A stretch of 64,000 nucleotides of DNA from Candidatus Bathycorpusculum sp. (GTDB taxonomy: Archaea; Thermoproteota; Bathyarchaeia; Bathyarchaeales; Bathycorpusculaceae). Positions 1-64,000 of the stretch are shown here, one piece after another (the stretch's first letter is position 1; each line of letters begins with the position of its first letter). The translations under genes and the position numbers were made by a program. The stretch is taken from assembly GCA_009778385.1 (NCBI GenBank), contig WRJX01000102.1, positions 1-64,000 of the forward strand, read 5' to 3'. The notes beneath the pieces were generated by a model. It was given only the letters and a program-made list of their open reading frames with translations. It was not told the DNA's origin and ran no database searches.

Positions 1-70
1 GTTTGTACTTCCGCATTTTGTGCACGACATAACCAAACCAATACATACAACACATCACAACATAAAAACG

Positions 71-1045
71 TTACTTAGTTAACACCCTCCCCGAAAGAAC
101 TGCATTGCTATACATATTGAAGATGGCAGTAGCACCTACAGTGTACACGCCACCACCATTGCTTGTGGCAGTATTACCAGATATACTAACTACCTCAGAG
201 GAAATGGGGTCGCCCATGTCAAATGTGCCACCAGCATTATACACACCCCCACCGAAAGTAGCCCTATTACCCAATATGGCCGCATTACCAGACATAGTGA
301 ATGTGCCACCAGCATTATACACACCCCCACCGTTGTAAGCAGAATTACCCACATTACTACTATCGCCAACACCGATTATACCGCCAACCATGTTGAAAAG
401 AGCATTAGGACCCGCATTATACACACCCCCACCATTATAAGCCGAGTTTTTGCAGAATGTACCACCGTTCATGATAAAGGTGCCCAAGTTATACACACCG
501 CCGCCAAAAGTAGCATCGTTAATAATGCCGACAGTATAGATGTTGTTTTCCGAAATCTCACCACTAATGAGGGTAAGTTTAGCACCAAAATTAACATACA
601 CCCCTCTACCAGTCTCACCACTATCATGAGTAACAATAACACCATCAAGCACCAATTCACCCGCATCCTCAATAGTAATAGTATCCATGTCATTTGGTCC
701 AATAAGCTTCATAGAGGTACCCCCATCACTTATCAGTACAACATTTGCAGTTGCAGGTATGGTAAGCGTAGAGCCAGTAAGCACAATATCTTTGGCTAAT
801 GCAATAACATACTGAACGGGCGCTATATCCAAAGCCTCAGTAATAGCATCTCTAAGCCCTTGCTCATCATTAACTATGTCATCAACATTATATGCTGAGG
901 CAGGGGAAACAGCGTTAAATGTTGCTGCATAAACATTAGAGGAGAGCAACATTAACACAAACAATAAAGAAACAAAAGACAAAATAACGCGTCTGCTACA
1001 AATACGACGCAAACTAAACACAGATTCACATTTCAAATTCATCAT
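71..1045 (-). CDS. Secreted right-handed beta-helix/adhesin-like protein with GGGVYN(A)GG repeats
   Basis: N-terminal signal-like hydrophobic segment (VILSFVSLLFVLMLLSSNVYA); repeated GGGVYNAGGTF / NSAYNGGGVYNAG units typical of polymorphic beta-helix outer proteins; ends abruptly after a repeat. Confidence 0.7.
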   Translation of the reverse strand: MMNLKCESVFSLRRICSRRVILSFVSLLFVLMLLSSNVYAATFNAVSPASAYNVDDIVNDEQGLRDAITEALDIAPVQYVIALAKDIVLTGSTLTIPATANVVLISDGGTSMKLIGPNDMDTITIEDAGELVLDGVIVTHDSGETGRGVYVNFGAKLTLISGEISENNIYTVGIINDATFGGGVYNLGTFIMNGGTFCKNSAYNGGGVYNAGPNALFNMVGGIIGVGDSSNVGNSAYNGGGVYNAGGTFTMSGNAAILGNRATFGGGVYNAGGTFDMGDPISSEVVSISGNTATSNGGGVYTVGATAIFNMYSNAVLSGRVLTK

Positions 1046-1591
1046 AAATCACCATATTCATGTATTTTTATACTAACACAATATTAAAAATTCAAAAAAT
1101 ACAATATAATCATATTTCCATATTAAATCCAGATTAACTCCATATTAATACCAAATTAACACCACACAACAACACACACCCACACATTAAACACCAAAAC
1201 AAAAACAACATCGCCACACCTGCCCAAACAACACAAACCAACCAACGATACAAAAACAGCACCAAAACACGCCAACAACAAAAAAATCAAAAATAAAAAC
1301 ACAATCAAAGAGAGGGCCGTTTTTTGTTTTAATATTTTTGTTTTCATTTAGCCAATTTTGAGTAACGTTTTAAAGTGCATAGTTAAATTTGCGGCATAAT
1401 CAACTTCGAAAAACAGAGATAACTATAGAGTAGGCCTAATGTATATGTTGTAAGTAAGTCTTGATGGAAATGGGTAAAATGTCGGATAACCATAGTGTAA
1501 GCTTTTATCGCACAGGAAGTTACACCTTAACAGCAATTCTCATTCAAGAAGTAAAATGTAAGTAAAGAGAAAATGAGTTGCAATTTGAAGT

Positions 1592-3088
1592 GTGTCTGAA
1601 ATGAAAAAAATTGCTAAAGAAATGCCTGAAAAAAAAGAAACATGTGCTAACAGATCTAATATTGAAAAGTCAGAAGAGGAGTTTGTATTAGAAACTGACG
1701 ATAAAACGATAGAAGCAAAAATTGCGCGAGTCAGGGCAGCGCAGGAAAAGTTTGCACGTTTTTCTCAGAAAGAAGTGGACAAAATTTTTTCAGCCACCGC
1801 AAAGGCTGCAGCCAAACAAAGCCTCTATCTTGCTGAGCTGGCAGTTAAAGAAACCGGTATGGGCGTGGTGGAAGATAAATTTATAAAAAATCTTTTCGCA
1901 TCAGAGGAGATTTATAAATGCTATAAAAATACAAAAACTTGCGGCGTTGTGAAAGAGGGCAAAGACGGTAACGCAGAATTTGCCGCTCCCATAGGCGTCA
2001 TTGCTGCTATCATCCCTACCACTAATCCAACCTCTACGGCGATATTTAAAGCCCTATTAGCACTTAAAACACGTAATGGCATGATATTTAGCCCTCATCC
2101 GCGTGCAAAAAAATGTACAATTGAGGCTGTGAAAACAGTACTTGAAGCTGCGGTTAAAGCAGGAGCGCCTAAGGGAATTTTTGATTGGATTGATGAGCCA
2201 AGCGTGCCGCTTATCAATGCTCTCATGGAGAACTCAAATGTTACACTTGCAACAGGTGGCCCAGGGATGGTAAAAGCGGCATACTCCAGCGGTAGACCTG
2301 CTATTGGTGTGGGTTCGGGAAACACGCCCACCGTTATTGACGACAGCGCCGATATTGCTTTGACTGTTAGGTCAATTATTGAGTCTAAAACCTTTGATAA
2401 TGGAATGATTTGTGCATCTGAGCAAGCAGTTATAGTTTTAGATAAGGTATATGATAAAGTTAAGGACACATTCAAAGAAAACGACTGCCATTTTTTAAGC
2501 GCTGATGAAATAGCGTTGGTTAGGGAAAAAATTGTAACCAATGGAGCGTTAAACCCAAATATAGTAGGGCAGTCAGCTGAAACAATCGCAAAAATGGCCG
2601 ATGTAAACGTTAAAGAAGACACGAAAATTCTCATTGCCGAAGTGGACAGTACCGATCTTTCTACAGAGCCATTTGCCCGTGAAAAGCTTTCGCCTGTGCT
2701 TGCTATGTATAGGGCAAAAACTTTCGAAGAAGCACTTAACAAAGCTGAAAAACTAATTGAAGACGGCGGCCTAGGACATACTTCTGCAATATACACAACT
2801 GAGGCAGCGCGAATAAAAGAGTTTGCAGAAAGGATGAAAACTTGCAGAATTTTAGTAAATACCCCCGCGTCTCAAGGCGCAATAGGTGGCATTTACAACA
2901 AACTTACAGCATCCTTAACACTTGGATGCGGCTTCTTCGGCGGCAATTCTGTGTCTGGAAATATAGGACCAAAACATTTACTGAATTTAAAACAACTCTC
3001 CTTGCCTGACATGACTATAGGACGAAAACAGAATAGCGCAGACACAACAACAAAAAGAAAAACAAAAGAGGGTGAAGACACAAAATAA
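1592..3088 (+). CDS. CoA-acylating aldehyde dehydrogenase (acetaldehyde dehydrogenase, AdhE N-domain/EutE-like)
   Basis: PIGVIAAIIPTTNPTSTAIFKALLALKTRN, GGPGMVKAAYSSGRPAIGVGSGNTP, FDNGMICASEQAVIV (catalytic Cys) motifs; GTG start. Confidence 0.88.
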   Translation: MSEMKKIAKEMPEKKETCANRSNIEKSEEEFVLETDDKTIEAKIARVRAAQEKFARFSQKEVDKIFSATAKAAAKQSLYLAELAVKETGMGVVEDKFIKNLFASEEIYKCYKNTKTCGVVKEGKDGNAEFAAPIGVIAAIIPTTNPTSTAIFKALLALKTRNGMIFSPHPRAKKCTIEAVKTVLEAAVKAGAPKGIFDWIDEPSVPLINALMENSNVTLATGGPGMVKAAYSSGRPAIGVGSGNTPTVIDDSADIALTVRSIIESKTFDNGMICASEQAVIVLDKVYDKVKDTFKENDCHFLSADEIALVREKIVTNGALNPNIVGQSAETIAKMADVNVKEDTKILIAEVDSTDLSTEPFAREKLSPVLAMYRAKTFEEALNKAEKLIEDGGLGHTSAIYTTEAARIKEFAERMKTCRILVNTPASQGAIGGIYNKLTASLTLGCGFFGGNSVSGNIGPKHLLNLKQLSLPDMTIGRKQNSADTTTKRKTKEGEDTK

Positions 3089-3124
3089 GAAAATGACAGC
3101 TAAAAGGCAGATAAACACATTTGC

Positions 3125-3697
3125 CTATGAGAGGGGAGCAAGTTTAGCTCCGTCACAGAATGCTTTGCCAACTATAGCTCCAGGTACGCGGTAGCTTGAA
3201 TCAGCAAAATTCAAGGTACATAGATTCAGTTTTGCCGTGTCAAGTTTGCCGTTTGTAAGATATTTTTGGTCACTATAAGCATTAACGACTTGTCCTATGA
3301 AGAGCTCGTTTTTTGGCAAATCAATAACAGCAACTAGCCGACATTCTATACAAAGAGGGCATTCTTTTATCATTGGTGCATCAGATAGACTACCGTAGAA
3401 CACTTGGAAGAGATGTGATTTGTCAACATTTTCTCCTGAAACTAGCCCACAGTAGTCAACTTTGTTGGTTAAATTTGCTGAAGGAAAGTTTAAGCTAAAA
3501 ATTTTCTTTTCGATAATAAATTTGTTTGAAAAACGCACTTTATTTAGGCTAAAGGAGATCATTGGAGGGTCTAGGCTTGCGGTTGCTATGGAGCTTACTG
3601 TTGTGAAGTTTGGCTGATTGTCAGTTACATTTACTCCGACAAGCCCCAGTGGCATAGGAAACATCATACCGTTTTTGCCAAGCGAAATTTTTTCCAT
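3125..3697 (-). CDS. Flavin reductase-like / flavoredoxin FMN-binding protein
   Basis: MPLGLVGVNVTDNQPNFTTVSSIATASLDPPMISFSL...KVRFSNKFI pattern of FMN-binding split-barrel proteins. Confidence 0.75.
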   Translation of the reverse strand: MEKISLGKNGMMFPMPLGLVGVNVTDNQPNFTTVSSIATASLDPPMISFSLNKVRFSNKFIIEKKIFSLNFPSANLTNKVDYCGLVSGENVDKSHLFQVFYGSLSDAPMIKECPLCIECRLVAVIDLPKNELFIGQVVNAYSDQKYLTNGKLDTAKLNLCTLNFADSSYRVPGAIVGKAFCDGAKLAPLS

Positions 3698-3947
3698 AGA
3701 CTCACATGCCTTAAAGTGATTAACGCAAAGTAGGATATAGGATTTAGAGAGCGTTTTTATTAAGAATTCTTTTTACTACTTAAGAATTAAGCATAACAAT
3801 GATACTTATTTAAGTTAACGATATTTGGAGATTAAGAAGGTAAAGATGGTTTCTAAGGAGGATTAAATTAATTTTCTTTGACCTAATAAGTAGTCAAGTA
3901 GGGGTAGAAGATGGGTAGTTGATAGGTTTGAGGATAGGTGTTGGGTT

Positions 3948-4862
3948 TTGACGTTTTTGGTTTTAGGGGGATTGTGTTATTGTTTAAATATTTCTTGTGC
4001 CTCAGAAGTGGGTATGAGTTCCAGTTCAAAGACCGGCTCTCGACGTAATTCAGGTGCTAAATTTCAGAAAAGTTCAAACCAAAAAAAGACAAAAACAAAA
4101 AAGTCTAAAGCTAGCGCTAAGTATCTAAATGAAGAAACTGCAGAGCCTACATTACAAGATATTATAGAAAAAACCCGTGTCAGCATCGAACGTCTTGGGA
4201 ATCAAACTTTTGCACTCTCACCATTTAGTCAGTATTATGATGATTGGCTAATTAATTTGCGTCAAGCTGTGTCAAGATTTGAAACATCCCCAATCGTGAA
4301 AGTTGACGAAATCTTTACCAAAGAACGTGACCAAGCGTTTTTGGATATTCAAACAGTGTTGGCAGAACGTCGCATGCAAGAATCCACCCTCTCTGAGGCT
4401 GAAAAAGCTCTATACATTATTAACCATGACCTTGGAGATGCAGATGCTGATTACGCAGAGAAAAACCAAGAGTTAAGCAGCAAACGCAACTCAGACATAC
4501 GACGATTAACAGCCCAAGTCAAGACACTTGAAGAGGACATGGCAAATCAGGAAAAACTAAAGTTTAGCGTTTTTCAGTTTGGCGCCAAAAAAACTGCAAC
4601 AAAAAAGCTTGAACAAACACAACAAGCCCTAACATCAGCAAAGAACCAGTTAGAAATGACTTTACAGAACTTCACCTTAGAGCAAGACAAACTACATGAC
4701 AACTATGTTGCCAAAAAACAAGAGCTCTCAACTAAATCCGATGCACTACACAAAGAAATAGAACAACTAGAAATAGATACATCCATTGAAGCACGAAAAG
4801 AAATCTGCACACACCTAAACAACACAATCAATGAACTCATCAAACGCCTACCGACCCACTAA
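3948..4862 (+). CDS. Coiled-coil protein of unknown function (Lys-rich N-terminus)
   Basis: Long ORF with heptad-rich helices; start may lie at the internal Met (MSSSSKTG). Confidence 0.5.
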   Translation: MTFLVLGGLCYCLNISCASEVGMSSSSKTGSRRNSGAKFQKSSNQKKTKTKKSKASAKYLNEETAEPTLQDIIEKTRVSIERLGNQTFALSPFSQYYDDWLINLRQAVSRFETSPIVKVDEIFTKERDQAFLDIQTVLAERRMQESTLSEAEKALYIINHDLGDADADYAEKNQELSSKRNSDIRRLTAQVKTLEEDMANQEKLKFSVFQFGAKKTATKKLEQTQQALTSAKNQLEMTLQNFTLEQDKLHDNYVAKKQELSTKSDALHKEIEQLEIDTSIEARKEICTHLNNTINELIKRLPTH

Positions 4863-5044
4863 AGAAAAATCAGCTAAAATTTAAAAACTAACTTTCTTAT
4901 TTACTTAATCTTGTTGATTTAAAAGACAAACCGATAATAAAATTTTTTCAACACATATGATAAAGGCAAACACATTGACCAGAAGAATAGTTTGCAAATT
5001 AACACACAAACGCAAGAACCAGCAACTTGCCCTTTCAATTTCTT

Positions 5045-6199
5045 CTATGTGGCGTACCTCTTTTTTTTGAAATAGAAAACTACGACTGTTAGAGCTAACG
5101 CGGCTACAACAAGGTAGGTTAAGAAAGGCTCAGAAAAATCAGAAGGCCCAGAAGTAACAACAGGAACAGAAGGCCCAGAAGTAACAACAGGAACAGAAGG
5201 CCCAGAAGTAACAACAGGAACAGAGCTGTAACCTATTGGCACATATTGTTCATTTACAGATAGAAACTTTAGTCCGGTATTAGGAGCGCTTCCTCCTATG
5301 GCATACAAAATATCATCAACAATTGCCACGCTGAAGCTATTACGAGGTGTGAGTATAGCTTTGGCGGTTGACCAAGTGTCGCTTGCAGGGTCATAGACTA
5401 TGCTATTGTATGGTCCTAAGACATAGACTCTTTGAGGAGCATAAACACCAGTTGTTACGCCTACAATACCTGAAACAGTTTCAACTGGAGGGGGGCTTGT
5501 TCCTTCGCGCCACATATCGGTTTTTGGATCATAAATCATAACTTTTTGCTCATAATCCGTGTTAGGAGAGCTTGCTAGAAAGGTACCAATAACTATTATT
5601 TTGTCATCTGTAGGAGTTAGAACAAAAGAAATCTTTGATATGGGTGTTATTGTAGGCATACTGGTTTTTTGGAGCCATGAATCAGTAATTGGATCATACA
5701 TAAACAAGTTACTTCCCGCTATGACAAAAATTTTCCCATCTATAACATGCGCTTGCAAGTTCGACGCGTTAACGGGCAGGGAAGCCTTAGTACTCCAACT
5801 ATCAGTAACTGTGTCATAAACCTCATTTACCCCACAGTCATACCATCCACCCCTGCTACCATCACTAGTTATGCCACCTATGCAGTAAATGCTGTTTTGA
5901 TATGCAGCTATGGTGAAGGCATTTCTTGGTGTAGGCATAGAGGTTAAAGTGGTCCAAGTGTTAGTCTTAGGATCATATTGCTCATTTATACTTAAATATC
6001 CAGACGCGGTAAAACCCCCAATAGCATAAATTTTTCCATCTACAGCAATAGCACCTAAACTAATTCTTGTTTGACTCATTGGAGCTTTCGGAACCCAAGA
6101 ACCCTCAACTAAGGCTGAGACTGAAACAGAACTAAATGCAGACATAAAAAATCCACATACTAAAAGCAAGAGCAATAGGAAAGAAAGAAATTTACACAT
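5045..6199 (-). CDS. Secreted kelch-repeat beta-propeller protein with C-terminal TM anchor
   Basis: Signal peptide; repeated YAIGG..../Y(D)P.T.TW..(S)MPTPR kelch motifs; C-terminal TM FLTYLVVAALALTVVVFYF-KKKR. Confidence 0.8.
   Translation of the reverse strand: MCKFLSFLLLLLLVCGFFMSAFSSVSVSALVEGSWVPKAPMSQTRISLGAIAVDGKIYAIGGFTASGYLSINEQYDPKTNTWTTLTSMPTPRNAFTIAAYQNSIYCIGGITSDGSRGGWYDCGVNEVYDTVTDSWSTKASLPVNASNLQAHVIDGKIFVIAGSNLFMYDPITDSWLQKTSMPTITPISKISFVLTPTDDKIIVIGTFLASSPNTDYEQKVMIYDPKTDMWREGTSPPPVETVSGIVGVTTGVYAPQRVYVLGPYNSIVYDPASDTWSTAKAILTPRNSFSVAIVDDILYAIGGSAPNTGLKFLSVNEQYVPIGYSSVPVVTSGPSVPVVTSGPSVPVVTSGPSDFSEPFLTYLVVAALALTVVVFYFKKKRYAT
5141..5221. repeat. Three tandem 27-bp repeats (agaaggcccagaagtaacaacaggaac) encoding VPVVTSGPS
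   Basis: Direct reading; in-frame 9-aa repeat VPVVTSGPS x3 between propeller and TM anchor. Confidence 0.95.
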
Positions 6200-6517
6200 A
6201 CTTATTCTCCATTGGAGCTTTACATTTTTCTCGATAAAAAGATTTTGCTAACTCTACTAAAACAGCTCTCCAAAATTTAACAGCAGAACTCACAGATTAT
6301 TAGAGCAAAAAAGAAGTATTCATCAGGAGATTATTGCGACGCTTTCAATATTTCCAAAAAACTCCTGAAAACACCGCTTATTGATTTTTCACGTATACAC
6401 AAAAGAAATTGTTTAATTGAGTTCTTACTCATTGTTTACTTATTTGCTTACTTGCTTGTTTTGTTAATCTAAAAACTTGGTTAGTCTTAAGGAGCCTATA
6501 TCTAAGTTGAGAGGGCT

Positions 6518-7606
6518 TTGTTTTTTGCAATATGTTTTTTAGTCTTTTATTTGCTTGTTAAATTTGTGATATTTATGGTAGTCAAGAATTGGGTTCCTAT
6601 GGATGGAGACACCTTTGTCACCAGTGACGGTTTTATAATGAACACGTTTGGTTATGAGCATCCAAGTGACCATTTGTTTGCGTTTCTCAAATACATCCCT
6701 GCCGAGTATAAGGACATGTTTAATGTTGAAATGCTTGAACGCACTTGGCGCTATGGTAAAAATGAGTTGTTTCGTGCTGAGAAGCTCTATACTGCAAAGA
6801 ATTATCAAACATTCATTGAAGCTTTTCGCAAAAATTTTCCAGACTACCTATTTTATGATCAAAATCGTGATAAAGAAATAATTGCTGCACCCCTAAACCG
6901 CATTGAAGAGGTTTTCGTGCCAAGAGATCGTCTAGTTTGGCTACAAAATCTACCACATCGCGATGAACTTCAAGACAAAGCTTTAGAGCTTATCAGTTTA
7001 ATCAGCAAAGAATCTGAAGTGCCACTGTCTGATATGGGTTTGCATGGCTCATTAGCACTTAATATGCATGCATCACATTCAGATATTGATTTTGTAGTGT
7101 ATGGTACAAACAATTTCCGTCGTGTAGAATCAGCCATTGAAAGGCTAGTTAACTCTGCTAAACTAACCTACATTGTTGGCAACAGACTAGATGCAGCCCG
7201 CAAATTTCAAGGCCGTTACCAAGGCAAAATCTACATGTATAATGCCACTCGCCAATTCGAGGAAGTTATCACAAAGTTTGGTCAATACAAGTACACTCCA
7301 CTTGCATCAGTACGTTTCCAAGCGACCATATGCAGTGATAAAGAAACCATATATCGACCAGCGACCTACAAAATTTCAGGCTACAAACCTCTAGACCCTG
7401 AATCTGAAATACCAATCGACAAAATTCCAATGCAAGTGGTATCAAACATTGGCTGCTACCGCAATATCGCCAAACAAGGTAGTGAAATTAAAGTCTCAGG
7501 TAAACTTGAAAAAGTAGAATCCACTATTGATGATCAGGTTTTCTATCAAGTTGTTGTGGGAACTGCAACCTCGGAGGAAGAATACATTTGGCCGACAACA
7601 ATCTAA
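6518..7606 (+). CDS. Nucleotidyltransferase-fold protein (paralog 1)
   Basis: [23 protein letters not shown] = GS...DxD minimal-NTase motif; shares N-terminal GF..HP and C-terminal [17 protein letters not shown] blocks with the next two genes. Confidence 0.65.
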
Positions 7607-8679
7607 GACTCCGCGATCGCGATAGCATACTCACTAAAGAAGGATTGCTTTTACGCGTTTTTGGCTATAACCATCCGCCTAACGCATACCTTTGTGATGC
7701 TGAATACGCTTCAGCAAAAATCTTTCAATCCACTGACCCTCGAGCACCAAGAGAAGGCAAAAACAGTCTTTTCTACAAGTTCTACAATGACGAGGGCATA
7801 AAATTTGTTGCCAAAAATTATCCACATTACATGCTTTTTCATGAAATGCTTGGATTAGAGCTTGTTGGCGTTACTGAGAAGGACATCTTTGAAGTTCACA
7901 AACCTCAAGAACGTCTTGTTGAATTGCTTAAACAAGGTCCGACGGATGAGTTGCTTGCTGCAATGGAGAGGGTTCTAAAAATTGCCACGTCCAGCTCGGG
8001 GCTCTTAAGCAGTGACTTTGGGGTTTTTGGTTCCATGTTACATGCTTTTCATCATCCTAAATATTCTGATATTGACTTTACCATTTACGGTAAAGAGCAA
8101 AACGCTAAAATGCGTCAAGTTCTTGAGGAACTTTATGCAGATAGGTCTTCAGGGTTAAGTAACGAGTTTGATTCGGATCAGGTTATGGATGAGAAAAGGT
8201 GGCTTTTTACTAATTTTGACGTTAAAGACTTTATTTGGCATCAACGTCGAAAACAGATTTACGGTTTTTATGATGACCGTAAGTATAGTGGTAGAGTTAT
8301 CAAAGCTGAATTTGAACCTGTTAAAGCTTGGAGCGAAATAGTAAACGAGTACAATGCTAGACACTGCATTACTAGGCGAGGTTGGGCAAAAATTAAAGCC
8401 CGTGTCACTGCAGACGATGATGGCCCATTTATTCCATCAGTTTATGGAATTGAGCCTTTGGAAGTTTTAGAAGGTCCAGATACTGCAGGAGAGGTGGTGC
8501 GAGTGCTTTCTTACATGGAAGAATTCCGTCAACAAGTGCATAAGGATGAAACTATCATTGTTGAGGGTAATTTAGAGGAGGTACAAACACCTGAACCTGG
8601 GGCTGAGGGATGTTTCTATCAAATTACCTTAACTTATTGCCCACGTTACTATGATCAAGTTCTAAAAGTCTTGCATTAA
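7588..8679 (+). CDS. Nucleotidyltransferase-fold protein (paralog 2)
   Basis: [24 protein letters not shown]; overlaps the 3' end of paralog 1; likely TTG start. Confidence 0.65.
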
Positions 8680-9695
8680 ACGGTTCCTAGTACCATGTAG
8701 TCTTCAGGTTTATTGCCTAAGATTAAGCGATAATACCTCTCACCATTTTTTTTGTTTACTACAAGCTCAGCCTTTCCTTGAGCTGTAATGGTTTCACCGT
8801 TTTCTGCTTGTTTACAGAATCTGCCACGGAAGGAAGAAACTTCTTTGATAGAGGTTAGCATGGGTCCTTCTATAATTTTTACGTTTTCTAGTTGGTAAAT
8901 GCAGGGAGTGAAAAGCGCCTCAGCATTACTGTTGATTTCTGCAACGATTTTTACGTATCCAGCATTACTGTAACATACATCACCGTAGAAATCAGAAAGT
9001 TCAGGCCATTCTTTTACAAACCGCACAAAATAATCCGTGCCTTGGTACATACCTTGGAAAGCTTTCCGATTCTCCACACGTTGAAAATCTTTAAAACTCA
9101 TATGAGTATCTTTTGAACGAAAATCATACAGGTTTTTGAGTTCCTCGGTAGTGTAAGCTTTGAGGCGTGGATGTCCCTCTTTAAGCATGCGCTGCATGGC
9201 GGCGTAGGCTTTACAAGAGTTTTCTTCGCCGTAAATCAACAAATCAATGTCAGAGGTTGAAGTGGTTAGACCTGCAAGAATTGAACCTGAAATGCCAATA
9301 GCGTTCCAAGAAATATCTGCGGCTTGTTGCAAATCAGTTGCAAGTTGTAAAGCCTTTTCTTCAAAAATGTTCTGCGGATTACCTGTACGTAGGCTGGCAA
9401 GTTTTTCTTTCGGCTGAAAGTGCTGAACTATTTCGTCTGTTGGAACTTCACATAGGGTTTCTCCGAAAAATTCATCAAACAATATCAAATGGGGCAGGTG
9501 TTCTTGTAGAAATTTAAATCGGTCACCAAGGCTGTAGACTTTACCGTAATTGAGATCTTTACTGTGTCTAAAACCCTTTGGGTCTGGGATGTAACGTGGA
9601 AAAGCGATAACTTTGTCTTTTGGGTGAATTAGCCCTTTTACATCGAAAATAACGTTGCTTTTATGTTTGATAAAGTCGCCTTCACGAGCTAACAT
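8676..9695 (-). CDS. Nucleotidyltransferase-fold protein (paralog 3)
   Basis: GISGSILAGLTTSTSDIDLLIYG; start chosen at internal MLAREGDFIK (ORF extends to 9785) by alignment to paralogs 1 and 2. Confidence 0.62.
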   Translation of the reverse strand: MLAREGDFIKHKSNVIFDVKGLIHPKDKVIAFPRYIPDPKGFRHSKDLNYGKVYSLGDRFKFLQEHLPHLILFDEFFGETLCEVPTDEIVQHFQPKEKLASLRTGNPQNIFEEKALQLATDLQQAADISWNAIGISGSILAGLTTSTSDIDLLIYGEENSCKAYAAMQRMLKEGHPRLKAYTTEELKNLYDFRSKDTHMSFKDFQRVENRKAFQGMYQGTDYFVRFVKEWPELSDFYGDVCYSNAGYVKIVAEINSNAEALFTPCIYQLENVKIIEGPMLTSIKEVSSFRGRFCKQAENGETITAQGKAELVVNKKNGERYYRLILGNKPEDYMVLGTV

Positions 9696-9760
9696 ACCAT
9701 TGTGATTTTTTACATAACGTTTAAACAATTCGCACCCTTTCAAAATATCCGTGACACTAA

Positions 9761-10711
9761 ATGGTTCAAAGCTGCCAAAAAGCAATACATATTAGTCGAT
9801 GCCTGCAACTGGCAATTCTACTGGAAGTCAGCGCCGACAAACCCGGCAACGTAAACTTTACTGCCAGCTTTGAAGGCACACGTAAAGAGCACTTTTTTGC
9901 CTCCGCAGTAGCCGCTGGACCAACATTTCAAGAAGCCGCTAAAAGAGGCATTCAAATCGCTAATGGCCAACGTGTAATAAACGATGCAGGGCTTGGGGAA
10001 CTCGTTAAACTTGGTGTTAGAGATGTTATGGAGTGGCAACGGGGAGGTAACACGATTTTAGGTACAGTTATGCTGTTTATACCAATTGGTGTTGCAGCAG
10101 GCATGACACCTACAGACGAAAAATTTAGCATGAACTTTAAACTTTTACGTAGCAACATTGAGGCTATTATTCATGCTTCAACAGCTATAGATTCTGTGCA
10201 CCTCTATGAAGCCATTGACATAGCCATGCCAAACGGCCTAAATCAAGCCCCAGAACTAAGCGTTAATGACCCCGCTTCAAAACAGCGCCTAATAACTGAA
10301 AACATTACCCTCTACCAAGTCTTTGACATAGCTAAAGACTACGACGACATATGCAGTGAATGGATACACAACTACCCCATCACCTTCGATGAAGCATACC
10401 CCTACCTAATGGAGCAACTAGAAAAAGTTGACCAAAACACCGCAGTCATCAACACCTTCCTAAAAATCCTCGCCCAACACCCAGACACTTTCATAGCCAG
10501 AAAAGCCGGAATAGAAAAAGCCAAAGAAATCTCAGCAGAAGCAAAAAAAATACTAGAAATAGGTGGTGCCACAACAACCGCAGGCAAAACAGCTATAGCA
10601 AAATTTGATCACAACCTACGCAAAGCCGGAAACCATTACAACCCTGGAACCACAGCAGACATCACCGCTACAACACTGGCACTTTGCATACTTGACGGAT
10701 ATCGACCTTAA
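9761..10711 (+). CDS. CitG/MdcB-like triphosphoribosyl-dephospho-CoA synthase family protein
   Basis: ISRCLQLAILLEVSADKPGNVNF resembles the family motif (LEVxAxPKPGNV); C-terminal DHNLRKAGNHYNPGTTADITAT typical NPGTxADL block. Confidence 0.8.
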   Translation: MVQSCQKAIHISRCLQLAILLEVSADKPGNVNFTASFEGTRKEHFFASAVAAGPTFQEAAKRGIQIANGQRVINDAGLGELVKLGVRDVMEWQRGGNTILGTVMLFIPIGVAAGMTPTDEKFSMNFKLLRSNIEAIIHASTAIDSVHLYEAIDIAMPNGLNQAPELSVNDPASKQRLITENITLYQVFDIAKDYDDICSEWIHNYPITFDEAYPYLMEQLEKVDQNTAVINTFLKILAQHPDTFIARKAGIEKAKEISAEAKKILEIGGATTTAGKTAIAKFDHNLRKAGNHYNPGTTADITATTLALCILDGYRP

Positions 10712-11032
10712 ACAATCGCGCGTTCTGTTTTCAGATAAAGCCTTTAACTATAGTTCAACCCCACAGTTTTCAATTATCAACCAAATAACATCTAAAGGTT
10801 TACTGTACAGCACACTTTAGTATCATAATTTGAAACATAGGCTCATATACACACAAAGTAGATGACTCCTAACACATGACACCCATAGATATGGCGTCTC
10901 ATGGCGGGTCAGTGCAAAAACGGTGATGTCAATAACTGTAAATACGTCAGGTCAGCAAATAAAAAAAGTGTCTTTAGCGTTACCTTTAATATTCTACAAT
11001 AAACATTCTTTAGGCTTAATGGTGAATTCAGT

Positions 11033-11992
11033 ATGAAAGCTTTAAGCGTAAACCAGTTGGCTTATCAAACAGCCCAAAAACTTTTAGATAACCCTGAATT
11101 GTATGGTGTAGCTGTATCAAAATCCACTGCAGGAGCCATAATTATAGATGCAGGAGTCAAAGCTCCCGGTGGTTTTGAAGCTGGAAAAATTTTAACTGAG
11201 CTCTGCCTTGGTTCAGCTGGAAAAGTTGATATCGGCTTTAAATCATACGGCGAGATTAATTTTCCCTCAGTTACAGTTACCACTGATTTTCCAGCCATAG
11301 CCTGTTTAGGTTCCCAGTTCGCCGGTTGGCGCATAAAAGAGGGTGACAACATTGCCATTGGTTCAGGCCCAGCCCGTGCCATAGCGCTTAAACCCAAAGA
11401 AGTTTACGATGAAATTGGCTACACAGATGTGTATGATAAGACGGTAATCATACTTGAAAGTAATCAGCTGCCAACTGATGTATTAATTGAAAAGGTCACA
11501 AAGGCTTGCAATGTAGCTCCAGAAAATCTAATTGTTGCAGTTGCTCCAACGGCTAGTATCGCAGGTTTAACTCAAGTTACAGGCCGCGTAGTTGAAGTAG
11601 GCATACATAAACTAAAAACTGTTGGCTTAGATCCAAAATGCATAAAGTATGCTATAGGTTATGCCCCAATTAGTCCCTCAGGTCCAGATTTTGAAGTTGC
11701 AATGGCTCGTACTAACGATGCTATTCTTTATGGTGGTACGGTTTTCTGTGCCGTTGAATATGATGATGAGGTTAAACTGCAAGAAATTGTCAACCAGACG
11801 CCGTCTATGATGTCTAAGGATTACGGTAAGCCTTTTCTGCAAATCTTCCGTGAAGCCGACAAAGACTTCTACAAAATAGACCATAACCTATTTGCTCCAG
11901 CTGTCATAATAGTTAACAACGTTAAAACGGGTCGAACATTTAAGGCAGGAAAAATCAACCCACAAGTTCTCTTGGAGTCTTTAGGCTTCTAA
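11033..11992 (+). CDS. mch: Methenyltetrahydromethanopterin cyclohydrolase
   Basis: N-terminal ALSVNQLAYQTAQKLLDNPELYGVAVSKSTAGAIIIDAGVKAPGGFEAGKILTELCLG; full-length Mch-like sequence. Confidence 0.93.
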   Translation: MKALSVNQLAYQTAQKLLDNPELYGVAVSKSTAGAIIIDAGVKAPGGFEAGKILTELCLGSAGKVDIGFKSYGEINFPSVTVTTDFPAIACLGSQFAGWRIKEGDNIAIGSGPARAIALKPKEVYDEIGYTDVYDKTVIILESNQLPTDVLIEKVTKACNVAPENLIVAVAPTASIAGLTQVTGRVVEVGIHKLKTVGLDPKCIKYAIGYAPISPSGPDFEVAMARTNDAILYGGTVFCAVEYDDEVKLQEIVNQTPSMMSKDYGKPFLQIFREADKDFYKIDHNLFAPAVIIVNNVKTGRTFKAGKINPQVLLESLGF

Positions 11993-12025
11993 AACTCCTT
12001 TTTCATTCTTCTTAAAAAGAAATGT

Positions 12026-12628
12026 TTATTGTTGTTTGATTGTTTGGTTTATTGTTGGTTTTGTTTTGTAAAAGTATGCTCCTATAAAGTTACTTACGGC
12101 TTTGCTGTATATCAGCACGGCCATTATGATGCTCATGATTGCAACCTCAATGATGGCTTTTGTCATAACTGCATATATTATAGCGCTTGAAAGGGCTTCT
12201 GAATTTAGAAATAATGGAAGCAACACGGTGAAGTAAGCGTAGGTGAATATGCCCTCGGGGATGTATGCAAGAAGTATTAGAGGTACACATAGTAGAGCTT
12301 TGAATATTCTGTTGTCTATACGTGATAGCATCAGAGCAAGTAAACCTATGGTTAAGCCTGTGAGACCTTTTCCCAAGGGCAGAGCAATTAAACCTAGTAT
12401 ACCTCCAGTTCCTAATGGACCGAACATGATTCCTGGGAGTATTCCTGCCATTAGACCTGCGGCAAAACCGGATTTAGGTCCAGCATAGACGCCTGCTATA
12501 AACACCGCAAGTAAGGAGAGGTCTAGTGCTACTGCGCCTGGAATTATTTGTAACAAGTAACTTATGAGACATAGGGCGTTTCCGAGCGCGCCCATCATTA
12601 TTGTGAATGTTAGTTTTTTAGTGTTCAA
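12026..12628 (-). CDS. Integral membrane protein, ECF-transporter S-component-like
   Basis: LLAVFIAGVYAGPKSGFAAGLMAGILPGIMFGPLG; about 6 TM segments. Confidence 0.55.
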   Translation of the reverse strand: MNTKKLTFTIMMGALGNALCLISYLLQIIPGAVALDLSLLAVFIAGVYAGPKSGFAAGLMAGILPGIMFGPLGTGGILGLIALPLGKGLTGLTIGLLALMLSRIDNRIFKALLCVPLILLAYIPEGIFTYAYFTVLLPLFLNSEALSSAIIYAVMTKAIIEVAIMSIIMAVLIYSKAVSNFIGAYFYKTKPTINQTIKQQ

Positions 12629-12754
12629 TGCTGTTCCTCCTGTTAATTTATTTATACCTATTTAAGAGTGGTTACTTAAAAATGGGTTTTGTTACAAATT
12701 ATGGAAAATCGATATATAATAAAAAAACGCATAATTAGTGTAAGTGAGTAAGTC

Positions 12755-14002
12755 TTGACAGAAACAACACAGTTCTCAACAAGAACCTTAAAAGAGTGGA
12801 TAGAAAAAGAAACAAGCACTACCCTTAGTCCTGTCCAAGCGCAAGCAAAAAAACTTCGAGACGAAACAAACCAAGCGATCATAGCCCTAAACGAGGTCTG
12901 TGAAGATCTCTTAGAGAACAGTACAAAAGAAATAGAAAAACGCAACATGAAAGTCTATAATCGCGCTCGTGCATTAAACAAATTGGCTCACTTATTTATA
13001 GATAGACTTACAAAACTTTCTGCACCTGAACAAATAACCTATGACGCCTTAAGTAAGTATAACACTGAAGCCCAAAAAACACTTATTGTTACTGAAATCG
13101 ATGTGAAAAACTGGTTTCCAAAAATTTCACCCTTCTTCATTATGGATCGACGAAAGTTCATAACAGTTTATGAAAAAACAAAACAAATCCTTAGCATTCT
13201 AAACGAGTTTGTCACCAAAGAATACGTAAAAACAAAAACGATACAAGAAACCATTCAAATGATTGGCGAACTGCAAAGTTTAGAAAATAAGTTGGCAGGT
13301 TTACAGACAGAAATTGAGAACATAAAAAATGAACGCTTACCTATTGAACAAAAAATTGTTGAATTAGAGCAGAAGACAGGTGAGTTAAAAGCTGCAGGTC
13401 CAATTGATCAGTTAAATCTTGTTACCAGTGAGATTGGAGTTCTAAGTAATGATTTGAAGACTACCCTTAGGCATCTGCAGAAACCGTTTATCAAGATGCA
13501 GGCGTTGGCAACTTCTGGCGGTGGAGGTGGCATAACTCCTGACGAATTACGCATGATCAACGAGTATTTGGATAAGCCGTTTGAAGCGTTAGTTAATGAA
13601 GAAAGCGGTTATCCTACTTTGAAGCATATTCTTGAAAAACTCCAAGACATGTTAAAAGATGACAAGCTGAAACTTAAATCTGATAAAGCTCGAAAAGCTG
13701 AACAATTCATTATAGAAGTCTTTAGTAAAGATCTATTAAATGATGCACAGAAAAAAAGTAAAGCATTATCAATTCAAAAAGAACAACTTTTGGCTTCTGC
13801 ACACATGGATGAAATCAAACAAAATATTTCGACCTTTGAAGATCAAACAGAGCAGCTTAAAGCTAGAAAAGCAAGTATTGAAGCTCATGAAGCAGTTAAA
13901 AAACGTGAATATCAAGAGCTACAATCCGAAGGTAACAACCGTAAAAGAGCAATTGAACGCAACATTTTAACAGCACTCACAAAGACCGTACAAATTATTT
14001 AA
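12755..14002 (+). CDS. Long coiled-coil protein of unknown function
   Basis: TTG start; extended heptad pattern (LQSLENKLAGLQTEIENIKNERLPIEQKIVELEQK). Confidence 0.55.
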   Translation: MTETTQFSTRTLKEWIEKETSTTLSPVQAQAKKLRDETNQAIIALNEVCEDLLENSTKEIEKRNMKVYNRARALNKLAHLFIDRLTKLSAPEQITYDALSKYNTEAQKTLIVTEIDVKNWFPKISPFFIMDRRKFITVYEKTKQILSILNEFVTKEYVKTKTIQETIQMIGELQSLENKLAGLQTEIENIKNERLPIEQKIVELEQKTGELKAAGPIDQLNLVTSEIGVLSNDLKTTLRHLQKPFIKMQALATSGGGGGITPDELRMINEYLDKPFEALVNEESGYPTLKHILEKLQDMLKDDKLKLKSDKARKAEQFIIEVFSKDLLNDAQKKSKALSIQKEQLLASAHMDEIKQNISTFEDQTEQLKARKASIEAHEAVKKREYQELQSEGNNRKRAIERNILTALTKTVQII

Positions 14003-14257
14003 CATACATGATTTAACATGTTATGTTTTTTTACTTTTTACAAATCCAGAGGTTTCAAGTGAATAAAATTTTGATTACTATCTTATATAAACCTGTTAAA
14101 GTTGGAAGCAAAACTGTAAAGTTAGGATTACGGTTTAATAAGATTCACTGAAAAACTTGAGTTTTAAACATGTTGCTCTTTTTTGTTGTGTTGTTATCTT
14201 GTAGCAGTCACATATACTTACAAGCAAAACAGTAACAATGATATTTTGTGAAACGTT

Positions 14258-14488
14258 ATGGGTAATCTTGTAGTAGATAACGCACAAAACGCTCAATCGT
14301 GCATATGTCCCCAATGTCCTACATATAAAAAATCAGAATTAACAGGCATACTTTATTGTGCAAAAGGAAAAGCAGCTGAGTCAGCTGAAGCGGCAGGTTG
14401 CATTTGTCCAAACTGTCCTGTGGCTAAACAATACAACTTAGATCAGCCTTACTACTGTATGAAGGGAAAGTCCGTTGACCTGAAATAG
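14258..14488 (+). CDS. Small Cys-rich protein, DUF2769-like
   Basis: Two CxCPxCP(T/V)xxxxxLxxxxYCxKGK units. Confidence 0.65.
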   Translation: MGNLVVDNAQNAQSCICPQCPTYKKSELTGILYCAKGKAAESAEAAGCICPNCPVAKQYNLDQPYYCMKGKSVDLK

Positions 14489-14556
14489 AACAGTCAACAT
14501 AGTAAATACTCTTAAGATAGTATGCAGACTCCTATAGAAGCCTAAATTTAAGAGGA

Positions 14557-15115
14557 CAAGGCACTATTGACGCATTTTTAACTCGTTTATTAAAATATAT
14601 TGAAAACAAATTTGCAGCTATTTTTCTTACCAAAGTTGATACCCAAGTTGATGAAACACTAAACAACGACAATGTATTTCTCACCTTTCTAAGCTATTTC
14701 ACTAAATATTTTAAAGAAAACGAAAAACTCAAACTAAGAATGACCCACACACAGAACCACTAAACACTCTAAAAACAGAAACAGAAAAACTAAGCATACC
14801 AACAAATCAAAAAACAATATGGCCTCAAGAAGTAAAATCATTTGGAAAACGTTTCACACCTCTATTTCTCGCCTTAAACAAAAAAGAATAAACTACATCC
14901 ACCAAAACAAAGGTAGACTACGCTTAATCACCATATGCTTAAAAACACAAACAGAACTTTCCAAGTATACCTCTTCACACTTGGGCGTTTCGGGCGTTTC
15001 AGGCATGTCTTTCGGAACTTTTTCCGGAAAAGAAAAAAATAATAGAGGAAAAACTTGCAAAAGTAACGCCCCAAACGCCCTAAACGCCCACCTTCTCTTT
15101 GTAGACTCATGAACT
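14557..15115 (+). pseudogene. Decayed remnant resembling the C-terminus of a plasmid/virus primase-helicase
   Basis: Split frames: IWPQEVKSFGKRFTPLFLALNKKE* then in another frame RINYIHQNKGRLRLITICLKT...SSHLGVSGVSGMSF; pattern WP.....F..R...L...L......GR.R.ITI recalls the C-terminal region of mobile-element primases. Confidence 0.4.
14982..15088. repeat. Imperfect 22-bp inverted repeat (GGGCGTTTCGGGCGTTTCAGGC ... GCCCCAAACGCCCTAAACGCCC)
   Basis: Arms 14982-15003 and 15067-15088, 3 mismatches. Confidence 0.9.
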
Positions 15116-15412
15116 ATGCGAAAATAATGTGTAATTATTTTTGTTGAAAGTCGTGTAATTCCCTTCTATGAGTGCAAGTTATTTTTTGTACAGTTCCTAA
15201 ATTGGTTTCAGGCTAGTTTTGTATACCCAAACTGTAGCTTTATGTTTAATAGACGAATAGACAAACAGAAAATCAACAAAGTAATTACACACCCACCATA
15301 TGTGGGGTATAGACTTATGGTTTTTCTTTAAAATCGGTCGCTTATTGTTTTTCTACACGGATTAGCTTTATATTTGTTTTAGAGCAATAAGTTAGGCGAG
15401 CGTGTATCTCAA

Positions 15413-16144
15413 TTGAATCTTGCTGTTGATGCTAGGTCGTTAGTTAAACAATTCGGTAGCGTTCGAGCCTTAGACAATCTAAGTTTCACTGTCAAACCTG
15501 GAGAAATTTATGGATTAATTGGTCCAAACGGTGCAGGCAAAACTACAACCCTGCGAACAATTTGTACACTTATTTTACCTTCGTCAGGTAAATTAGACGT
15601 CTTTGGGTTAGATGTAGTTTCTCAAGCTGCTGAGGTTAGAAAAATTTTAAGCTATTTACCTGAAGAATCAGGCGCTTATCCCAACTTAACGGGTTATGAA
15701 TATCTTGAATTCATGGCTAAATTTAATCAAAAAGAAGGCTATGACATCAAGAGCATGGTAAATGAAGCTGTTGAACTCAGTGGTCTTGGTGACCGTCTTA
15801 GAGATAAAGCAAAAACTTACAGCAAAGGTATGAAACGTCGCCTATTAATCGCACGTGCATTAATGACACATCCAAAACTTGCCGTGCTTGATGAACCGGC
15901 AAGTGGTCTTGACGTTTTACATGCATACCGCATTAGAGAAATCATTAAACAATATGTGAAGAAGTACAACATAACGGTAATTTTAAGTAGTCACAATATG
16001 CTCGAAGTAGAATATCTCTGCAACAGAGTTTCACTTGTCAATGAAGGTAAAATTGTAATTGAAGGCGAGCCTAAAGAACTTAGAGCAAAATATGACAGCG
16101 AAAATCTAGAAGAAGTCTTCGCAAAGGTGGTAGGTTATGCTTAA
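15413..16144 (+). CDS. ABC transporter ATP-binding protein
   Basis: Walker A GPNGAGKTTTL, signature YSKGMKRRLLIARAL, Walker B LAVLDEPASGLD. Confidence 0.93.
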   Translation: MNLAVDARSLVKQFGSVRALDNLSFTVKPGEIYGLIGPNGAGKTTTLRTICTLILPSSGKLDVFGLDVVSQAAEVRKILSYLPEESGAYPNLTGYEYLEFMAKFNQKEGYDIKSMVNEAVELSGLGDRLRDKAKTYSKGMKRRLLIARALMTHPKLAVLDEPASGLDVLHAYRIREIIKQYVKKYNITVILSSHNMLEVEYLCNRVSLVNEGKIVIEGEPKELRAKYDSENLEEVFAKVVGYA

Positions 16145-17417
16145 AGGTTTCACAACTATACTTCTAAAAGAACTCAAAGAACTCGTACGTGACCCAAAAA
16201 TCCTTGTTCCCATGATAATACTCCCCCTTATAATATTTCCAGTTTTAAGCCTTGTTATGGGTTACGCCGTAAATAGCGCAGAAGAACAAATGCAAAAATC
16301 AAACCTCCTCATCCTTAACAACGACAACGGAGAATGGGACCAAACATTCATTGACTACCTCAACCAGATTATGAACATTCAAGTTCTAAATAACATCTCT
16401 CCACAACAAGTCATAGATCAAAATTTACTCGCCAACTATAACAGCACACAATTCATGGAAATCCCCGCGGGTTTCAGCCAAAATATGACCCGTCACCTAA
16501 ATGGAGAATCCAACATAACAACAAGCATTAACATTTACGGGGTCTTTCAAGGCGGAGGCATCTTTAGTGACCTTGGCAGTTCCGGGTTAGTAGTTTACGT
16601 TAACGCTTTCAATCGTGCCATTGCACCAGACATCGTTCTAACAACACAGTCAACAATCATTAATGATCAAGTGCAAGAAGGCGTAGATCCATCAACCTTA
16701 TCAGTATTAATGATGTCACAATCACTTGCTCTACCGCTAACAGTAATGATAATGATTATTTACTCAATGCAAATAGCCGCTACCAGTGTGGCAATGGAGA
16801 AAGAAGAAAAAACTCTTGAAACCCTGCTCACTTCTCCAGTTGATCGTTTTGCGATTTTAATGGGCAAAGTTTCAAGCACCGTAATCGTCGCAGGAATTGC
16901 AGCAGTAACATCTCTTATTGGTTATTCATTCATGATGAAATCAGTCACTATGGGCATACCTATCGCCGGAGACATTGACTTAGTTACTTTAGGTCTAGTT
17001 CCATCAACTTTCGGCTACATCATGCTTGGCATATCCCTATTTGTCACATTATTATCCGCTTTAGCGTTAGCCGTTGTCATGTCCACATTCTCAGAAAACG
17101 TACGTAGCGCACAAGCATTAGTAGGCTACATTTACCCATTAATTTTCATCCCCTCAATGGCACTAATGTACCTTGACATTAACAGTCTACCAATGGCAAT
17201 CAAAACAGTTCTATACGCTATTCCATTCACCCATCCAATAATCGCTTCAAAAGCAGTAATAATGGGAAACTACTCCATCGTCGCTTTTGGCATTATATAC
17301 GTTGCAATCTTTACCGTCATCATAATGTATTTTGCGTCAAAACTATTCTCAACTGAAAAAATCCTCACAGCCAAACTAATGTTCAAGAGAGGACCAAAGA
17401 AAAAACAAAAGGACTAA
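16137..17417 (+). CDS. ABC-2 type permease (NatB-like)
   Basis: Overlaps ATPase gene; TM segments plus VAMEKEEKTLETLLTSPVDRFAILMGKV motif. Confidence 0.88.
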   Translation: MLKGFTTILLKELKELVRDPKILVPMIILPLIIFPVLSLVMGYAVNSAEEQMQKSNLLILNNDNGEWDQTFIDYLNQIMNIQVLNNISPQQVIDQNLLANYNSTQFMEIPAGFSQNMTRHLNGESNITTSINIYGVFQGGGIFSDLGSSGLVVYVNAFNRAIAPDIVLTTQSTIINDQVQEGVDPSTLSVLMMSQSLALPLTVMIMIIYSMQIAATSVAMEKEEKTLETLLTSPVDRFAILMGKVSSTVIVAGIAAVTSLIGYSFMMKSVTMGIPIAGDIDLVTLGLVPSTFGYIMLGISLFVTLLSALALAVVMSTFSENVRSAQALVGYIYPLIFIPSMALMYLDINSLPMAIKTVLYAIPFTHPIIASKAVIMGNYSIVAFGIIYVAIFTVIIMYFASKLFSTEKILTAKLMFKRGPKKKQKD

Positions 17418-17580
17418 CTAAAAAATTAGGAAAATAAACCTAATTTATTTTTTACTTTTTTGTAAGTTAATCAACTATTTATCACAGGAAGTATAGCAAT
17501 CCAAAATTACCTTAAAATTAATAACATAAATTTTAAACCTGTAAAAATAGCAGGTTTATCACCGATTGCAAACAGAAAGA

Positions 17581-17598
17581 GCCAACTTGGAAGTTGGC
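17581..17598 (+). terminator. Hairpin GCCAACTTGGAAGTTGGC followed by T-run
   Basis: 7-8 bp perfect stem, then accATTTTTTT; an upstream hairpin AAACCTG/CAGGTTT lies at 17535-17557. Confidence 0.5.
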
Positions 17599-17803
17599 AG
17601 ACCATTTTTTTAAACCTTAACCATATAAGGGGTAAATTACACTATAAACTTTAAAACAAAACATTAGGGGTTTAGTTACGGGCAAGCAAATCCAAACGAT
17701 AGTACTTCTACTTACCATTTCCATAGCCCTAACAGTTCTACCGCTTTACACCCCCCAAGCTGCAAACGCAGATACAACATCTTCATGGACAAGTTTAACC
17801 AGC

Positions 17804-19315
17804 ATGCCTACAAATCGCTGTGGACTAGGTTTAGCGGTAGTATCAGGTAAAATTTATGCGATAGGCGGTTCAAACAGCGACGGCGAACTTGCTGTAAATG
17901 AAATGTACGATCCTGGAACAAACAAGTGGTATACCAAAATGTCTATGCCAACTGCCCGAACAGGATTTGCCATCGCAGTTTATGAGAGCAAAATCTATGT
18001 CATCGGCGGCTCAGTTGGGGACAGCTTCACAGGCAATGTAGAAGTTTATGACACAATCAACAATATTTGGCAACCTATGGTTTCTATGCCCACACCAAGA
18101 GCAGACTTATCTGCAAACATTGTTGAGGACAAAATCTATCTTATCGGCGGTAAAACGTACTTAAGTACTTCACCTTACTACAGTCAAACAAACATCACTC
18201 AAATTTACGATATTAAAACTAACACTTGGTCCACAAATACATCTATGCCCACTGCACTTCAAGGTTACGCTTCAACTGTTATAGGCACAAAAATTTACAT
18301 TATAGGCGGATCAAAACAATCCACTTCCGGAATTGACTCATCAATTAACAACTTACAAATTTACGATACTCAAACGGGCAATTGGACAACCGGTAACCCC
18401 TTAAATTATCCCTCCAGTTATGGTGCGGCAGCTGTAACTACAGGAGTTATGGCACCGACAAAAATTTACTACATCGGCGGCTACTCCACCGGAACGTTTA
18501 GTGATAAAACCCAAATTTATGATATTGAAAAAGACTCCTGGAGCGAAGGCCCAAAAATGTCAACCCCAAGAGCCTATTTAGGCTTAGCAGTTACAAACGA
18601 CATTATTTATGCTATCGGCGGGTTTGATGGAGCAAAATGGCTAAACAGTAATGAAGAATGCAAACCAGTTGGTTACGGAAAAATCCCACCCATCATAGAA
18701 ATTATAAGTCCTGAAAATAAAACATACAAAAGTATACAAATTGATTACAAAATTAACAAAGCAATTTCTTGGGTTGGCTTTTCTTTAGATAACAATACAA
18801 ACAAAACTTTAACGGGACCCGCCCAAATTACAGATATACCTGATGGTCAACACTCTATAATAATTTTTGCTAAAGACACCTTAGGAAACATAGGTGCCTC
18901 ACAACCAATATACTTCACTATTGATAACGCAGCACCAAACATCACCATACTGATGCCACGTAAACAAACATACAACACTGCAGACATAATTCTAACCTTT
19001 GTACTTGATAAACCAGTTACAGATTTAACCTACAGCCTAGATGGACAACCTAAAATACCAATCACAGGCAACATTACACTCCCCGCCTTACCTAACGGAA
19101 ACCACCTAATAATCGTACATGCAGTTGATGATCTTGGAAATGCAGGTTCATCAGAGGAAATCTCATTTACAATATCAACCTTCCCCACTTTCTGGGTTGC
19201 AACCGCCATTGCCTCATCAATAATCATCCTTGCATCAGGATATCTTGTAATTAAACATACAAAAACTGACAATAAAACTCCAAAAATACCCAAAGCAAAA
19301 AAGAATGTTAAATAA
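17804..19315 (+). CDS. Secreted kelch-repeat protein with C-terminal Ig-like modules and TM anchor
   Basis: YAIGGSNSDG...MYDPGTNKWY..MSMPTART repeats; frame is open upstream with a signal-like segment (QTIVLLLTISIALTVLPLYTPQAANA), so the true start is probably near 17675 with a non-ATG codon. Confidence 0.8.
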   Translation: MPTNRCGLGLAVVSGKIYAIGGSNSDGELAVNEMYDPGTNKWYTKMSMPTARTGFAIAVYESKIYVIGGSVGDSFTGNVEVYDTINNIWQPMVSMPTPRADLSANIVEDKIYLIGGKTYLSTSPYYSQTNITQIYDIKTNTWSTNTSMPTALQGYASTVIGTKIYIIGGSKQSTSGIDSSINNLQIYDTQTGNWTTGNPLNYPSSYGAAAVTTGVMAPTKIYYIGGYSTGTFSDKTQIYDIEKDSWSEGPKMSTPRAYLGLAVTNDIIYAIGGFDGAKWLNSNEECKPVGYGKIPPIIEIISPENKTYKSIQIDYKINKAISWVGFSLDNNTNKTLTGPAQITDIPDGQHSIIIFAKDTLGNIGASQPIYFTIDNAAPNITILMPRKQTYNTADIILTFVLDKPVTDLTYSLDGQPKIPITGNITLPALPNGNHLIIVHAVDDLGNAGSSEEISFTISTFPTFWVATAIASSIIILASGYLVIKHTKTDNKTPKIPKAKKNVK

Positions 19316-19736
19316 CATATCAAAAAACGTTTGATCAACAATGATGAGTATGTGTAATAAACACACAATTGTACACATGTTATACCTTTTATCAAGAGTT
19401 TTTTTATCTGAATACGCGTTTATTACTGTCCAATCTAAAAACGGGTAATCCAACTTGAAAGGAGCAACAATATCAACTATGAAAAAACTCTCCACTATAT
19501 ACGAAGAAGGATTACCAACCGCGTTAGCTTCCATTAACATATAATTGATAAAGTACACATTGATCCCATACGAAGTCTACGTCCACTGCGCCTCATAAGT
19601 CACACCAGCTGCCATCGTATCCACCGTTAGAAGCCAACCATTAAACATCCAACCAGCCTAAATTGTGTGGTTTGATGTTTGTTTAGGGTAAGGTTTAAGT
19701 AAATTTGGGTGGCACCCTGTTCTCAAGTGGAGTATT

Positions 19737-19994
19737 ATGGTGTATGAAATCGATTATGCCTCTGCGGAAAACGAAGGGTGTTCTTCAAAAATAGTGCTTG
19801 ATGATCGCATTTTTTACGTTAAGTTGCTATCTTCACCTGAGGGGTCTGCAAAATATTTTTCTGCAGAGCAAAACGGCAATTTGCAAAAAGAAATTTCTAA
19901 AGCAGAATTTGAGCTATGGGTAAACATTTTAGCTGATAATGACTCAGATGTAAAAATCATACTTGAAAGGGTCACTCAAGGCAAAAAATACTAG
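19737..19994 (+). CDS. Small hypothetical protein
   Basis: 85-aa ORF with plausible composition, adjacent to convergent dedA. Confidence 0.45.
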   Translation: MVYEIDYASAENEGCSSKIVLDDRIFYVKLLSSPEGSAKYFSAEQNGNLQKEISKAEFELWVNILADNDSDVKIILERVTQGKKY

Positions 19995-20794
19995 GTACGC
20001 TCTTGCTTGTTTTGTTTTCTTTTTCGTCTCCTTATTAGCCAGTATATCACACCACCTGCAACTACTAATATAATACCCAAAATGAGGTAGTGAGAGATAC
20101 CTGCAACTTCAGCCCAGTTACTGCCCAAATAGTAACCGACATAAACCAAAATTGAATTCCAAATTAAGCATCCTGCTGCTGTGAAAACAATAAACTTGGG
20201 AATGGACATTTTAACTGCTCCAGCTGGAAAAGAAATAAACGTTCTAAATCCTGGAACCAGACGCCCAAAAAAAACGGCTGCCACACCATATCGGTTAAAC
20301 CAGTTTGCTGCGGTTGTAAGTTGCGCAGGAGAGAAAATGACTCGACCTAAAAGTTTGTGCTTAGATAGTATGCTTACACCTTTTCGACCAATGTAGTAGT
20401 CAATTAGTGAACCCAAGACACCTGCAATCGTAGCATAAAATATCGTTAATCCCAAAGCAAGCTCTGTTACTGAAACCAAGTAGCCTGCAAATGGCAAAAT
20501 CACTTCGCTTGGTATGGGAAAAGAGCTTGATTCCAGTAGCATCAAAAGAAAAACCCCAATATAGCCCCAAGACGAAATGGTGTCAGTTACATTATGGGTA
20601 AAGGCAATAATTGCACCAATCACGGGGCCACTTGTCCAAGGTGAACCCTCAACTAGAACATCTGATAGTATTTCAAGCAAAAAGTAACAAAAGACAATGA
20701 TGATTACTGCTACAATAAGCAATTGGGGCGCTTTCCGTTTTAACCATGCAACCCGTGAATTATTATGCAGCACCAAACTCATCACGTAAGTCAA
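19991..20794 (-). CDS. DedA family (SNARE-associated) membrane protein
   Basis: ESSSFPIPSEVILPFAGYLV...GSLIDYYIGRKG...FGRLVPGFRTFISFPAGAVKMSIPKF. Confidence 0.9.
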   Translation of the reverse strand: MTYVMSLVLHNNSRVAWLKRKAPQLLIVAVIIIVFCYFLLEILSDVLVEGSPWTSGPVIGAIIAFTHNVTDTISSWGYIGVFLLMLLESSSFPIPSEVILPFAGYLVSVTELALGLTIFYATIAGVLGSLIDYYIGRKGVSILSKHKLLGRVIFSPAQLTTAANWFNRYGVAAVFFGRLVPGFRTFISFPAGAVKMSIPKFIVFTAAGCLIWNSILVYVGYYLGSNWAEVAGISHYLILGIILVVAGGVIYWLIRRRKRKQNKQERT

Positions 20795-21043
20795 AGTTGA
20801 ACCTAACTATTAGCTTATCGGAGACTATAGAAAAGAAACCTCATATGCTAAATACATATTTTCAACTACCCAAGTTATTTAGCAGGATGAATTTGCCAAC
20901 TCTTGCTTGCTATCAGTCTTGTGTGCTATTTTCTCTAACTATGTTGTAGCAAAAAAGGCACATTTGTATGAAAGTTCATTGATGGATTTTAAAGAAGAAA
21001 AGAGTGCTTAAATATTTGTTTGTTGTGTAAAAATGCGTTGGTT

Positions 21044-21185
21044 GGGGTAGTAGTATAGCCAGGTATTACGATGGGCTCCAGAAGCAAACCAGAATGGGTA
21101 TGCTGACTTCCTTTGGGAAGAGTGACGAAGTTCTGGAGCTGTAGATACCCATTGGTCGTCGGTTCAAATCCGATCTGCCCCACCA
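21044..21185 (+). tRNA. trnW: tRNA-Trp(CCA) with 65-nt intron (21082-21146) after position 37; CCA end encoded
   Basis: Acceptor GGGGTAG/CTGCCCC, T-arm GTCGGTTCAAATCCGAT, anticodon stem ATGGG/CCCAT with loop CTCCAG^A; bulge-helix-bulge AG^A / AT^A at the splice sites. Confidence 0.92.
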
Positions 21186-21330
21186 TATTTCTTTTTAATA
21201 TTTGAGAGGTAAATTTACCTAATTGGGAGAGTTAACAAAGCCAAACTTACATCACAAAGGATTTACCGAACTCTCAAATCCACAACGAGATATCAGAATC
21301 AGCAAAAAAAGTTTATATGTTTATATCCCT

Positions 21331-21345
21331 TCCCCCTACAGGGGA
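21331..21345. promoter_or_regulatory. Candidate CsoR-type operator TCCCCCTACAGGGGA
   Basis: C-tract/G-tract inverted repeat immediately upstream of the CsoR-family start (ATG 21351); wider arms TATCCC/GGGATA; AT-rich TATA-like stretch just upstream. Confidence 0.6.
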
Positions 21346-21350
21346 TACAG

Positions 21351-21617
21351 ATGCATGTTCACAAGAGAAGAAAAGAAGTATCAGACCGTTTAGCCAGAAT
21401 CGAAGGCCATGTCCATGGCGTCAAAAACATGGTTGAAACAGACAAAACCTGCCCAGAAATACTTCTACAAATAGTAGCCATACGAGCAGCACTAAACAAA
21501 GTATCAAAAATAGTCCTTGAAGACCACGTTGAATCCTGCCTAAAAGAAGCCGCTACATCAGGTGAAACAGAACAACATTTTGAAGAACTCAAAGAGGCAT
21601 TATCAAAACTCATTTAA
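21351..21617 (+). CDS. CsoR/RcnR-family metal-responsive repressor
   Basis: RLARIEGHVHGVKNMVETDKTCPEILLQIVAIRAALNKVSKIVLEDHVESCL; Cys-His-Cys ligands. Confidence 0.92.
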   Translation: MHVHKRRKEVSDRLARIEGHVHGVKNMVETDKTCPEILLQIVAIRAALNKVSKIVLEDHVESCLKEAATSGETEQHFEELKEALSKLI

Positions 21618-21637
21618 GGCAAAACTGGAGAAAAAAC

Positions 21638-23470
21638 ATGACTCCAAAGCAGTCGATTCTTCTTATTTTTACAGTTTTAGGTTTAACAGGATGGTTAGCA
21701 GCCACATTTGAGCTATTACCACCAACAATAACGTTTTACCTTCAAATTTCTTCAGCAACCATGGCATTATTAACCATAGGATATGGCGCAATTAAAACGC
21801 TCCGAGAACGCGTTTTCAGCATGGACTTGTTAGCAACAATAGCAATAATAGCATCAATAATTAGTGGTGAATATTTTCCTGCAACCATTGTTGCACTTAT
21901 GCTGTTAGGCGGAGAGATGCTTGAAGACTATGCACAACAAAAAAGCACAGACGCCATACAAAAACTCATCGAAGAGCAACCTCAAACAGCCACAGTACTT
22001 AGAGACGGACAAGAAAAACAAGTTATTCCACAAGAAGTCAAAATTGGAGAAACAGTCATAATTAGACCCGGAGCAAAAATTCCGGTAGACGGAATCATCC
22101 AAAAAGGACACGCATACATAAACCAAGCCTCAGTAACAGGCGAGTCAATACCTGCAGAAAAAACAGAAGGCACAAACGTTTACAGCGGAACCATAGTTCA
22201 ACAAGGAGCTATATATGTAATTGCAACAGCAGTTGGTGAAAAAAGTACATATGGCAAAATAATAGCGTTAGTAAAAGAAGCTGAAGAAAAAAAGGCGCCC
22301 ATAGAGCGGACAGCTGACAAATACGCAAAATACTTTACACCAACAATCCTCATAATTGGAATAATAATTTTTGCATTAACACAAGACATAATGCGTATGG
22401 CGGCAGTATTTGTTATAGCTTGCCCATGTGCATTGATTCTTTCTACACCAGCAGCCATTGTAGCAAGCATTGGAAACGCGGCAAAAAAAGGAATCCTCAT
22501 ACGAAATGGAGAAACCTTGGAAAAAATATCAAAAGTTAACGTCATAGTTTTAGATAAAACAGGAACAATCACCAAAGGCAAACTAGAAGTTATAGACATA
22601 AAAAGTTTCAGCCAATACACATCTGACCAAATTTTACAATTTGCCGCTGAAACAGAAAAATGCTCTGAGCACCCCTTTGCAAAAGCCATAATAGAAAAAG
22701 CCCTCAAAAAAGGCTTTGACATTTCACACCCTGACAACTTTGAACATCACCCAGGTTTAGGAGTATGCATAAACAGCAATGGAACAAACATAGTTACTGG
22801 CAATACACGCTTAATGCAGAAATACGCCATTCAAATAACCCCCGAAGCTCAAGATTACATAACCAAACAGGACAAATACACAGTTATCCTTGTTGCAAAA
22901 CAACAAACATTACTTGGTGCAATAAGTCTATCAGATCAACCTCGAGAAAACGTAAAAAACATATTAACACAAGTTAAAGAAAACGGCATAAAACAGGTCA
23001 TAATGTTAACAGGCGATAATAGAAACGTTTCCGAAACAGTTGCAGTCGCATGCGAAATCGATGAAGCAATACCTGAATTGATGCCTGCTGATAAAGTAAA
23101 CAAAATTAAAAGCCTAAAAAATCACGGGTTAACAGTTGCCATGATTGGTGATGGAATCAATGATGCTCCAGCACTTGCACAAGCAGATGTTGGAGTTGCC
23201 ATGGGGTTATCTGGAACAGAAGTAGCCATTGAAACAGCAGGCATCGTGCTAGCATCAGATGATTTGTCAAAGTTACCACAGATGTTAAAGATTGGAAAAA
23301 CAACAATGTCCATAATTAAACAAAACATCACCTTTGCCATAGCAGTAAACATCATCGGCATAGCGTTATCCAGCCAAGGGTTAATCTCACCTTTGGTAGC
23401 AGCCATAATTCATGAAAGTAACGCATTAATTGTCATGGTTAACTCACTTAGGCTTCTAAAAGTAAAATAA
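21638..23470 (+). CDS. P1B-type heavy-metal-translocating ATPase
   Basis: TGESIPAEK, CPCALILSTPAAIVASIGNAAKKGILIRNGETLEKI, DKTGTITKG, GDGINDAPALAQADVGVAMG. Confidence 0.95.
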   Translation: MTPKQSILLIFTVLGLTGWLAATFELLPPTITFYLQISSATMALLTIGYGAIKTLRERVFSMDLLATIAIIASIISGEYFPATIVALMLLGGEMLEDYAQQKSTDAIQKLIEEQPQTATVLRDGQEKQVIPQEVKIGETVIIRPGAKIPVDGIIQKGHAYINQASVTGESIPAEKTEGTNVYSGTIVQQGAIYVIATAVGEKSTYGKIIALVKEAEEKKAPIERTADKYAKYFTPTILIIGIIIFALTQDIMRMAAVFVIACPCALILSTPAAIVASIGNAAKKGILIRNGETLEKISKVNVIVLDKTGTITKGKLEVIDIKSFSQYTSDQILQFAAETEKCSEHPFAKAIIEKALKKGFDISHPDNFEHHPGLGVCINSNGTNIVTGNTRLMQKYAIQITPEAQDYITKQDKYTVILVAKQQTLLGAISLSDQPRENVKNILTQVKENGIKQVIMLTGDNRNVSETVAVACEIDEAIPELMPADKVNKIKSLKNHGLTVAMIGDGINDAPALAQADVGVAMGLSGTEVAIETAGIVLASDDLSKLPQMLKIGKTTMSIIKQNITFAIAVNIIGIALSSQGLISPLVAAIIHESNALIVMVNSLRLLKVK

Positions 23471-23660
23471 GAAAAACATTAATACAAAAATTTTTTTGTT
23501 ATTTGTGAAAATATTTTTTTTCCAAATTGATGTTGCTTGTGGCAACGCAAACACCTCTGTATTGTCGGCACTGTATGATACAGAGTTAATGAAAAGTTAC
23601 GTTGCTATAGTTGCTGTAAGCCACCTTTCTTTGCCCTCGGCAGAACCTGCAATAGAGACC

Positions 23661-23927
23661 TTATTCTCTTTTTCTTTTTTCATAACCTATAAAGTATCCG
23701 ACAATTATTACGCCAACAGTAGCCTGCAAGGCAAAAAGTAATATTGCGATTTCTCTACCGGGTGGTTCCCAAACTGGAGAGAACCGTGCTTCAACTCCTG
23801 TATCATAAAGGGCTTGCGTAACTCTTTCACCCGCGTCACCAAATAGCATATTTGGTAAAAGAATCAAATATACTGCAAATATACACGCTATAAAGGCGAT
23901 TAATATCAGATAGCGTTTACTATTCAT
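23661..23927 (-). CDS. cbiN: CbiN-like cobalt transporter accessory protein
   Basis: FSPVWEPPGREIAILLFALQATVGVIIVGYFIGYEK matches the CbiN C-terminal pattern. Confidence 0.75.
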   Translation of the reverse strand: MNSKRYLILIAFIACIFAVYLILLPNMLFGDAGERVTQALYDTGVEARFSPVWEPPGREIAILLFALQATVGVIIVGYFIGYEKRKRE

Positions 23928-24032
23928 TGTTTTGCTTCCGGTTTTTTCTATTATGAAAGTTGTATCAATTTTAGTTCAGCTAATATTATTTAATCTGCAT
24001 TTTTATAAAAAGGCAAAAAGTGTAACTTAAAA

Positions 24033-24911
24033 TCAACTTTTTTTAATTTGTTCTTTTGTAACTTCTAAAAGTCTCAGAATTTCTTTTCTTGCCTCACTAA
24101 TTGTCAAAGGAAATTCATTATCAATTGGTAACCCATTTTCTTTCTTTAAAACTTCAAACAAATGGGCTATCCGTGGCGATCGTAGATTGACTTCTCGTAT
24201 TAACTCGGTGTTTGAGAAGCTTGTTTTTGGTGTACCCTCAGAAACTATTTTGCCTTTGTTTAAGATGTAGAGTTTGTCTGCGAATAAGGGAACCATATCT
24301 ACATCATGAGTAGCCAATAGCAAGGTAACTCCATTTTCTTTGTTAATACGAAGCAACAAATGTAATATGTCACTGGTAGCGATTGGATCAAGGCTTGAGG
24401 TGGGTTCATCCATTATGATAACTTCAGGCTGCATAGCAAGCACACCCGCTAGTGCAACACGTTTTTTCTGGCCACCGCTAAGAAAGTGTGGGGGTTTGTC
24501 GGCGAACTCTGTCATTCCAACCGTTGTAAGTGCATCATCCACAAGCTGCTTAACACGTTCAAGAGTGTAACCTAGATTTAGAGGGCCAAAGGCTACATCT
24601 TGTTTTACTGAGGAGGCAAAAAGCTGGTCATTTGGATCTTGAAAGACAAATCCAACTCTTTTGCGCAGATTTAGCAGAGATTTAGCATCATAGGCTAAGG
24701 GTTTGTCTTCAAAGTATATGCTACCAGAAGTAGGCTTTAGAATACCGTTTAAATGGTTGAGCAGAGTTGTTTTTCCAGAACCATTTGTTCCTAAGAAAGC
24801 AATTCGTTCGCCTCGGGTAAAGTTTAAAGAAACCTCATCTAGAGCCAATGTTCCATCTGAGTAGCGATGTGATAATTTTTCTAATTTAAATATCATATTA
24901 TACAACTCCAA
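24033..24911 (-). CDS. cbiO: Cobalt ECF transporter ATP-binding protein
   Basis: GTNGSGKTTLLNHLNGILKP, FVFQDPNDQLFASSVKQDVAFGPLNLG, LSGGQKKRVALAGVLAMQP. Confidence 0.93.
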   Translation of the reverse strand: MELYNMIFKLEKLSHRYSDGTLALDEVSLNFTRGERIAFLGTNGSGKTTLLNHLNGILKPTSGSIYFEDKPLAYDAKSLLNLRKRVGFVFQDPNDQLFASSVKQDVAFGPLNLGYTLERVKQLVDDALTTVGMTEFADKPPHFLSGGQKKRVALAGVLAMQPEVIIMDEPTSSLDPIATSDILHLLLRINKENGVTLLLATHDVDMVPLFADKLYILNKGKIVSEGTPKTSFSNTELIREVNLRSPRIAHLFEVLKKENGLPIDNEFPLTISEARKEILRLLEVTKEQIKKS

Positions 24912-25725
24912 TGTTTAGTGTCAAAAACAGTAAGATAATAAGTAAGACATCAAAGAGCACTATACCTAAGAGCACCAGTTTTCTTGGAGAAACAAAGTCT
25001 TCAAGAATACGAATTTCACCATCATACCCTCGAGCGTTCATAGCAACAAGAGTTCGCTCCCCCTGGTCCAACGTTCGTATGAAAAGGCTTCCAATAAGCA
25101 ACGCTAAAGAGCGAATGCTACTTAGCCAACCAGAGCGCCTGAGTCTTAGTTTTTGAGCAAGACTCATCTGCTCAGAGATTTCTAGAAATAAAAAGATATA
25201 GCGGTATATCATCATAGACATTTCAACCATAACCTGAGGTACATGAACACGACGGAGAAGAACACAAAGATCAGTTATTGAAGTTGTGAGTACAAGGAAG
25301 AAGAGGCAAGAAAGAGCGCCCTCAACTCTTAAAAAAGTGGTTATACTCATAGAGAGACCGTTTTTAAATATCGACCATGTAAACCAAGGTAACTGAATTT
25401 CAGCTATAGTTGTTCCAGATCCAAAGAATAAAGCTAAGAAAATACAACTAAGCACAAGCATATAGGTTGGATAAACAAACAAATTAAAGTAAAGACATGC
25501 TTTAACCTTAGCAAGACTTAATACTAAAATTGTACAGGTTATAAATATTACAACAGGCACGATAATTGTTGATACAGAAGCACATATTATAAGTGCGGAA
25601 AGGGCAAAAAAAGTTTTAGTTATCGGACTGCATTTTGCTAATGCATTGGTATAAGCAGACCTATCGATTTCAGCATAGGTTTCAGAATGACTCAATAGGT
25701 ACTTCTCCCTCTTCCAGCAATCCAA
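24898..25725 (-). CDS. cbiQ: Cobalt ECF transporter transmembrane protein
   Basis: Overlaps cbiO; EMSMMIYRYIFLFLEISEQMSLAQKLRL, LFIRTLDQGERTLVAMNARGYDGEI. Confidence 0.9.
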   Translation of the reverse strand: MDCWKREKYLLSHSETYAEIDRSAYTNALAKCSPITKTFFALSALIICASVSTIIVPVVIFITCTILVLSLAKVKACLYFNLFVYPTYMLVLSCIFLALFFGSGTTIAEIQLPWFTWSIFKNGLSMSITTFLRVEGALSCLFFLVLTTSITDLCVLLRRVHVPQVMVEMSMMIYRYIFLFLEISEQMSLAQKLRLRRSGWLSSIRSLALLIGSLFIRTLDQGERTLVAMNARGYDGEIRILEDFVSPRKLVLLGIVLFDVLLIILLFLTLNIGVV

Positions 25726-25869
25726 GTTGTAACTTCATTTTCGATTCCGCTAATCGGTCAAATATACTATTTTATGCGATATCTATACTTTACCTATACA
25801 CCTGAAGGTATATCCAAAAAAAGGAGGGGTATACACACTAATGTTGTGTAGGGTTCATTTTAGTTGGTT

Positions 25870-26379
25870 TTATTCGGGTTTTGCCCGCATATACCCAACA
25901 AAGTAACCCAGTATTGAGGCGCCTATGGCCACCTGTAATGAGAAGAGCACGCGCTCACCTAACTCACCAGGTTCATACCCTAGGGGGTCGATCCATGGAG
26001 TGTAACCACTTGAGGCAATTTCGTCAGGACCTTGACCATCTGTTCCGCTGAAATCTCCGGCATTAATCACAAAGGGCACTATGAAGATAGCTAACACAAG
26101 TCCAATTATTAGTATATACATATACTTCCTCTGAATGGCCTGCTTTGCAATGACCGTTTTGCCTGCGGTACGAACTGATTTTAAACCCTTTCTAGTTCCA
26201 ATGAAGTGTCCTAGAGTTGCAGCCATTATTCCTGCTTGAACTGAGAACAGCAATATCTCAGTTTCATTTGGAAGCGAAATAACAGCTTCAGATATGGGAG
26301 TATACCCTAAAGCAACTATGTATGCGAATAGGGCAATAGGGGTTACTATTGCCAAGGTTAAATAATACTTATACTGCAT
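25870..26379 (-). CDS. CbiN-like protein with two CbiN-type hairpin units
   Basis: C-terminal YTPWIDPLGYEPGELGERVLFSLQVAIGASILGYFVGYMR and N-terminal LPNETEILLFSVQAGIMAATLGHFIGTRKG. Confidence 0.72.
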   Translation of the reverse strand: MQYKYYLTLAIVTPIALFAYIVALGYTPISEAVISLPNETEILLFSVQAGIMAATLGHFIGTRKGLKSVRTAGKTVIAKQAIQRKYMYILIIGLVLAIFIVPFVINAGDFSGTDGQGPDEIASSGYTPWIDPLGYEPGELGERVLFSLQVAIGASILGYFVGYMRAKPE

Positions 26380-27073
26380 TTTGTGGTTCCACCTTTCTTT
26401 CTGTGTTTGCAGTAGGGATTTTTAGTACACCTAATTTTTGTAGGATACTACCCTTGTATTTTGATAGGAAGTTAAATATCAGAACAGCGAGGAATCCTTC
26501 AGCGATAGCTATTGGAATTTGTGTGATAGCATATATTCCAAAGAAGGTTGCAAATGAAGTAAAGACGCTACCTTCGGTGGGGAATGCAAGACCAAGTTGG
26601 AACGCGGTAGTAATATAGGTCATTAAGTCGGCCACTGCAACTGCAACAAAAACGCCTACTGACGGGTTAACTCGTGTTTTTTTAAACACCCACCATATGG
26701 CAAAGCCTATGGCGGGCCCAACAATACCCATAGAGAAAATGTTAGCTCCAAGGGTTGTTATACCTCCGTGAGCCAACAATAAGGCTTGAAATACCAGAAC
26801 TATCACTGAAATAGCACTGGTTATTGCCGGTCCGAAAAGAATAGCAGAAAATCCAGTACCAGTTGGGTGTGAGCTGCTTCCGGTTACTGATGGAAGCTTG
26901 AGTGCAGAGATTACAAAGACGAATGCACCAACTAACGCCAAGAGCGGTTTGATTTCAGGCATCTTTTTTGTTAATTTAGCAACCTTATAAACACCATAGG
27001 CAACTATTGGCAATGATATTATCCACCATATTTGCCACCATGGAGATGGTAGAAAACCTTCCATTATGTGCAT
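26369..27073 (-). CDS. cbiM: Cobalt ECF transporter substrate-binding membrane protein
   Basis: MHIMEGFLPSPWWQIWW...LKLPSVTGSSSHPTGTGFSAILFGP...LLLAHGGITTLGANIFSMGIVGP. Confidence 0.96.
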   Translation of the reverse strand: MHIMEGFLPSPWWQIWWIISLPIVAYGVYKVAKLTKKMPEIKPLLALVGAFVFVISALKLPSVTGSSSHPTGTGFSAILFGPAITSAISVIVLVFQALLLAHGGITTLGANIFSMGIVGPAIGFAIWWVFKKTRVNPSVGVFVAVAVADLMTYITTAFQLGLAFPTEGSVFTSFATFFGIYAITQIPIAIAEGFLAVLIFNFLSKYKGSILQKLGVLKIPTANTERKVEPQNAV

Positions 27074-27132
27074 GTAATTATGTACTCCTTGTGGAATATT
27101 TTATCCAATAAGCATATAAATATTCGTTTAAC

Positions 27133-27144
27133 AGTAGTTAACTA
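27133..27144. promoter_or_regulatory. Perfect 12-bp palindrome GTAGTTAACTAC in the cbiM/regulator divergent promoter region
   Basis: Self-complementary; 17 bp upstream of the regulator ATG and about 60 bp from the cbiM start. Confidence 0.5.
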
Positions 27145-27161
27145 CAGGTTGAATAGGAAAT

Positions 27162-27995
27162 ATGCAAAAACAACCGAGAGACATTTTGCTACGAGACAAG
27201 GGAGAATTTACAAAATTTCAAATTTTACTGGAAGTAATGAGAAATCAACCACATGTCAAACAAAAAGACATCAGTGACTCCATAGGAATTACAATTCAAG
27301 CCATCTCCAAATACTTCAAAAAATTAACCAAAGAGGGTCTCCTTGAAGCAGGATCTGAACGGGCGGACTACCGTTTAACCCAAAAAGGCATTATAAAGCT
27401 CCGTGAAAACCTAAAAAACTTGGACTTATATGTTAAATCCATCAAAAACGAACTAAAAGTTGACCATGCATGGATAGCCATAGCAACCCTTCCCGTGAAA
27501 ATCGGTGAACAAGTTGGGCTTATCACTAAAGGCGGTGTCTTTTACACAGTACCCGTAAATGACTCCGGCGTTGAAGCTGTCGGCATTGCAACCAACAATG
27601 CAATACCAGGCGAAGACATCGGATTAAAAGACTTAAAAGGTAAAGTTAAACTAAAACAAGGCAAAATTCTAATTATCAAACTACCCAGCATTCGCAAAGG
27701 CGGCTCAAGAACCGTAGACATAGCAAAAATAAAAAGACTAATTGATGACTTTAAACCTGATCGCATAGGAGTCATGGGTGCCGTTGGCAGAGCAGTAATT
27801 AACAAATTAGAAATTAAGGCAGACTTAGAATTCGGCATCAGCCACGCTGCAGTTATTGCCGCATCCAGAGGCTTAAACGTTATAGTACTCGTAGTTGGAC
27901 GCATGGTTAACAAGATGATCCAAGAAATTGATACACAAAACATGCAACTCACCAATGAAATAAGTTATGAAGTAAAAGACGCTAAAACCACATAA
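27162..27995 (+). CDS. Winged-HTH transcriptional regulator with C-terminal ligand-sensing domain
   Basis: VKQKDISDSIGITIQAISKYFKKLTKEGLLEAGSERADYRLTQKG wHTH; divergent from cbiM. Confidence 0.8.
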   Translation: MQKQPRDILLRDKGEFTKFQILLEVMRNQPHVKQKDISDSIGITIQAISKYFKKLTKEGLLEAGSERADYRLTQKGIIKLRENLKNLDLYVKSIKNELKVDHAWIAIATLPVKIGEQVGLITKGGVFYTVPVNDSGVEAVGIATNNAIPGEDIGLKDLKGKVKLKQGKILIIKLPSIRKGGSRTVDIAKIKRLIDDFKPDRIGVMGAVGRAVINKLEIKADLEFGISHAAVIAASRGLNVIVLVVGRMVNKMIQEIDTQNMQLTNEISYEVKDAKTT

Positions 27996-28004
27996 TAAGA
28001 AGAA

Positions 28005-28841
28005 ATGACTATGAGTATCGAATGCACTGAAGCACACATCCTAGCAGACCAAATGAACAAAGAATTAAAAGGTAAAACAATCATCAACTATGAAGTGCAA
28101 AACAGCCAACAACTTCAACAAAAAAATTTCATCAGCAAAAACTCAGTTCTCAACCAGCTAATCGACCGCAAAATTTTATCAGTTACATCACGAGGCAATA
28201 CTATTCTGGTAAAACTTGATAATTGTTGGAACATAGTTTTAGCGCCTGAATACGGCGGCAACATCTCACTATACAAGCCGCAAACAAAGTTGCCCAAATT
28301 TCATCTTAAACTGGACTTACAGGACGTCATTTTAACGGTTAGTTTAACGGGGATAGGGTGTATACAAGCGGTTGAAGACAATTTACTAAAAACCAATTAT
28401 CTCTACAATCGAGATTTCAGCCAAATACTTAACCCCCTTGAAACAGATTTCACCTTTGAATGCTTCATAGAAAGACTCAACAATAAAAAGCAAAATATCA
28501 AAGCGGCTTTAGTTGGAAAAACCGCAGTTATTGTAGGTGTATCTAACAGCGCTTTTCAAGACATCATTTACCGTGCCAAAATTAGTCCTAAACGTAACAC
28601 TGGCATTCTCAGCATAGAAGAAAAAAAGGCACTTTACAAGGCAATTACGCAGCTAATTGAAGAGCGGTTAGAAGCAGGTGGAAAAAATCAGTTTACGGAT
28701 TTGCATGGTAAACCTGGTCTGTACGTGGCTAAGATGGGACCAAACCAAAAAGACCAAACGTGCCATATATGCAGAAGCAAAATAGAGAAAGTCAACCATG
28801 GCGGCGGGCAAGTGTATCTTTGCCCAACCTGCCAAAAATAG
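28005..28841 (+). CDS. Fpg/Nei-like DNA glycosylase family protein with atypical N-terminus
   Basis: C-terminal GGKNQFTDLHGKPGLYVAKMG...CHICRSKIEKVNHGGGQVYLCPTCQ zinc finger; N-terminus MSIECTEAHI rather than MPELPEVE. Confidence 0.82.
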   Translation: MTMSIECTEAHILADQMNKELKGKTIINYEVQNSQQLQQKNFISKNSVLNQLIDRKILSVTSRGNTILVKLDNCWNIVLAPEYGGNISLYKPQTKLPKFHLKLDLQDVILTVSLTGIGCIQAVEDNLLKTNYLYNRDFSQILNPLETDFTFECFIERLNNKKQNIKAALVGKTAVIVGVSNSAFQDIIYRAKISPKRNTGILSIEEKKALYKAITQLIEERLEAGGKNQFTDLHGKPGLYVAKMGPNQKDQTCHICRSKIEKVNHGGGQVYLCPTCQK

Positions 28842-29155
28842 GCATTTTTCAGCATGTCTTGACCTGGTTTTAAACCATTAAATTAACTTAGTTTCTTAGA
28901 GTCTATACCAATTTTACATAAAATAGTAGTAGTTAGTTTATAGTTTATTATAGAAAAATAGTGCGTTTTTTGGGTTGATTGTGAGAAGAAGTAGGTATTG
29001 TGTATGGTTTAGTGTGAAAGAAGTCCCCTTCCGTCCCACACGTAACACTAAACGGTTCAGTCATGTAAAACAGAACTATAAAAGTCAGTGAAGAATCGGT
29101 TCAGCAGAACCTCTTAGCGTTTAGTCATATCTAAATGAAGCGTTTAATGAAGAAG

Positions 29156-29662
29156 TTATGGGGTGTTTTTCATTTCTTCTCTGAATGTTTCTTCGAGTTT
29201 CTTTTTGTCGATACCGATTTCTTCGGCTAAGCGTTTTGTTTGTTTTAGGTAAGTGCGAAAGAGGCTTTGGAGGATTTCGGTTTTTTCTCCTTCTGTAAGT
29301 TCTTCTTCGGCAAGCAGTAGGGCAAACCAGCGGCCAATTGTTGTTAGTTGGTATGTTTTTATCCAGGTAATTCTGTTGTCTTTCTCGTTTTTTTCCATGC
29401 TCTCGTTAAGAACGCCCAGAGTAGTGAGGGTTTTTAGGTTTTCGATTACGGTTTTGTTGGAGTAGTTTAGTTTTGCTATGAGGTCTTTTTGGTATAGACT
29501 TTTGTTTATGCCTTGTTTTAGGCTGTATCGTAGGATGTCTACGCCGCCTTTTGAGCCGAAGATGGCTGAGAGGATTTTATCTTTTTTTTCGTCTGGAAGA
29601 AATATTACATAAGGATGTAATCGTTCATTCACATGAATCCCTTTTATAGTGCTAAGGCACAT
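29156..29662 (-). CDS. Winged-helix transcriptional regulator
   Basis: GSKGGVDILRYSLKQGINKSLYQKDLIAKLNYSNKTVIENLKTLTTLGVL; divergent from ABC operon. Confidence 0.7.
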   Translation of the reverse strand: MCLSTIKGIHVNERLHPYVIFLPDEKKDKILSAIFGSKGGVDILRYSLKQGINKSLYQKDLIAKLNYSNKTVIENLKTLTTLGVLNESMEKNEKDNRITWIKTYQLTTIGRWFALLLAEEELTEGEKTEILQSLFRTYLKQTKRLAEEIGIDKKKLEETFREEMKNTP

Positions 29663-29802
29663 TTTTGTTTTTAAGGATTACCCTTTTAGTTTCTATAGAA
29701 ACAGGACTGCACACAATTTTTAACCAGTGTGCATGTTTTTTCTTGAACTATAAACCTTTATTAAAATCTCGCCAGATAGGTAGCAGAGGAGCCAGTATCA
29801 AC

Positions 29803-30744
29803 ATGGACTATGCTATAGAAACTGATAGTCTAACAAAAAACTACGGCGGCCTAATAGCTGTAAACAATTTAAACCTTAAAGTTCAAAAAAACAGCATACA
29901 TGGCTTCTTGGGACCAAATGGTGCAGGAAAGACCACCACGCTAAAAATGCTTATGGGTTTGCTTAAACCCAGCAAAGGCTCTGCAAAAGTCTTAGGCAGA
30001 GAAGTTCATGTTGATGACGCAAATTCCCGCCTAAAAATTGGATACATGCCCGAACTACCCAAGTTCCCCAAACACCTCAAATGTATTGAACTTTTAGATA
30101 TTTACGGCAAAATGTATAACATGACAAAACAACAAAGAGCAGAACAAATACCTAAACTTATCAATCTTGTCGGTTTAAAAGGAAGAGAAAAAGACTACAT
30201 CGGTAAATACAGCAAAGGAATGCAACAACGCATCGGAATCGCACAAGCGCTCCTAAACAACCCCGAACTTGTAATTTTAGACGAACCAAGCATTGGACTT
30301 GACCCAGTTGGCATGGTAGAAGTACGAGAACTCATTAAAGAGATCGCCAAAGATGGACGAACAGTTTTCCTCTCATCCCATTTACTCTTTGAGGTAGAAC
30401 AAATCTGCGACCATGTAACAATCATAAATAAAGGCTCTGTTCTAGCATCTGACACCGTACAAACAGTTTCAAGCATGTTTATAGGCCCAGCCCTGATACA
30501 TCTTGAAATAGCCAATTTAACCAACGACGTCATTTTCGCTGTTGAAAAATTGCCGTTTGTTAAAAAAATTTACCATGAAGGCATAAAATTAACTGTTCAA
30601 GTTACATCGCATGATGCTGATGTAAAGGTAAAAGTGTCAAAAGAAATAACTAATGCAGGTGGCGTAATTGTGGGGATGAGTCAAAAAACTTCAACACTTG
30701 AAGACGTGTTTATTCAGTTAATTGGAGGCGCTAGAACGCAATGA
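29803..30744 (+). CDS. ABC transporter ATP-binding protein
   Basis: GPNGAGKTTTLKMLMGLLKP, YSKGMQQRIGIAQALLNNP, LVILDEPSIGLDP; start set at MDYAIETDSL (ORF opens at 29665). Confidence 0.92.
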   Translation: MDYAIETDSLTKNYGGLIAVNNLNLKVQKNSIHGFLGPNGAGKTTTLKMLMGLLKPSKGSAKVLGREVHVDDANSRLKIGYMPELPKFPKHLKCIELLDIYGKMYNMTKQQRAEQIPKLINLVGLKGREKDYIGKYSKGMQQRIGIAQALLNNPELVILDEPSIGLDPVGMVEVRELIKEIAKDGRTVFLSSHLLFEVEQICDHVTIINKGSVLASDTVQTVSSMFIGPALIHLEIANLTNDVIFAVEKLPFVKKIYHEGIKLTVQVTSHDADVKVKVSKEITNAGGVIVGMSQKTSTLEDVFIQLIGGARTQ

Positions 30745-31703
30745 AATACGATAATGAACAACAAACTCAAGAGTCATCCAGAGGGTCAGTTTCTTGGTTT
30801 AGACGTTTCATGGCTGTTGTCCATTATGAAATGCTTTGGAACATACGTAAGAAAAAATTCATAGGTGTCATAGCATTTGCGTTTCTGATCTCATCTATAG
30901 GTTTAGTATTACCGTTTATTTTAGGTGACGTAATTCCTCAAAATGCTCATTTTGCAATCACTTATGGCGCAGACAGCCTTAGTTTGTTTCTCTTTGCTCT
31001 TGTTATAGCAATGAACAGCATGTCCAGTGAGTTCGAAAGTGGTACAATAGTGCCTCTACTAACTAAGCCGGTTTCACGTACGACAGTCTTTTTAGGTAAA
31101 CTATTTGCAGCTTTCATTGTTTTACTGATTTCATTTACAGTGCTCTTTACGTATACAACTGTTGGGTCAATCTTTGTTTTTGGGGCACAAAGCGATCTCG
31201 GGCTACTTCCTGTTGTTTTATTTGGAAATATTATTAGCGCTTTTATTTGGGTTTCAATGCTTCTAGCTATGGGCACAATTACAAAGAATACGATCTTGAC
31301 TGTAATTATTGCCGCAGGTTTGTTTATTTCTCTCTTCATGGCACTACCTATAGTTTCTGTTTTGTCGGGTCCTTCAACAGCATTGAATTATTTTCCGGGA
31401 ACTGGTGCTACGGGAACGCTGATAACTGCAGATAACTCCGAATTTTCAGTTAATGCTGGTACAGACAGTTTAGGTGTAAACATGGTTTATGCATTACTGT
31501 ATCCTGGACAAAATGTGAATTTTTTTAAAACAGACATTTGGTCAATACAAATTGGAGACCAAACATTGCCAGCCATGGAGTTGCTCTATACTGAATCTAT
31601 AGGATTTATTGCTCTTCGCGGACTTGTAATAGCCTTAGCATACATTGTAGTGTTTCTACTGATAGGATGGCTTGCGTTCAAAAAAACCCAAATCAATGAG
31701 TAA
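30741..31703 (+). CDS. ABC-2 type permease
   Basis: Overlaps ATPase stop; MSSEFESGTIVPLLTKPVSRTTVFLGKL motif and multiple TMs. Confidence 0.88.
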   Translation: MKYDNEQQTQESSRGSVSWFRRFMAVVHYEMLWNIRKKKFIGVIAFAFLISSIGLVLPFILGDVIPQNAHFAITYGADSLSLFLFALVIAMNSMSSEFESGTIVPLLTKPVSRTTVFLGKLFAAFIVLLISFTVLFTYTTVGSIFVFGAQSDLGLLPVVLFGNIISAFIWVSMLLAMGTITKNTILTVIIAAGLFISLFMALPIVSVLSGPSTALNYFPGTGATGTLITADNSEFSVNAGTDSLGVNMVYALLYPGQNVNFFKTDIWSIQIGDQTLPAMELLYTESIGFIALRGLVIALAYIVVFLLIGWLAFKKTQINE

Positions 31704-31708
31704 ATTTG

Positions 31709-32050
31709 TTAACTTTTCTTTTCCATAAGTTGAGCAAGTGTAACTATGAATCTTTCAATACGTTCACGTGTCCTGCCAAAATCAAGTACAGATGTAATTG
31801 TTGTAACAGGTGTCTCGCCAGCAATTAACATGCGTGTAGACTTGTCACTAATTGGAACTAAAGCGATTTTCATATGTGAAGGGTAAGACATGAATGCGCC
31901 TTTAGTTTTTATCTTCATACGATATTCGTCTTTGTCTGAGTCTTGGATTGTCCATTCCATTTTATCAATTGTTTTTAGAATACCTTCCCAAAGCTGCTGT
32001 ATAGGATGGTCAACTTCGATATTTTCTGTTTCTTCACGTGTATATGCCAT
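31709..32050 (-). CDS. Hypothetical protein (113 aa)
   Basis: Coding-like composition, convergent with ABC permease. Confidence 0.5.
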   Translation of the reverse strand: MAYTREETENIEVDHPIQQLWEGILKTIDKMEWTIQDSDKDEYRMKIKTKGAFMSYPSHMKIALVPISDKSTRMLIAGETPVTTITSVLDFGRTRERIERFIVTLAQLMEKKS

Positions 32051-32327
32051 GATTCTTCATAGGTTTATTTAGAAGCTTATACTTAACTTTTCATAACTTA
32101 TTTTTTGATGTTTTACGTGCCTAATCAGACACCGGCAAAAAGTGGGCATATAGAGAATATATTAATATGATAATGAAAGCAGCTATGTTTGTAATGGTGA
32201 TATGGTTTTGGTTTTTTGAAATCCTTTAAAGGTCTTTTGGAGTAAAACAGTTTTTAGTTAGTTAGTTAGAGAGGAGTATAATGGAATTTTACTTGTTTTT
32301 GGAATTTATTTGTATATTAAAGTTGAG

Positions 32328-32454
32328 TTGTTGGAGAAAGTTGGGTTGGTCCTAACTTGTCAATCCGTAGTCGAGGAGAAAGGAGAAGGCTTCGAAAACG
32401 GATAAATTTTATGGACGTGTTAGTGTAGCAGTCAACCCAGCTTTTCTCCAACAA
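32328..32454 (+). ncRNA. Unclassified structured RNA candidate closed by a long helix
   Basis: TTGTTGGAGAAA-gt-TGGGTTG (32328-32348) pairs with CAACCCA-gct-TTTCTCCAACAA; nested CTAAC/GTTAG and TCCG/CGGA; TATA-like TTTATTTGTATATTAAA about 20-25 bp upstream; no ORF. Confidence 0.55.
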
Positions 32455-32674
32455 GGGAAATTATAATGAACCAAGTTATAAAGCTTGTCAATTAATGTGA
32501 TTTAATGTAAATTAGTAACGAAAAGAGTTTTAACTGATAAATTAAAAGTCCAAAGTATTTTCAGTTAATACATCATACCCACTTGAATAACGCACTAGAA
32601 TATTTTCACTGACGGTTTTACACAGCAAACAAATTAAGTTTTAACAAAAAAAGGATTGACCGTTATAAAGCTTA

Positions 32675-32962
32675 CTAAGATAGAGTAAAAAGACACTTAA
32701 CTGCTTCAGTGGGGCAAGATAAAACACATGGAGACTGATTTTTTTCTGGTTTACATTCAGCACAGGTGTACCTGATTTTATTACGGTATATCTCCTTGAC
32801 TGCGGCTACGGGTTTGTCTTCCAAGTCAATAAACATCAGTTCTACCTGTAACGCGTTTTTTGGGCATTGTTTAACGCAGTTTCCGCATCCAGTGCATTTG
32901 TCAGAGTCAATGGCAATAAAGCATTCGCCCGAGCCATCTGTGTATCCATAATAAGTAATCAA
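32675..32962 (-). CDS. Ferredoxin-like 4Fe-4S protein
   Basis: CTGCGNCVKQCPKNAL and C..C....SPCVLSCPTEAV clusters. Confidence 0.88.
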   Translation of the reverse strand: MITYYGYTDGSGECFIAIDSDKCTGCGNCVKQCPKNALQVELMFIDLEDKPVAAVKEIYRNKIRYTCAECKPEKNQSPCVLSCPTEAVKCLFTLS

Positions 32963-32973
32963 TTTATCACCTT

Positions 32974-33870
32974 CTAAGTGTTATGTGATTTGTCATAGAG
33001 TGCTTTTGCGAAAAGTCCTGCTCCAAGCGCGCCGGCAATCATTGGATCTATCCCGTTTTCGCGCCAGTTAGGCATAGGAAGGCACTTAACACCTAAGACG
33101 GCTTCAATTCGGCTTACAATACCAATGTTTTTTGATTGCCCTCCAGTTATTACAAGGGCAGGTTCTAAACCGATGCGGTTAATCAGGTTGCTCATACGCA
33201 CCGCCATAGCTTTGGTGTAAGCAGCAAGGACTTTTTCTTTAGACCAACCTTTACGTAAGAGGCCAACAGCCTCTGTTTTAGCAAAAGCTACGCATGTGCA
33301 ACTTACCGGTGGCGGTTCTTCTTCCACTTTTAGGCTCATTTCACCGATTTCTTCAATTGGGATTTTAAGCAGGTCAGCGAAGACTTCCATGCCTCTGCCT
33401 GTGCCTGCGGCGCATTTGTCATTCATTAGAAAAGAAGTAACTCGTCCAGTGTCATCACAGCGTATGACTTTGATGTCTTGTCCGCCGACATCAAGTACTG
33501 TATGCACTTGTGGTCCCCAGATATAGTTAGCACCTTTTGCGTGGCAAGCGATTTCGGTGAGGGCCTTGTTTGCCATGGGAACATTTACTCTGCCATAACC
33601 AGTGCCGACGACATATTTGATGTTGGATTGGTTTAGGCCAGTGTCTTTAAGGGCCCAATCGAGGGCTTTGATTGCGCTTTCTGGACTGCTGGAACCAGTG
33701 CGGGTTATGCCCCATGAGTAAATTTCTCCGTTAACAAGAACAGCTGCTTTAGAACCAACTGAACCCACGTCTACGCCAGCGGTGATTATATCTTTGCTTG
33801 TCCAAGACTTATCGGGCATGATACGGTGATATTCTTGCCAACGCCAAAAAGCGTTGTTTTGCTCGGTCAT
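32974..33870 (-). CDS. BcrA/BadF-type activase ATPase, BcrD-like
   Basis: VDVGSVGSKAAVLVNG, CHAKGANYIWGPQVHTVLDVGGQDIKVIRC, NDKCAAGTGRGMEVFADLL. Confidence 0.9.
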   Translation of the reverse strand: MTEQNNAFWRWQEYHRIMPDKSWTSKDIITAGVDVGSVGSKAAVLVNGEIYSWGITRTGSSSPESAIKALDWALKDTGLNQSNIKYVVGTGYGRVNVPMANKALTEIACHAKGANYIWGPQVHTVLDVGGQDIKVIRCDDTGRVTSFLMNDKCAAGTGRGMEVFADLLKIPIEEIGEMSLKVEEEPPPVSCTCVAFAKTEAVGLLRKGWSKEKVLAAYTKAMAVRMSNLINRIGLEPALVITGGQSKNIGIVSRIEAVLGVKCLPMPNWRENGIDPMIAGALGAGLFAKALYDKSHNT

Positions 33871-34664
33871 TTTTTGTTCACCCTCACTTTGGCTGCGCCA
33901 ATCAATGCAGCGCCTAACGCTCCAGCATATTCGGGAAATTCAGGAATCAAGACATCAACGCCTAACTTGCGTTTCAGAGAAGCTACAAATCCGACATCTT
34001 TAGCTACGCCGCCGACCAGTATTACTTCAGGGTTTACACCTAAGCGGTGAATCATAGAGGATACACGATCGGCCATTGCATCATAAACTGCTCGGGCGAT
34101 TTCGGGTTTAGGCTCTTGCTTATGAATTAGTGAAACCACATCGGATTCGCCAAATATGACACAGGATGTGTTAATTGGGCTTGCCCGTTCTGCTTTAAGC
34201 GATAAAGTGCCCATGTCTTCCATGTTTACCTCTAAAGCGCGTGCCATAGCTTCAATGAATGTGCCTGCTCCAGCGGCACATCGTTCATTAACTACAAAGT
34301 CCACCATGACACCGTTTTCATTGCATTTTACTGCTCTTGCTTCCTCTGCACCTATGTCGACGATTGTTCGAGCTTTGGGGAAAAGAGTTGTTGCAGCTTT
34401 TGCGTCTGCGCCCATCATGCTTACGGTGGTTGCAGTATAAGGTGATGATTCAAAGCTTGAACCTGTAGCGGTAAAACTGGCTACGTCTGTTTTGGTAATA
34501 CCTGCAGTTTTTAAGGCTTGCTCAACAGCATCTTGAACTGATTTTACTGGGTCAAACCCAGAAAATGTTTGCACCCTAGCCAGAACCTTGTCATCATTTA
34601 ACACTACGACTTTAATGCTTTGGGTTCCTATATCCAATCCAACTGTTATCATAAAGGTGACCAC
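33867..34664 (-). CDS. Second BcrA/BadF-type activase ATPase
   Basis: VGLDIGTQSIKVVVLND, TIVDIGAEEARAVKC, NERCAAGAGTFIEAMARAL. Confidence 0.88.
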   Translation of the reverse strand: MVTFMITVGLDIGTQSIKVVVLNDDKVLARVQTFSGFDPVKSVQDAVEQALKTAGITKTDVASFTATGSSFESSPYTATTVSMMGADAKAATTLFPKARTIVDIGAEEARAVKCNENGVMVDFVVNERCAAGAGTFIEAMARALEVNMEDMGTLSLKAERASPINTSCVIFGESDVVSLIHKQEPKPEIARAVYDAMADRVSSMIHRLGVNPEVILVGGVAKDVGFVASLKRKLGVDVLIPEFPEYAGALGAALIGAAKVRVNKK

Positions 34665-34665
34665 T

Positions 34666-36000
34666 TTAGAAATCTACTTGGGCGTTAAGCATTTCAAGGA
34701 AAGCTTCTACCCTTGTTTTTAGTTGCCCTGCGTCTTCCCGTGTGTAGTCGGTGTCAAGGTAGTAGACAGGAATATTTGCCTTATCCAGTGCCCGTTTAAC
34801 CCTTGTGTACTCCATTGCATATAACATACAGCCCCTAACCACGCAGTAAATAACGCCTTGTACATGGTTCTCTTTTGCCTTGTTTAGCAGCCAGTTTATG
34901 CGATCTTTGTTGCCGTCTTTGCTGGTAAAGCAAGGACATGTAGAAGCCATAAGGTAACGCTCACCAATTGCATTTAACATATCATCCATAGTCCACTCAT
35001 CAATCCCTACAGGATCACACAGTAAACGTTCACCAGAACATAATTCGTCAGCAACTAAAACGCCTCGCGGACTTCCCTCTTCGATGAGGCTTGGTAGTTT
35101 CCAATTGTCAGGCCAAAACATCGGTGTACCAGTAATCATCACCCGAGGTGTATCAGGTGGACAAGCCCATTCTTTACGTTGCATACGATGTTCTAACTCG
35201 TCACATAGAGTTTCAGTTTTTTCTGTCCACCGATCAATGTCATCCCACATGTATGCTTGATTAACAAGCATTGCATCTCTGCCCAAAATTACTGGATTAT
35301 CTTTGCGCAGGCTTTGCAGGCGGCGAAATGCTCTGGTGGCTTTTTGTGTTTTTAGTATTGCTGTTCTAAGGTTTTTTGAATTGATTTTGTTGCCGGTTAA
35401 TTTTTCAAGGTTACTTTTGATTTGTTTTATTTCTTCATTCCAAAATTTTAGTGCTTGGGCAGAGTCTTTAATGCGGGGGTTAGACATGCCCCATACTTGT
35501 TTGTAGTCACCCAAGATTTCGCTAAGTTTAGTCATTCCATCGCATGTTAGCGTTGTAATTAAGGCATCACTTTGTTCAAGAAATGGCGAGAGTTCAATCA
35601 TTTTAGCCCCGATTGTTGAACGAATTGTGGGGCAGACTTCAACGGGTACAACACGGTCACCAAGTTTTGAAGTGTCATACCAACCCGAGCTTATCCTGAC
35701 AGGAATTGCACCAGCTGCCAAAATTAGTTCCAGAGGCGCAAAGAGACATGTGTAACCTATAATTTTTTTGCCTTCTGCTTTGGCTTGTTCAATTTCTTTT
35801 GCACGTTTGCCAAACAGGTTGGCAATTTCATCGAAGTATTCTAGTTCTTTTGGGCGATTAGGTGTGGCTTTCTTCATGCGTTCAATGGTTTGGGTAATGA
35901 TGTGTTCAGAGTTGGTTTTAATAGTGTTTTGCAGTTCGTTAATTTCTTTTTGGGTTGTTTCAGGCATGATTTTTTTTGGTTCAACGCTGTTGTTTTTCAT
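34666..36000 (-). CDS. 2-hydroxyacyl-CoA dehydratase D-component family / double-cubane cluster protein-like reductase
   Basis: GYTCLFAPLELILAAGAIPVRI, VCPTIRS, LTCDGMTKLSEIL, DELCSGERLLCDP, STCPCF, VVRGCMLYAMEYTRVKRAL, LDTDYTREDAGQLKTRVEAFLEML; start set at MKNNSVEPKK. Confidence 0.85.
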   Translation of the reverse strand: MKNNSVEPKKIMPETTQKEINELQNTIKTNSEHIITQTIERMKKATPNRPKELEYFDEIANLFGKRAKEIEQAKAEGKKIIGYTCLFAPLELILAAGAIPVRISSGWYDTSKLGDRVVPVEVCPTIRSTIGAKMIELSPFLEQSDALITTLTCDGMTKLSEILGDYKQVWGMSNPRIKDSAQALKFWNEEIKQIKSNLEKLTGNKINSKNLRTAILKTQKATRAFRRLQSLRKDNPVILGRDAMLVNQAYMWDDIDRWTEKTETLCDELEHRMQRKEWACPPDTPRVMITGTPMFWPDNWKLPSLIEEGSPRGVLVADELCSGERLLCDPVGIDEWTMDDMLNAIGERYLMASTCPCFTSKDGNKDRINWLLNKAKENHVQGVIYCVVRGCMLYAMEYTRVKRALDKANIPVYYLDTDYTREDAGQLKTRVEAFLEMLNAQVDF

Positions 36001-36014
36001 TTTTATGTTTCCTC

Positions 36015-36704
36015 TCAGGCAAGTGTTAGTATGGAACTGATTAGGGTGCTGATTCCAAGTATGATAATTATAGCGGCGCCTGCGATTGCTATGTAAGTTC
36101 GCAGTAAGGGTGCTTTGTTGAGAAGCCACCCGGTAACGCCGCCGATCAGCAGCATAGGTGAAATGGCTGTTCCAATGCCAAATAAGACAGCAAAAGCTAT
36201 GCTGTCAATTGGGTTGGCAAAAGGAATTGAATAAAGTAATAGTGCAATTAAAGGCGGGCAGAGAACAAGGCCTCTGCTTAATCCTAAAGTGAAGGCGCCT
36301 ACATCAAATCTGTTTACAAACCGTTTTGGGTTAATTGGTGTTCGGTTGCAGTTGCATGAGGGTTTTCTGTTTTTGTATAGCAATATTACACCAATTAGTA
36401 TGGTGACTACGCTGAAGGCTATTGTGGAGTATGTTTGGAATATGGAAAGTGTTGAGTCTTCAGCGAAAAAGTGTACTAAACCGCCAAAAAGACTGATTGA
36501 AGCACCAATTAGGGTGTATGCAATTATTCTACCTGAGTTAAAAGTCAATGTTGTTATTACGCTTTTGCGGAAGTCTGTTCCGGTACTTGCTATGTAGCCT
36601 GCAAGGTATGGTAGACATGTGGCGGTGCAGGCTACTAATCCATAGAGTAGTCCTGTTGTAAATGATGTTAAGTAAGGATTTGATAACTCGGGTATTAGCG
36701 ACAT
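36015..36704 (-). CDS. CcdA/DsbD/SafE-like transmembrane protein
   Basis: TTGLLYGLVACTATCLPYLAGYIASTGTDFRKSVITTLTFNSGRIIAYTLIGA; paired Cys in TM regions. Confidence 0.78.
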   Translation of the reverse strand: MSLIPELSNPYLTSFTTGLLYGLVACTATCLPYLAGYIASTGTDFRKSVITTLTFNSGRIIAYTLIGASISLFGGLVHFFAEDSTLSIFQTYSTIAFSVVTILIGVILLYKNRKPSCNCNRTPINPKRFVNRFDVGAFTLGLSRGLVLCPPLIALLLYSIPFANPIDSIAFAVLFGIGTAISPMLLIGGVTGWLLNKAPLLRTYIAIAGAAIIIILGISTLISSILTLA

Positions 36705-36890
36705 GTCTAAGCTCCGCGTTTAATTAAACAAATAACAAGTGGGAGAGAATTTAAATGTTAACGGAAAAATGAGAAATCTCAACAATAGTAGATAAACAGA
36801 AGCAATTTTTTGATTATGTTAATAGAGTTAACATTGAAATCTAACACAACAAAAAAAGGTTAGCCTATGAATGTTAATCATAACTTGTTT

Positions 36891-37613
36891 TTAGCGTTGG
36901 GCTACAATCATTGCATGTGCTTTATCGTAAGGTTCGAGGTCGACTACTTCTTTAACGTTAAAACCTCTGTTACGTAAAATGTTAGCCTCTTGTCTGTAAA
37001 CTGCCTCAGGCATCATAGTAACGTCAATACTTTGGGATTTGCATGCAAGCATAACCCAGCCTGATGGTTTTAGTAATACGTCTGCATTATCGGCTAAAAG
37101 TTTCGCCTGTTCAGGTTGTGCAACATCACAGTAGATAACATCAACTTTTCCTGGAATAAACACCGCATATCTTTCAGGTTTACGCGCATCCTCAAGAAAA
37201 GGTGACATGTTAGGTCTAAAAGCAGCCACATTATTAACAAGATCCCGCAATGAACGGGAAGCAAATTCTACACAGTAAACATGCCCAGCTTCTCCAATAA
37301 TATCTGAGATATGGCTCGGGGTTGTTCCAGAAGCTGCACCTAAATAAAGAACCTGAGAACCAGGCTCAATTGGCACGTTTTGCAGACCTTTAATTATACC
37401 CCCCGCAAGCTTGCTACGAAAAGCATCCCAAATACGATACTCCACATTTTTAACGTGAATTAAACGTTCACCATAAACGGTTAACCCCGGAGTTAAGTTA
37501 CGTGTAGCGAGGCGTTGAACGCCCCCCTCCAACATAGCCTGATAAATCTCTTTAAACTTAGGGTGTGACCGAACTTTAATATGCACGTTACTCGGTTCTC
37601 CGCTTCTCACCAT
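36891..37613 (-). CDS. flpA: Fibrillarin-like rRNA/tRNA 2'-O-methyltransferase
   Basis: TRNLTPGLTVYGERLIHVKNVEYRIWDAFRSKLAGGI, VLYLGAASGTTPSHISDIIG, VDVIYCDVAQPEQAKLL; start set at MVRSGEPSN. Confidence 0.95.
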   Translation of the reverse strand: MVRSGEPSNVHIKVRSHPKFKEIYQAMLEGGVQRLATRNLTPGLTVYGERLIHVKNVEYRIWDAFRSKLAGGIIKGLQNVPIEPGSQVLYLGAASGTTPSHISDIIGEAGHVYCVEFASRSLRDLVNNVAAFRPNMSPFLEDARKPERYAVFIPGKVDVIYCDVAQPEQAKLLADNADVLLKPSGWVMLACKSQSIDVTMMPEAVYRQEANILRNRGFNVKEVVDLEPYDKAHAMIVAQR

Positions 37614-38982
37614 GGTCACGGTATTTACCGCCGCTACCATGGAACCTATCGCCACCACGACTTCTGTCGTTACCTCGGTTACGGTCTCTACCTCTATCAA
37701 AACCTCGGCTACCTCTACCATCTCTACGTTGATCCCTTCTACCGCCATCACCAAAGCGATCACGCCGGTCACGGTTAAAGCGTTGATCACGGTCTCTGCG
37801 TTCTTCCCTTGGTTTGGGTTCTTTGGGTGGTGGAGCATCTTTGTATTTTTCGTGAATCTCTTCGAGGCGTTTGTTGACTTCGTCTTTTAGTCTGTCTCCG
37901 ATAAAGTTTCCGCCAAATGCGTCTGCTCTTGCTGCTATGGAGAGTTTACCGGCAATGACGCGAGCAATTTTTCCTCTTTGCCATCGTTTTGCGTCATGTA
38001 AAAGCGTATGTTGGAAAATTAAACCATGTTTGGGTGGTCTTGCGCCTGTTTTTAGCGATCGGAAGAGCGCTTTTTCTGCACCTAAAACTTGAATGGTGCT
38101 AGCTGGGCGCATAGCTAAGTTTTGTAGGCTGCCCGCCATGGCGATTAGCCTTGCGCCTAATAGTGCGCCAGCTACTGCTCGAACATTTGGTGCAAGTTCT
38201 TCCATGGTACGGTCAACATAGTTCTCCATGTTTTTGCGTAACTCATAGAGATTAAGTACATCGCGGCTAAGACTTTGAATTTGTTGCAAATCCGTTTCTG
38301 ATATGTCAGCACCCATTGAAGTTTGGGCTGTTTTTGCTACAAGTTCAGAGCGCTCTTTTGGAAGACCTTCAGCCACTACTGTCTCAAATGTATAATTTTC
38401 CCTGTCGCCCAAGTTTAAAACTAATCGGGAATATGTCTCGTGTTTTTCTATCAGGCGATCCATCTCTGGGAAGTAAACGCCATACCATTCGCGTAGCCTG
38501 CTCATAAACAGGTTTACGGTTCGGTCTAAATCATCAAGGGTTTGTATTGCTTGTGCAACAATTAAGTCACGTTTTTCAGATGCGCCTTTAATTCGTAGTT
38601 TAGCTAATTCCATGCTAACATTGCGGTTCCAAAGGGCAAGGTCTTGATCGTCTTTTGCAAAGCCTGAGTTTAAAGCTACTTGGTTCATTTTGCTACGGAG
38701 CACTTCAGCTTCTGCAGGGGATGCAACTCCTGTTTTTGTGCTGGTTTTTCTTTGAATTTCATCTGCAAGATTGGCGTTTTCAAATACGAATATTTCATAG
38801 CCAACGTTTCTAAGTAGGGACACTAATGAAAAGACTTCGTCAGAGAGTTTGCCTGACTCAGTCTTAAGTAAGCTTTTTGCTGCTGCCTGAGGCTTTTTAG
38901 GAAACAGAACTTTCTCTACTAAGTTGTTCTTTTCGTCAAAAGCGGCAACGCCGAATGGGTAGTGAATTATGAATGCTTTCAT
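37588..38982 (-). CDS. nop5: NOP5/NOP56-like C/D RNP core protein with RG/RD-rich C-terminal tail
   Basis: Nop domain LGARLIAMAGSLQNLAMRPASTIQVLGAEKALFRSLKTGARPPKHGLIFQH; tail RRDRFGDGGRRDQRRDGRGSRGFDRGRDRNRGNDRSRGGD. Confidence 0.95.
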   Translation of the reverse strand: MKAFIIHYPFGVAAFDEKNNLVEKVLFPKKPQAAAKSLLKTESGKLSDEVFSLVSLLRNVGYEIFVFENANLADEIQRKTSTKTGVASPAEAEVLRSKMNQVALNSGFAKDDQDLALWNRNVSMELAKLRIKGASEKRDLIVAQAIQTLDDLDRTVNLFMSRLREWYGVYFPEMDRLIEKHETYSRLVLNLGDRENYTFETVVAEGLPKERSELVAKTAQTSMGADISETDLQQIQSLSRDVLNLYELRKNMENYVDRTMEELAPNVRAVAGALLGARLIAMAGSLQNLAMRPASTIQVLGAEKALFRSLKTGARPPKHGLIFQHTLLHDAKRWQRGKIARVIAGKLSIAARADAFGGNFIGDRLKDEVNKRLEEIHEKYKDAPPPKEPKPREERRDRDQRFNRDRRDRFGDGGRRDQRRDGRGSRGFDRGRDRNRGNDRSRGGDRFHGSGGKYRDHGEKRRTE

Positions 38983-39154
38983 GCTTTAAGCCTCATTGTG
39001 AGCTATCTATTGACATCACTAAGACTTTATAAATAGTTTTGTTACTTAAAATAAAGAAGATATAAAATAAGAAAAATTCAAGAAAAATGTCGGCGATTTA
39101 TGGTTAGTGTTTGGCTGGGTGAATTTTTATAAAAACAATGTTACATAGTTTTGA

Positions 39155-39838
39155 ATGAGGAAGGCTTATTTGACGAAACATAAAATGTGCGCCTACAGTT
39201 TAGTCTTGATTATTTTAGTTTTAACGATGTCAGGTTTTTTGTCTGCTCAACCAACAACCAACGTTAAAGTGGGAGATTGGATAGAATATCAAGTAACATT
39301 TACAGGAACGCCGCCACCTGATCATTTGATAATTTTTGCGAGAATGGAAATTTTGGATGTCTCGGGACCAATGATTCACGTTAACATAAACTCAACATAT
39401 GCTAACGGTACGCAGGAGGTCATACAATCAACATTGAATCTGCAAACAGGGCAACTCATTGATGATTTCATTATTCCATCAAACTTGAAGACAGGTGACA
39501 GTTTTTATGATTCACGTGTTGGCAACATAACAATTAGTAGCACAGAGCAGCGCAATTATGCGGGAGCTGAACGTACAGTTATTTCAGCTACAAGTCTTAG
39601 TAACACATATGTTTGGGATCAAGCAACTGGAGTTAGCGTTGAAGGAATCTCAATAGAGGCAGATTACACAATGCACAGTATAGTTACGGCGACTAACATG
39701 TGGAACCCAAGCGATGGCCTTAACCGAGTGATAATGTACGCTTTCATAGTAGTTGTAGCAATAATAATTGTCGACCTAGTTTTGTTGTTTTTAACTCGCA
39801 AGCACAAAAAATCAAAGGTCAACCTACCCGTAAATTAA
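39155..39838 (+). CDS. Secreted/membrane-anchored hypothetical protein
   Basis: N-terminal signal and C-terminal TM flanking a beta-rich ectodomain (VKVGDWIEYQVTFTG). Confidence 0.6.
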   Translation: MRKAYLTKHKMCAYSLVLIILVLTMSGFLSAQPTTNVKVGDWIEYQVTFTGTPPPDHLIIFARMEILDVSGPMIHVNINSTYANGTQEVIQSTLNLQTGQLIDDFIIPSNLKTGDSFYDSRVGNITISSTEQRNYAGAERTVISATSLSNTYVWDQATGVSVEGISIEADYTMHSIVTATNMWNPSDGLNRVIMYAFIVVVAIIIVDLVLLFLTRKHKKSKVNLPVN

Positions 39839-39932
39839 ACTCCAAACTTTTTTCTCACATAAGGAACTGTGTAAAAATAATATAATAAGGTGTTGACGTA
39901 TCAGATAGACGATGTGACAAATATAAAAACAA

Positions 39933-40229
39933 GTGAGAAAAATGTTAAGATTGATCAAAATTGCAATCGTTTTCAATATAATAGTAAGTGTTCTGTTTAT
40001 CTATGGAAGTTATGTTCAATGGGATTTGTTTGCAGGAAATAATGCAGCTTCATCAAACATGGTTAGTTGCACATGGAGCCCAACACGCTTAGTAGTGATG
40101 TTTTATGGCAATGAAAACGGCGTTATTAGTACCGTAGAAGGAGCGTTTGCGTATCCTAACACTCCATTTATGCTATTTTGGTTTTCGACAATAGGGAACC
40201 TTTTATTAATCAAACAAAAACATAAATGA
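39933..40229 (+). CDS. Small membrane protein
   Basis: Two hydrophobic segments; plausible start. Confidence 0.4.
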   Translation: MRKMLRLIKIAIVFNIIVSVLFIYGSYVQWDLFAGNNAASSNMVSCTWSPTRLVVMFYGNENGVISTVEGAFAYPNTPFMLFWFSTIGNLLLIKQKHK

Positions 40230-40365
40230 TAACTCATTCTTCATTAAAACTGTCGCATTTATCGCAGGGACGTTGAAGTGGAATAAGGTGGAGCATCGGT
40301 TGTTTTGTTATATTTCGGAATTGGGCGGGATCAACACCTTAGTACATGTTATTTTTACACAGTTC

Positions 40366-40830
40366 CTAAGGCAGTAACAGGTAAAAGATGACAAATAAGC
40401 TGTATGGTATCTCACCTACGGCAGCAAATCTGGGAATACCAGGGATGCTTGGGAGATTTAGAACCGTTAACATGTCTACGACTATGACGAAAAGTAAAAG
40501 GACAATTGTGCCAGACCAACCAAGTTTGTTACCCTTCCAAATCAGGATGGCAAATACAAGTGTAAGTAATCCGAAGGCTGTGGTGTAGATACTGTAAATT
40601 ATTGAACTTTGGGCAGCTATAGCAAGTTCTGAGCCTAAAAACATTAACCCTAAAACAGTGTGGATTATACCAATTAGAATTTGAGCAATGACTAATAGGG
40701 TTATTCCCAAGCGTCTACCTTTGAAAGTTATGGGTTTTTGTTTGTTTTGCACTGCGATCCTGTCTATACATTGCCAAGAGAGGTCATATAACTTTTCATA
40801 AGTTACGTACACTTCTTTCTTTGTTGCCAC
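40366..40830 (-). CDS. Four-TM membrane protein of unknown function
   Basis: Four hydrophobic helices after a soluble N-terminus. Confidence 0.55.
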   Translation of the reverse strand: MATKKEVYVTYEKLYDLSWQCIDRIAVQNKQKPITFKGRRLGITLLVIAQILIGIIHTVLGLMFLGSELAIAAQSSIIYSIYTTAFGLLTLVFAILIWKGNKLGWSGTIVLLLFVIVVDMLTVLNLPSIPGIPRFAAVGEIPYSLFVIFYLLLP

Positions 40831-40912
40831 TTAAGCAAGTAATTCTGAGGGTAATTGTAGTTAAAAAAATAATAAAGTGAAAAAGAAAATAGAAATAAAT
40901 ATGAAGAGACGT

Positions 40913-41608
40913 TTATTCGAGAATGATTCTTGCGTCGACAGTGTTTGTGCCTTTGGCGTATGCCATGATTGGATTTAAGTCAAGCTCTGCAATTTCTGGG
41001 TGTTCCATGAGGAGCTTAGAGACGTTGACTAAAATCTGTGCAAGAGCATCAATATCTGCTGCTGGAGTGTTACGGTAGCCTTTTAGCAATGCTGCTGCTT
41101 TAAGACCCGTGATCATTTCCTTTGCTTCGTCAATGTTAACTGGAGCAATTTTGAAGGTGACGTCTTTTAGTACTTCAACAAATATTCCGCCTAAACCAAA
41201 CATGATGGTTGCGCCAAACTGTGGGTCTTTGATTGCACCTACGATGACTTCTGTTCCTGCAGGCGCCATTTCCATAACAAGAACACCTAAAAGGTTTGCT
41301 TTTGCATTGTATTTTTTGGCGTTTTCAATAATTGTCTTGTATGCTGCTTCAACGTCTGCAGCTGTTTTAAGACCAACTTTAACTCCTCCAGCGTCGGATT
41401 TGTGGATGATCTCTGGAGAGACAATTTTTGCAACAACTGGGAAACCTATTTCTTCAGCTATTTTTGCTGCTTCTTTCTCGTTAGTTGCTAACTGGAATTT
41501 TGGAACAGTGAGGCCATATTCCATGATGATGCTTTTAGCTTCGGACTCAAGGAGCGCTTTACGGTTTTCACTGCGTGCTTGAGCTATAATTTTATCAGTC
41601 ATATTCAC
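40913..41608 (-). CDS. acdB: Acetate-CoA ligase (ADP-forming) beta subunit, ATP-grasp
   Basis: LLESEAKSIIMEYGLTVPK...IGFPVVAKIVSPEIIHKSDAGGVKVGL; VEVLKDVTFKIAPV. Confidence 0.93.
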   Translation of the reverse strand: MNMTDKIIAQARSENRKALLESEAKSIIMEYGLTVPKFQLATNEKEAAKIAEEIGFPVVAKIVSPEIIHKSDAGGVKVGLKTAADVEAAYKTIIENAKKYNAKANLLGVLVMEMAPAGTEVIVGAIKDPQFGATIMFGLGGIFVEVLKDVTFKIAPVNIDEAKEMITGLKAAALLKGYRNTPAADIDALAQILVNVSKLLMEHPEIAELDLNPIMAYAKGTNTVDARIILE

Positions 41609-41683
41609 GATTTAACGTCTCCATTAATTTGCAAGGAATGACATACAGGTTTCCTTTAAAATTCTTTTGTTTGCAATACGCAG

Positions 41684-42937
41684 TTAAGTCATGGCTAAGA
41701 GAGCAAAAACTTTCGCGTCTGCGACCATAGCAGAAATCTTTGCGTACTCATTAGGCTGATGAGCCACCTCATCAATGGTACTCCATACGGCTGCTTGAAT
41801 ACCTTGTTTACGGAAAAACACTGCACAACTACCGCCACCAATACCACCTATTGATGCATCAACACCTCGTGCTTCCTTAATTGCTGCTTTTAACCGCAAC
41901 ACAACCTCGGCCTGGTCTGTTTCAAGTATAGGTGAAATTTGTTTTTGTAGTATCTCTAAGTCTATTTTTGCCCCAGTTTTTTCCTTATAATAATCTAATA
42001 AAGCGTTAATGTCACTTAAAATCTCATCAAGACTATATGTAGGTAAGATGCGGCAATCAAAATAGGTTATATCTTCACCAGGAATTACATTAACTGCCTC
42101 AACATTGGGTTCTTTTTTGGTAGGTTCAAAAGTGCTCTCGGGCACATCAAAACGGTCATCTCGTTTGGGATGTTTTTCATGTAGCATTTTATCTATTGCC
42201 AAAGTAATTTCCATACCAATTCGGTGTGCGTTTAATCCTCTATCTGGACGGCTACCATGTGTCTGTTTACCCACAGTGCGTAGTTTTAGCCATAAAATGC
42301 TTTTTTCTGCAACTTCAATAAAGTCACCAGTTGCATTACCAGCATCGGGAACAACAATAAAATCGCCTGGTTTGAAAATATTTTGGCTAAGCAGGTGCTG
42401 GATGCCATATTGGCTACCCTGTTCCTCATCTGCTACAAATGCAAGACCAACAGTGAATTCAGGCTTAACCCCTAACTGCTTAAGCGCTTTTAACGCATAA
42501 ATTGAAGCAACCATAGACTGCCCATTATCTTCACTACCTCTACCAATAATATGATCGCCCGATATGATAGGATTAAATGGTTTAGTTTCTGTCCACACCA
42601 CTTTACCTGGTGGAACAACATCAAGATGAGTAATTATCCAGAGCCGTTTCTGATCTGAGACACCATAAAGATAAGCAATAACATTTGGACGTTTACCACT
42701 AGAAACCCGCAAGTCTGGCGCATCATAATGTTCAATTTTGTCAAAACCAGCCTCTTCTAAAAGTTGAATTAGCTGTTGAGCTTTTTGCTCTTCACCATCA
42801 CCCCCGTTTTCAGGAGCAATTGCAGGTATACTGATAAGAGACATTAGAGCTTGCACCATTTCCTGCTTTAAGCTATCAATTTGAGTGAAAACAGTAGTTT
42901 TATCCATAACTAAAACCTTCAATAAAAAGATAAACAA
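41684..42937 (-). CDS. M20 family peptidase/deacylase (ArgE/DapE-like)
   Basis: ITHLDVVPPG, GRGSEDNGQSMVASIYALKAL, ADEEQGSQYGIQHLL, IGGGSCAVFFRKQGIQAAVWSTIDEVAHQPNEY. Confidence 0.92.
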   Translation of the reverse strand: MFIFLLKVLVMDKTTVFTQIDSLKQEMVQALMSLISIPAIAPENGGDGEEQKAQQLIQLLEEAGFDKIEHYDAPDLRVSSGKRPNVIAYLYGVSDQKRLWIITHLDVVPPGKVVWTETKPFNPIISGDHIIGRGSEDNGQSMVASIYALKALKQLGVKPEFTVGLAFVADEEQGSQYGIQHLLSQNIFKPGDFIVVPDAGNATGDFIEVAEKSILWLKLRTVGKQTHGSRPDRGLNAHRIGMEITLAIDKMLHEKHPKRDDRFDVPESTFEPTKKEPNVEAVNVIPGEDITYFDCRILPTYSLDEILSDINALLDYYKEKTGAKIDLEILQKQISPILETDQAEVVLRLKAAIKEARGVDASIGGIGGGSCAVFFRKQGIQAAVWSTIDEVAHQPNEYAKISAMVADAKVFALLAMT

Positions 42938-43366
42938 AGCAAGTTTTAACGTTTTTCAAATAAAGGCCTATTTGATAAAACATAGAAGACCATAGTCTTA
43001 ATTATTTAGGTATTCTTCCGGTTGGTGTACATATTCCAAATGATTCAAATGGTTGCTTAGAGCACAAACATCTCAGGTATATGCTAAGGAAATACACATC
43101 CCACCAGCAAACACTAATTGTAACTAATGTCTAATGTGTTTTCGCTAGATTCGGTTTTGTGGATGTATGCCCACAGGTTTTTCGCTGAAATATCCCCCTT
43201 CAAACTGCAAGATACCTAAAAGGTGTTCAACCTATTTATCGAATTAACAACTCGCAATAGGAGATTTTTAGTCTGATGACATTGTTCTTTATCCTGTTTT
43301 TCACCGGCATGTTTTTTGGTCTTATGGTAATTATAAACAAAGAGCAAATAAAATGGGGAGCGGTAA

Positions 43367-44128
43367 ATGATGAAACTAGAGAACAAAATTGTCTTAGTTA
43401 CAGGAGCAAGCTCAGGTATGGGCAAGGCCATATCGTTGCTTTTTGCCAAAGAAGGTGCAACAGTTATTGCAGTTGCGAGACGTTTAGAACGTCTCATTGA
43501 ACTTGAGGCCTTATCTGCGGGATTATCTGGTAAAATTGTAGCTCGGAAGGGAGATGTCTCAGATGAGCCAGTCATGAACACACTTGTAGACAGTATAGTC
43601 ACAGAATTTGGTACAATAGACATCTTGGTTAACAATGCAGGCATTATGGATGAGATGATGCCTGCCGCTGAAGTAACAAACGAAATCTGGGATCGAGTTA
43701 TGAGTGTTAACCTCAAAGCGCCATTTAACCTGATTCGAAAAAGTTTGCCTATTATGATTAGTAAGGGTTCAGGTGTTATCGTCAACATTGCGTCTCTTAG
43801 CGGTCTTTATGGTTCACGTGCGGGTGCGGCGTATACTGCCTCCAAGTTCGCTGTTGTCGGTCTGACAAAAAATGTTGGCTTTATGTATGCGCCAAAGGGT
43901 ATTCGTTGCAATGCGATTTGTCCGGGCGCAGTAGATACTGAGATTTCTGTTGGCATAAAGAATCCAAGTATGTTTGGCTTCTCGCGTGTGAGGACAGGTA
44001 TGGATGCAAATCCGCGTCAGGGCTCTGCTGAAGAAATCGCAAAGGTGGCACTCTTCCTTGCGTGCGATGACTCAAGTTTTGTTAACGGTGCCACGCTGAC
44101 TGTTGACAGTGGTTGGAGCGCATATTGA
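43367..44128 (+). CDS. Short-chain dehydrogenase/reductase
   Basis: TGASSGMGKAISLLFAKEGA, NNAGIMDEM, YTASKFAVVGLTKNVG, CPGAVDTEI. Confidence 0.93.
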   Translation: MMKLENKIVLVTGASSGMGKAISLLFAKEGATVIAVARRLERLIELEALSAGLSGKIVARKGDVSDEPVMNTLVDSIVTEFGTIDILVNNAGIMDEMMPAAEVTNEIWDRVMSVNLKAPFNLIRKSLPIMISKGSGVIVNIASLSGLYGSRAGAAYTASKFAVVGLTKNVGFMYAPKGIRCNAICPGAVDTEISVGIKNPSMFGFSRVRTGMDANPRQGSAEEIAKVALFLACDDSSFVNGATLTVDSGWSAY

Positions 44129-44181
44129 TTTGCAGCTCCATGCCAAATTTTTCAAATACACTGTATACATTATTTAATGCC

Positions 44182-44330
44182 CATTCGGCAGTTTGCGCTG
44201 AAACAATAGGCAATTACTTTGTCGCCCGATAAATTTCCAAAAAAGAGGTAAACTTATACAAACGATCTAAATTAGGTCATAACTATACCGCGCAAACAAT
44301 TTAACGTACTTTTTCCCAAACTGCCGAATG
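44182..44330. repeat. 149-bp segment bounded by perfect 14-bp inverted repeats CATTCGGCAGTTTG/CAAACTGCCGAATG
   Basis: Arms 44182-44195 and 44317-44330. Confidence 0.9.
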
Positions 44331-44412
44331 TGAGTTATGAGTTTTTTATCGTTCATGTTTTCTTCATCTTGCGATGTTTTCCTAAGTAAAAAGATGTAAA
44401 GTCGTGCATATT

Positions 44413-45396
44413 TTATGCTTGTGTTTGTAGTGCTTTGAGGCGTTTTATGATGTTTGGGTGTGTTGAGAAGAGTTCTGCGAATTTTTCTGCACCAGTTAAG
44501 TTTTTAGATAGGGCGTCTCTTAGGAGGTCTTTTTTGTTTGTAGTTTTGTCTGTGTGGAGTTCTTCTGCGTCTGTTTCTGCTCTGTCAGGGTCGCTTATGA
44601 AAAGGGTTTTGAAGGATGTGTTGCTTTTTTGTTCGCCTCTGTTGTGGCTGCGTCGGTATCGGTTTTGGTTTTTGCTTTCGTTTACTATTGTTACAAGTCC
44701 GGTTGAGAGTTTTTCTGCACCGTTTTCAACTATTGATACGCTGTGGCGGTCTGCATAGTATTCGCGTAGGCGGCTAAGGTATAGGGTAAACATGTTAAGG
44801 ATCCATGAAAATGCCATAAAGGCTATGCCGATTATGGCGTTGTTGCCTCCGCTGCTACGGTTTCTGCCGCCAACCATGCCCGAAAACATTAATGAGAAAC
44901 CAATGTAGTAGAACAAGGCTGGCAGAAAGGAAACTGTCATCATAATTTGTACATCTCGATGTTTTAAGTGACCAAGTTCATGTCCTATGACTGCTTCAAC
45001 CTCACCTTTGTCTAAGGATTTTAACAATCCTTGAGTTATAGCAACACGGTTACCGGTTAAGGGTGAACCGTAAGCAAAAGCGTTTGGCATTGGAATTTGG
45101 GCGAGCATTAATTTAGGTGGAGAAATTTTACTTTTAAGGCTTAACTCTTTAACCATCTTGTGAATTTCAGGATTTTCGTTAGGCCCCATTTCTTTTGCTT
45201 TATAGATTGCACCAACAAGGTAAGGAGAAAGCAACCACTGGGCGATGTTAAAAATTACCACAAGTACGCCGATGGTAATTATGCCTAAACCAACGTCAGC
45301 CAACGTTAAAATTACTGTGAACACAAGGGTTGATAAACCAAAAATTACCGCTAAAGTTCCAATCATTGAAAAATGGAGTTTCCAAACACTCATCAC
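44413..45396 (-). CDS. htpX: HtpX-family zinc metalloprotease
   Basis: PMPNAFAYGSPLTGNRVAITQGLLKSLDKGEVEAVIGHELGHLKHRDVQIM. Confidence 0.94.
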   Translation of the reverse strand: MMSVWKLHFSMIGTLAVIFGLSTLVFTVILTLADVGLGIITIGVLVVIFNIAQWLLSPYLVGAIYKAKEMGPNENPEIHKMVKELSLKSKISPPKLMLAQIPMPNAFAYGSPLTGNRVAITQGLLKSLDKGEVEAVIGHELGHLKHRDVQIMMTVSFLPALFYYIGFSLMFSGMVGGRNRSSGGNNAIIGIAFMAFSWILNMFTLYLSRLREYYADRHSVSIVENGAEKLSTGLVTIVNESKNQNRYRRSHNRGEQKSNTSFKTLFISDPDRAETDAEELHTDKTTNKKDLLRDALSKNLTGAEKFAELFSTHPNIIKRLKALQTQA

Positions 45397-45466
45397 TATA
45401 CACTTCGCTTCTTAATTTTTAAATGAAGCACCACAATAATATAGGTTTATGATAAAATACTAACAT

Positions 45467-46264
45467 TTAATCTGCCAAAACAACTAATCTGCTTGACTTT
45501 ACACTAAAATTTTGACCCTCATAACCTCCACAAACTTGTTCAACCATAAAACCTGAGCCCAATAACATTTCGTGTAATTGACTTAGTTTATAGAGGCGTG
45601 TTGTGTGATGAAAAAACGTTAGTTTTCCGTCAGTTTTATCTTTAGTAACCCAAAAGTCAAAAAGTCTCCCAGCTTTGGGGTCTACAGTGCGTTTCTGAAA
45701 CAGAAAAAAGTTTGTATATTCACGCCACTTGTAGAAACTAAGAATATATTGACTGATTGCATTTGGGTATCGCAACAAGACAGGTAAAAAGAGCCATTGT
45801 AAATTTGCTATGCTATGTTTTGGGTATTTTCTTTTAAGCTGCTCACGGTTAAAAACATCTAAAATAAACAAGCCGCTGTGACATAGAGTTTGGCGTAGTT
45901 CTTTTAGACTTTTAAAATCAGCCTCCTCAGTGGGTAAATAGCCAAAGCTGTTGTCTAAGCTTAATGCTATAGTGAACGCTTTATCCTTAAAGGGTAAATG
46001 TTGCAAATCGGCTTTTACTAGTTGTGCTTGAGTTTGGTGTTGTTTTGCGATTTTAAGCAATTTTGACGATATATCTAACCCTACAACGTTAAATCCTTCC
46101 TTTGACAGGAGAATGGTGTGTCTGCCTGTTCCGCAGCCTAAATCCAAAATCCAGCCTTCAGTAGAGATGTTGTTTTTGATGAACTGGATTTGTCGTTCTG
46201 TTGGTTCTTTATCAGCAATTTCCTGCCAATATTTGCCCATGGCATCAAAAACGTTTGGTTGCAC
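45467..46264 (-). CDS. Class I SAM-dependent methyltransferase
   Basis: GWILDLGCGTGRHTILLSKEGFNVVGLDIS...VKADLQHLPFKDKAF. Confidence 0.9.
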   Translation of the reverse strand: MQPNVFDAMGKYWQEIADKEPTERQIQFIKNNISTEGWILDLGCGTGRHTILLSKEGFNVVGLDISSKLLKIAKQHQTQAQLVKADLQHLPFKDKAFTIALSLDNSFGYLPTEEADFKSLKELRQTLCHSGLFILDVFNREQLKRKYPKHSIANLQWLFLPVLLRYPNAISQYILSFYKWREYTNFFLFQKRTVDPKAGRLFDFWVTKDKTDGKLTFFHHTTRLYKLSQLHEMLLGSGFMVEQVCGGYEGQNFSVKSSRLVVLAD

Positions 46265-46351
46265 CTATTTTCACCACGTATGTTTATTTTGTTCTAAGAG
46301 AGCTTAAATAATAATAGCCTTTTTAATATAATCTAAAGTGGGTAATGTCAT

Positions 46352-47068
46352 TTGACTGAAAAGCAGGAATGGCAACATGTTTACATGATTTTAAAACTAT
46401 CAGAGATGGGTGCGTATCGTAGAATTGCAAAAATATCTACAGAGTTTTTAGCTGAAAAGCTTGGGATTTCGCAGCAGACTGCCTCACGTTATCTTATTGA
46501 GCTTGAGCGTAAAGGTTGGATTAAGCGAAATATTACCCCTGATGGTAGTCTGATAAAAATTGATGAGTTAGGCATACGTGAATTGCTTAAACTTTACTCT
46601 AATCTTAAAGTTGTTATTGAAACAGCTTATCCTCCTTCAGTTACCCTTGAAGGGGTAATATTTACAGGTCTTGGTGAGGGTGCGTATTATATTTCAAAAG
46701 AAAAATATCGCAAACAAATAACAGATAAACTTGGTTTTGAACCATATCAAGGCACTTTAAACCTTAAACTATCAAGTGACTATGATATTAAAACCCGTAT
46801 GGAATTAGAAGCCTATCCAGCAATTGAAGTGGAAGGATTCAAAAGCACAGATCGTAGCTTCGGTCTTGTAAAATGTTATCCCGCAATAATTGGCAACAAA
46901 GTTAAAGGTGCTCTGATAATTGCCACACGTAGCCATTATGATGTTTCAGTTCTGGAAATCATTGCGCCAATCTATTTGCGTAAACATTTAAACCTTAAAG
47001 ATGGGCACAAAGTAAAAGTTGAAGTTTTTACTTCTCCCTCTAACTCGGTTGATAAGAGTAATTTATAG
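46352..47068 (+). CDS. ribK: CTP-dependent riboflavin kinase with N-terminal wHTH
   Basis: LEGVIFTGLGEGAYYISKEKYRKQITDKLGFEPYQGTLNLKL; HTH LAEKLGISQQTASRYLIELERKGWI. Confidence 0.93.
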   Translation: MTEKQEWQHVYMILKLSEMGAYRRIAKISTEFLAEKLGISQQTASRYLIELERKGWIKRNITPDGSLIKIDELGIRELLKLYSNLKVVIETAYPPSVTLEGVIFTGLGEGAYYISKEKYRKQITDKLGFEPYQGTLNLKLSSDYDIKTRMELEAYPAIEVEGFKSTDRSFGLVKCYPAIIGNKVKGALIIATRSHYDVSVLEIIAPIYLRKHLNLKDGHKVKVEVFTSPSNSVDKSNL

Positions 47069-47672
47069 TATACTGGCTTTCTTTTTCGGGTTTACGTCTT
47101 GATGCTATAATATATCCAGTAATCAATCCAAAGGCTAGTCCGCCAAGATGCGCTAAGACATTAACGCTTTCACCTATGTTTATAAAGAATAAAAAGAACG
47201 CAAACACCAAAGCACCAACAATTGATTGTTGCATAGCTCGTCTATTGTAAATTATGCAGGCTCCAAAAAGGGCAAATATTGCCCCTGAAGCACCAACTGA
47301 AAGGTAATTTGGCCCAAGTGCTAATGAGAGCAGGTTACCTGTTAAACCACCTAGGAAATATATTCCCAAGTATTCTGGCAGGGAGAACATTTCTTCTGCT
47401 CTTAAGCCAAAAATTAACAGAAACAACAAGTTGCCTCCAAGATGAATCAATGAAGCATGAATAAACATTGAAGTAAACAATTGGTATTGGTAGTAAAAAC
47501 CCCCATTTAAAATTAACCAGTTACACTGTCCCAGCACATAAGTTACACTATTAGATGTAACAAATATATTTCCGCCTACAATAGCACCGTAAATATATAA
47601 TGCAATGTTTAAGGCAATCAGAACATACGTGATTTTATATTTCTCTGAGCTTTTTGGAACTTTAACAATCAT
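47040..47672 (-). CDS. Rhomboid family intramembrane serine protease
   Basis: YQLFTSMFIHASLIHLGGNLLFLLIFG, SVGASGAIFALFGA, VNVLAHLGGLAFGLITGYII. Confidence 0.92.
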   Translation of the reverse strand: MIVKVPKSSEKYKITYVLIALNIALYIYGAIVGGNIFVTSNSVTYVLGQCNWLILNGGFYYQYQLFTSMFIHASLIHLGGNLLFLLIFGLRAEEMFSLPEYLGIYFLGGLTGNLLSLALGPNYLSVGASGAIFALFGACIIYNRRAMQQSIVGALVFAFFLFFINIGESVNVLAHLGGLAFGLITGYIIASRRKPEKESQYTINYSYQPS

Positions 47673-48133
47673 CTGGAAAACTTCTCAACTATTTTCTGCC
47701 TAATCTTTGAGGAACTATCTAAAGCATCCGCTCCAAATTTGCCAATTCTAACAATCTTCACAGGCAAATTATGCATTTTCAGATAAGCCTCCACATCCTG
47801 CACCATCTTTTCTTGATCATAACCTAAAGCGATAATATCGGGTTTAATCTTTGCCACCACTTCAGCTATGTCCATGCTCTCAAAACCTAAAACTGCAATA
47901 TCAACAACCCTAAGTGACTCTACCAACGCTCTTCTTTGATCTTCAGGCACTACGGGTTTTCTGCCTTTAATATGCTCAACCGTGCTGTCTCGAGCTATAA
48001 CAACTATAAGCTCAGCATTACCTCCACCAGCACGTTTTGCTTCCTCTAAAAACTTTACGTGACCCAAATGCAACAGGTCAAATACGCCACTGGCAAGTAC
48101 TACGGTTCTGTTTCCGGTTTCCTGGTTGGCCAT
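47669..48133 (-). CDS. ribL: FAD synthase (archaeal cytidylyltransferase type)
   Basis: VVLASGVFDLLHLGHVKFLEEAKRAGG; GRKPVVPEDQRRALVESLRVVD. Confidence 0.92.
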   Translation of the reverse strand: MANQETGNRTVVLASGVFDLLHLGHVKFLEEAKRAGGGNAELIVVIARDSTVEHIKGRKPVVPEDQRRALVESLRVVDIAVLGFESMDIAEVVAKIKPDIIALGYDQEKMVQDVEAYLKMHNLPVKIVRIGKFGADALDSSSKIRQKIVEKFSR

Positions 48134-48384
48134 TCAAACGTCACTGCTCCAAGTAGTCTTAAAGCGTCAAGTAACCCCTCACAATAAGCAACTGAGGTTA
48201 AACTTGTTTCAAGCTTACCGCTTGCCTTATAATACTTTGCATCCGCCAGATAATCATGAACATAACTTATCAAGTTACTAACATCCTCCTCAGTTATGCC
48301 TATCGGAGCGGGATTTTGCTGCATTGTCTTTAGCACAATTTCTGCTGAAGCAATATACTTGCTAGTTAATGTTTCAAGGCTCAT
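48100..48384 (-). CDS. DUF357-like small protein
   Basis: Archaeal helical protein (SYVHDYLADAKYYKASGKLETSLTSVAYCEGLLDALRLLG) between ribL and dphB. Confidence 0.75.
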   Translation of the reverse strand: MSLETLTSKYIASAEIVLKTMQQNPAPIGITEEDVSNLISYVHDYLADAKYYKASGKLETSLTSVAYCEGLLDALRLLGAVTFEWPTRKPETEP

Positions 48385-49178
48385 CTAAACAACCTCCTAA
48401 ACTCAACAGGTGCATCTGCAAATGCAATTAAGGCATCAACCTCCATAAAATGCAATTCACCTGGAAAAATTAAGCTGAAAGGAGGCAGACCAAAATCAAA
48501 ATCAATCAAATCTTTAACAAACCCCGCCTTTAACATGGGCTGATTGCTACCTGCTCTGGCAACTCCAATAGCCACTGTATTTGGAGTTATGACTTTTTCC
48601 TGTTTCTGCTCCTCCACTGTCTGCAAGGTTCTAAGTGCCTGATTAATCGTTAAGTAACGATTTTCAGGTTCCCTCAAATCCAAAAGGCACAAAGTATGCA
48701 AACCTAATTTTTTGTTTTGAGCAATAACATTATAGGGTGTTTCAGCAGGGGTTTCTGGAAAAGGAACGGTAACAGTTTTGCCAAATTTGTAATTATGAAG
48801 ACCTGAGAGACTAACTATAGCTGATATAATTGAGATACCATGGACAATTCTGGTATGGATACCGACTTTTTCTGCGTCAATACGCAATGTAACATGAGTT
48901 GTTGCGATAAAGGGATCACCAGGAACCAAAAATACAGTTTTTCCTACCTCGGCTGCTTGAAGGATGAGCTTGCCATTTTCCTCTTCAAGAGTTTGGCGTG
49001 TGACATGTTGTATTTTTTTTCCGCAGAGTTCTTCGAAGTGTTGCAGGTTAAAGTCAGGCATACGACTAGTATATGTTTCCATAAACACGGCATCCGCAGT
49101 CTTGATTTCCTCTAAGCCTTTTAATGTGAGTCCATATTCATCGTTTAAGCCCAAGCCTACAAAGACAAGTTCCTTCAT
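48381..49178 (-). CDS. dphB: Diphthine synthase
   Basis: MKELVFVGLGLNDEYGLTLKGLEEIKTADAVFMETYTSRMP; FLVPGDPFIATTHVTLR; HGISIISAIVSLSGLHNYKFGKTVTVPFP. Confidence 0.95.
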   Translation of the reverse strand: MKELVFVGLGLNDEYGLTLKGLEEIKTADAVFMETYTSRMPDFNLQHFEELCGKKIQHVTRQTLEEENGKLILQAAEVGKTVFLVPGDPFIATTHVTLRIDAEKVGIHTRIVHGISIISAIVSLSGLHNYKFGKTVTVPFPETPAETPYNVIAQNKKLGLHTLCLLDLREPENRYLTINQALRTLQTVEEQKQEKVITPNTVAIGVARAGSNQPMLKAGFVKDLIDFDFGLPPFSLIFPGELHFMEVDALIAFADAPVEFRRLFR

Positions 49179-49299
49179 AACTGCACCAACAAGATAGCTT
49201 AAGGCTCAAAAAATTAAAACATTCTGTATACTTTCCCACTTTAACAAGCAATGTGTAGGTAAAATAGGTACTAAAACTTTATATCACCTATACTTAAAC

Positions 49300-50589
49300 T
49301 TGACAAATAAACAAACAAAAAACTATCACTTACAGAGGGATCAAACTATTACACGATGCATCTTAATTGTAGGCGACGGCATGGCTGATCAACCACTGCA
49401 AAAGCTCAACTTCAAAACCCCCCTAGAAGTTGCTAGCTGTCAATCAATGAATAAACTAGCTCATATAGGTGCTTCAGGCTTACTTGATCCCATTGCTCCA
49501 GGTATTGCACCCGGTAGCGATGCCGCAAATTTGACTCTTTTAGGTTACAATCCATGGCTTGTATGTAAAGGACGTGGTCCTTTTGAAGCAGCTGGTGCTG
49601 GTTTACAACTTAAACATGATGATTTGGCATTTAGATGCAATTTTGCCACAGTAGATGATAATTTGTGTTTAGTTGATGAACGTGCGGGTAGAATAGGTGC
49701 TGAAGCAAAAGCTTTAGGTGAAACCATAGAACAAATTCAACTCAAAGTAAATTCAGATGTTGAAGTTCATTTCAAACAGGCACTGGGTTTCAAAGCGGCG
49801 TTGGTTTTAAGGGGTGACAAACTTTCCTCTAAAGTCACCACTATCTTGCCTAAAGTTGGAACTCCAGTTGTAGCAATCACACCTCTAGATAACTCCTTTG
49901 AAGCTAAGCACACTGCTGATGTCCTCAATGAATTCATACAATTAACCAATCAAACCCTAAAACAGCACCCAATCAACACAAAGCGCAGAGCCAACAATCA
50001 AAGACCTGCAAACGCAGTTTTGCCATGGAGCGGAAGTAAAAAACCAGAAATGGCATCTTTTCAAGAAAAATATGGGTTAAGAGCAACTTGTGTTGCCGCA
50101 GCAAGTTTAATCAAAGGTATAGGTAAATTTAGTGGTATGGATGTTCCAGATGTACAAGGAGCTACGGGTGAACTTGACACTGACACTCTTGCAAAAGCAG
50201 ATGCAGCACTTACAGCACTTGAAAATGGGAACGATTTCGTGTATGTTCATGTAGAAGCGCCAGATGAAGCAAGCCATGACGGTGATGTCATGGGCAAGAT
50301 TGCGATTATTCAAAAAATTGATGCATTAGTTGGCAGAATTCTTAACAAGGTCAACTTAGCAGATACTGTTGTGATTTTAGTGCCTGACCACGCCACATCT
50401 TGTAAGACGCGAGCACATACAGGTGATGCTGTACCCGTCTGTTTTGCAGGCATTAACGTGATTTCAGATGGAGTAAACATATACAGTGAGCGTTCAGCCT
50501 ATAAAGGTGGATTAAATCGTATCAGTGGCAAAGACATAATGCCTATGGCACTAAATTACATGGGCAAACCAGAAAAACTCAGCTGGTAA
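49300..50589 (+). CDS. apgM: 2,3-bisphosphoglycerate-independent phosphoglycerate mutase (archaeal type)
   Basis: CILIVGDGMADQPLQKLNFKTPLEVA, GSDAANLTLLGYNP, HVEAPDEASHDGD, VPDHATSCKTRAHTGDAVP; TTG start. Confidence 0.94.
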   Translation: MTNKQTKNYHLQRDQTITRCILIVGDGMADQPLQKLNFKTPLEVASCQSMNKLAHIGASGLLDPIAPGIAPGSDAANLTLLGYNPWLVCKGRGPFEAAGAGLQLKHDDLAFRCNFATVDDNLCLVDERAGRIGAEAKALGETIEQIQLKVNSDVEVHFKQALGFKAALVLRGDKLSSKVTTILPKVGTPVVAITPLDNSFEAKHTADVLNEFIQLTNQTLKQHPINTKRRANNQRPANAVLPWSGSKKPEMASFQEKYGLRATCVAAASLIKGIGKFSGMDVPDVQGATGELDTDTLAKADAALTALENGNDFVYVHVEAPDEASHDGDVMGKIAIIQKIDALVGRILNKVNLADTVVILVPDHATSCKTRAHTGDAVPVCFAGINVISDGVNIYSERSAYKGGLNRISGKDIMPMALNYMGKPEKLSW

Positions 50590-50594
50590 CAAGC

Positions 50595-51716
50595 ATGAAA
50601 CCAATTTCAAGCTTAGTCAAAGAACACATCAAAAACCTCAAACCGTGTATTCATGGCGGAGAAATTCTAGACGCCACATGTAGAAGTGGAATCAGACGTG
50701 AAAACATCTTAGATTTTAGCTCCAGCGTCAACCCTTTAGGTACCTCCAAAAAAGCGTTAGATGCAGCAGAAGCTGCTTTTAGTCAAATCGCCGCTTATCC
50801 TGACTCTACATCAACCGAACTACGAGAAGCAATTGAAAAACATTACAACATCGCAAAAAACAACATAATTGTCGGTAACGGCTCAACTGAGCTTATGTAC
50901 CTTTTCGCCGAAGTTTTTCTGTCAAAAAATGACACAGTAATAATGGCAGCACCAACATTTGGTGAATACGAAGGAGCCGTACTAAAAACAGGAGCAGACA
51001 TCCGCTTCATCAAACTTGGAAACGACCAAAAACTTGACGTTGACGCCTTTATTGCCGGCATGGCAAACGCAAAAATGGCATTTATCTGCAACCCAAACAA
51101 CCCCACTAGCCTGTTGACCCCAACTCATGAGTTAAAACGCATTCTTGATGCAGCCCTAGAACAGAGCACTCTAGTCTTTTTAGATGAAGATTTCTTAGAA
51201 TTTGTAGAAAACGAACAGCAGCTTTCCATGATTGGCAACATAGACAAATACCCCAACTTGTTTATCCTGCGTAGTTTCACCAAACTTTTCGGTTTAACTG
51301 GCTTACGCGTCGGTTATGGCATAGCAAACCAAGAAATCATTAACGTACTCATGGGTGCAAAAATTCCTTGGAATGTTAACTGTTTAGCGCAGGCTGCTGC
51401 AGTGGTTGCCTTAAACGATTATGAGCACCTACAAAAAACTCGACAACTAATTTGTGAAGAAAAAGCTTACCTGCAAGAAGGCTTAAGCAATATAAGGGGA
51501 TTCAAGGTTTATACACCTGATGCAAACTTTTTCTTTATTGACATCCGTGAAACAGGCTATACAGCTGCAGAGCTTACTCAGAAACTGCTTGAGCAGGGCA
51601 TTATGATTCGAGACTGTACCAGTTTTAAAGGTTTAGATCAATACTACATTCGAATTGCAGTTAAGCTCCACAGCGAAAACATACGGTTGCTACAAGCTTT
51701 AGGTAAAGTAATATAA
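50595..51716 (+). CDS. cobD: Class I/II PLP aminotransferase, CobD-like threonine-phosphate decarboxylase
   Basis: HGGEIL...ILDFSSSVNPLG; GNGSTELMYLFAEVF; CNPNNPTSLL; SFTKLFGLTGLRVGY; followed by cbiB. Confidence 0.82.
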   Translation: MKPISSLVKEHIKNLKPCIHGGEILDATCRSGIRRENILDFSSSVNPLGTSKKALDAAEAAFSQIAAYPDSTSTELREAIEKHYNIAKNNIIVGNGSTELMYLFAEVFLSKNDTVIMAAPTFGEYEGAVLKTGADIRFIKLGNDQKLDVDAFIAGMANAKMAFICNPNNPTSLLTPTHELKRILDAALEQSTLVFLDEDFLEFVENEQQLSMIGNIDKYPNLFILRSFTKLFGLTGLRVGYGIANQEIINVLMGAKIPWNVNCLAQAAAVVALNDYEHLQKTRQLICEEKAYLQEGLSNIRGFKVYTPDANFFFIDIRETGYTAAELTQKLLEQGIMIRDCTSFKGLDQYYIRIAVKLHSENIRLLQALGKVI

Positions 51717-51747
51717 GAACAATGGTGAATCTGGTAAACAGTAATCC

Positions 51748-52716
51748 ATGTTCCAGCTAGATTATACCCTGTTCACCGATGCTGTGCTTATCTTTGCCTT
51801 AGCCGTCCTAATTGATATTGTTCTAGGCGAGATTCCCGACCAAATCCATCCAACTGTGGGTATAGGCAAAATTATAAATTACCTCAGACCAAAGTTGAAA
51901 AATAAAAATCCAAAAATAGAGAAAGCCAACGGAGTACTGCTACTTGTAACAGTTGCTCTTCTTACCACGTTACCTGTGTTTCTTGGTCTTTGGACTATAC
52001 GTTTCTATTTAGGTTCAATACCCTACATCATCGTCGGTGCAATTCTCTTTAAAGCCACATTTGCAATAAAATGTATGCGCCGCTACACTGCACCAATAGC
52101 CAAAGCGCTTAAAAATAATGATTTGGAAGGCGCCCGCAAATACTTGCCCTACATTGTCCGCCGTGACCCAAACAGCCTAAACGAACGTCAAATCATCTCT
52201 GCCGCTGTAGAATCTATAGCAGAAAGCACAACCGACGGCATAACTGGTCCCTTCTTCTTTTTCACCTTTCTAGGCGTTCCGGGCGCATTTATCTACCGTG
52301 TAATCAACACACACGACTCCATGGTAGCCTACAAAACACCCGAGCTACGTAACATCGGCTGGTTTAGCGCGAAAATGGACACTGCAGCCAACTACATTCC
52401 CTCACGCCTAACCGCTCTATTAATGGTTATAGCCGCTGGACTTGTAGGTGAAAACGCCAAAGAAGCATGGCGTATCCTAAAACGTGACAAAAACAATACC
52501 GCATCCCCCAACGCAGGCTACACCATCAGCGCAATGGCAGGTGCCTTAGAAACACAACTTGCAAAACCTGGATACTACGCACTTGGCGACGAAGGGCCTA
52601 TAACATCAGAAGACATCTTTAAAGCATTGCGAATAATGGAAGTAACCACACTCCTCTTTGGACTAATCAGTGTAGTGCCAATTATAGCCTTAAGAATCTT
52701 TTTAATCGGCATCTAA
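51748..52716 (+). CDS. cbiB: Adenosylcobinamide-phosphate synthase
   Basis: VLIDIVLGEIPDQIHPTVGIGKII; SAAVESIAESTTDGITGPFFFF; YRVINTHDSMVAYKTPE; SPNAGYTISAMAGAL. Confidence 0.95.
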   Translation: MFQLDYTLFTDAVLIFALAVLIDIVLGEIPDQIHPTVGIGKIINYLRPKLKNKNPKIEKANGVLLLVTVALLTTLPVFLGLWTIRFYLGSIPYIIVGAILFKATFAIKCMRRYTAPIAKALKNNDLEGARKYLPYIVRRDPNSLNERQIISAAVESIAESTTDGITGPFFFFTFLGVPGAFIYRVINTHDSMVAYKTPELRNIGWFSAKMDTAANYIPSRLTALLMVIAAGLVGENAKEAWRILKRDKNNTASPNAGYTISAMAGALETQLAKPGYYALGDEGPITSEDIFKALRIMEVTTLLFGLISVVPIIALRIFLIGI

Positions 52717-53074
52717 AAACTTACGTGAATAAAAAAACAACAGTATGATGATAATACATTACACTACACTGTCCATTGCAGACTTTGTTTTGCTTTACTT
52801 TATTTTATTTCTTGAGCCACCTGGTTGAGTATCCAAATAATAAACCTAACAAATTTACAGACAGGAAGCTATATTGATACTAAAAAGCTAAAAATAGGGA
52901 AAGGCAGGCAAAAGCTTGAAGTATAACTCTGAGTTGTTTCTTTTTAAGATTTGTGGGGCTTGGAGATAGTTAAAGGGGATAAGGGAGCGCGTGCAAAAAT
53001 TAATTGTTCTCCAAACCTTTCCACCAACTCAAAGATTACTTCGTGTTTTGCCTTGTTACCTCCAATTTGTTTGG

Positions 53075-54253
53075 TTAGAGGGCTTTAAAAGCCTCAAACC
53101 ACCTGTTATACTGCGACAGCATATCTAAGCTAACGCTTGGTTTACGCTCTTCAAGAATTTGACGGAAATCAGCCATTGTTAAAGGTCTTGGCTTTGCTTC
53201 TTTATCGGTTGCTTTGCCTGACTCAAAAAATTCACCAATTAGACTTAGCTGTGCTGATTGACAAACATCTCGAATATCGCTTCCCGAAAAGTTCTCTGCA
53301 ATACGGGCCAGTTCAGCCAAATCTACATCTGTACCAACAGTGAGATTGCTTGAGTAATGTTTTAACATGTTAAGCCTTGTTGAACTATCCGGCAATGGAA
53401 CAAGGATACGTTTTTGAAAACGCCGAATAAAAGCCCAATCAAGATCCCAAGGCTTATTGGTAGCGCCAATTACATAGACGTGAAGGTTTTTGCCTTTATC
53501 AGTGATACCATCCATTTCTTTTAGGAACTGGTTTTTAACGCGAATTTCTCCGCCAACCTCGTTAGAATGGGTACCCATAAGGGAATCTAACTCGTCAACA
53601 AAGACAATTGCTGCCTTACCTTCGTTTGCCACTTTACGTGCAGCTCCAAATAATTTAGCAACATTTTGCTCAGCTTCACCAAGCCATTTTGACATAATTG
53701 AGGCAGCATCTATACTGTAAAAGTTGGCATCAATTTCGGTTGCCACTGCTGCAGCAAGGAGGGTTTTACCGCATCCAGGGGGACCAAAGAGCAAAATTCC
53801 TCGAGGCCAACCAAGAGGAAACAAATCAGGACGTTGAACAGGGTAAACTATGGCTTCTTTAACCGCTTTTTTAGCTACATCTAAACCAACCACGTGTTCC
53901 CAGTTAACCATGGGACGTTCAGTAATTATGATTTCTTCATTGCCTGATTTTGTAGTGCCGTCATTTTCCATGGTTGCTGCACCACCTGTTGCGTCATTGT
54001 TTGCTTCGGCACGCATTTCAGATGAGGAAACAACGCCTTGCAGGGCTTTTATGCGTTCTTGATATGCAATTGCACGTTGAACGTAAACTTTGTTTAATCC
54101 ATACTCTGGGTATAATTGAACAAGTTGCAGCAGACTTTCTATTGCTTTTTGATAAAGAGTAATAGCTCGTCCTTTTTGCCCTTGTTTATCCATCCTAACA
54201 GCGTCCAGCGCGTAAGCTGTCGCTGCTTTTTCTAGTTCATGTGAGGCGCTCAT
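53075..54253 (-). CDS. cdvC: CdvC/Vps4-like AAA ATPase with MIT domain
   Basis: MIT-like N-terminus; GILLFGPPGCGKTLLAAAVATEID, AIVFVDELDSLMG, GATNKPWDLDWAFIRRFQKRILVPLPD. Confidence 0.93.
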   Translation of the reverse strand: MSASHELEKAATAYALDAVRMDKQGQKGRAITLYQKAIESLLQLVQLYPEYGLNKVYVQRAIAYQERIKALQGVVSSSEMRAEANNDATGGAATMENDGTTKSGNEEIIITERPMVNWEHVVGLDVAKKAVKEAIVYPVQRPDLFPLGWPRGILLFGPPGCGKTLLAAAVATEIDANFYSIDAASIMSKWLGEAEQNVAKLFGAARKVANEGKAAIVFVDELDSLMGTHSNEVGGEIRVKNQFLKEMDGITDKGKNLHVYVIGATNKPWDLDWAFIRRFQKRILVPLPDSSTRLNMLKHYSSNLTVGTDVDLAELARIAENFSGSDIRDVCQSAQLSLIGEFFESGKATDKEAKPRPLTMADFRQILEERKPSVSLDMLSQYNRWFEAFKAL

Positions 54254-54272
54254 TTATCTTGTTTTTCTCCCC

Positions 54273-55193
54273 TTATTCTGGTGGTTTTAATTCCAATTTT
54301 ATTTTACCTTGAGTTCCAAGATTTTCAAGGGCACGTTCAATTTCCTTATTTGACATTTTAAGCTCACTTGAACACTGCGAAAGATCAATTTCACCATTGC
54401 ATTTACGCACGTATTCAAGAAGCACTTCTTCAAGTGTCTGCTGCTTGGAAACGGGTTGCTTAACTTCCATTGTTATTTCTTTAACTTCAGATTTTTTATA
54501 TGAGATTAAAGTTTTTGAAACGTCAAACCCTGACTCTTTAACCTCTTTTGCACCAAACATCTCAGAAGTAGTTGCCGACAAAGCAACAAGCTCCTTAACT
54601 GGAGCCTGCAGAGCCTTAACCGTCCTCGCTGAAGCAGAGACAGGAGGTTCAGGCAAGTCTTGAACAACCTTTCGCTCAAGAAAACTGGATACTTCCCTAA
54701 GAATTTCTTCACCACCTTCAGTCTTTTGACCGACTGGAATGACAGTTTCGTCACTACGCAGTTTTGTAGCGTGAAGCGTCTCTTGTATGGTATCAGTTAC
54801 ATTATTTAATTCAGTGCTAACATCTGGTAATACTTGAAATAAATCTGATGAAACATTTTGAAGTAATTTTAAGGCTGGCCTCAAATCAATCACTATATCA
54901 CTGAGTTCTCGGATGGTTTCAAGCCGAAGAACAACACGTTCAATAGATAAGTGCATACTAGAGAGAAAGTTTACAAGACGCCGTACCTCAGCAAGCTCAG
55001 TGGCACAGATTGAGGCTTTATCTTTGTTATTCCTTTTTAATGCACCCATACAACTTTCAAAAAGGATGCGATCACGTTCTTTTAAACGGTAACTGGCCTG
55101 ATCCAGTTTACCTTGCTGTATTCGAAGAGTAGAAATAGATTTTGTGGCGACATCACGGATAGGAGGAGAACTTTTGTTTAGCCCAAAATCCAT
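54273..55193 (-). CDS. cdvB: CdvB ESCRT-III-like protein with proline motif and C-terminal winged helix
   Basis: Snf7-like helical core (ATELAEVRRLVNFLSSMHLSIERVVLRLETIRELSDIV); DLPEPPVSAS; wH TLEEVLLEYVRKCNGEIDLSQCSSELKMSNKEIERALENLGTQGKI. Confidence 0.9.
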   Translation of the reverse strand: MDFGLNKSSPPIRDVATKSISTLRIQQGKLDQASYRLKERDRILFESCMGALKRNNKDKASICATELAEVRRLVNFLSSMHLSIERVVLRLETIRELSDIVIDLRPALKLLQNVSSDLFQVLPDVSTELNNVTDTIQETLHATKLRSDETVIPVGQKTEGGEEILREVSSFLERKVVQDLPEPPVSASARTVKALQAPVKELVALSATTSEMFGAKEVKESGFDVSKTLISYKKSEVKEITMEVKQPVSKQQTLEEVLLEYVRKCNGEIDLSQCSSELKMSNKEIERALENLGTQGKIKLELKPPE

Positions 55194-55239
55194 TTTTCTC
55201 CATTCCCTCCATTCAGTGATGTCAAATTATAGGATTTAT

Positions 55240-55998
55240 TTAAAGTCCGGCTTTGCCGATTTCTTTTACATAGACGACAACAGGTGGCTCTGGCAGATCA
55301 GCGGTAGGAGCATTAACTGGAGTTGAAGTAGGTATTGGCTTTTGCTGTGTTGTTACTGTTTCAGCATAAATCTTGTTTGCCTTTGGCATCTGAGTTGATG
55401 GGTCACCGATTAGAATACTTGAAACTTTACTTCTTATGAGTTCATGATCTGTTTTTTCAGTAGATGCACGCTTTAGACTGTCCTGTAACAAATTAAATGC
55501 TGTATTGTAGGTTTCTTCATCTACTTGACCAATTTCATGCTCAAGCTCAAGATTAGCTATAGCATAACTTAGAGATTTAATCTCTTCCTCACAACGAGCA
55601 ATTTCTACTGCAGCCTCGTCAATTATAACTTGACCGTCCTTTTTCAGCTGGTTTAGGACACCTTCAAAGCTATTATGCAACTCTTGGAACAAATCAGGAG
55701 CAATTTTATGTTTGTCATGTAAGTCTTTTACGGCTTGATCTTTTCTCCAAAGCAAAGGTATCTGATCACATAGCATATTTGCTTGAGATTTAATTTTTGA
55801 TACAAATGTAATCTCTGACCCATTAAATCTAAGGTTTTCCATGGGTTGCTTTGAAAATTGACCATCAGCGAACTCAACAAACACAGCATCAAATTTACCA
55901 TTTGGAGCTAATGCGAATGAGGCTACTTTGCCGATTACTTTCCCATACTCATTTTTGATGGGTTTACCCAAAGAAAGAAAAAGATTGGAGGTAGACAT
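55240..55998 (-). CDS. cdvA: CdvA cell-division protein (PRC-barrel + coiled coil)
   Basis: LGKPIKNEYGKVIGKVASFALAPNGKFDAVFVEF; coiled coil; C-terminal DLPEPPVVVYVKEIGKAGL. Confidence 0.88.
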   Translation of the reverse strand: MSTSNLFLSLGKPIKNEYGKVIGKVASFALAPNGKFDAVFVEFADGQFSKQPMENLRFNGSEITFVSKIKSQANMLCDQIPLLWRKDQAVKDLHDKHKIAPDLFQELHNSFEGVLNQLKKDGQVIIDEAAVEIARCEEEIKSLSYAIANLELEHEIGQVDEETYNTAFNLLQDSLKRASTEKTDHELIRSKVSSILIGDPSTQMPKANKIYAETVTTQQKPIPTSTPVNAPTADLPEPPVVVYVKEIGKAGL

Positions 55999-56018
55999 TT
56001 TGTTTAGCTCCTACCTTT

Positions 56019-56684
56019 TTAGTATCCTTCGGTTGTCCTTTCTGCTCTCGCAGGTGCAGTTGATGGCATTCCTGGTGGCAGATCTGGGAATTTGTCTTTG
56101 ATTTTCTGTTCTGCAACGGTTGCGGCTTCAGTTAGAATCTTTGCAGCGTCCTCGTTGACTGAGTCAAAGTTAAGGGTCATTCCGCTACCTTGACCAGCTT
56201 CAAGCATAATTCCGCTCAACATGTTACCGATTTCACCAAGTTCATTTTCAGCTTCTGGGAACACGCTAACTAATCCACCTCGGATTGAGCGCAATACACC
56301 AACTGCTGGACCTAGTGTAGATACGACATCACCTAATTCAGATGCTGTTCGTAAACGTAAGGTAATTTGTTCAAGGGCAAGTTTTGCATTCATGATTAAT
56401 TTTGACATTTTACGTACTTCAGCGAGTTCATTTGCAAAGACATTTGCGCGTGCGCTATCGTGTTTTGTGTATGCATCAACAATTTTTGCAAATATTGCAC
56501 GATCTCTTTGCGCAAATCTTTCATTAGCTTGGTCTAATTTCTGAACTTGAAGATCAATACGGCGGGTTGCAAAATCCAACCTTGGTTTTAATGGTACGGG
56601 CGGTTTAACCGCATCTTTTATTCTATCTGTAAATGGAGCTTCATCGCGTCTACTTTCCCATTTCTTTGCGAATCTTTCTGACAA
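56019..56684 (-). CDS. Additional ESCRT-III/CdvB paralog lacking the winged helix
   Basis: ANVFANELAEVRKMSKLIMNAKLALEQITLRLRTASELGDVVSTLGPAVGVLRSIRGGLVSVFPEAENELGEIGNML. Confidence 0.9.
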   Translation of the reverse strand: MSERFAKKWESRRDEAPFTDRIKDAVKPPVPLKPRLDFATRRIDLQVQKLDQANERFAQRDRAIFAKIVDAYTKHDSARANVFANELAEVRKMSKLIMNAKLALEQITLRLRTASELGDVVSTLGPAVGVLRSIRGGLVSVFPEAENELGEIGNMLSGIMLEAGQGSGMTLNFDSVNEDAAKILTEAATVAEQKIKDKFPDLPPGMPSTAPARAERTTEGY

Positions 56685-56913
56685 TTAATTTTGCCTCCTA
56701 AAGTACACTGAACTGTGAAAAACCAAGTTATACATTACTAATATGGTTAAAATATGCACGTATATACGTAGGTATATGACATCTTTTCAAGAAACCTATG
56801 AAGCTTAACTAAAATTGTTAAAAACTGTACACACAACATCAACATTTATACAGAAACATGTAAGTTACACTAAAAAGATACAAAATTGTATCCTAAATAA
56901 AAAGGTGAATTAC

Positions 56914-57138
56914 ATGAGCAGTAGAATAAAAATTTTCGGAATAGTAGCCCTTATAGGCTTCATCGCAGGCGTAATCGCTCAACTCGTTGCAACTTACTTC
57001 ATCCCCTGGATAGTTAAAGTTTTACCGTCACTTGGCGACCTCACAAGCTTTATAGTTGCAGGTGTTGCAGGCGCAATTATAACAGTTGTGATCATTGGTG
57101 CTTGGGCGTACATGACGAGAAACAAAGATAGATACTAA
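56914..57138 (+). CDS. Small two-TM membrane protein
   Basis: Start at MSSRIKIFG (ORF opens at 56815); two hydrophobic helices. Confidence 0.55.
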   Translation: MSSRIKIFGIVALIGFIAGVIAQLVATYFIPWIVKVLPSLGDLTSFIVAGVAGAIITVVIIGAWAYMTRNKDRY

Positions 57139-57147
57139 CTATCTTTG
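57123..57147. terminator. Hairpin CAAAGATAG-atactaa-CTATCTTTG overlapping the stop codon of the small membrane gene
   Basis: Perfect 9-bp stem, followed by T-rich sequence. Confidence 0.5.
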
Positions 57148-57462
57148 ACCTTCTAGGTTTTCTTTTCCAGCAACTTCATAGAACAAATTTTAAACGCCTA
57201 TAAAACAGAATTTTTGTTTTGGACTCGGTAGCGGAAAAAGACTTCACAAGCATCCAGCTTAAATTCCCCGCCTTCAGCCTCATCGTACCTCGATTTCCTC
57301 ATCGTCCAAGGCTTTAAAAGAATTGACAACTTATTTTACGCTTTCGCATAAAAAAACACAATAACACCACTAACAGCTTTCACTCAAATACAATCAAATG
57401 TTATACCCTTTAAATCAGGTCAAACAATTTATCAACTGTACTAAAAAATTAAAACCATTTTT

Positions 57463-57813
57463 TTAACGAATACGCAGCTCATCACATTCTTGCTTGTTTA
57501 TGTCTTTAATACGCTTGTTTATGACTTTTTTAATTTGTGGGTCAGCTTCTTTTTTGCCTGCTTCGACAAGTAACCGTTTTGCCAAGGCGAGGCTTTTTGG
57601 TCCGAAGGTCTTGGCGAATTTGCTGGAACGTTTTTCCAGTAATCTAAAGTATCTAGGCAGGATGCAGACGAAATTTAGAGGGTAATCGGTGGATTTGTCT
57701 ATGTCTACAACAACTAGTTGGATATCGGAGTCTGTCTGTTGATTCCCTTTTTTTATAGCATATAATTTTAGTTTCAACTTGTACTCCCGCACTTCAACTA
57801 TTAAATTGCTCAA
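57463..57813 (-). CDS. Hypothetical protein
   Basis: 116-aa ORF, coding-like composition. Confidence 0.5.
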   Translation of the reverse strand: MSNLIVEVREYKLKLKLYAIKKGNQQTDSDIQLVVVDIDKSTDYPLNFVCILPRYFRLLEKRSSKFAKTFGPKSLALAKRLLVEAGKKEADPQIKKVINKRIKDINKQECDELRIR

Positions 57814-58175
57814 AATTACTAACTATTAATGCAACAGCATACACATTTCACTTTATCTATAGGAACACAATCACATATAACTATCCATAAATTTTTTTCT
57901 CTCCAAAACATAGCAAACAAAAATCACTAAAAGAATATGAATATACTACTACATATTAGAGCAAAAACAGCTAGGAACATATTAAAATCCAGGCTCAGGT
58001 CAGCACCATAAAGGAGCAACGATTTTTCAGGCATAATTTATTGCCTTTTTAACTGAAAAAACTAAATCGCCAATCTAAAACGATAGTAGTTTATTTCAAA
58101 AAATCTGTTGTTACTACCTTACAGTCACGCAGATTAATTATTCAGCTTTACCGCTATTTGATAAGGTGAAAATTA

Positions 58176-58385
58176 TTGGAATCAATAAACATTAGTGATA
58201 GACAAGGTAATGAAATTTGTGAGAAGGTTAGTAAAACACTTGTTGATGAATTAGATAATGAGAAAGTTTGGAATAAAGTTGAAGGTGTACTTTCGGATTA
58301 TCTGAAAAACAACAATATCAAAGAAGACACTTCGGATTTTATTGACAAATTAGAATGGTCCGTGCGTGTTACACTCAAAAAATAG
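58176..58385 (+). CDS. Small hypothetical acidic protein (69 aa)
   Basis: MESINISDRQGNEICEKVSKTLVDELDNEKVWNKVEGVLSDYLKNNN...; TTG start region with upstream purines. Confidence 0.45.
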   Translation: MESINISDRQGNEICEKVSKTLVDELDNEKVWNKVEGVLSDYLKNNNIKEDTSDFIDKLEWSVRVTLKK

Positions 58386-58416
58386 GCTCGCTCTCTTTCT
58401 TTTGATTTTTTAAGTG

Positions 58417-58593
58417 ATGGTGTATCGGTGTTTGTCTGAGAGTAAGAGAGGACAAATTACGGTTGAATACAAGAAAAAGAAACGGGAAATTTTTGAAGAA
58501 AATAATCACTATGTTGACGTCCCGCCTGATGTGAGCAAGGAGAAGAAAAAAGCGTTAGACCAAACAGGGGACGATACAACTTCAGACTGGTAA
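58417..58593 (+). CDS. Small charged ORF (58 aa) not in the supplied ORF track
   Basis: ATG GTG TAT ... TGG TAA reads MVYRCLSESKRGQITVEYKKKKREIFEENNHYVDVPPDVSKEKKKALDQTGDDTTSDW. Confidence 0.35.
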   Translation: MVYRCLSESKRGQITVEYKKKKREIFEENNHYVDVPPDVSKEKKKALDQTGDDTTSDW

Positions 58594-58778
58594 ACTTGGG
58601 CTTAGCTTAAATTAATTCAACAGTACGTATACCTGTTAGTTTTTATAACATATTTTGCAAGTTCATCATCATTTATTCTTTTTTAAAATCAAGTACAAAA
58701 TATTGATTTGAGCAGTCAGTGTTAGTTGATAACTCATATTCATAATGGTCTTAACATGTTACCATAGAAAAAGGTAGT

Positions 58779-59933
58779 TTAGGGAATTATTTCAGCGCCG
58801 TTATATTTGATGAAGTCAAAGTCGGATAGATGAATTTTTCCTTGAGCCATCAGCTGCTTGATACGAGGAATTTCTGTTGAGATATCATCAACAAGTGCCT
58901 TAACCGTACTGCAAACTTTTTTGTAAGCATCCACGTTCCATCGTTGAGTAACGTTAGCGTAGTAACATCTGCCTCCGCATATGTTTAGGATTTCACATTC
59001 TGAGCAGGGCAGTTGATTAACGAACACTTTTTCCAGTTTTAGCGGGTGCATGTCTGCTATGTGTCCCATATAATGTTTGGTCAGTCCCCACATTGTGGGA
59101 CACGCAAGAATATAGCCATCTGTTTGTATTGCATAGTTTATCCAGCCGCCTCCACAACGCAGAAAATTCACTTTTTCATCATGTAACATTGAATATGCTA
59201 TGCCTAAAAGGGGATAAAGTTTTAGAACCTGACCTTTCTGCTCCATGGCATCAACCCAGAATTTAACAAGCGCCCTAACGCCTGGAATATAATTGGTTTC
59301 AGACCACTCTTCGAAGTGACGTCTTTGGTAATCGTTACCCCAGAAACCCGCGTTAAGTTGCCAATGAACCGATGTGAAAGAGAACTCAGAGTTTTCAAGT
59401 AACCAACGAACCTGTTTGTAAATATCTGTTTGCTCCATTACAGTAACTCTCGCAATCAGTTCACCATTAAAGCCATTTTGTTTTATGAGTTTTAGATTTT
59501 CGAAAACTTTACAAAAAGTACCTTTTCCCCGATAATAATCAGTCAAAGCTTCCTCGCCATCAACCGACACAAGCAAAGTGTGGAAACGGTTAACATATTT
59601 AGGTTCAAGCTTATCAAGAAAAAGACCGTTAGTTTGCATCATATACATTTTAGGCTCAATATTATCCATGATTTGCCTAAGTGACTCTATCTGCATCAAT
59701 GGTTCACCGCCATAAAAGGTTAGAACACAATTTGGATCTTTACTACAAAAGTCCTTAAGAAGTTGAACATCATAATTGATTTTACGTGGTAAAGAATAAT
59801 CTACTTCTAAGTCATCACTAAAATCTTCATCAAAATCATCAAGAGATTCACCAAAACAATAACGACACTGAAGATTACAATCGGTAGTAAGTATCACATG
59901 AAAGAACATACAACACCAATATACAACAGACAT
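58779..59933 (-). CDS. Radical SAM/SPASM-type putative peptide-modifying enzyme
   Basis: TDCNLQCRYCFGE (CxxxCxxC), VLTFYGGEPLM, MQTNGLFLDKL, C-terminal LPCSECEILNICGGRCYYANV; likely start MFFHV (59909). Confidence 0.88.
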   Translation of the reverse strand: MSVVYWCCMFFHVILTTDCNLQCRYCFGESLDDFDEDFSDDLEVDYSLPRKINYDVQLLKDFCSKDPNCVLTFYGGEPLMQIESLRQIMDNIEPKMYMMQTNGLFLDKLEPKYVNRFHTLLVSVDGEEALTDYYRGKGTFCKVFENLKLIKQNGFNGELIARVTVMEQTDIYKQVRWLLENSEFSFTSVHWQLNAGFWGNDYQRRHFEEWSETNYIPGVRALVKFWVDAMEQKGQVLKLYPLLGIAYSMLHDEKVNFLRCGGGWINYAIQTDGYILACPTMWGLTKHYMGHIADMHPLKLEKVFVNQLPCSECEILNICGGRCYYANVTQRWNVDAYKKVCSTVKALVDDISTEIPRIKQLMAQGKIHLSDFDFIKYNGAEIIP

Positions 59934-59996
59934 TTAATAGCATTATTCTACCAATTTTCACACTCTCTTACCCTTTCAAAAACCTCTTTTACGGCT

Positions 59997-61229
59997 CTAT
60001 TTTTTCTTTTCACTATTTTGGTCTACCTTTTCAGCCATCCTTTGCGCTTTTTCAAGATAACCATGAAATTCTTTGTCTTTCATGTCTTTTTCTGACAAAG
60101 TTTCAGGTGCCAAATAAAGAGGGATAACAGCGAGAAATAGGAAGAAACTGATAAAAGAGAACATAACTATCAAATCCGTTACTGAAGATACAAGATATTG
60201 ACCAAATGAAATCTCCAAAAAATTTGAAAACAAAAAGGGGAGAAAACCGATAACAAAGAATTTTTCACTATCCCTTTTACCAGCAATATCACCCCACAGA
60301 GTCAAAAGAAATAACGTTGTAAATGCACCCCAAGCTATACCGTCAGCGAGCATATAAAATAACAAGCCCTTCCCATAAGTTGAAAAAAAACCCAAAGTTG
60401 CATAACCTAACCCAAGCATGGTAAAACCGAAAACCAACAAATATTTTCGACCAAAACGATCAGCTAAAAAACCAAAAAACACTGCAAAAAACCCTGCTAT
60501 AACATTTTCCACCATAACCACAAAATTAACATTAACATGAAAACCAATAGATACCACTGGAATCACGAAATTGTTTACTATTGAGAATATTAACCATGGA
60601 ACAAAGTAAAGCAATACCGAACGCATTTTTAATATACTTCTGTATGAAACACGCTCTTCTGTGTTAATTTTCGCTTCAGGTGGCCTAAGAAGCACTATAG
60701 CAATTAAGCCTCCAAGTTTCCAAACTGTTAGAACTACTGCAGCGAACGCTGGGCTTTGGGCAATTAGGGCTATTAAAGCAAAACCTGTAATGGTAAAGAA
60801 GACAATTAAACCACTTACTTTACCTCGATTCACGTTTTCTGTGGTAGCAGAGCAATACCCCAATAATACAGGAAAACCCAAACCAAAATATAACCCAATA
60901 ATACCTGAAATAATCATAACACCAAAAAAGGAAACACCAGTAACCAACAAAGATACTGGCGATAATAACACACCTATAGCCATCCAATAAACTATAAACT
61001 TGAGTCTATCCTTGACTTTTTGAATTAACTTAGTACTTAAAACAGCAGACAAAACAACAGCCAACAAACTAAAACCAGCAATTATTACAAGATCATTACC
61101 GGTAAAACCTGAATTATTTCTTAGAACACTGAAGTACAGATACCAAACTAGAGCATTGACTACTAAAATAATATTGACTATAACACTCTTCGAATCCGTG
61201 TCCAACTTTCGTCTGGAATCACTCGACAT
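59997..61229 (-). CDS. MFS transporter (paralog A)
   Basis: GFLADRFGRKYLLVFGF MFS signature; about 12 TM helices. Confidence 0.88.
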   Translation of the reverse strand: MSSDSRRKLDTDSKSVIVNIILVVNALVWYLYFSVLRNNSGFTGNDLVIIAGFSLLAVVLSAVLSTKLIQKVKDRLKFIVYWMAIGVLLSPVSLLVTGVSFFGVMIISGIIGLYFGLGFPVLLGYCSATTENVNRGKVSGLIVFFTITGFALIALIAQSPAFAAVVLTVWKLGGLIAIVLLRPPEAKINTEERVSYRSILKMRSVLLYFVPWLIFSIVNNFVIPVVSIGFHVNVNFVVMVENVIAGFFAVFFGFLADRFGRKYLLVFGFTMLGLGYATLGFFSTYGKGLLFYMLADGIAWGAFTTLFLLTLWGDIAGKRDSEKFFVIGFLPFLFSNFLEISFGQYLVSSVTDLIVMFSFISFFLFLAVIPLYLAPETLSEKDMKDKEFHGYLEKAQRMAEKVDQNSEKKK

Positions 61230-61477
61230 ACCGATTACACGTATCTCTACTTAGGACAGCCTAATCAAATATAATGTTTATTGTTCTACCCGAAAACAGG
61301 GCCACATTTTCTCTGTTTAGACATATTTCAATAGCACTAAAAATACTACTCTTCGTTGAGACCTTACATAGTTGTAGTATCGGATGAAATTTTAATACTC
61401 ACAAAAAATATTAGACCACAATTGACAAGTAATAAAGTTTTAATTTTGCCACAGTCCATTGGTCTGTAAGCTTTTCA

Positions 61478-62704
61478 CTATTTTCCATTTTTTTGCTTCT
61501 CAGCTATTTTTTGTACTTTTTCAATGTATCTTTGGAGTTCATTATCATTTATTTCTTTTTCTGACAGAGTCTCAGGTGCCATAAAAAGAGGTATAGCTGT
61601 TAGAAACAAGAAGAAACCGATGAAAGAGAACACAACCGTCAAATTTGTTACTGAAACCGCAACATATTGACCAAGGGAAGCCCCCAAAAAATTTGAAAGT
61701 AGATATGGTAAAAAGCCAATAACAAAGAATTTTTCACTATCCCTTTTACCAGCAATATCACCCCACAGAGTCAAAAGAAATAATGGTGCAAAGATTCCCC
61801 ATGCTATACTGTCAACGACTGTATATAACCACAAAACATTACCATATTCTGAGAATAACGCTAAAGTTGCATAGCCTAATCCAATCAGGGTAAAACCGAA
61901 AACCAACAAATATTTTCGACCAAAACGATCAGCTAAAAAACCGAAAAACACTGCAAAAAACCCTGTTAAAGCGGTTCCTACCGTCGCCACCAAAGTAACA
62001 GTCTCAGCAGAAATGCTACTATATAGTACAGGATATGCAAAGTTGTTTACTATTGAGAATATTAACCATGGAGCAAAGTAAAGCAATACCGAACGCATTT
62101 TTAATATACTTTTGTATGAAACTTTTTCTTCTTTGTTAATTTTTGTTTCAGATGGTTTTAGAGCCATTATAGCAATTAAACCGCCAAGTTTCCAAACTGT
62201 TAGAACTATTGCAGTTGATACAGCATCTTTAGTAATCATAGTTACTGCAAAAAGACATATCGTCATAAGGAAGAGAGTTAAACCACTTGTTTTCGCCCGT
62301 TGCGTGTTTTTTGTGGTTGCAGAGTAATACCCCATTAATACAGGAAAACCAAAGCCAAAGTATACGCCAATAAGGCCTGAAATAATTATAACGCTAAAAA
62401 AGGATGCACTACCAACAAATAGCGATATTGGCGATAATAACGCACCTACAAGCATCCAATAAAATAGAAATTTGAGCCTATTCTCAATTTTTTGAATTAA
62501 CTTGGTACTTAAAACAGCAGACAAAACAACAGCCAACAAACTAAAACCAATATTTATGATAAAATCAGTACCAGCAAAGCTTGAATTAGTTTTTAGAAAA
62601 CTGAAAAAATATAAATACCAAACTAGAGCATTAACTGCTAAAATAACATTAATTACAACAGTCTTCGAACCCATATTCAACTTTCTTTCGGAACTAATCG
62701 ACAC
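61478..62704 (-). CDS. MFS transporter (paralog B)
   Basis: Same signature GFLADRFGRKYLLVFGF; high similarity to paralog A. Confidence 0.88.
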   Translation of the reverse strand: MSISSERKLNMGSKTVVINVILAVNALVWYLYFFSFLKTNSSFAGTDFIINIGFSLLAVVLSAVLSTKLIQKIENRLKFLFYWMLVGALLSPISLFVGSASFFSVIIISGLIGVYFGFGFPVLMGYYSATTKNTQRAKTSGLTLFLMTICLFAVTMITKDAVSTAIVLTVWKLGGLIAIMALKPSETKINKEEKVSYKSILKMRSVLLYFAPWLIFSIVNNFAYPVLYSSISAETVTLVATVGTALTGFFAVFFGFLADRFGRKYLLVFGFTLIGLGYATLALFSEYGNVLWLYTVVDSIAWGIFAPLFLLTLWGDIAGKRDSEKFFVIGFLPYLLSNFLGASLGQYVAVSVTNLTVVFSFIGFFLFLTAIPLFMAPETLSEKEINDNELQRYIEKVQKIAEKQKNGK

Positions 62705-63058
62705 GTCAATTATACCTACGTCTGCTCAGGTTATTAATTAAATATAATGCATCAAATCGCAACATAAAAGTTTTACTACAATATACATAATGTAACTAAA
62801 AATTTTAAAAGCGGTTTGTAGACATGCCAGAAGTTTAGAGTGTTCATTCAAAGTATAATGTTTTGCAATTGATAGAAAAGTTCACTTCAGCGACATTATA
62901 ATGGGGTTTTAAACACAACAAGTGTGCAATAAGGTATCAATCATGATCTTACGTCAACAATAGGTTTTTAAGCGTCAATGTATCCCACTATACTTTGGGG
63001 AGAGAGGCTTGAAGAAACAAAAAATTGCTCGACTTTGGGGAACATGGTAAATAGTTAA

Positions 63059-64000
63059 TCATGTATCAAAAGAAAACACATTAAGGAGCAGATATGCATC
63101 ATATCCTGCTCTATTTTTTTGAGTTAAAATGCAGTTTTTAAGTTCTTGATTGATTTGTTCACTTAGTTTATGTTTAAGCCTACAAACGCCTTCAGACTCT
63201 AAAACCAGTTTGGCAATTTTTTTGGCTATTATTTTTGAATAATTTGGCTGTTCAACGAGTTCTTTAATTGCAATCTTCACTTTTTTGTCCTGAACTGCAT
63301 AAACCATAGGTAAAGGAGGGCATTCAAACTTTATACGATGTTCCAACTCTGAAATATCAAGCATATCACAAAACTCATCTTTGATTACTCCAAGCATACC
63401 AACTGTTCGACCGAAACTCGCTAGAGCCTCCAACGTTTCATCGTCAGCTTGCCCAATAATTCCTCCGATTCTACATTGCATTTCAACAAAAACGCCTTTC
63501 AAGCGCATAATTTCAAAATATTCATCAGGTTTGATAATTGTTTTTTTTCTTAATTTAATTTCTAGCATTTCGGAGGCACTGAGTTCAAAAAGGGCTTTAG
63601 GAATCAAAGTAGAAAGCGCCTGTCTCTGCTTTGGTGAGAAGCTTTCGCAAGCTCGATAAAGCAAAGCATGTCCTTGAATCAATAAGGCATCGCCTGCAAG
63701 AAGTGCAACGTCTGTTCCGAATTTTCCGTAAATAGTTTTTTTAGTATATTTAACGTCAGATTGGTCAATTGTGTCATCATGTATATCTGCTGAAAATGCG
63801 ATAAGTGTCATAGCGACGGCTACTGATTCAATTTCATCTATGTCTTGATTACCTTTTGCTGCTTCATAGGAAATCGACATTAAAGCTGGAGAAAGAGGAC
63901 TAACCAAAGGTAAGTTAACTTTAGCATAGTGCTTTAGCGCTAAAGCAATTGCACCATTATCATAAGCTGTGTTTAAAATTTCTTGTCTAGTTTTCTCCAT
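63059..64000 (-). CDS. Polyprenyl (isoprenyl) diphosphate synthase family protein; start at window edge
   Basis: AFSADIHDDTIDQSDVKYTKKTIYGKFGTDVALLAGDALLIQGHALL; second Asp-rich region KDEFCDMLD. Confidence 0.85.
   Translation of the reverse strand: MEKTRQEILNTAYDNGAIALALKHYAKVNLPLVSPLSPALMSISYEAAKGNQDIDEIESVAVAMTLIAFSADIHDDTIDQSDVKYTKKTIYGKFGTDVALLAGDALLIQGHALLYRACESFSPKQRQALSTLIPKALFELSASEMLEIKLRKKTIIKPDEYFEIMRLKGVFVEMQCRIGGIIGQADDETLEALASFGRTVGMLGVIKDEFCDMLDISELEHRIKFECPPLPMVYAVQDKKVKIAIKELVEQPNYSKIIAKKIAKLVLESEGVCRLKHKLSEQINQELKNCILTQKNRAGYDAYLLLNVFSFDT

Follow-up and report, generated by a model that had tools for sequence, protein, structure and literature searches.

The guide within the intron of archaeal tRNA-Trp is usually presented as a euryarchaeal dual-guide RNA. 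Archaeal C/D RNPs reportedly need both of their motifs, a requirement that is ascribed to Tran et al. in 2003 (listed in PMC3608112). The tRNA-Trp introns have a median length of 65 nt and nest a box C/D RNA (PMC4090602). In Haloferax, the intron guides the methylation of C34 and U39 (PMC7994747; PMC11408192), and the modifications Cm34 and Um39 are documented in Haloferax and Pyrococcus (PMC7994747, PMC6313347). In P. furiosus, the methylation of C39 was predicted yet undetected (PMC7668247). According to PMC8413462, both motifs are required for archaeal C/D RNPs, and an inner kink-turn closed by a stem is one of the two known forms of the C'/D' motif.

The window, which is the whole stretch of 64,000 nucleotides analyzed here, belongs to a Bathyarchaeota genome and contains a tRNA-Trp(CCA) gene with encoded CCA at 21044..21185 of the plus strand, where the intron features described below are also located. 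The gene was detected with Rfam RF00005 (48.9 bits, 21044-21182) and the cloverleaf was read by script; ARAGORN in bacterial mode missed this intron-containing gene in the window. By direct reading, the 5' exon corresponds to 21044-21081, and the intron of 65 nt (21082-21146) is located between positions 37 and 38 of the tRNA. The target side comprises A38 (21147), C39 (21148) and the 3' half of the anticodon stem (21147..21152). Adjoining the tRNA gene, at 21351-23470, a metal-sensitive repressor (Pfam PF02583) is encoded, followed by an ORF resembling a heavy-metal P-type ATPase.

The intron contains box D' CTGA (21103..21106), a 5-bp stem CTTCC-TTTG-GGAAG (21107..21120) and box C' GTGACGA (21122..21128), and these elements and the intron length agree with the reading given in an earlier note on this DNA. 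The 9-nt stretch AATGGGTAT (21093..21101) is the full complement of ATACCCATT (21145-21153), which spans the 3' splice site, and G21098, the fifth nucleotide before D', is opposite C39. After box C', TTCTGGAG (21131..21138) is complementary to CTCCAGAA (21076-21083) of the anticodon loop. Both complementarities had been proposed in the earlier note and were confirmed. The window intron is probably orthologous to the box C/D guides in archaeal tRNA-Trp introns, in a reduced version with a single kink-turn.

Homologous introns were collected by three routes. The first was BLAST with the whole gene against 61 related genomes, and in the second 128 genomes of the class were searched for the pattern GGGCTCCAG...TTCTGGAG with no constraint on boxes. 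The third was a pattern that also demands RTGA five nucleotides before TTCTGGAG, applied to genome contigs, for which the matches listed were used; this route favours introns with C' and the anticodon complement but is neutral towards D', box C, box D and the C39 guide. The extraction, which demanded RTGA closely followed by an anticodon complement of the GGAG type, gave at least 157 unique introns with splice sites, and the statistics were calculated for the 143 introns among the matches listed that lie outside the euryarchaeal set. Among the matches listed, the third route reached Bathyarchaeota, Methanomethylicota, Nezhaarchaeota, one Thaumarchaeota genome and the Asgard groups Borrarchaeum, Odinarchaeia, Hermodarchaeota, Baldrarchaeota and Njordarchaeum; it also gave a few bacterial chance matches. 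In the class outside the order, genuine-looking introns were found in 2 of 25 genomes (G194 and G249) by a search that did not proceed via the tRNA-Trp exons.

Several other arrangements of the gene were observed in the survey. In many Bathyarchaeota loci, among them L014, L042, L065 and L082, the tRNA-Trp gene has an extra insert of ~40 nt, which follows the 3' half of the anticodon stem and precedes the T arm. It is apparently a second intron and is absent from the window gene. The Bathyarchaeota relative fen_992 (L047, G012:C22:7000-8150; L035, G012:C22:9700-10000) has a complete tRNA-Trp gene without the guide. About 700 nt from this gene lies the 3' portion of a window-type tRNA-Trp, a fragment that begins with the C' box; a third tRNA-Trp copy is without its 5' end. 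The arrangement looks like the integration of an element into tRNA-Trp with a crossover within the intron.

The stem between D' and C', together with the A-G-U bulge, is judged from the sequence to be a textbook kink-turn. Among the 143 introns of the matches listed, 85% of the stem cells are paired, compared with 65% in shuffles (maximum 69%), and the third stem pair occurs as CG, AT, GC, TA and GT. With the stem starting immediately behind D' and ending one nucleotide ahead of C', which is the register expected for a kink-turn, at least 3 pairs are formed in 115 of these listed introns; in the neighbouring registers, the same holds for only 23 and 6 of them. Box C' has zero or one mismatch to RTGATGA in 123/143 homologs among the matches listed, and box D' is CTGA or CGGA in 112/157 of the listed homologous introns.

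The D' guide follows the C39 register closely. When the window intron was shuffled 200,000 times, CTGA with 9/9 guide pairs in the C39 register occurred at a rate of 5e-6. Among the matches listed, 109 of the 143 introns have the C39 guide; the fraction of paired guide-target cells is 0.87 against a shuffle maximum of 0.81, and guide positions 2-9 form Watson-Crick pairs in 67 to 81% of the introns. No comparable pairing was found in slid registers of these listed introns, so that strong pairing is limited to the C39 register. The run lengths are bimodal, with 8 or 9 consecutive pairs in 94 of the listed introns and next to none in about 40. All eight guide positions are paired in 43 of the 51 introns obtained by BLAST and by the pattern without box constraint.

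An ordinary bulge-helix-bulge (BHB) intron with chance matches was considered, in which TTCTGGAG would serve as the intron strand of the BHB, and the complement before D' would be a copy of the anticodon stem. Any stretch like the 5' half of the stem pairs with the 3' half, and at least 3 of the 4 pairs of the BHB central helix are retained in 140/143 introns among the matches listed. However, the intron strand of the BHB is a separate GGAG-like stretch adjoining the 3' splice site, and thus TTCTGGAG is not the BHB strand. In the window, this strand is GTAG (21141..21144, one mismatch), giving a relaxed form of the 4-bp central helix that is flanked by two 3-nt bulges in a BHB, with 3/4 pairs. 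The guide, moreover, also matches intronic nucleotides. Variation in the last two nucleotides of the intron is accompanied by variation in the guide, as TTT/AAA, TAT/ATA, TCT/AGA, TGT/ACA and TGA/TCA in different phyla; among the matches listed, the guide/target variants are GGGTTT/AAACCC (86), GGGTAT/ATACCC (7), GGGTCT/AGACCC (4), GGGTGT/ACACCC and GGGTGA/TCACCC. Some relatives of the same genus have ATGGG as their 5' stem, CCCGT as their 3' exon and ACGGG as their guide. Since this guide matches the exon and not the 5' stem, it tracks its target and is no copy of the stem. Guide-target pairs changed on both sides do not exceed the shuffles (5 against a mean of 3.8 in the listed introns), and these covariation counts come from related sequences and hence are not independent. 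The covariation and the rate of 5e-6 already contradict the chance reading, which we regard as very improbable.

In the comparison of the introns over archaea, 34 of the 143 introns among the matches listed, mostly from Methanomethylicota and Asgard groups, have lost the C39 guide while keeping the D'/C' kink-turn and the anticodon complement. Thus, C39 is not the sole function, and its methylation alone cannot explain the retention of the intron. These 34 introns would also suit a relic or splicing aid, in which the kink-turn binds L7Ae for the folding or the splicing timing of the pre-tRNA and methylation is no longer guided. The loss of the box C/D half points in the same direction, as does the predicted minimum-energy fold, in which TTCTGGAG pairs with the anticodon loop and the BHB is not formed. 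On the other hand, in most homologs among the matches listed the C39 guide tracks its target both in the stem and at intron positions -1 and -2, exactly in the register of five nucleotides before D', and splicing alone does not demand such tracking. We therefore consider a relic or splicing aid to be quite unlikely. As the two pairings of the anticodon loop are mutually exclusive, the modification would take place before splicing, or would be performed by the excised intron in trans. The excised intron of Haloferax tRNA-Trp acts in trans (PMC11408192).

The position of C34 can be counted only from C', since the intron has no box D. TTCTGGAG sets C34 opposite the eighth nucleotide after C'. The complement of this type starts 9 nt from the start of C' in 51/51 introns found by BLAST or by the pattern without box constraint, and with this fixed distance C34 sits where a 12-nt spacer would require it. 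In the window intron, box C is absent 12 nt before D', where GCAAACC is found, and box D for C34 is absent at 21141-21144, which is occupied by GTAG. The earlier note, which had seen no clear box C and no good box D for C34, was right on both sites. The degenerate C/D half that it described holds for 143/143 homologs among the matches listed.

A fully working dual guide would make both Cm34 and Cm39 by means of a cryptic terminal C/D element, or of one formed across the ligated ends of a circular intron. Its attraction is that even introns without the C39 guide retain TTCTGGAG at 9 nt from C', that C34 sits at a spacer position identical to that of full guides, and that circular tRNA-Trp introns occur in all archaea reanalyzed, Sulfolobus included (PMC12558985). 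Against it, a box C with at most one mismatch was found upstream of D' in 0/143 introns among the matches listed, compared with about 6% in shuffles. CTGA at the box D position for C34 was likewise found in 0/143 of these listed introns, with NNGA in 35. Across the circular junction, box C is no more frequent in the listed introns than chance would give (14 observed, 15 expected). We consider a fully working dual guide to be unlikely. Boxes C and D at other distances or over the circular junction were also tried, and they are at or below chance. A trans-acting C/D sRNA for C34 was sought elsewhere in the genome; the single match of YTGGAGYYCTGA lies in a context without any box C, and it therefore gives no candidate.

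The reduced single-kink-turn guide, which we prefer, would need the proteins of a C/D RNP. As the earlier note had recognized, fibrillarin and Nop5 are encoded in the window. Both ORFs are on the minus strand. The fibrillarin ORF (36891..37838; Pfam PF01269, E 3.5e-91; domain from residue 89) is the candidate methyltransferase, and the Nop5 ORF (37588..38982; PF01798, E 2.8e-72, and PF21572) is the candidate scaffold protein. L7Ae is encoded in the genome. We infer that the window intron forms an RNP and directs methylation in the following way. The D'/C' kink-turn in the pre-tRNA, or in the excised intron in trans, would bind L7Ae, followed by Nop5 and fibrillarin. Upstream of D', the 9-nt guide would pair over the 3' splice site and direct the 2'-O-methylation of C39 before splicing. 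Pairing of TTCTGGAG with the anticodon loop may open the anticodon arm and hold C34 in the methylation register. With the terminal C/D motif lost, L7Ae binding would rely on the stem-closed inner kink-turn. Archaeal C/D RNPs reportedly need both motifs (PMC8413462), and therefore a single kink-turn may be weakly active. The undetected C39 methylation of P. furiosus and the 34 introns without the C39 guide also count against this reading. Cm39 is likely to be present in the organism of the window, and the prediction of Cm34 is uncertain.

A broader proposal is that Bathyarchaeota, Methanomethylicota and Asgard groups use natural half C/D guides. A single stem-closed D'/C' kink-turn would then suffice for 2'-O-methylation, and the two target pairings of the pre-tRNA would replace the terminal C/D motif. 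We put this forward only tentatively, as a possible though not the expected outcome. The present analysis adds the observation that a broad archaeal set among the matches listed lacks the C/D half, with the D'/C' kink-turn having become a stem-closed one. The literature covered, to which the founding papers do not belong, contained no description of such a conserved loss. The consistent loss provides a natural test of whether archaeal C/D RNPs depend, as the rule has it, on two motifs in symmetrical assembly, and also of which methylation, at 34 or at 39, retains the intron in the genome. The registers are equal in Bathyarchaeota, Methanomethylicota and Asgard groups, which suggests that the guide is very old in archaea.

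The homology to the euryarchaeal tRNA-Trp intron guide, which had been proposed from the window alone, is supported by the common register and by the covariation of guide with target and of the kink-turn. Compared with the pre-tRNA-Trp guides of Haloferax volcanii and Pyrococcus abyssi (sR50), the window intron has the same intron site and layout, a D' guide to position 39 over the 3' splice site, an anticodon-loop complement after C', and fibrillarin, Nop5 and L7Ae available. It differs from them in having neither box C nor box D and in its stem-closed D'/C', and its target is C39 in place of the U39 of Haloferax. Another form was found in euryarchaeal relatives of G061 (L186-L194). Their tRNA-Trp introns have GATGAAA near the 5' end, CTGA, GATGAAG and TTCTGGAG, but position 39 (U39, stem ATGGA) has no guide, and the distance to a TTGA box varies. 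It is another partly decayed form of the guide.

Close counterparts are also the Thermococcales-like introns (L250-L263). This lineage was inferred because the flanking gcvT gene encodes a protein with about 85% identity to PDB 1V5V, a Pyrococcus horikoshii protein. Like the window intron, they have a D' guide, GCGGGTTT, to C39 with CTGA, and C' and the anticodon complement in common registers. Unlike the window intron, they carry a box C (one mismatch) at 12 nt before D'. Their box D, CTGA or CCGA, follows a TTGGAG guide and lies at the C34 register, and their D' and C' are joined by a short loop. They are thus complete dual guides, with C, D' to C39, C', and D to C34. Therefore, this type of intron is old and already known, and C39 as a target has precedents; a review also lists 'Um39 (or Cm39)' for the tRNA-Trp intron guide (PMC6313347), and the suggestion that C39 in place of U39 is peculiar to the lineage of the window was not upheld. 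With the canonical archaeal C/D box sRNA, the window intron shares the D'/C' kink-turn, the fifth-nucleotide rule and the guide directly upstream of D'. It differs from this sRNA in that just one of the two motifs is recognizable, and it resembles a half-mer.
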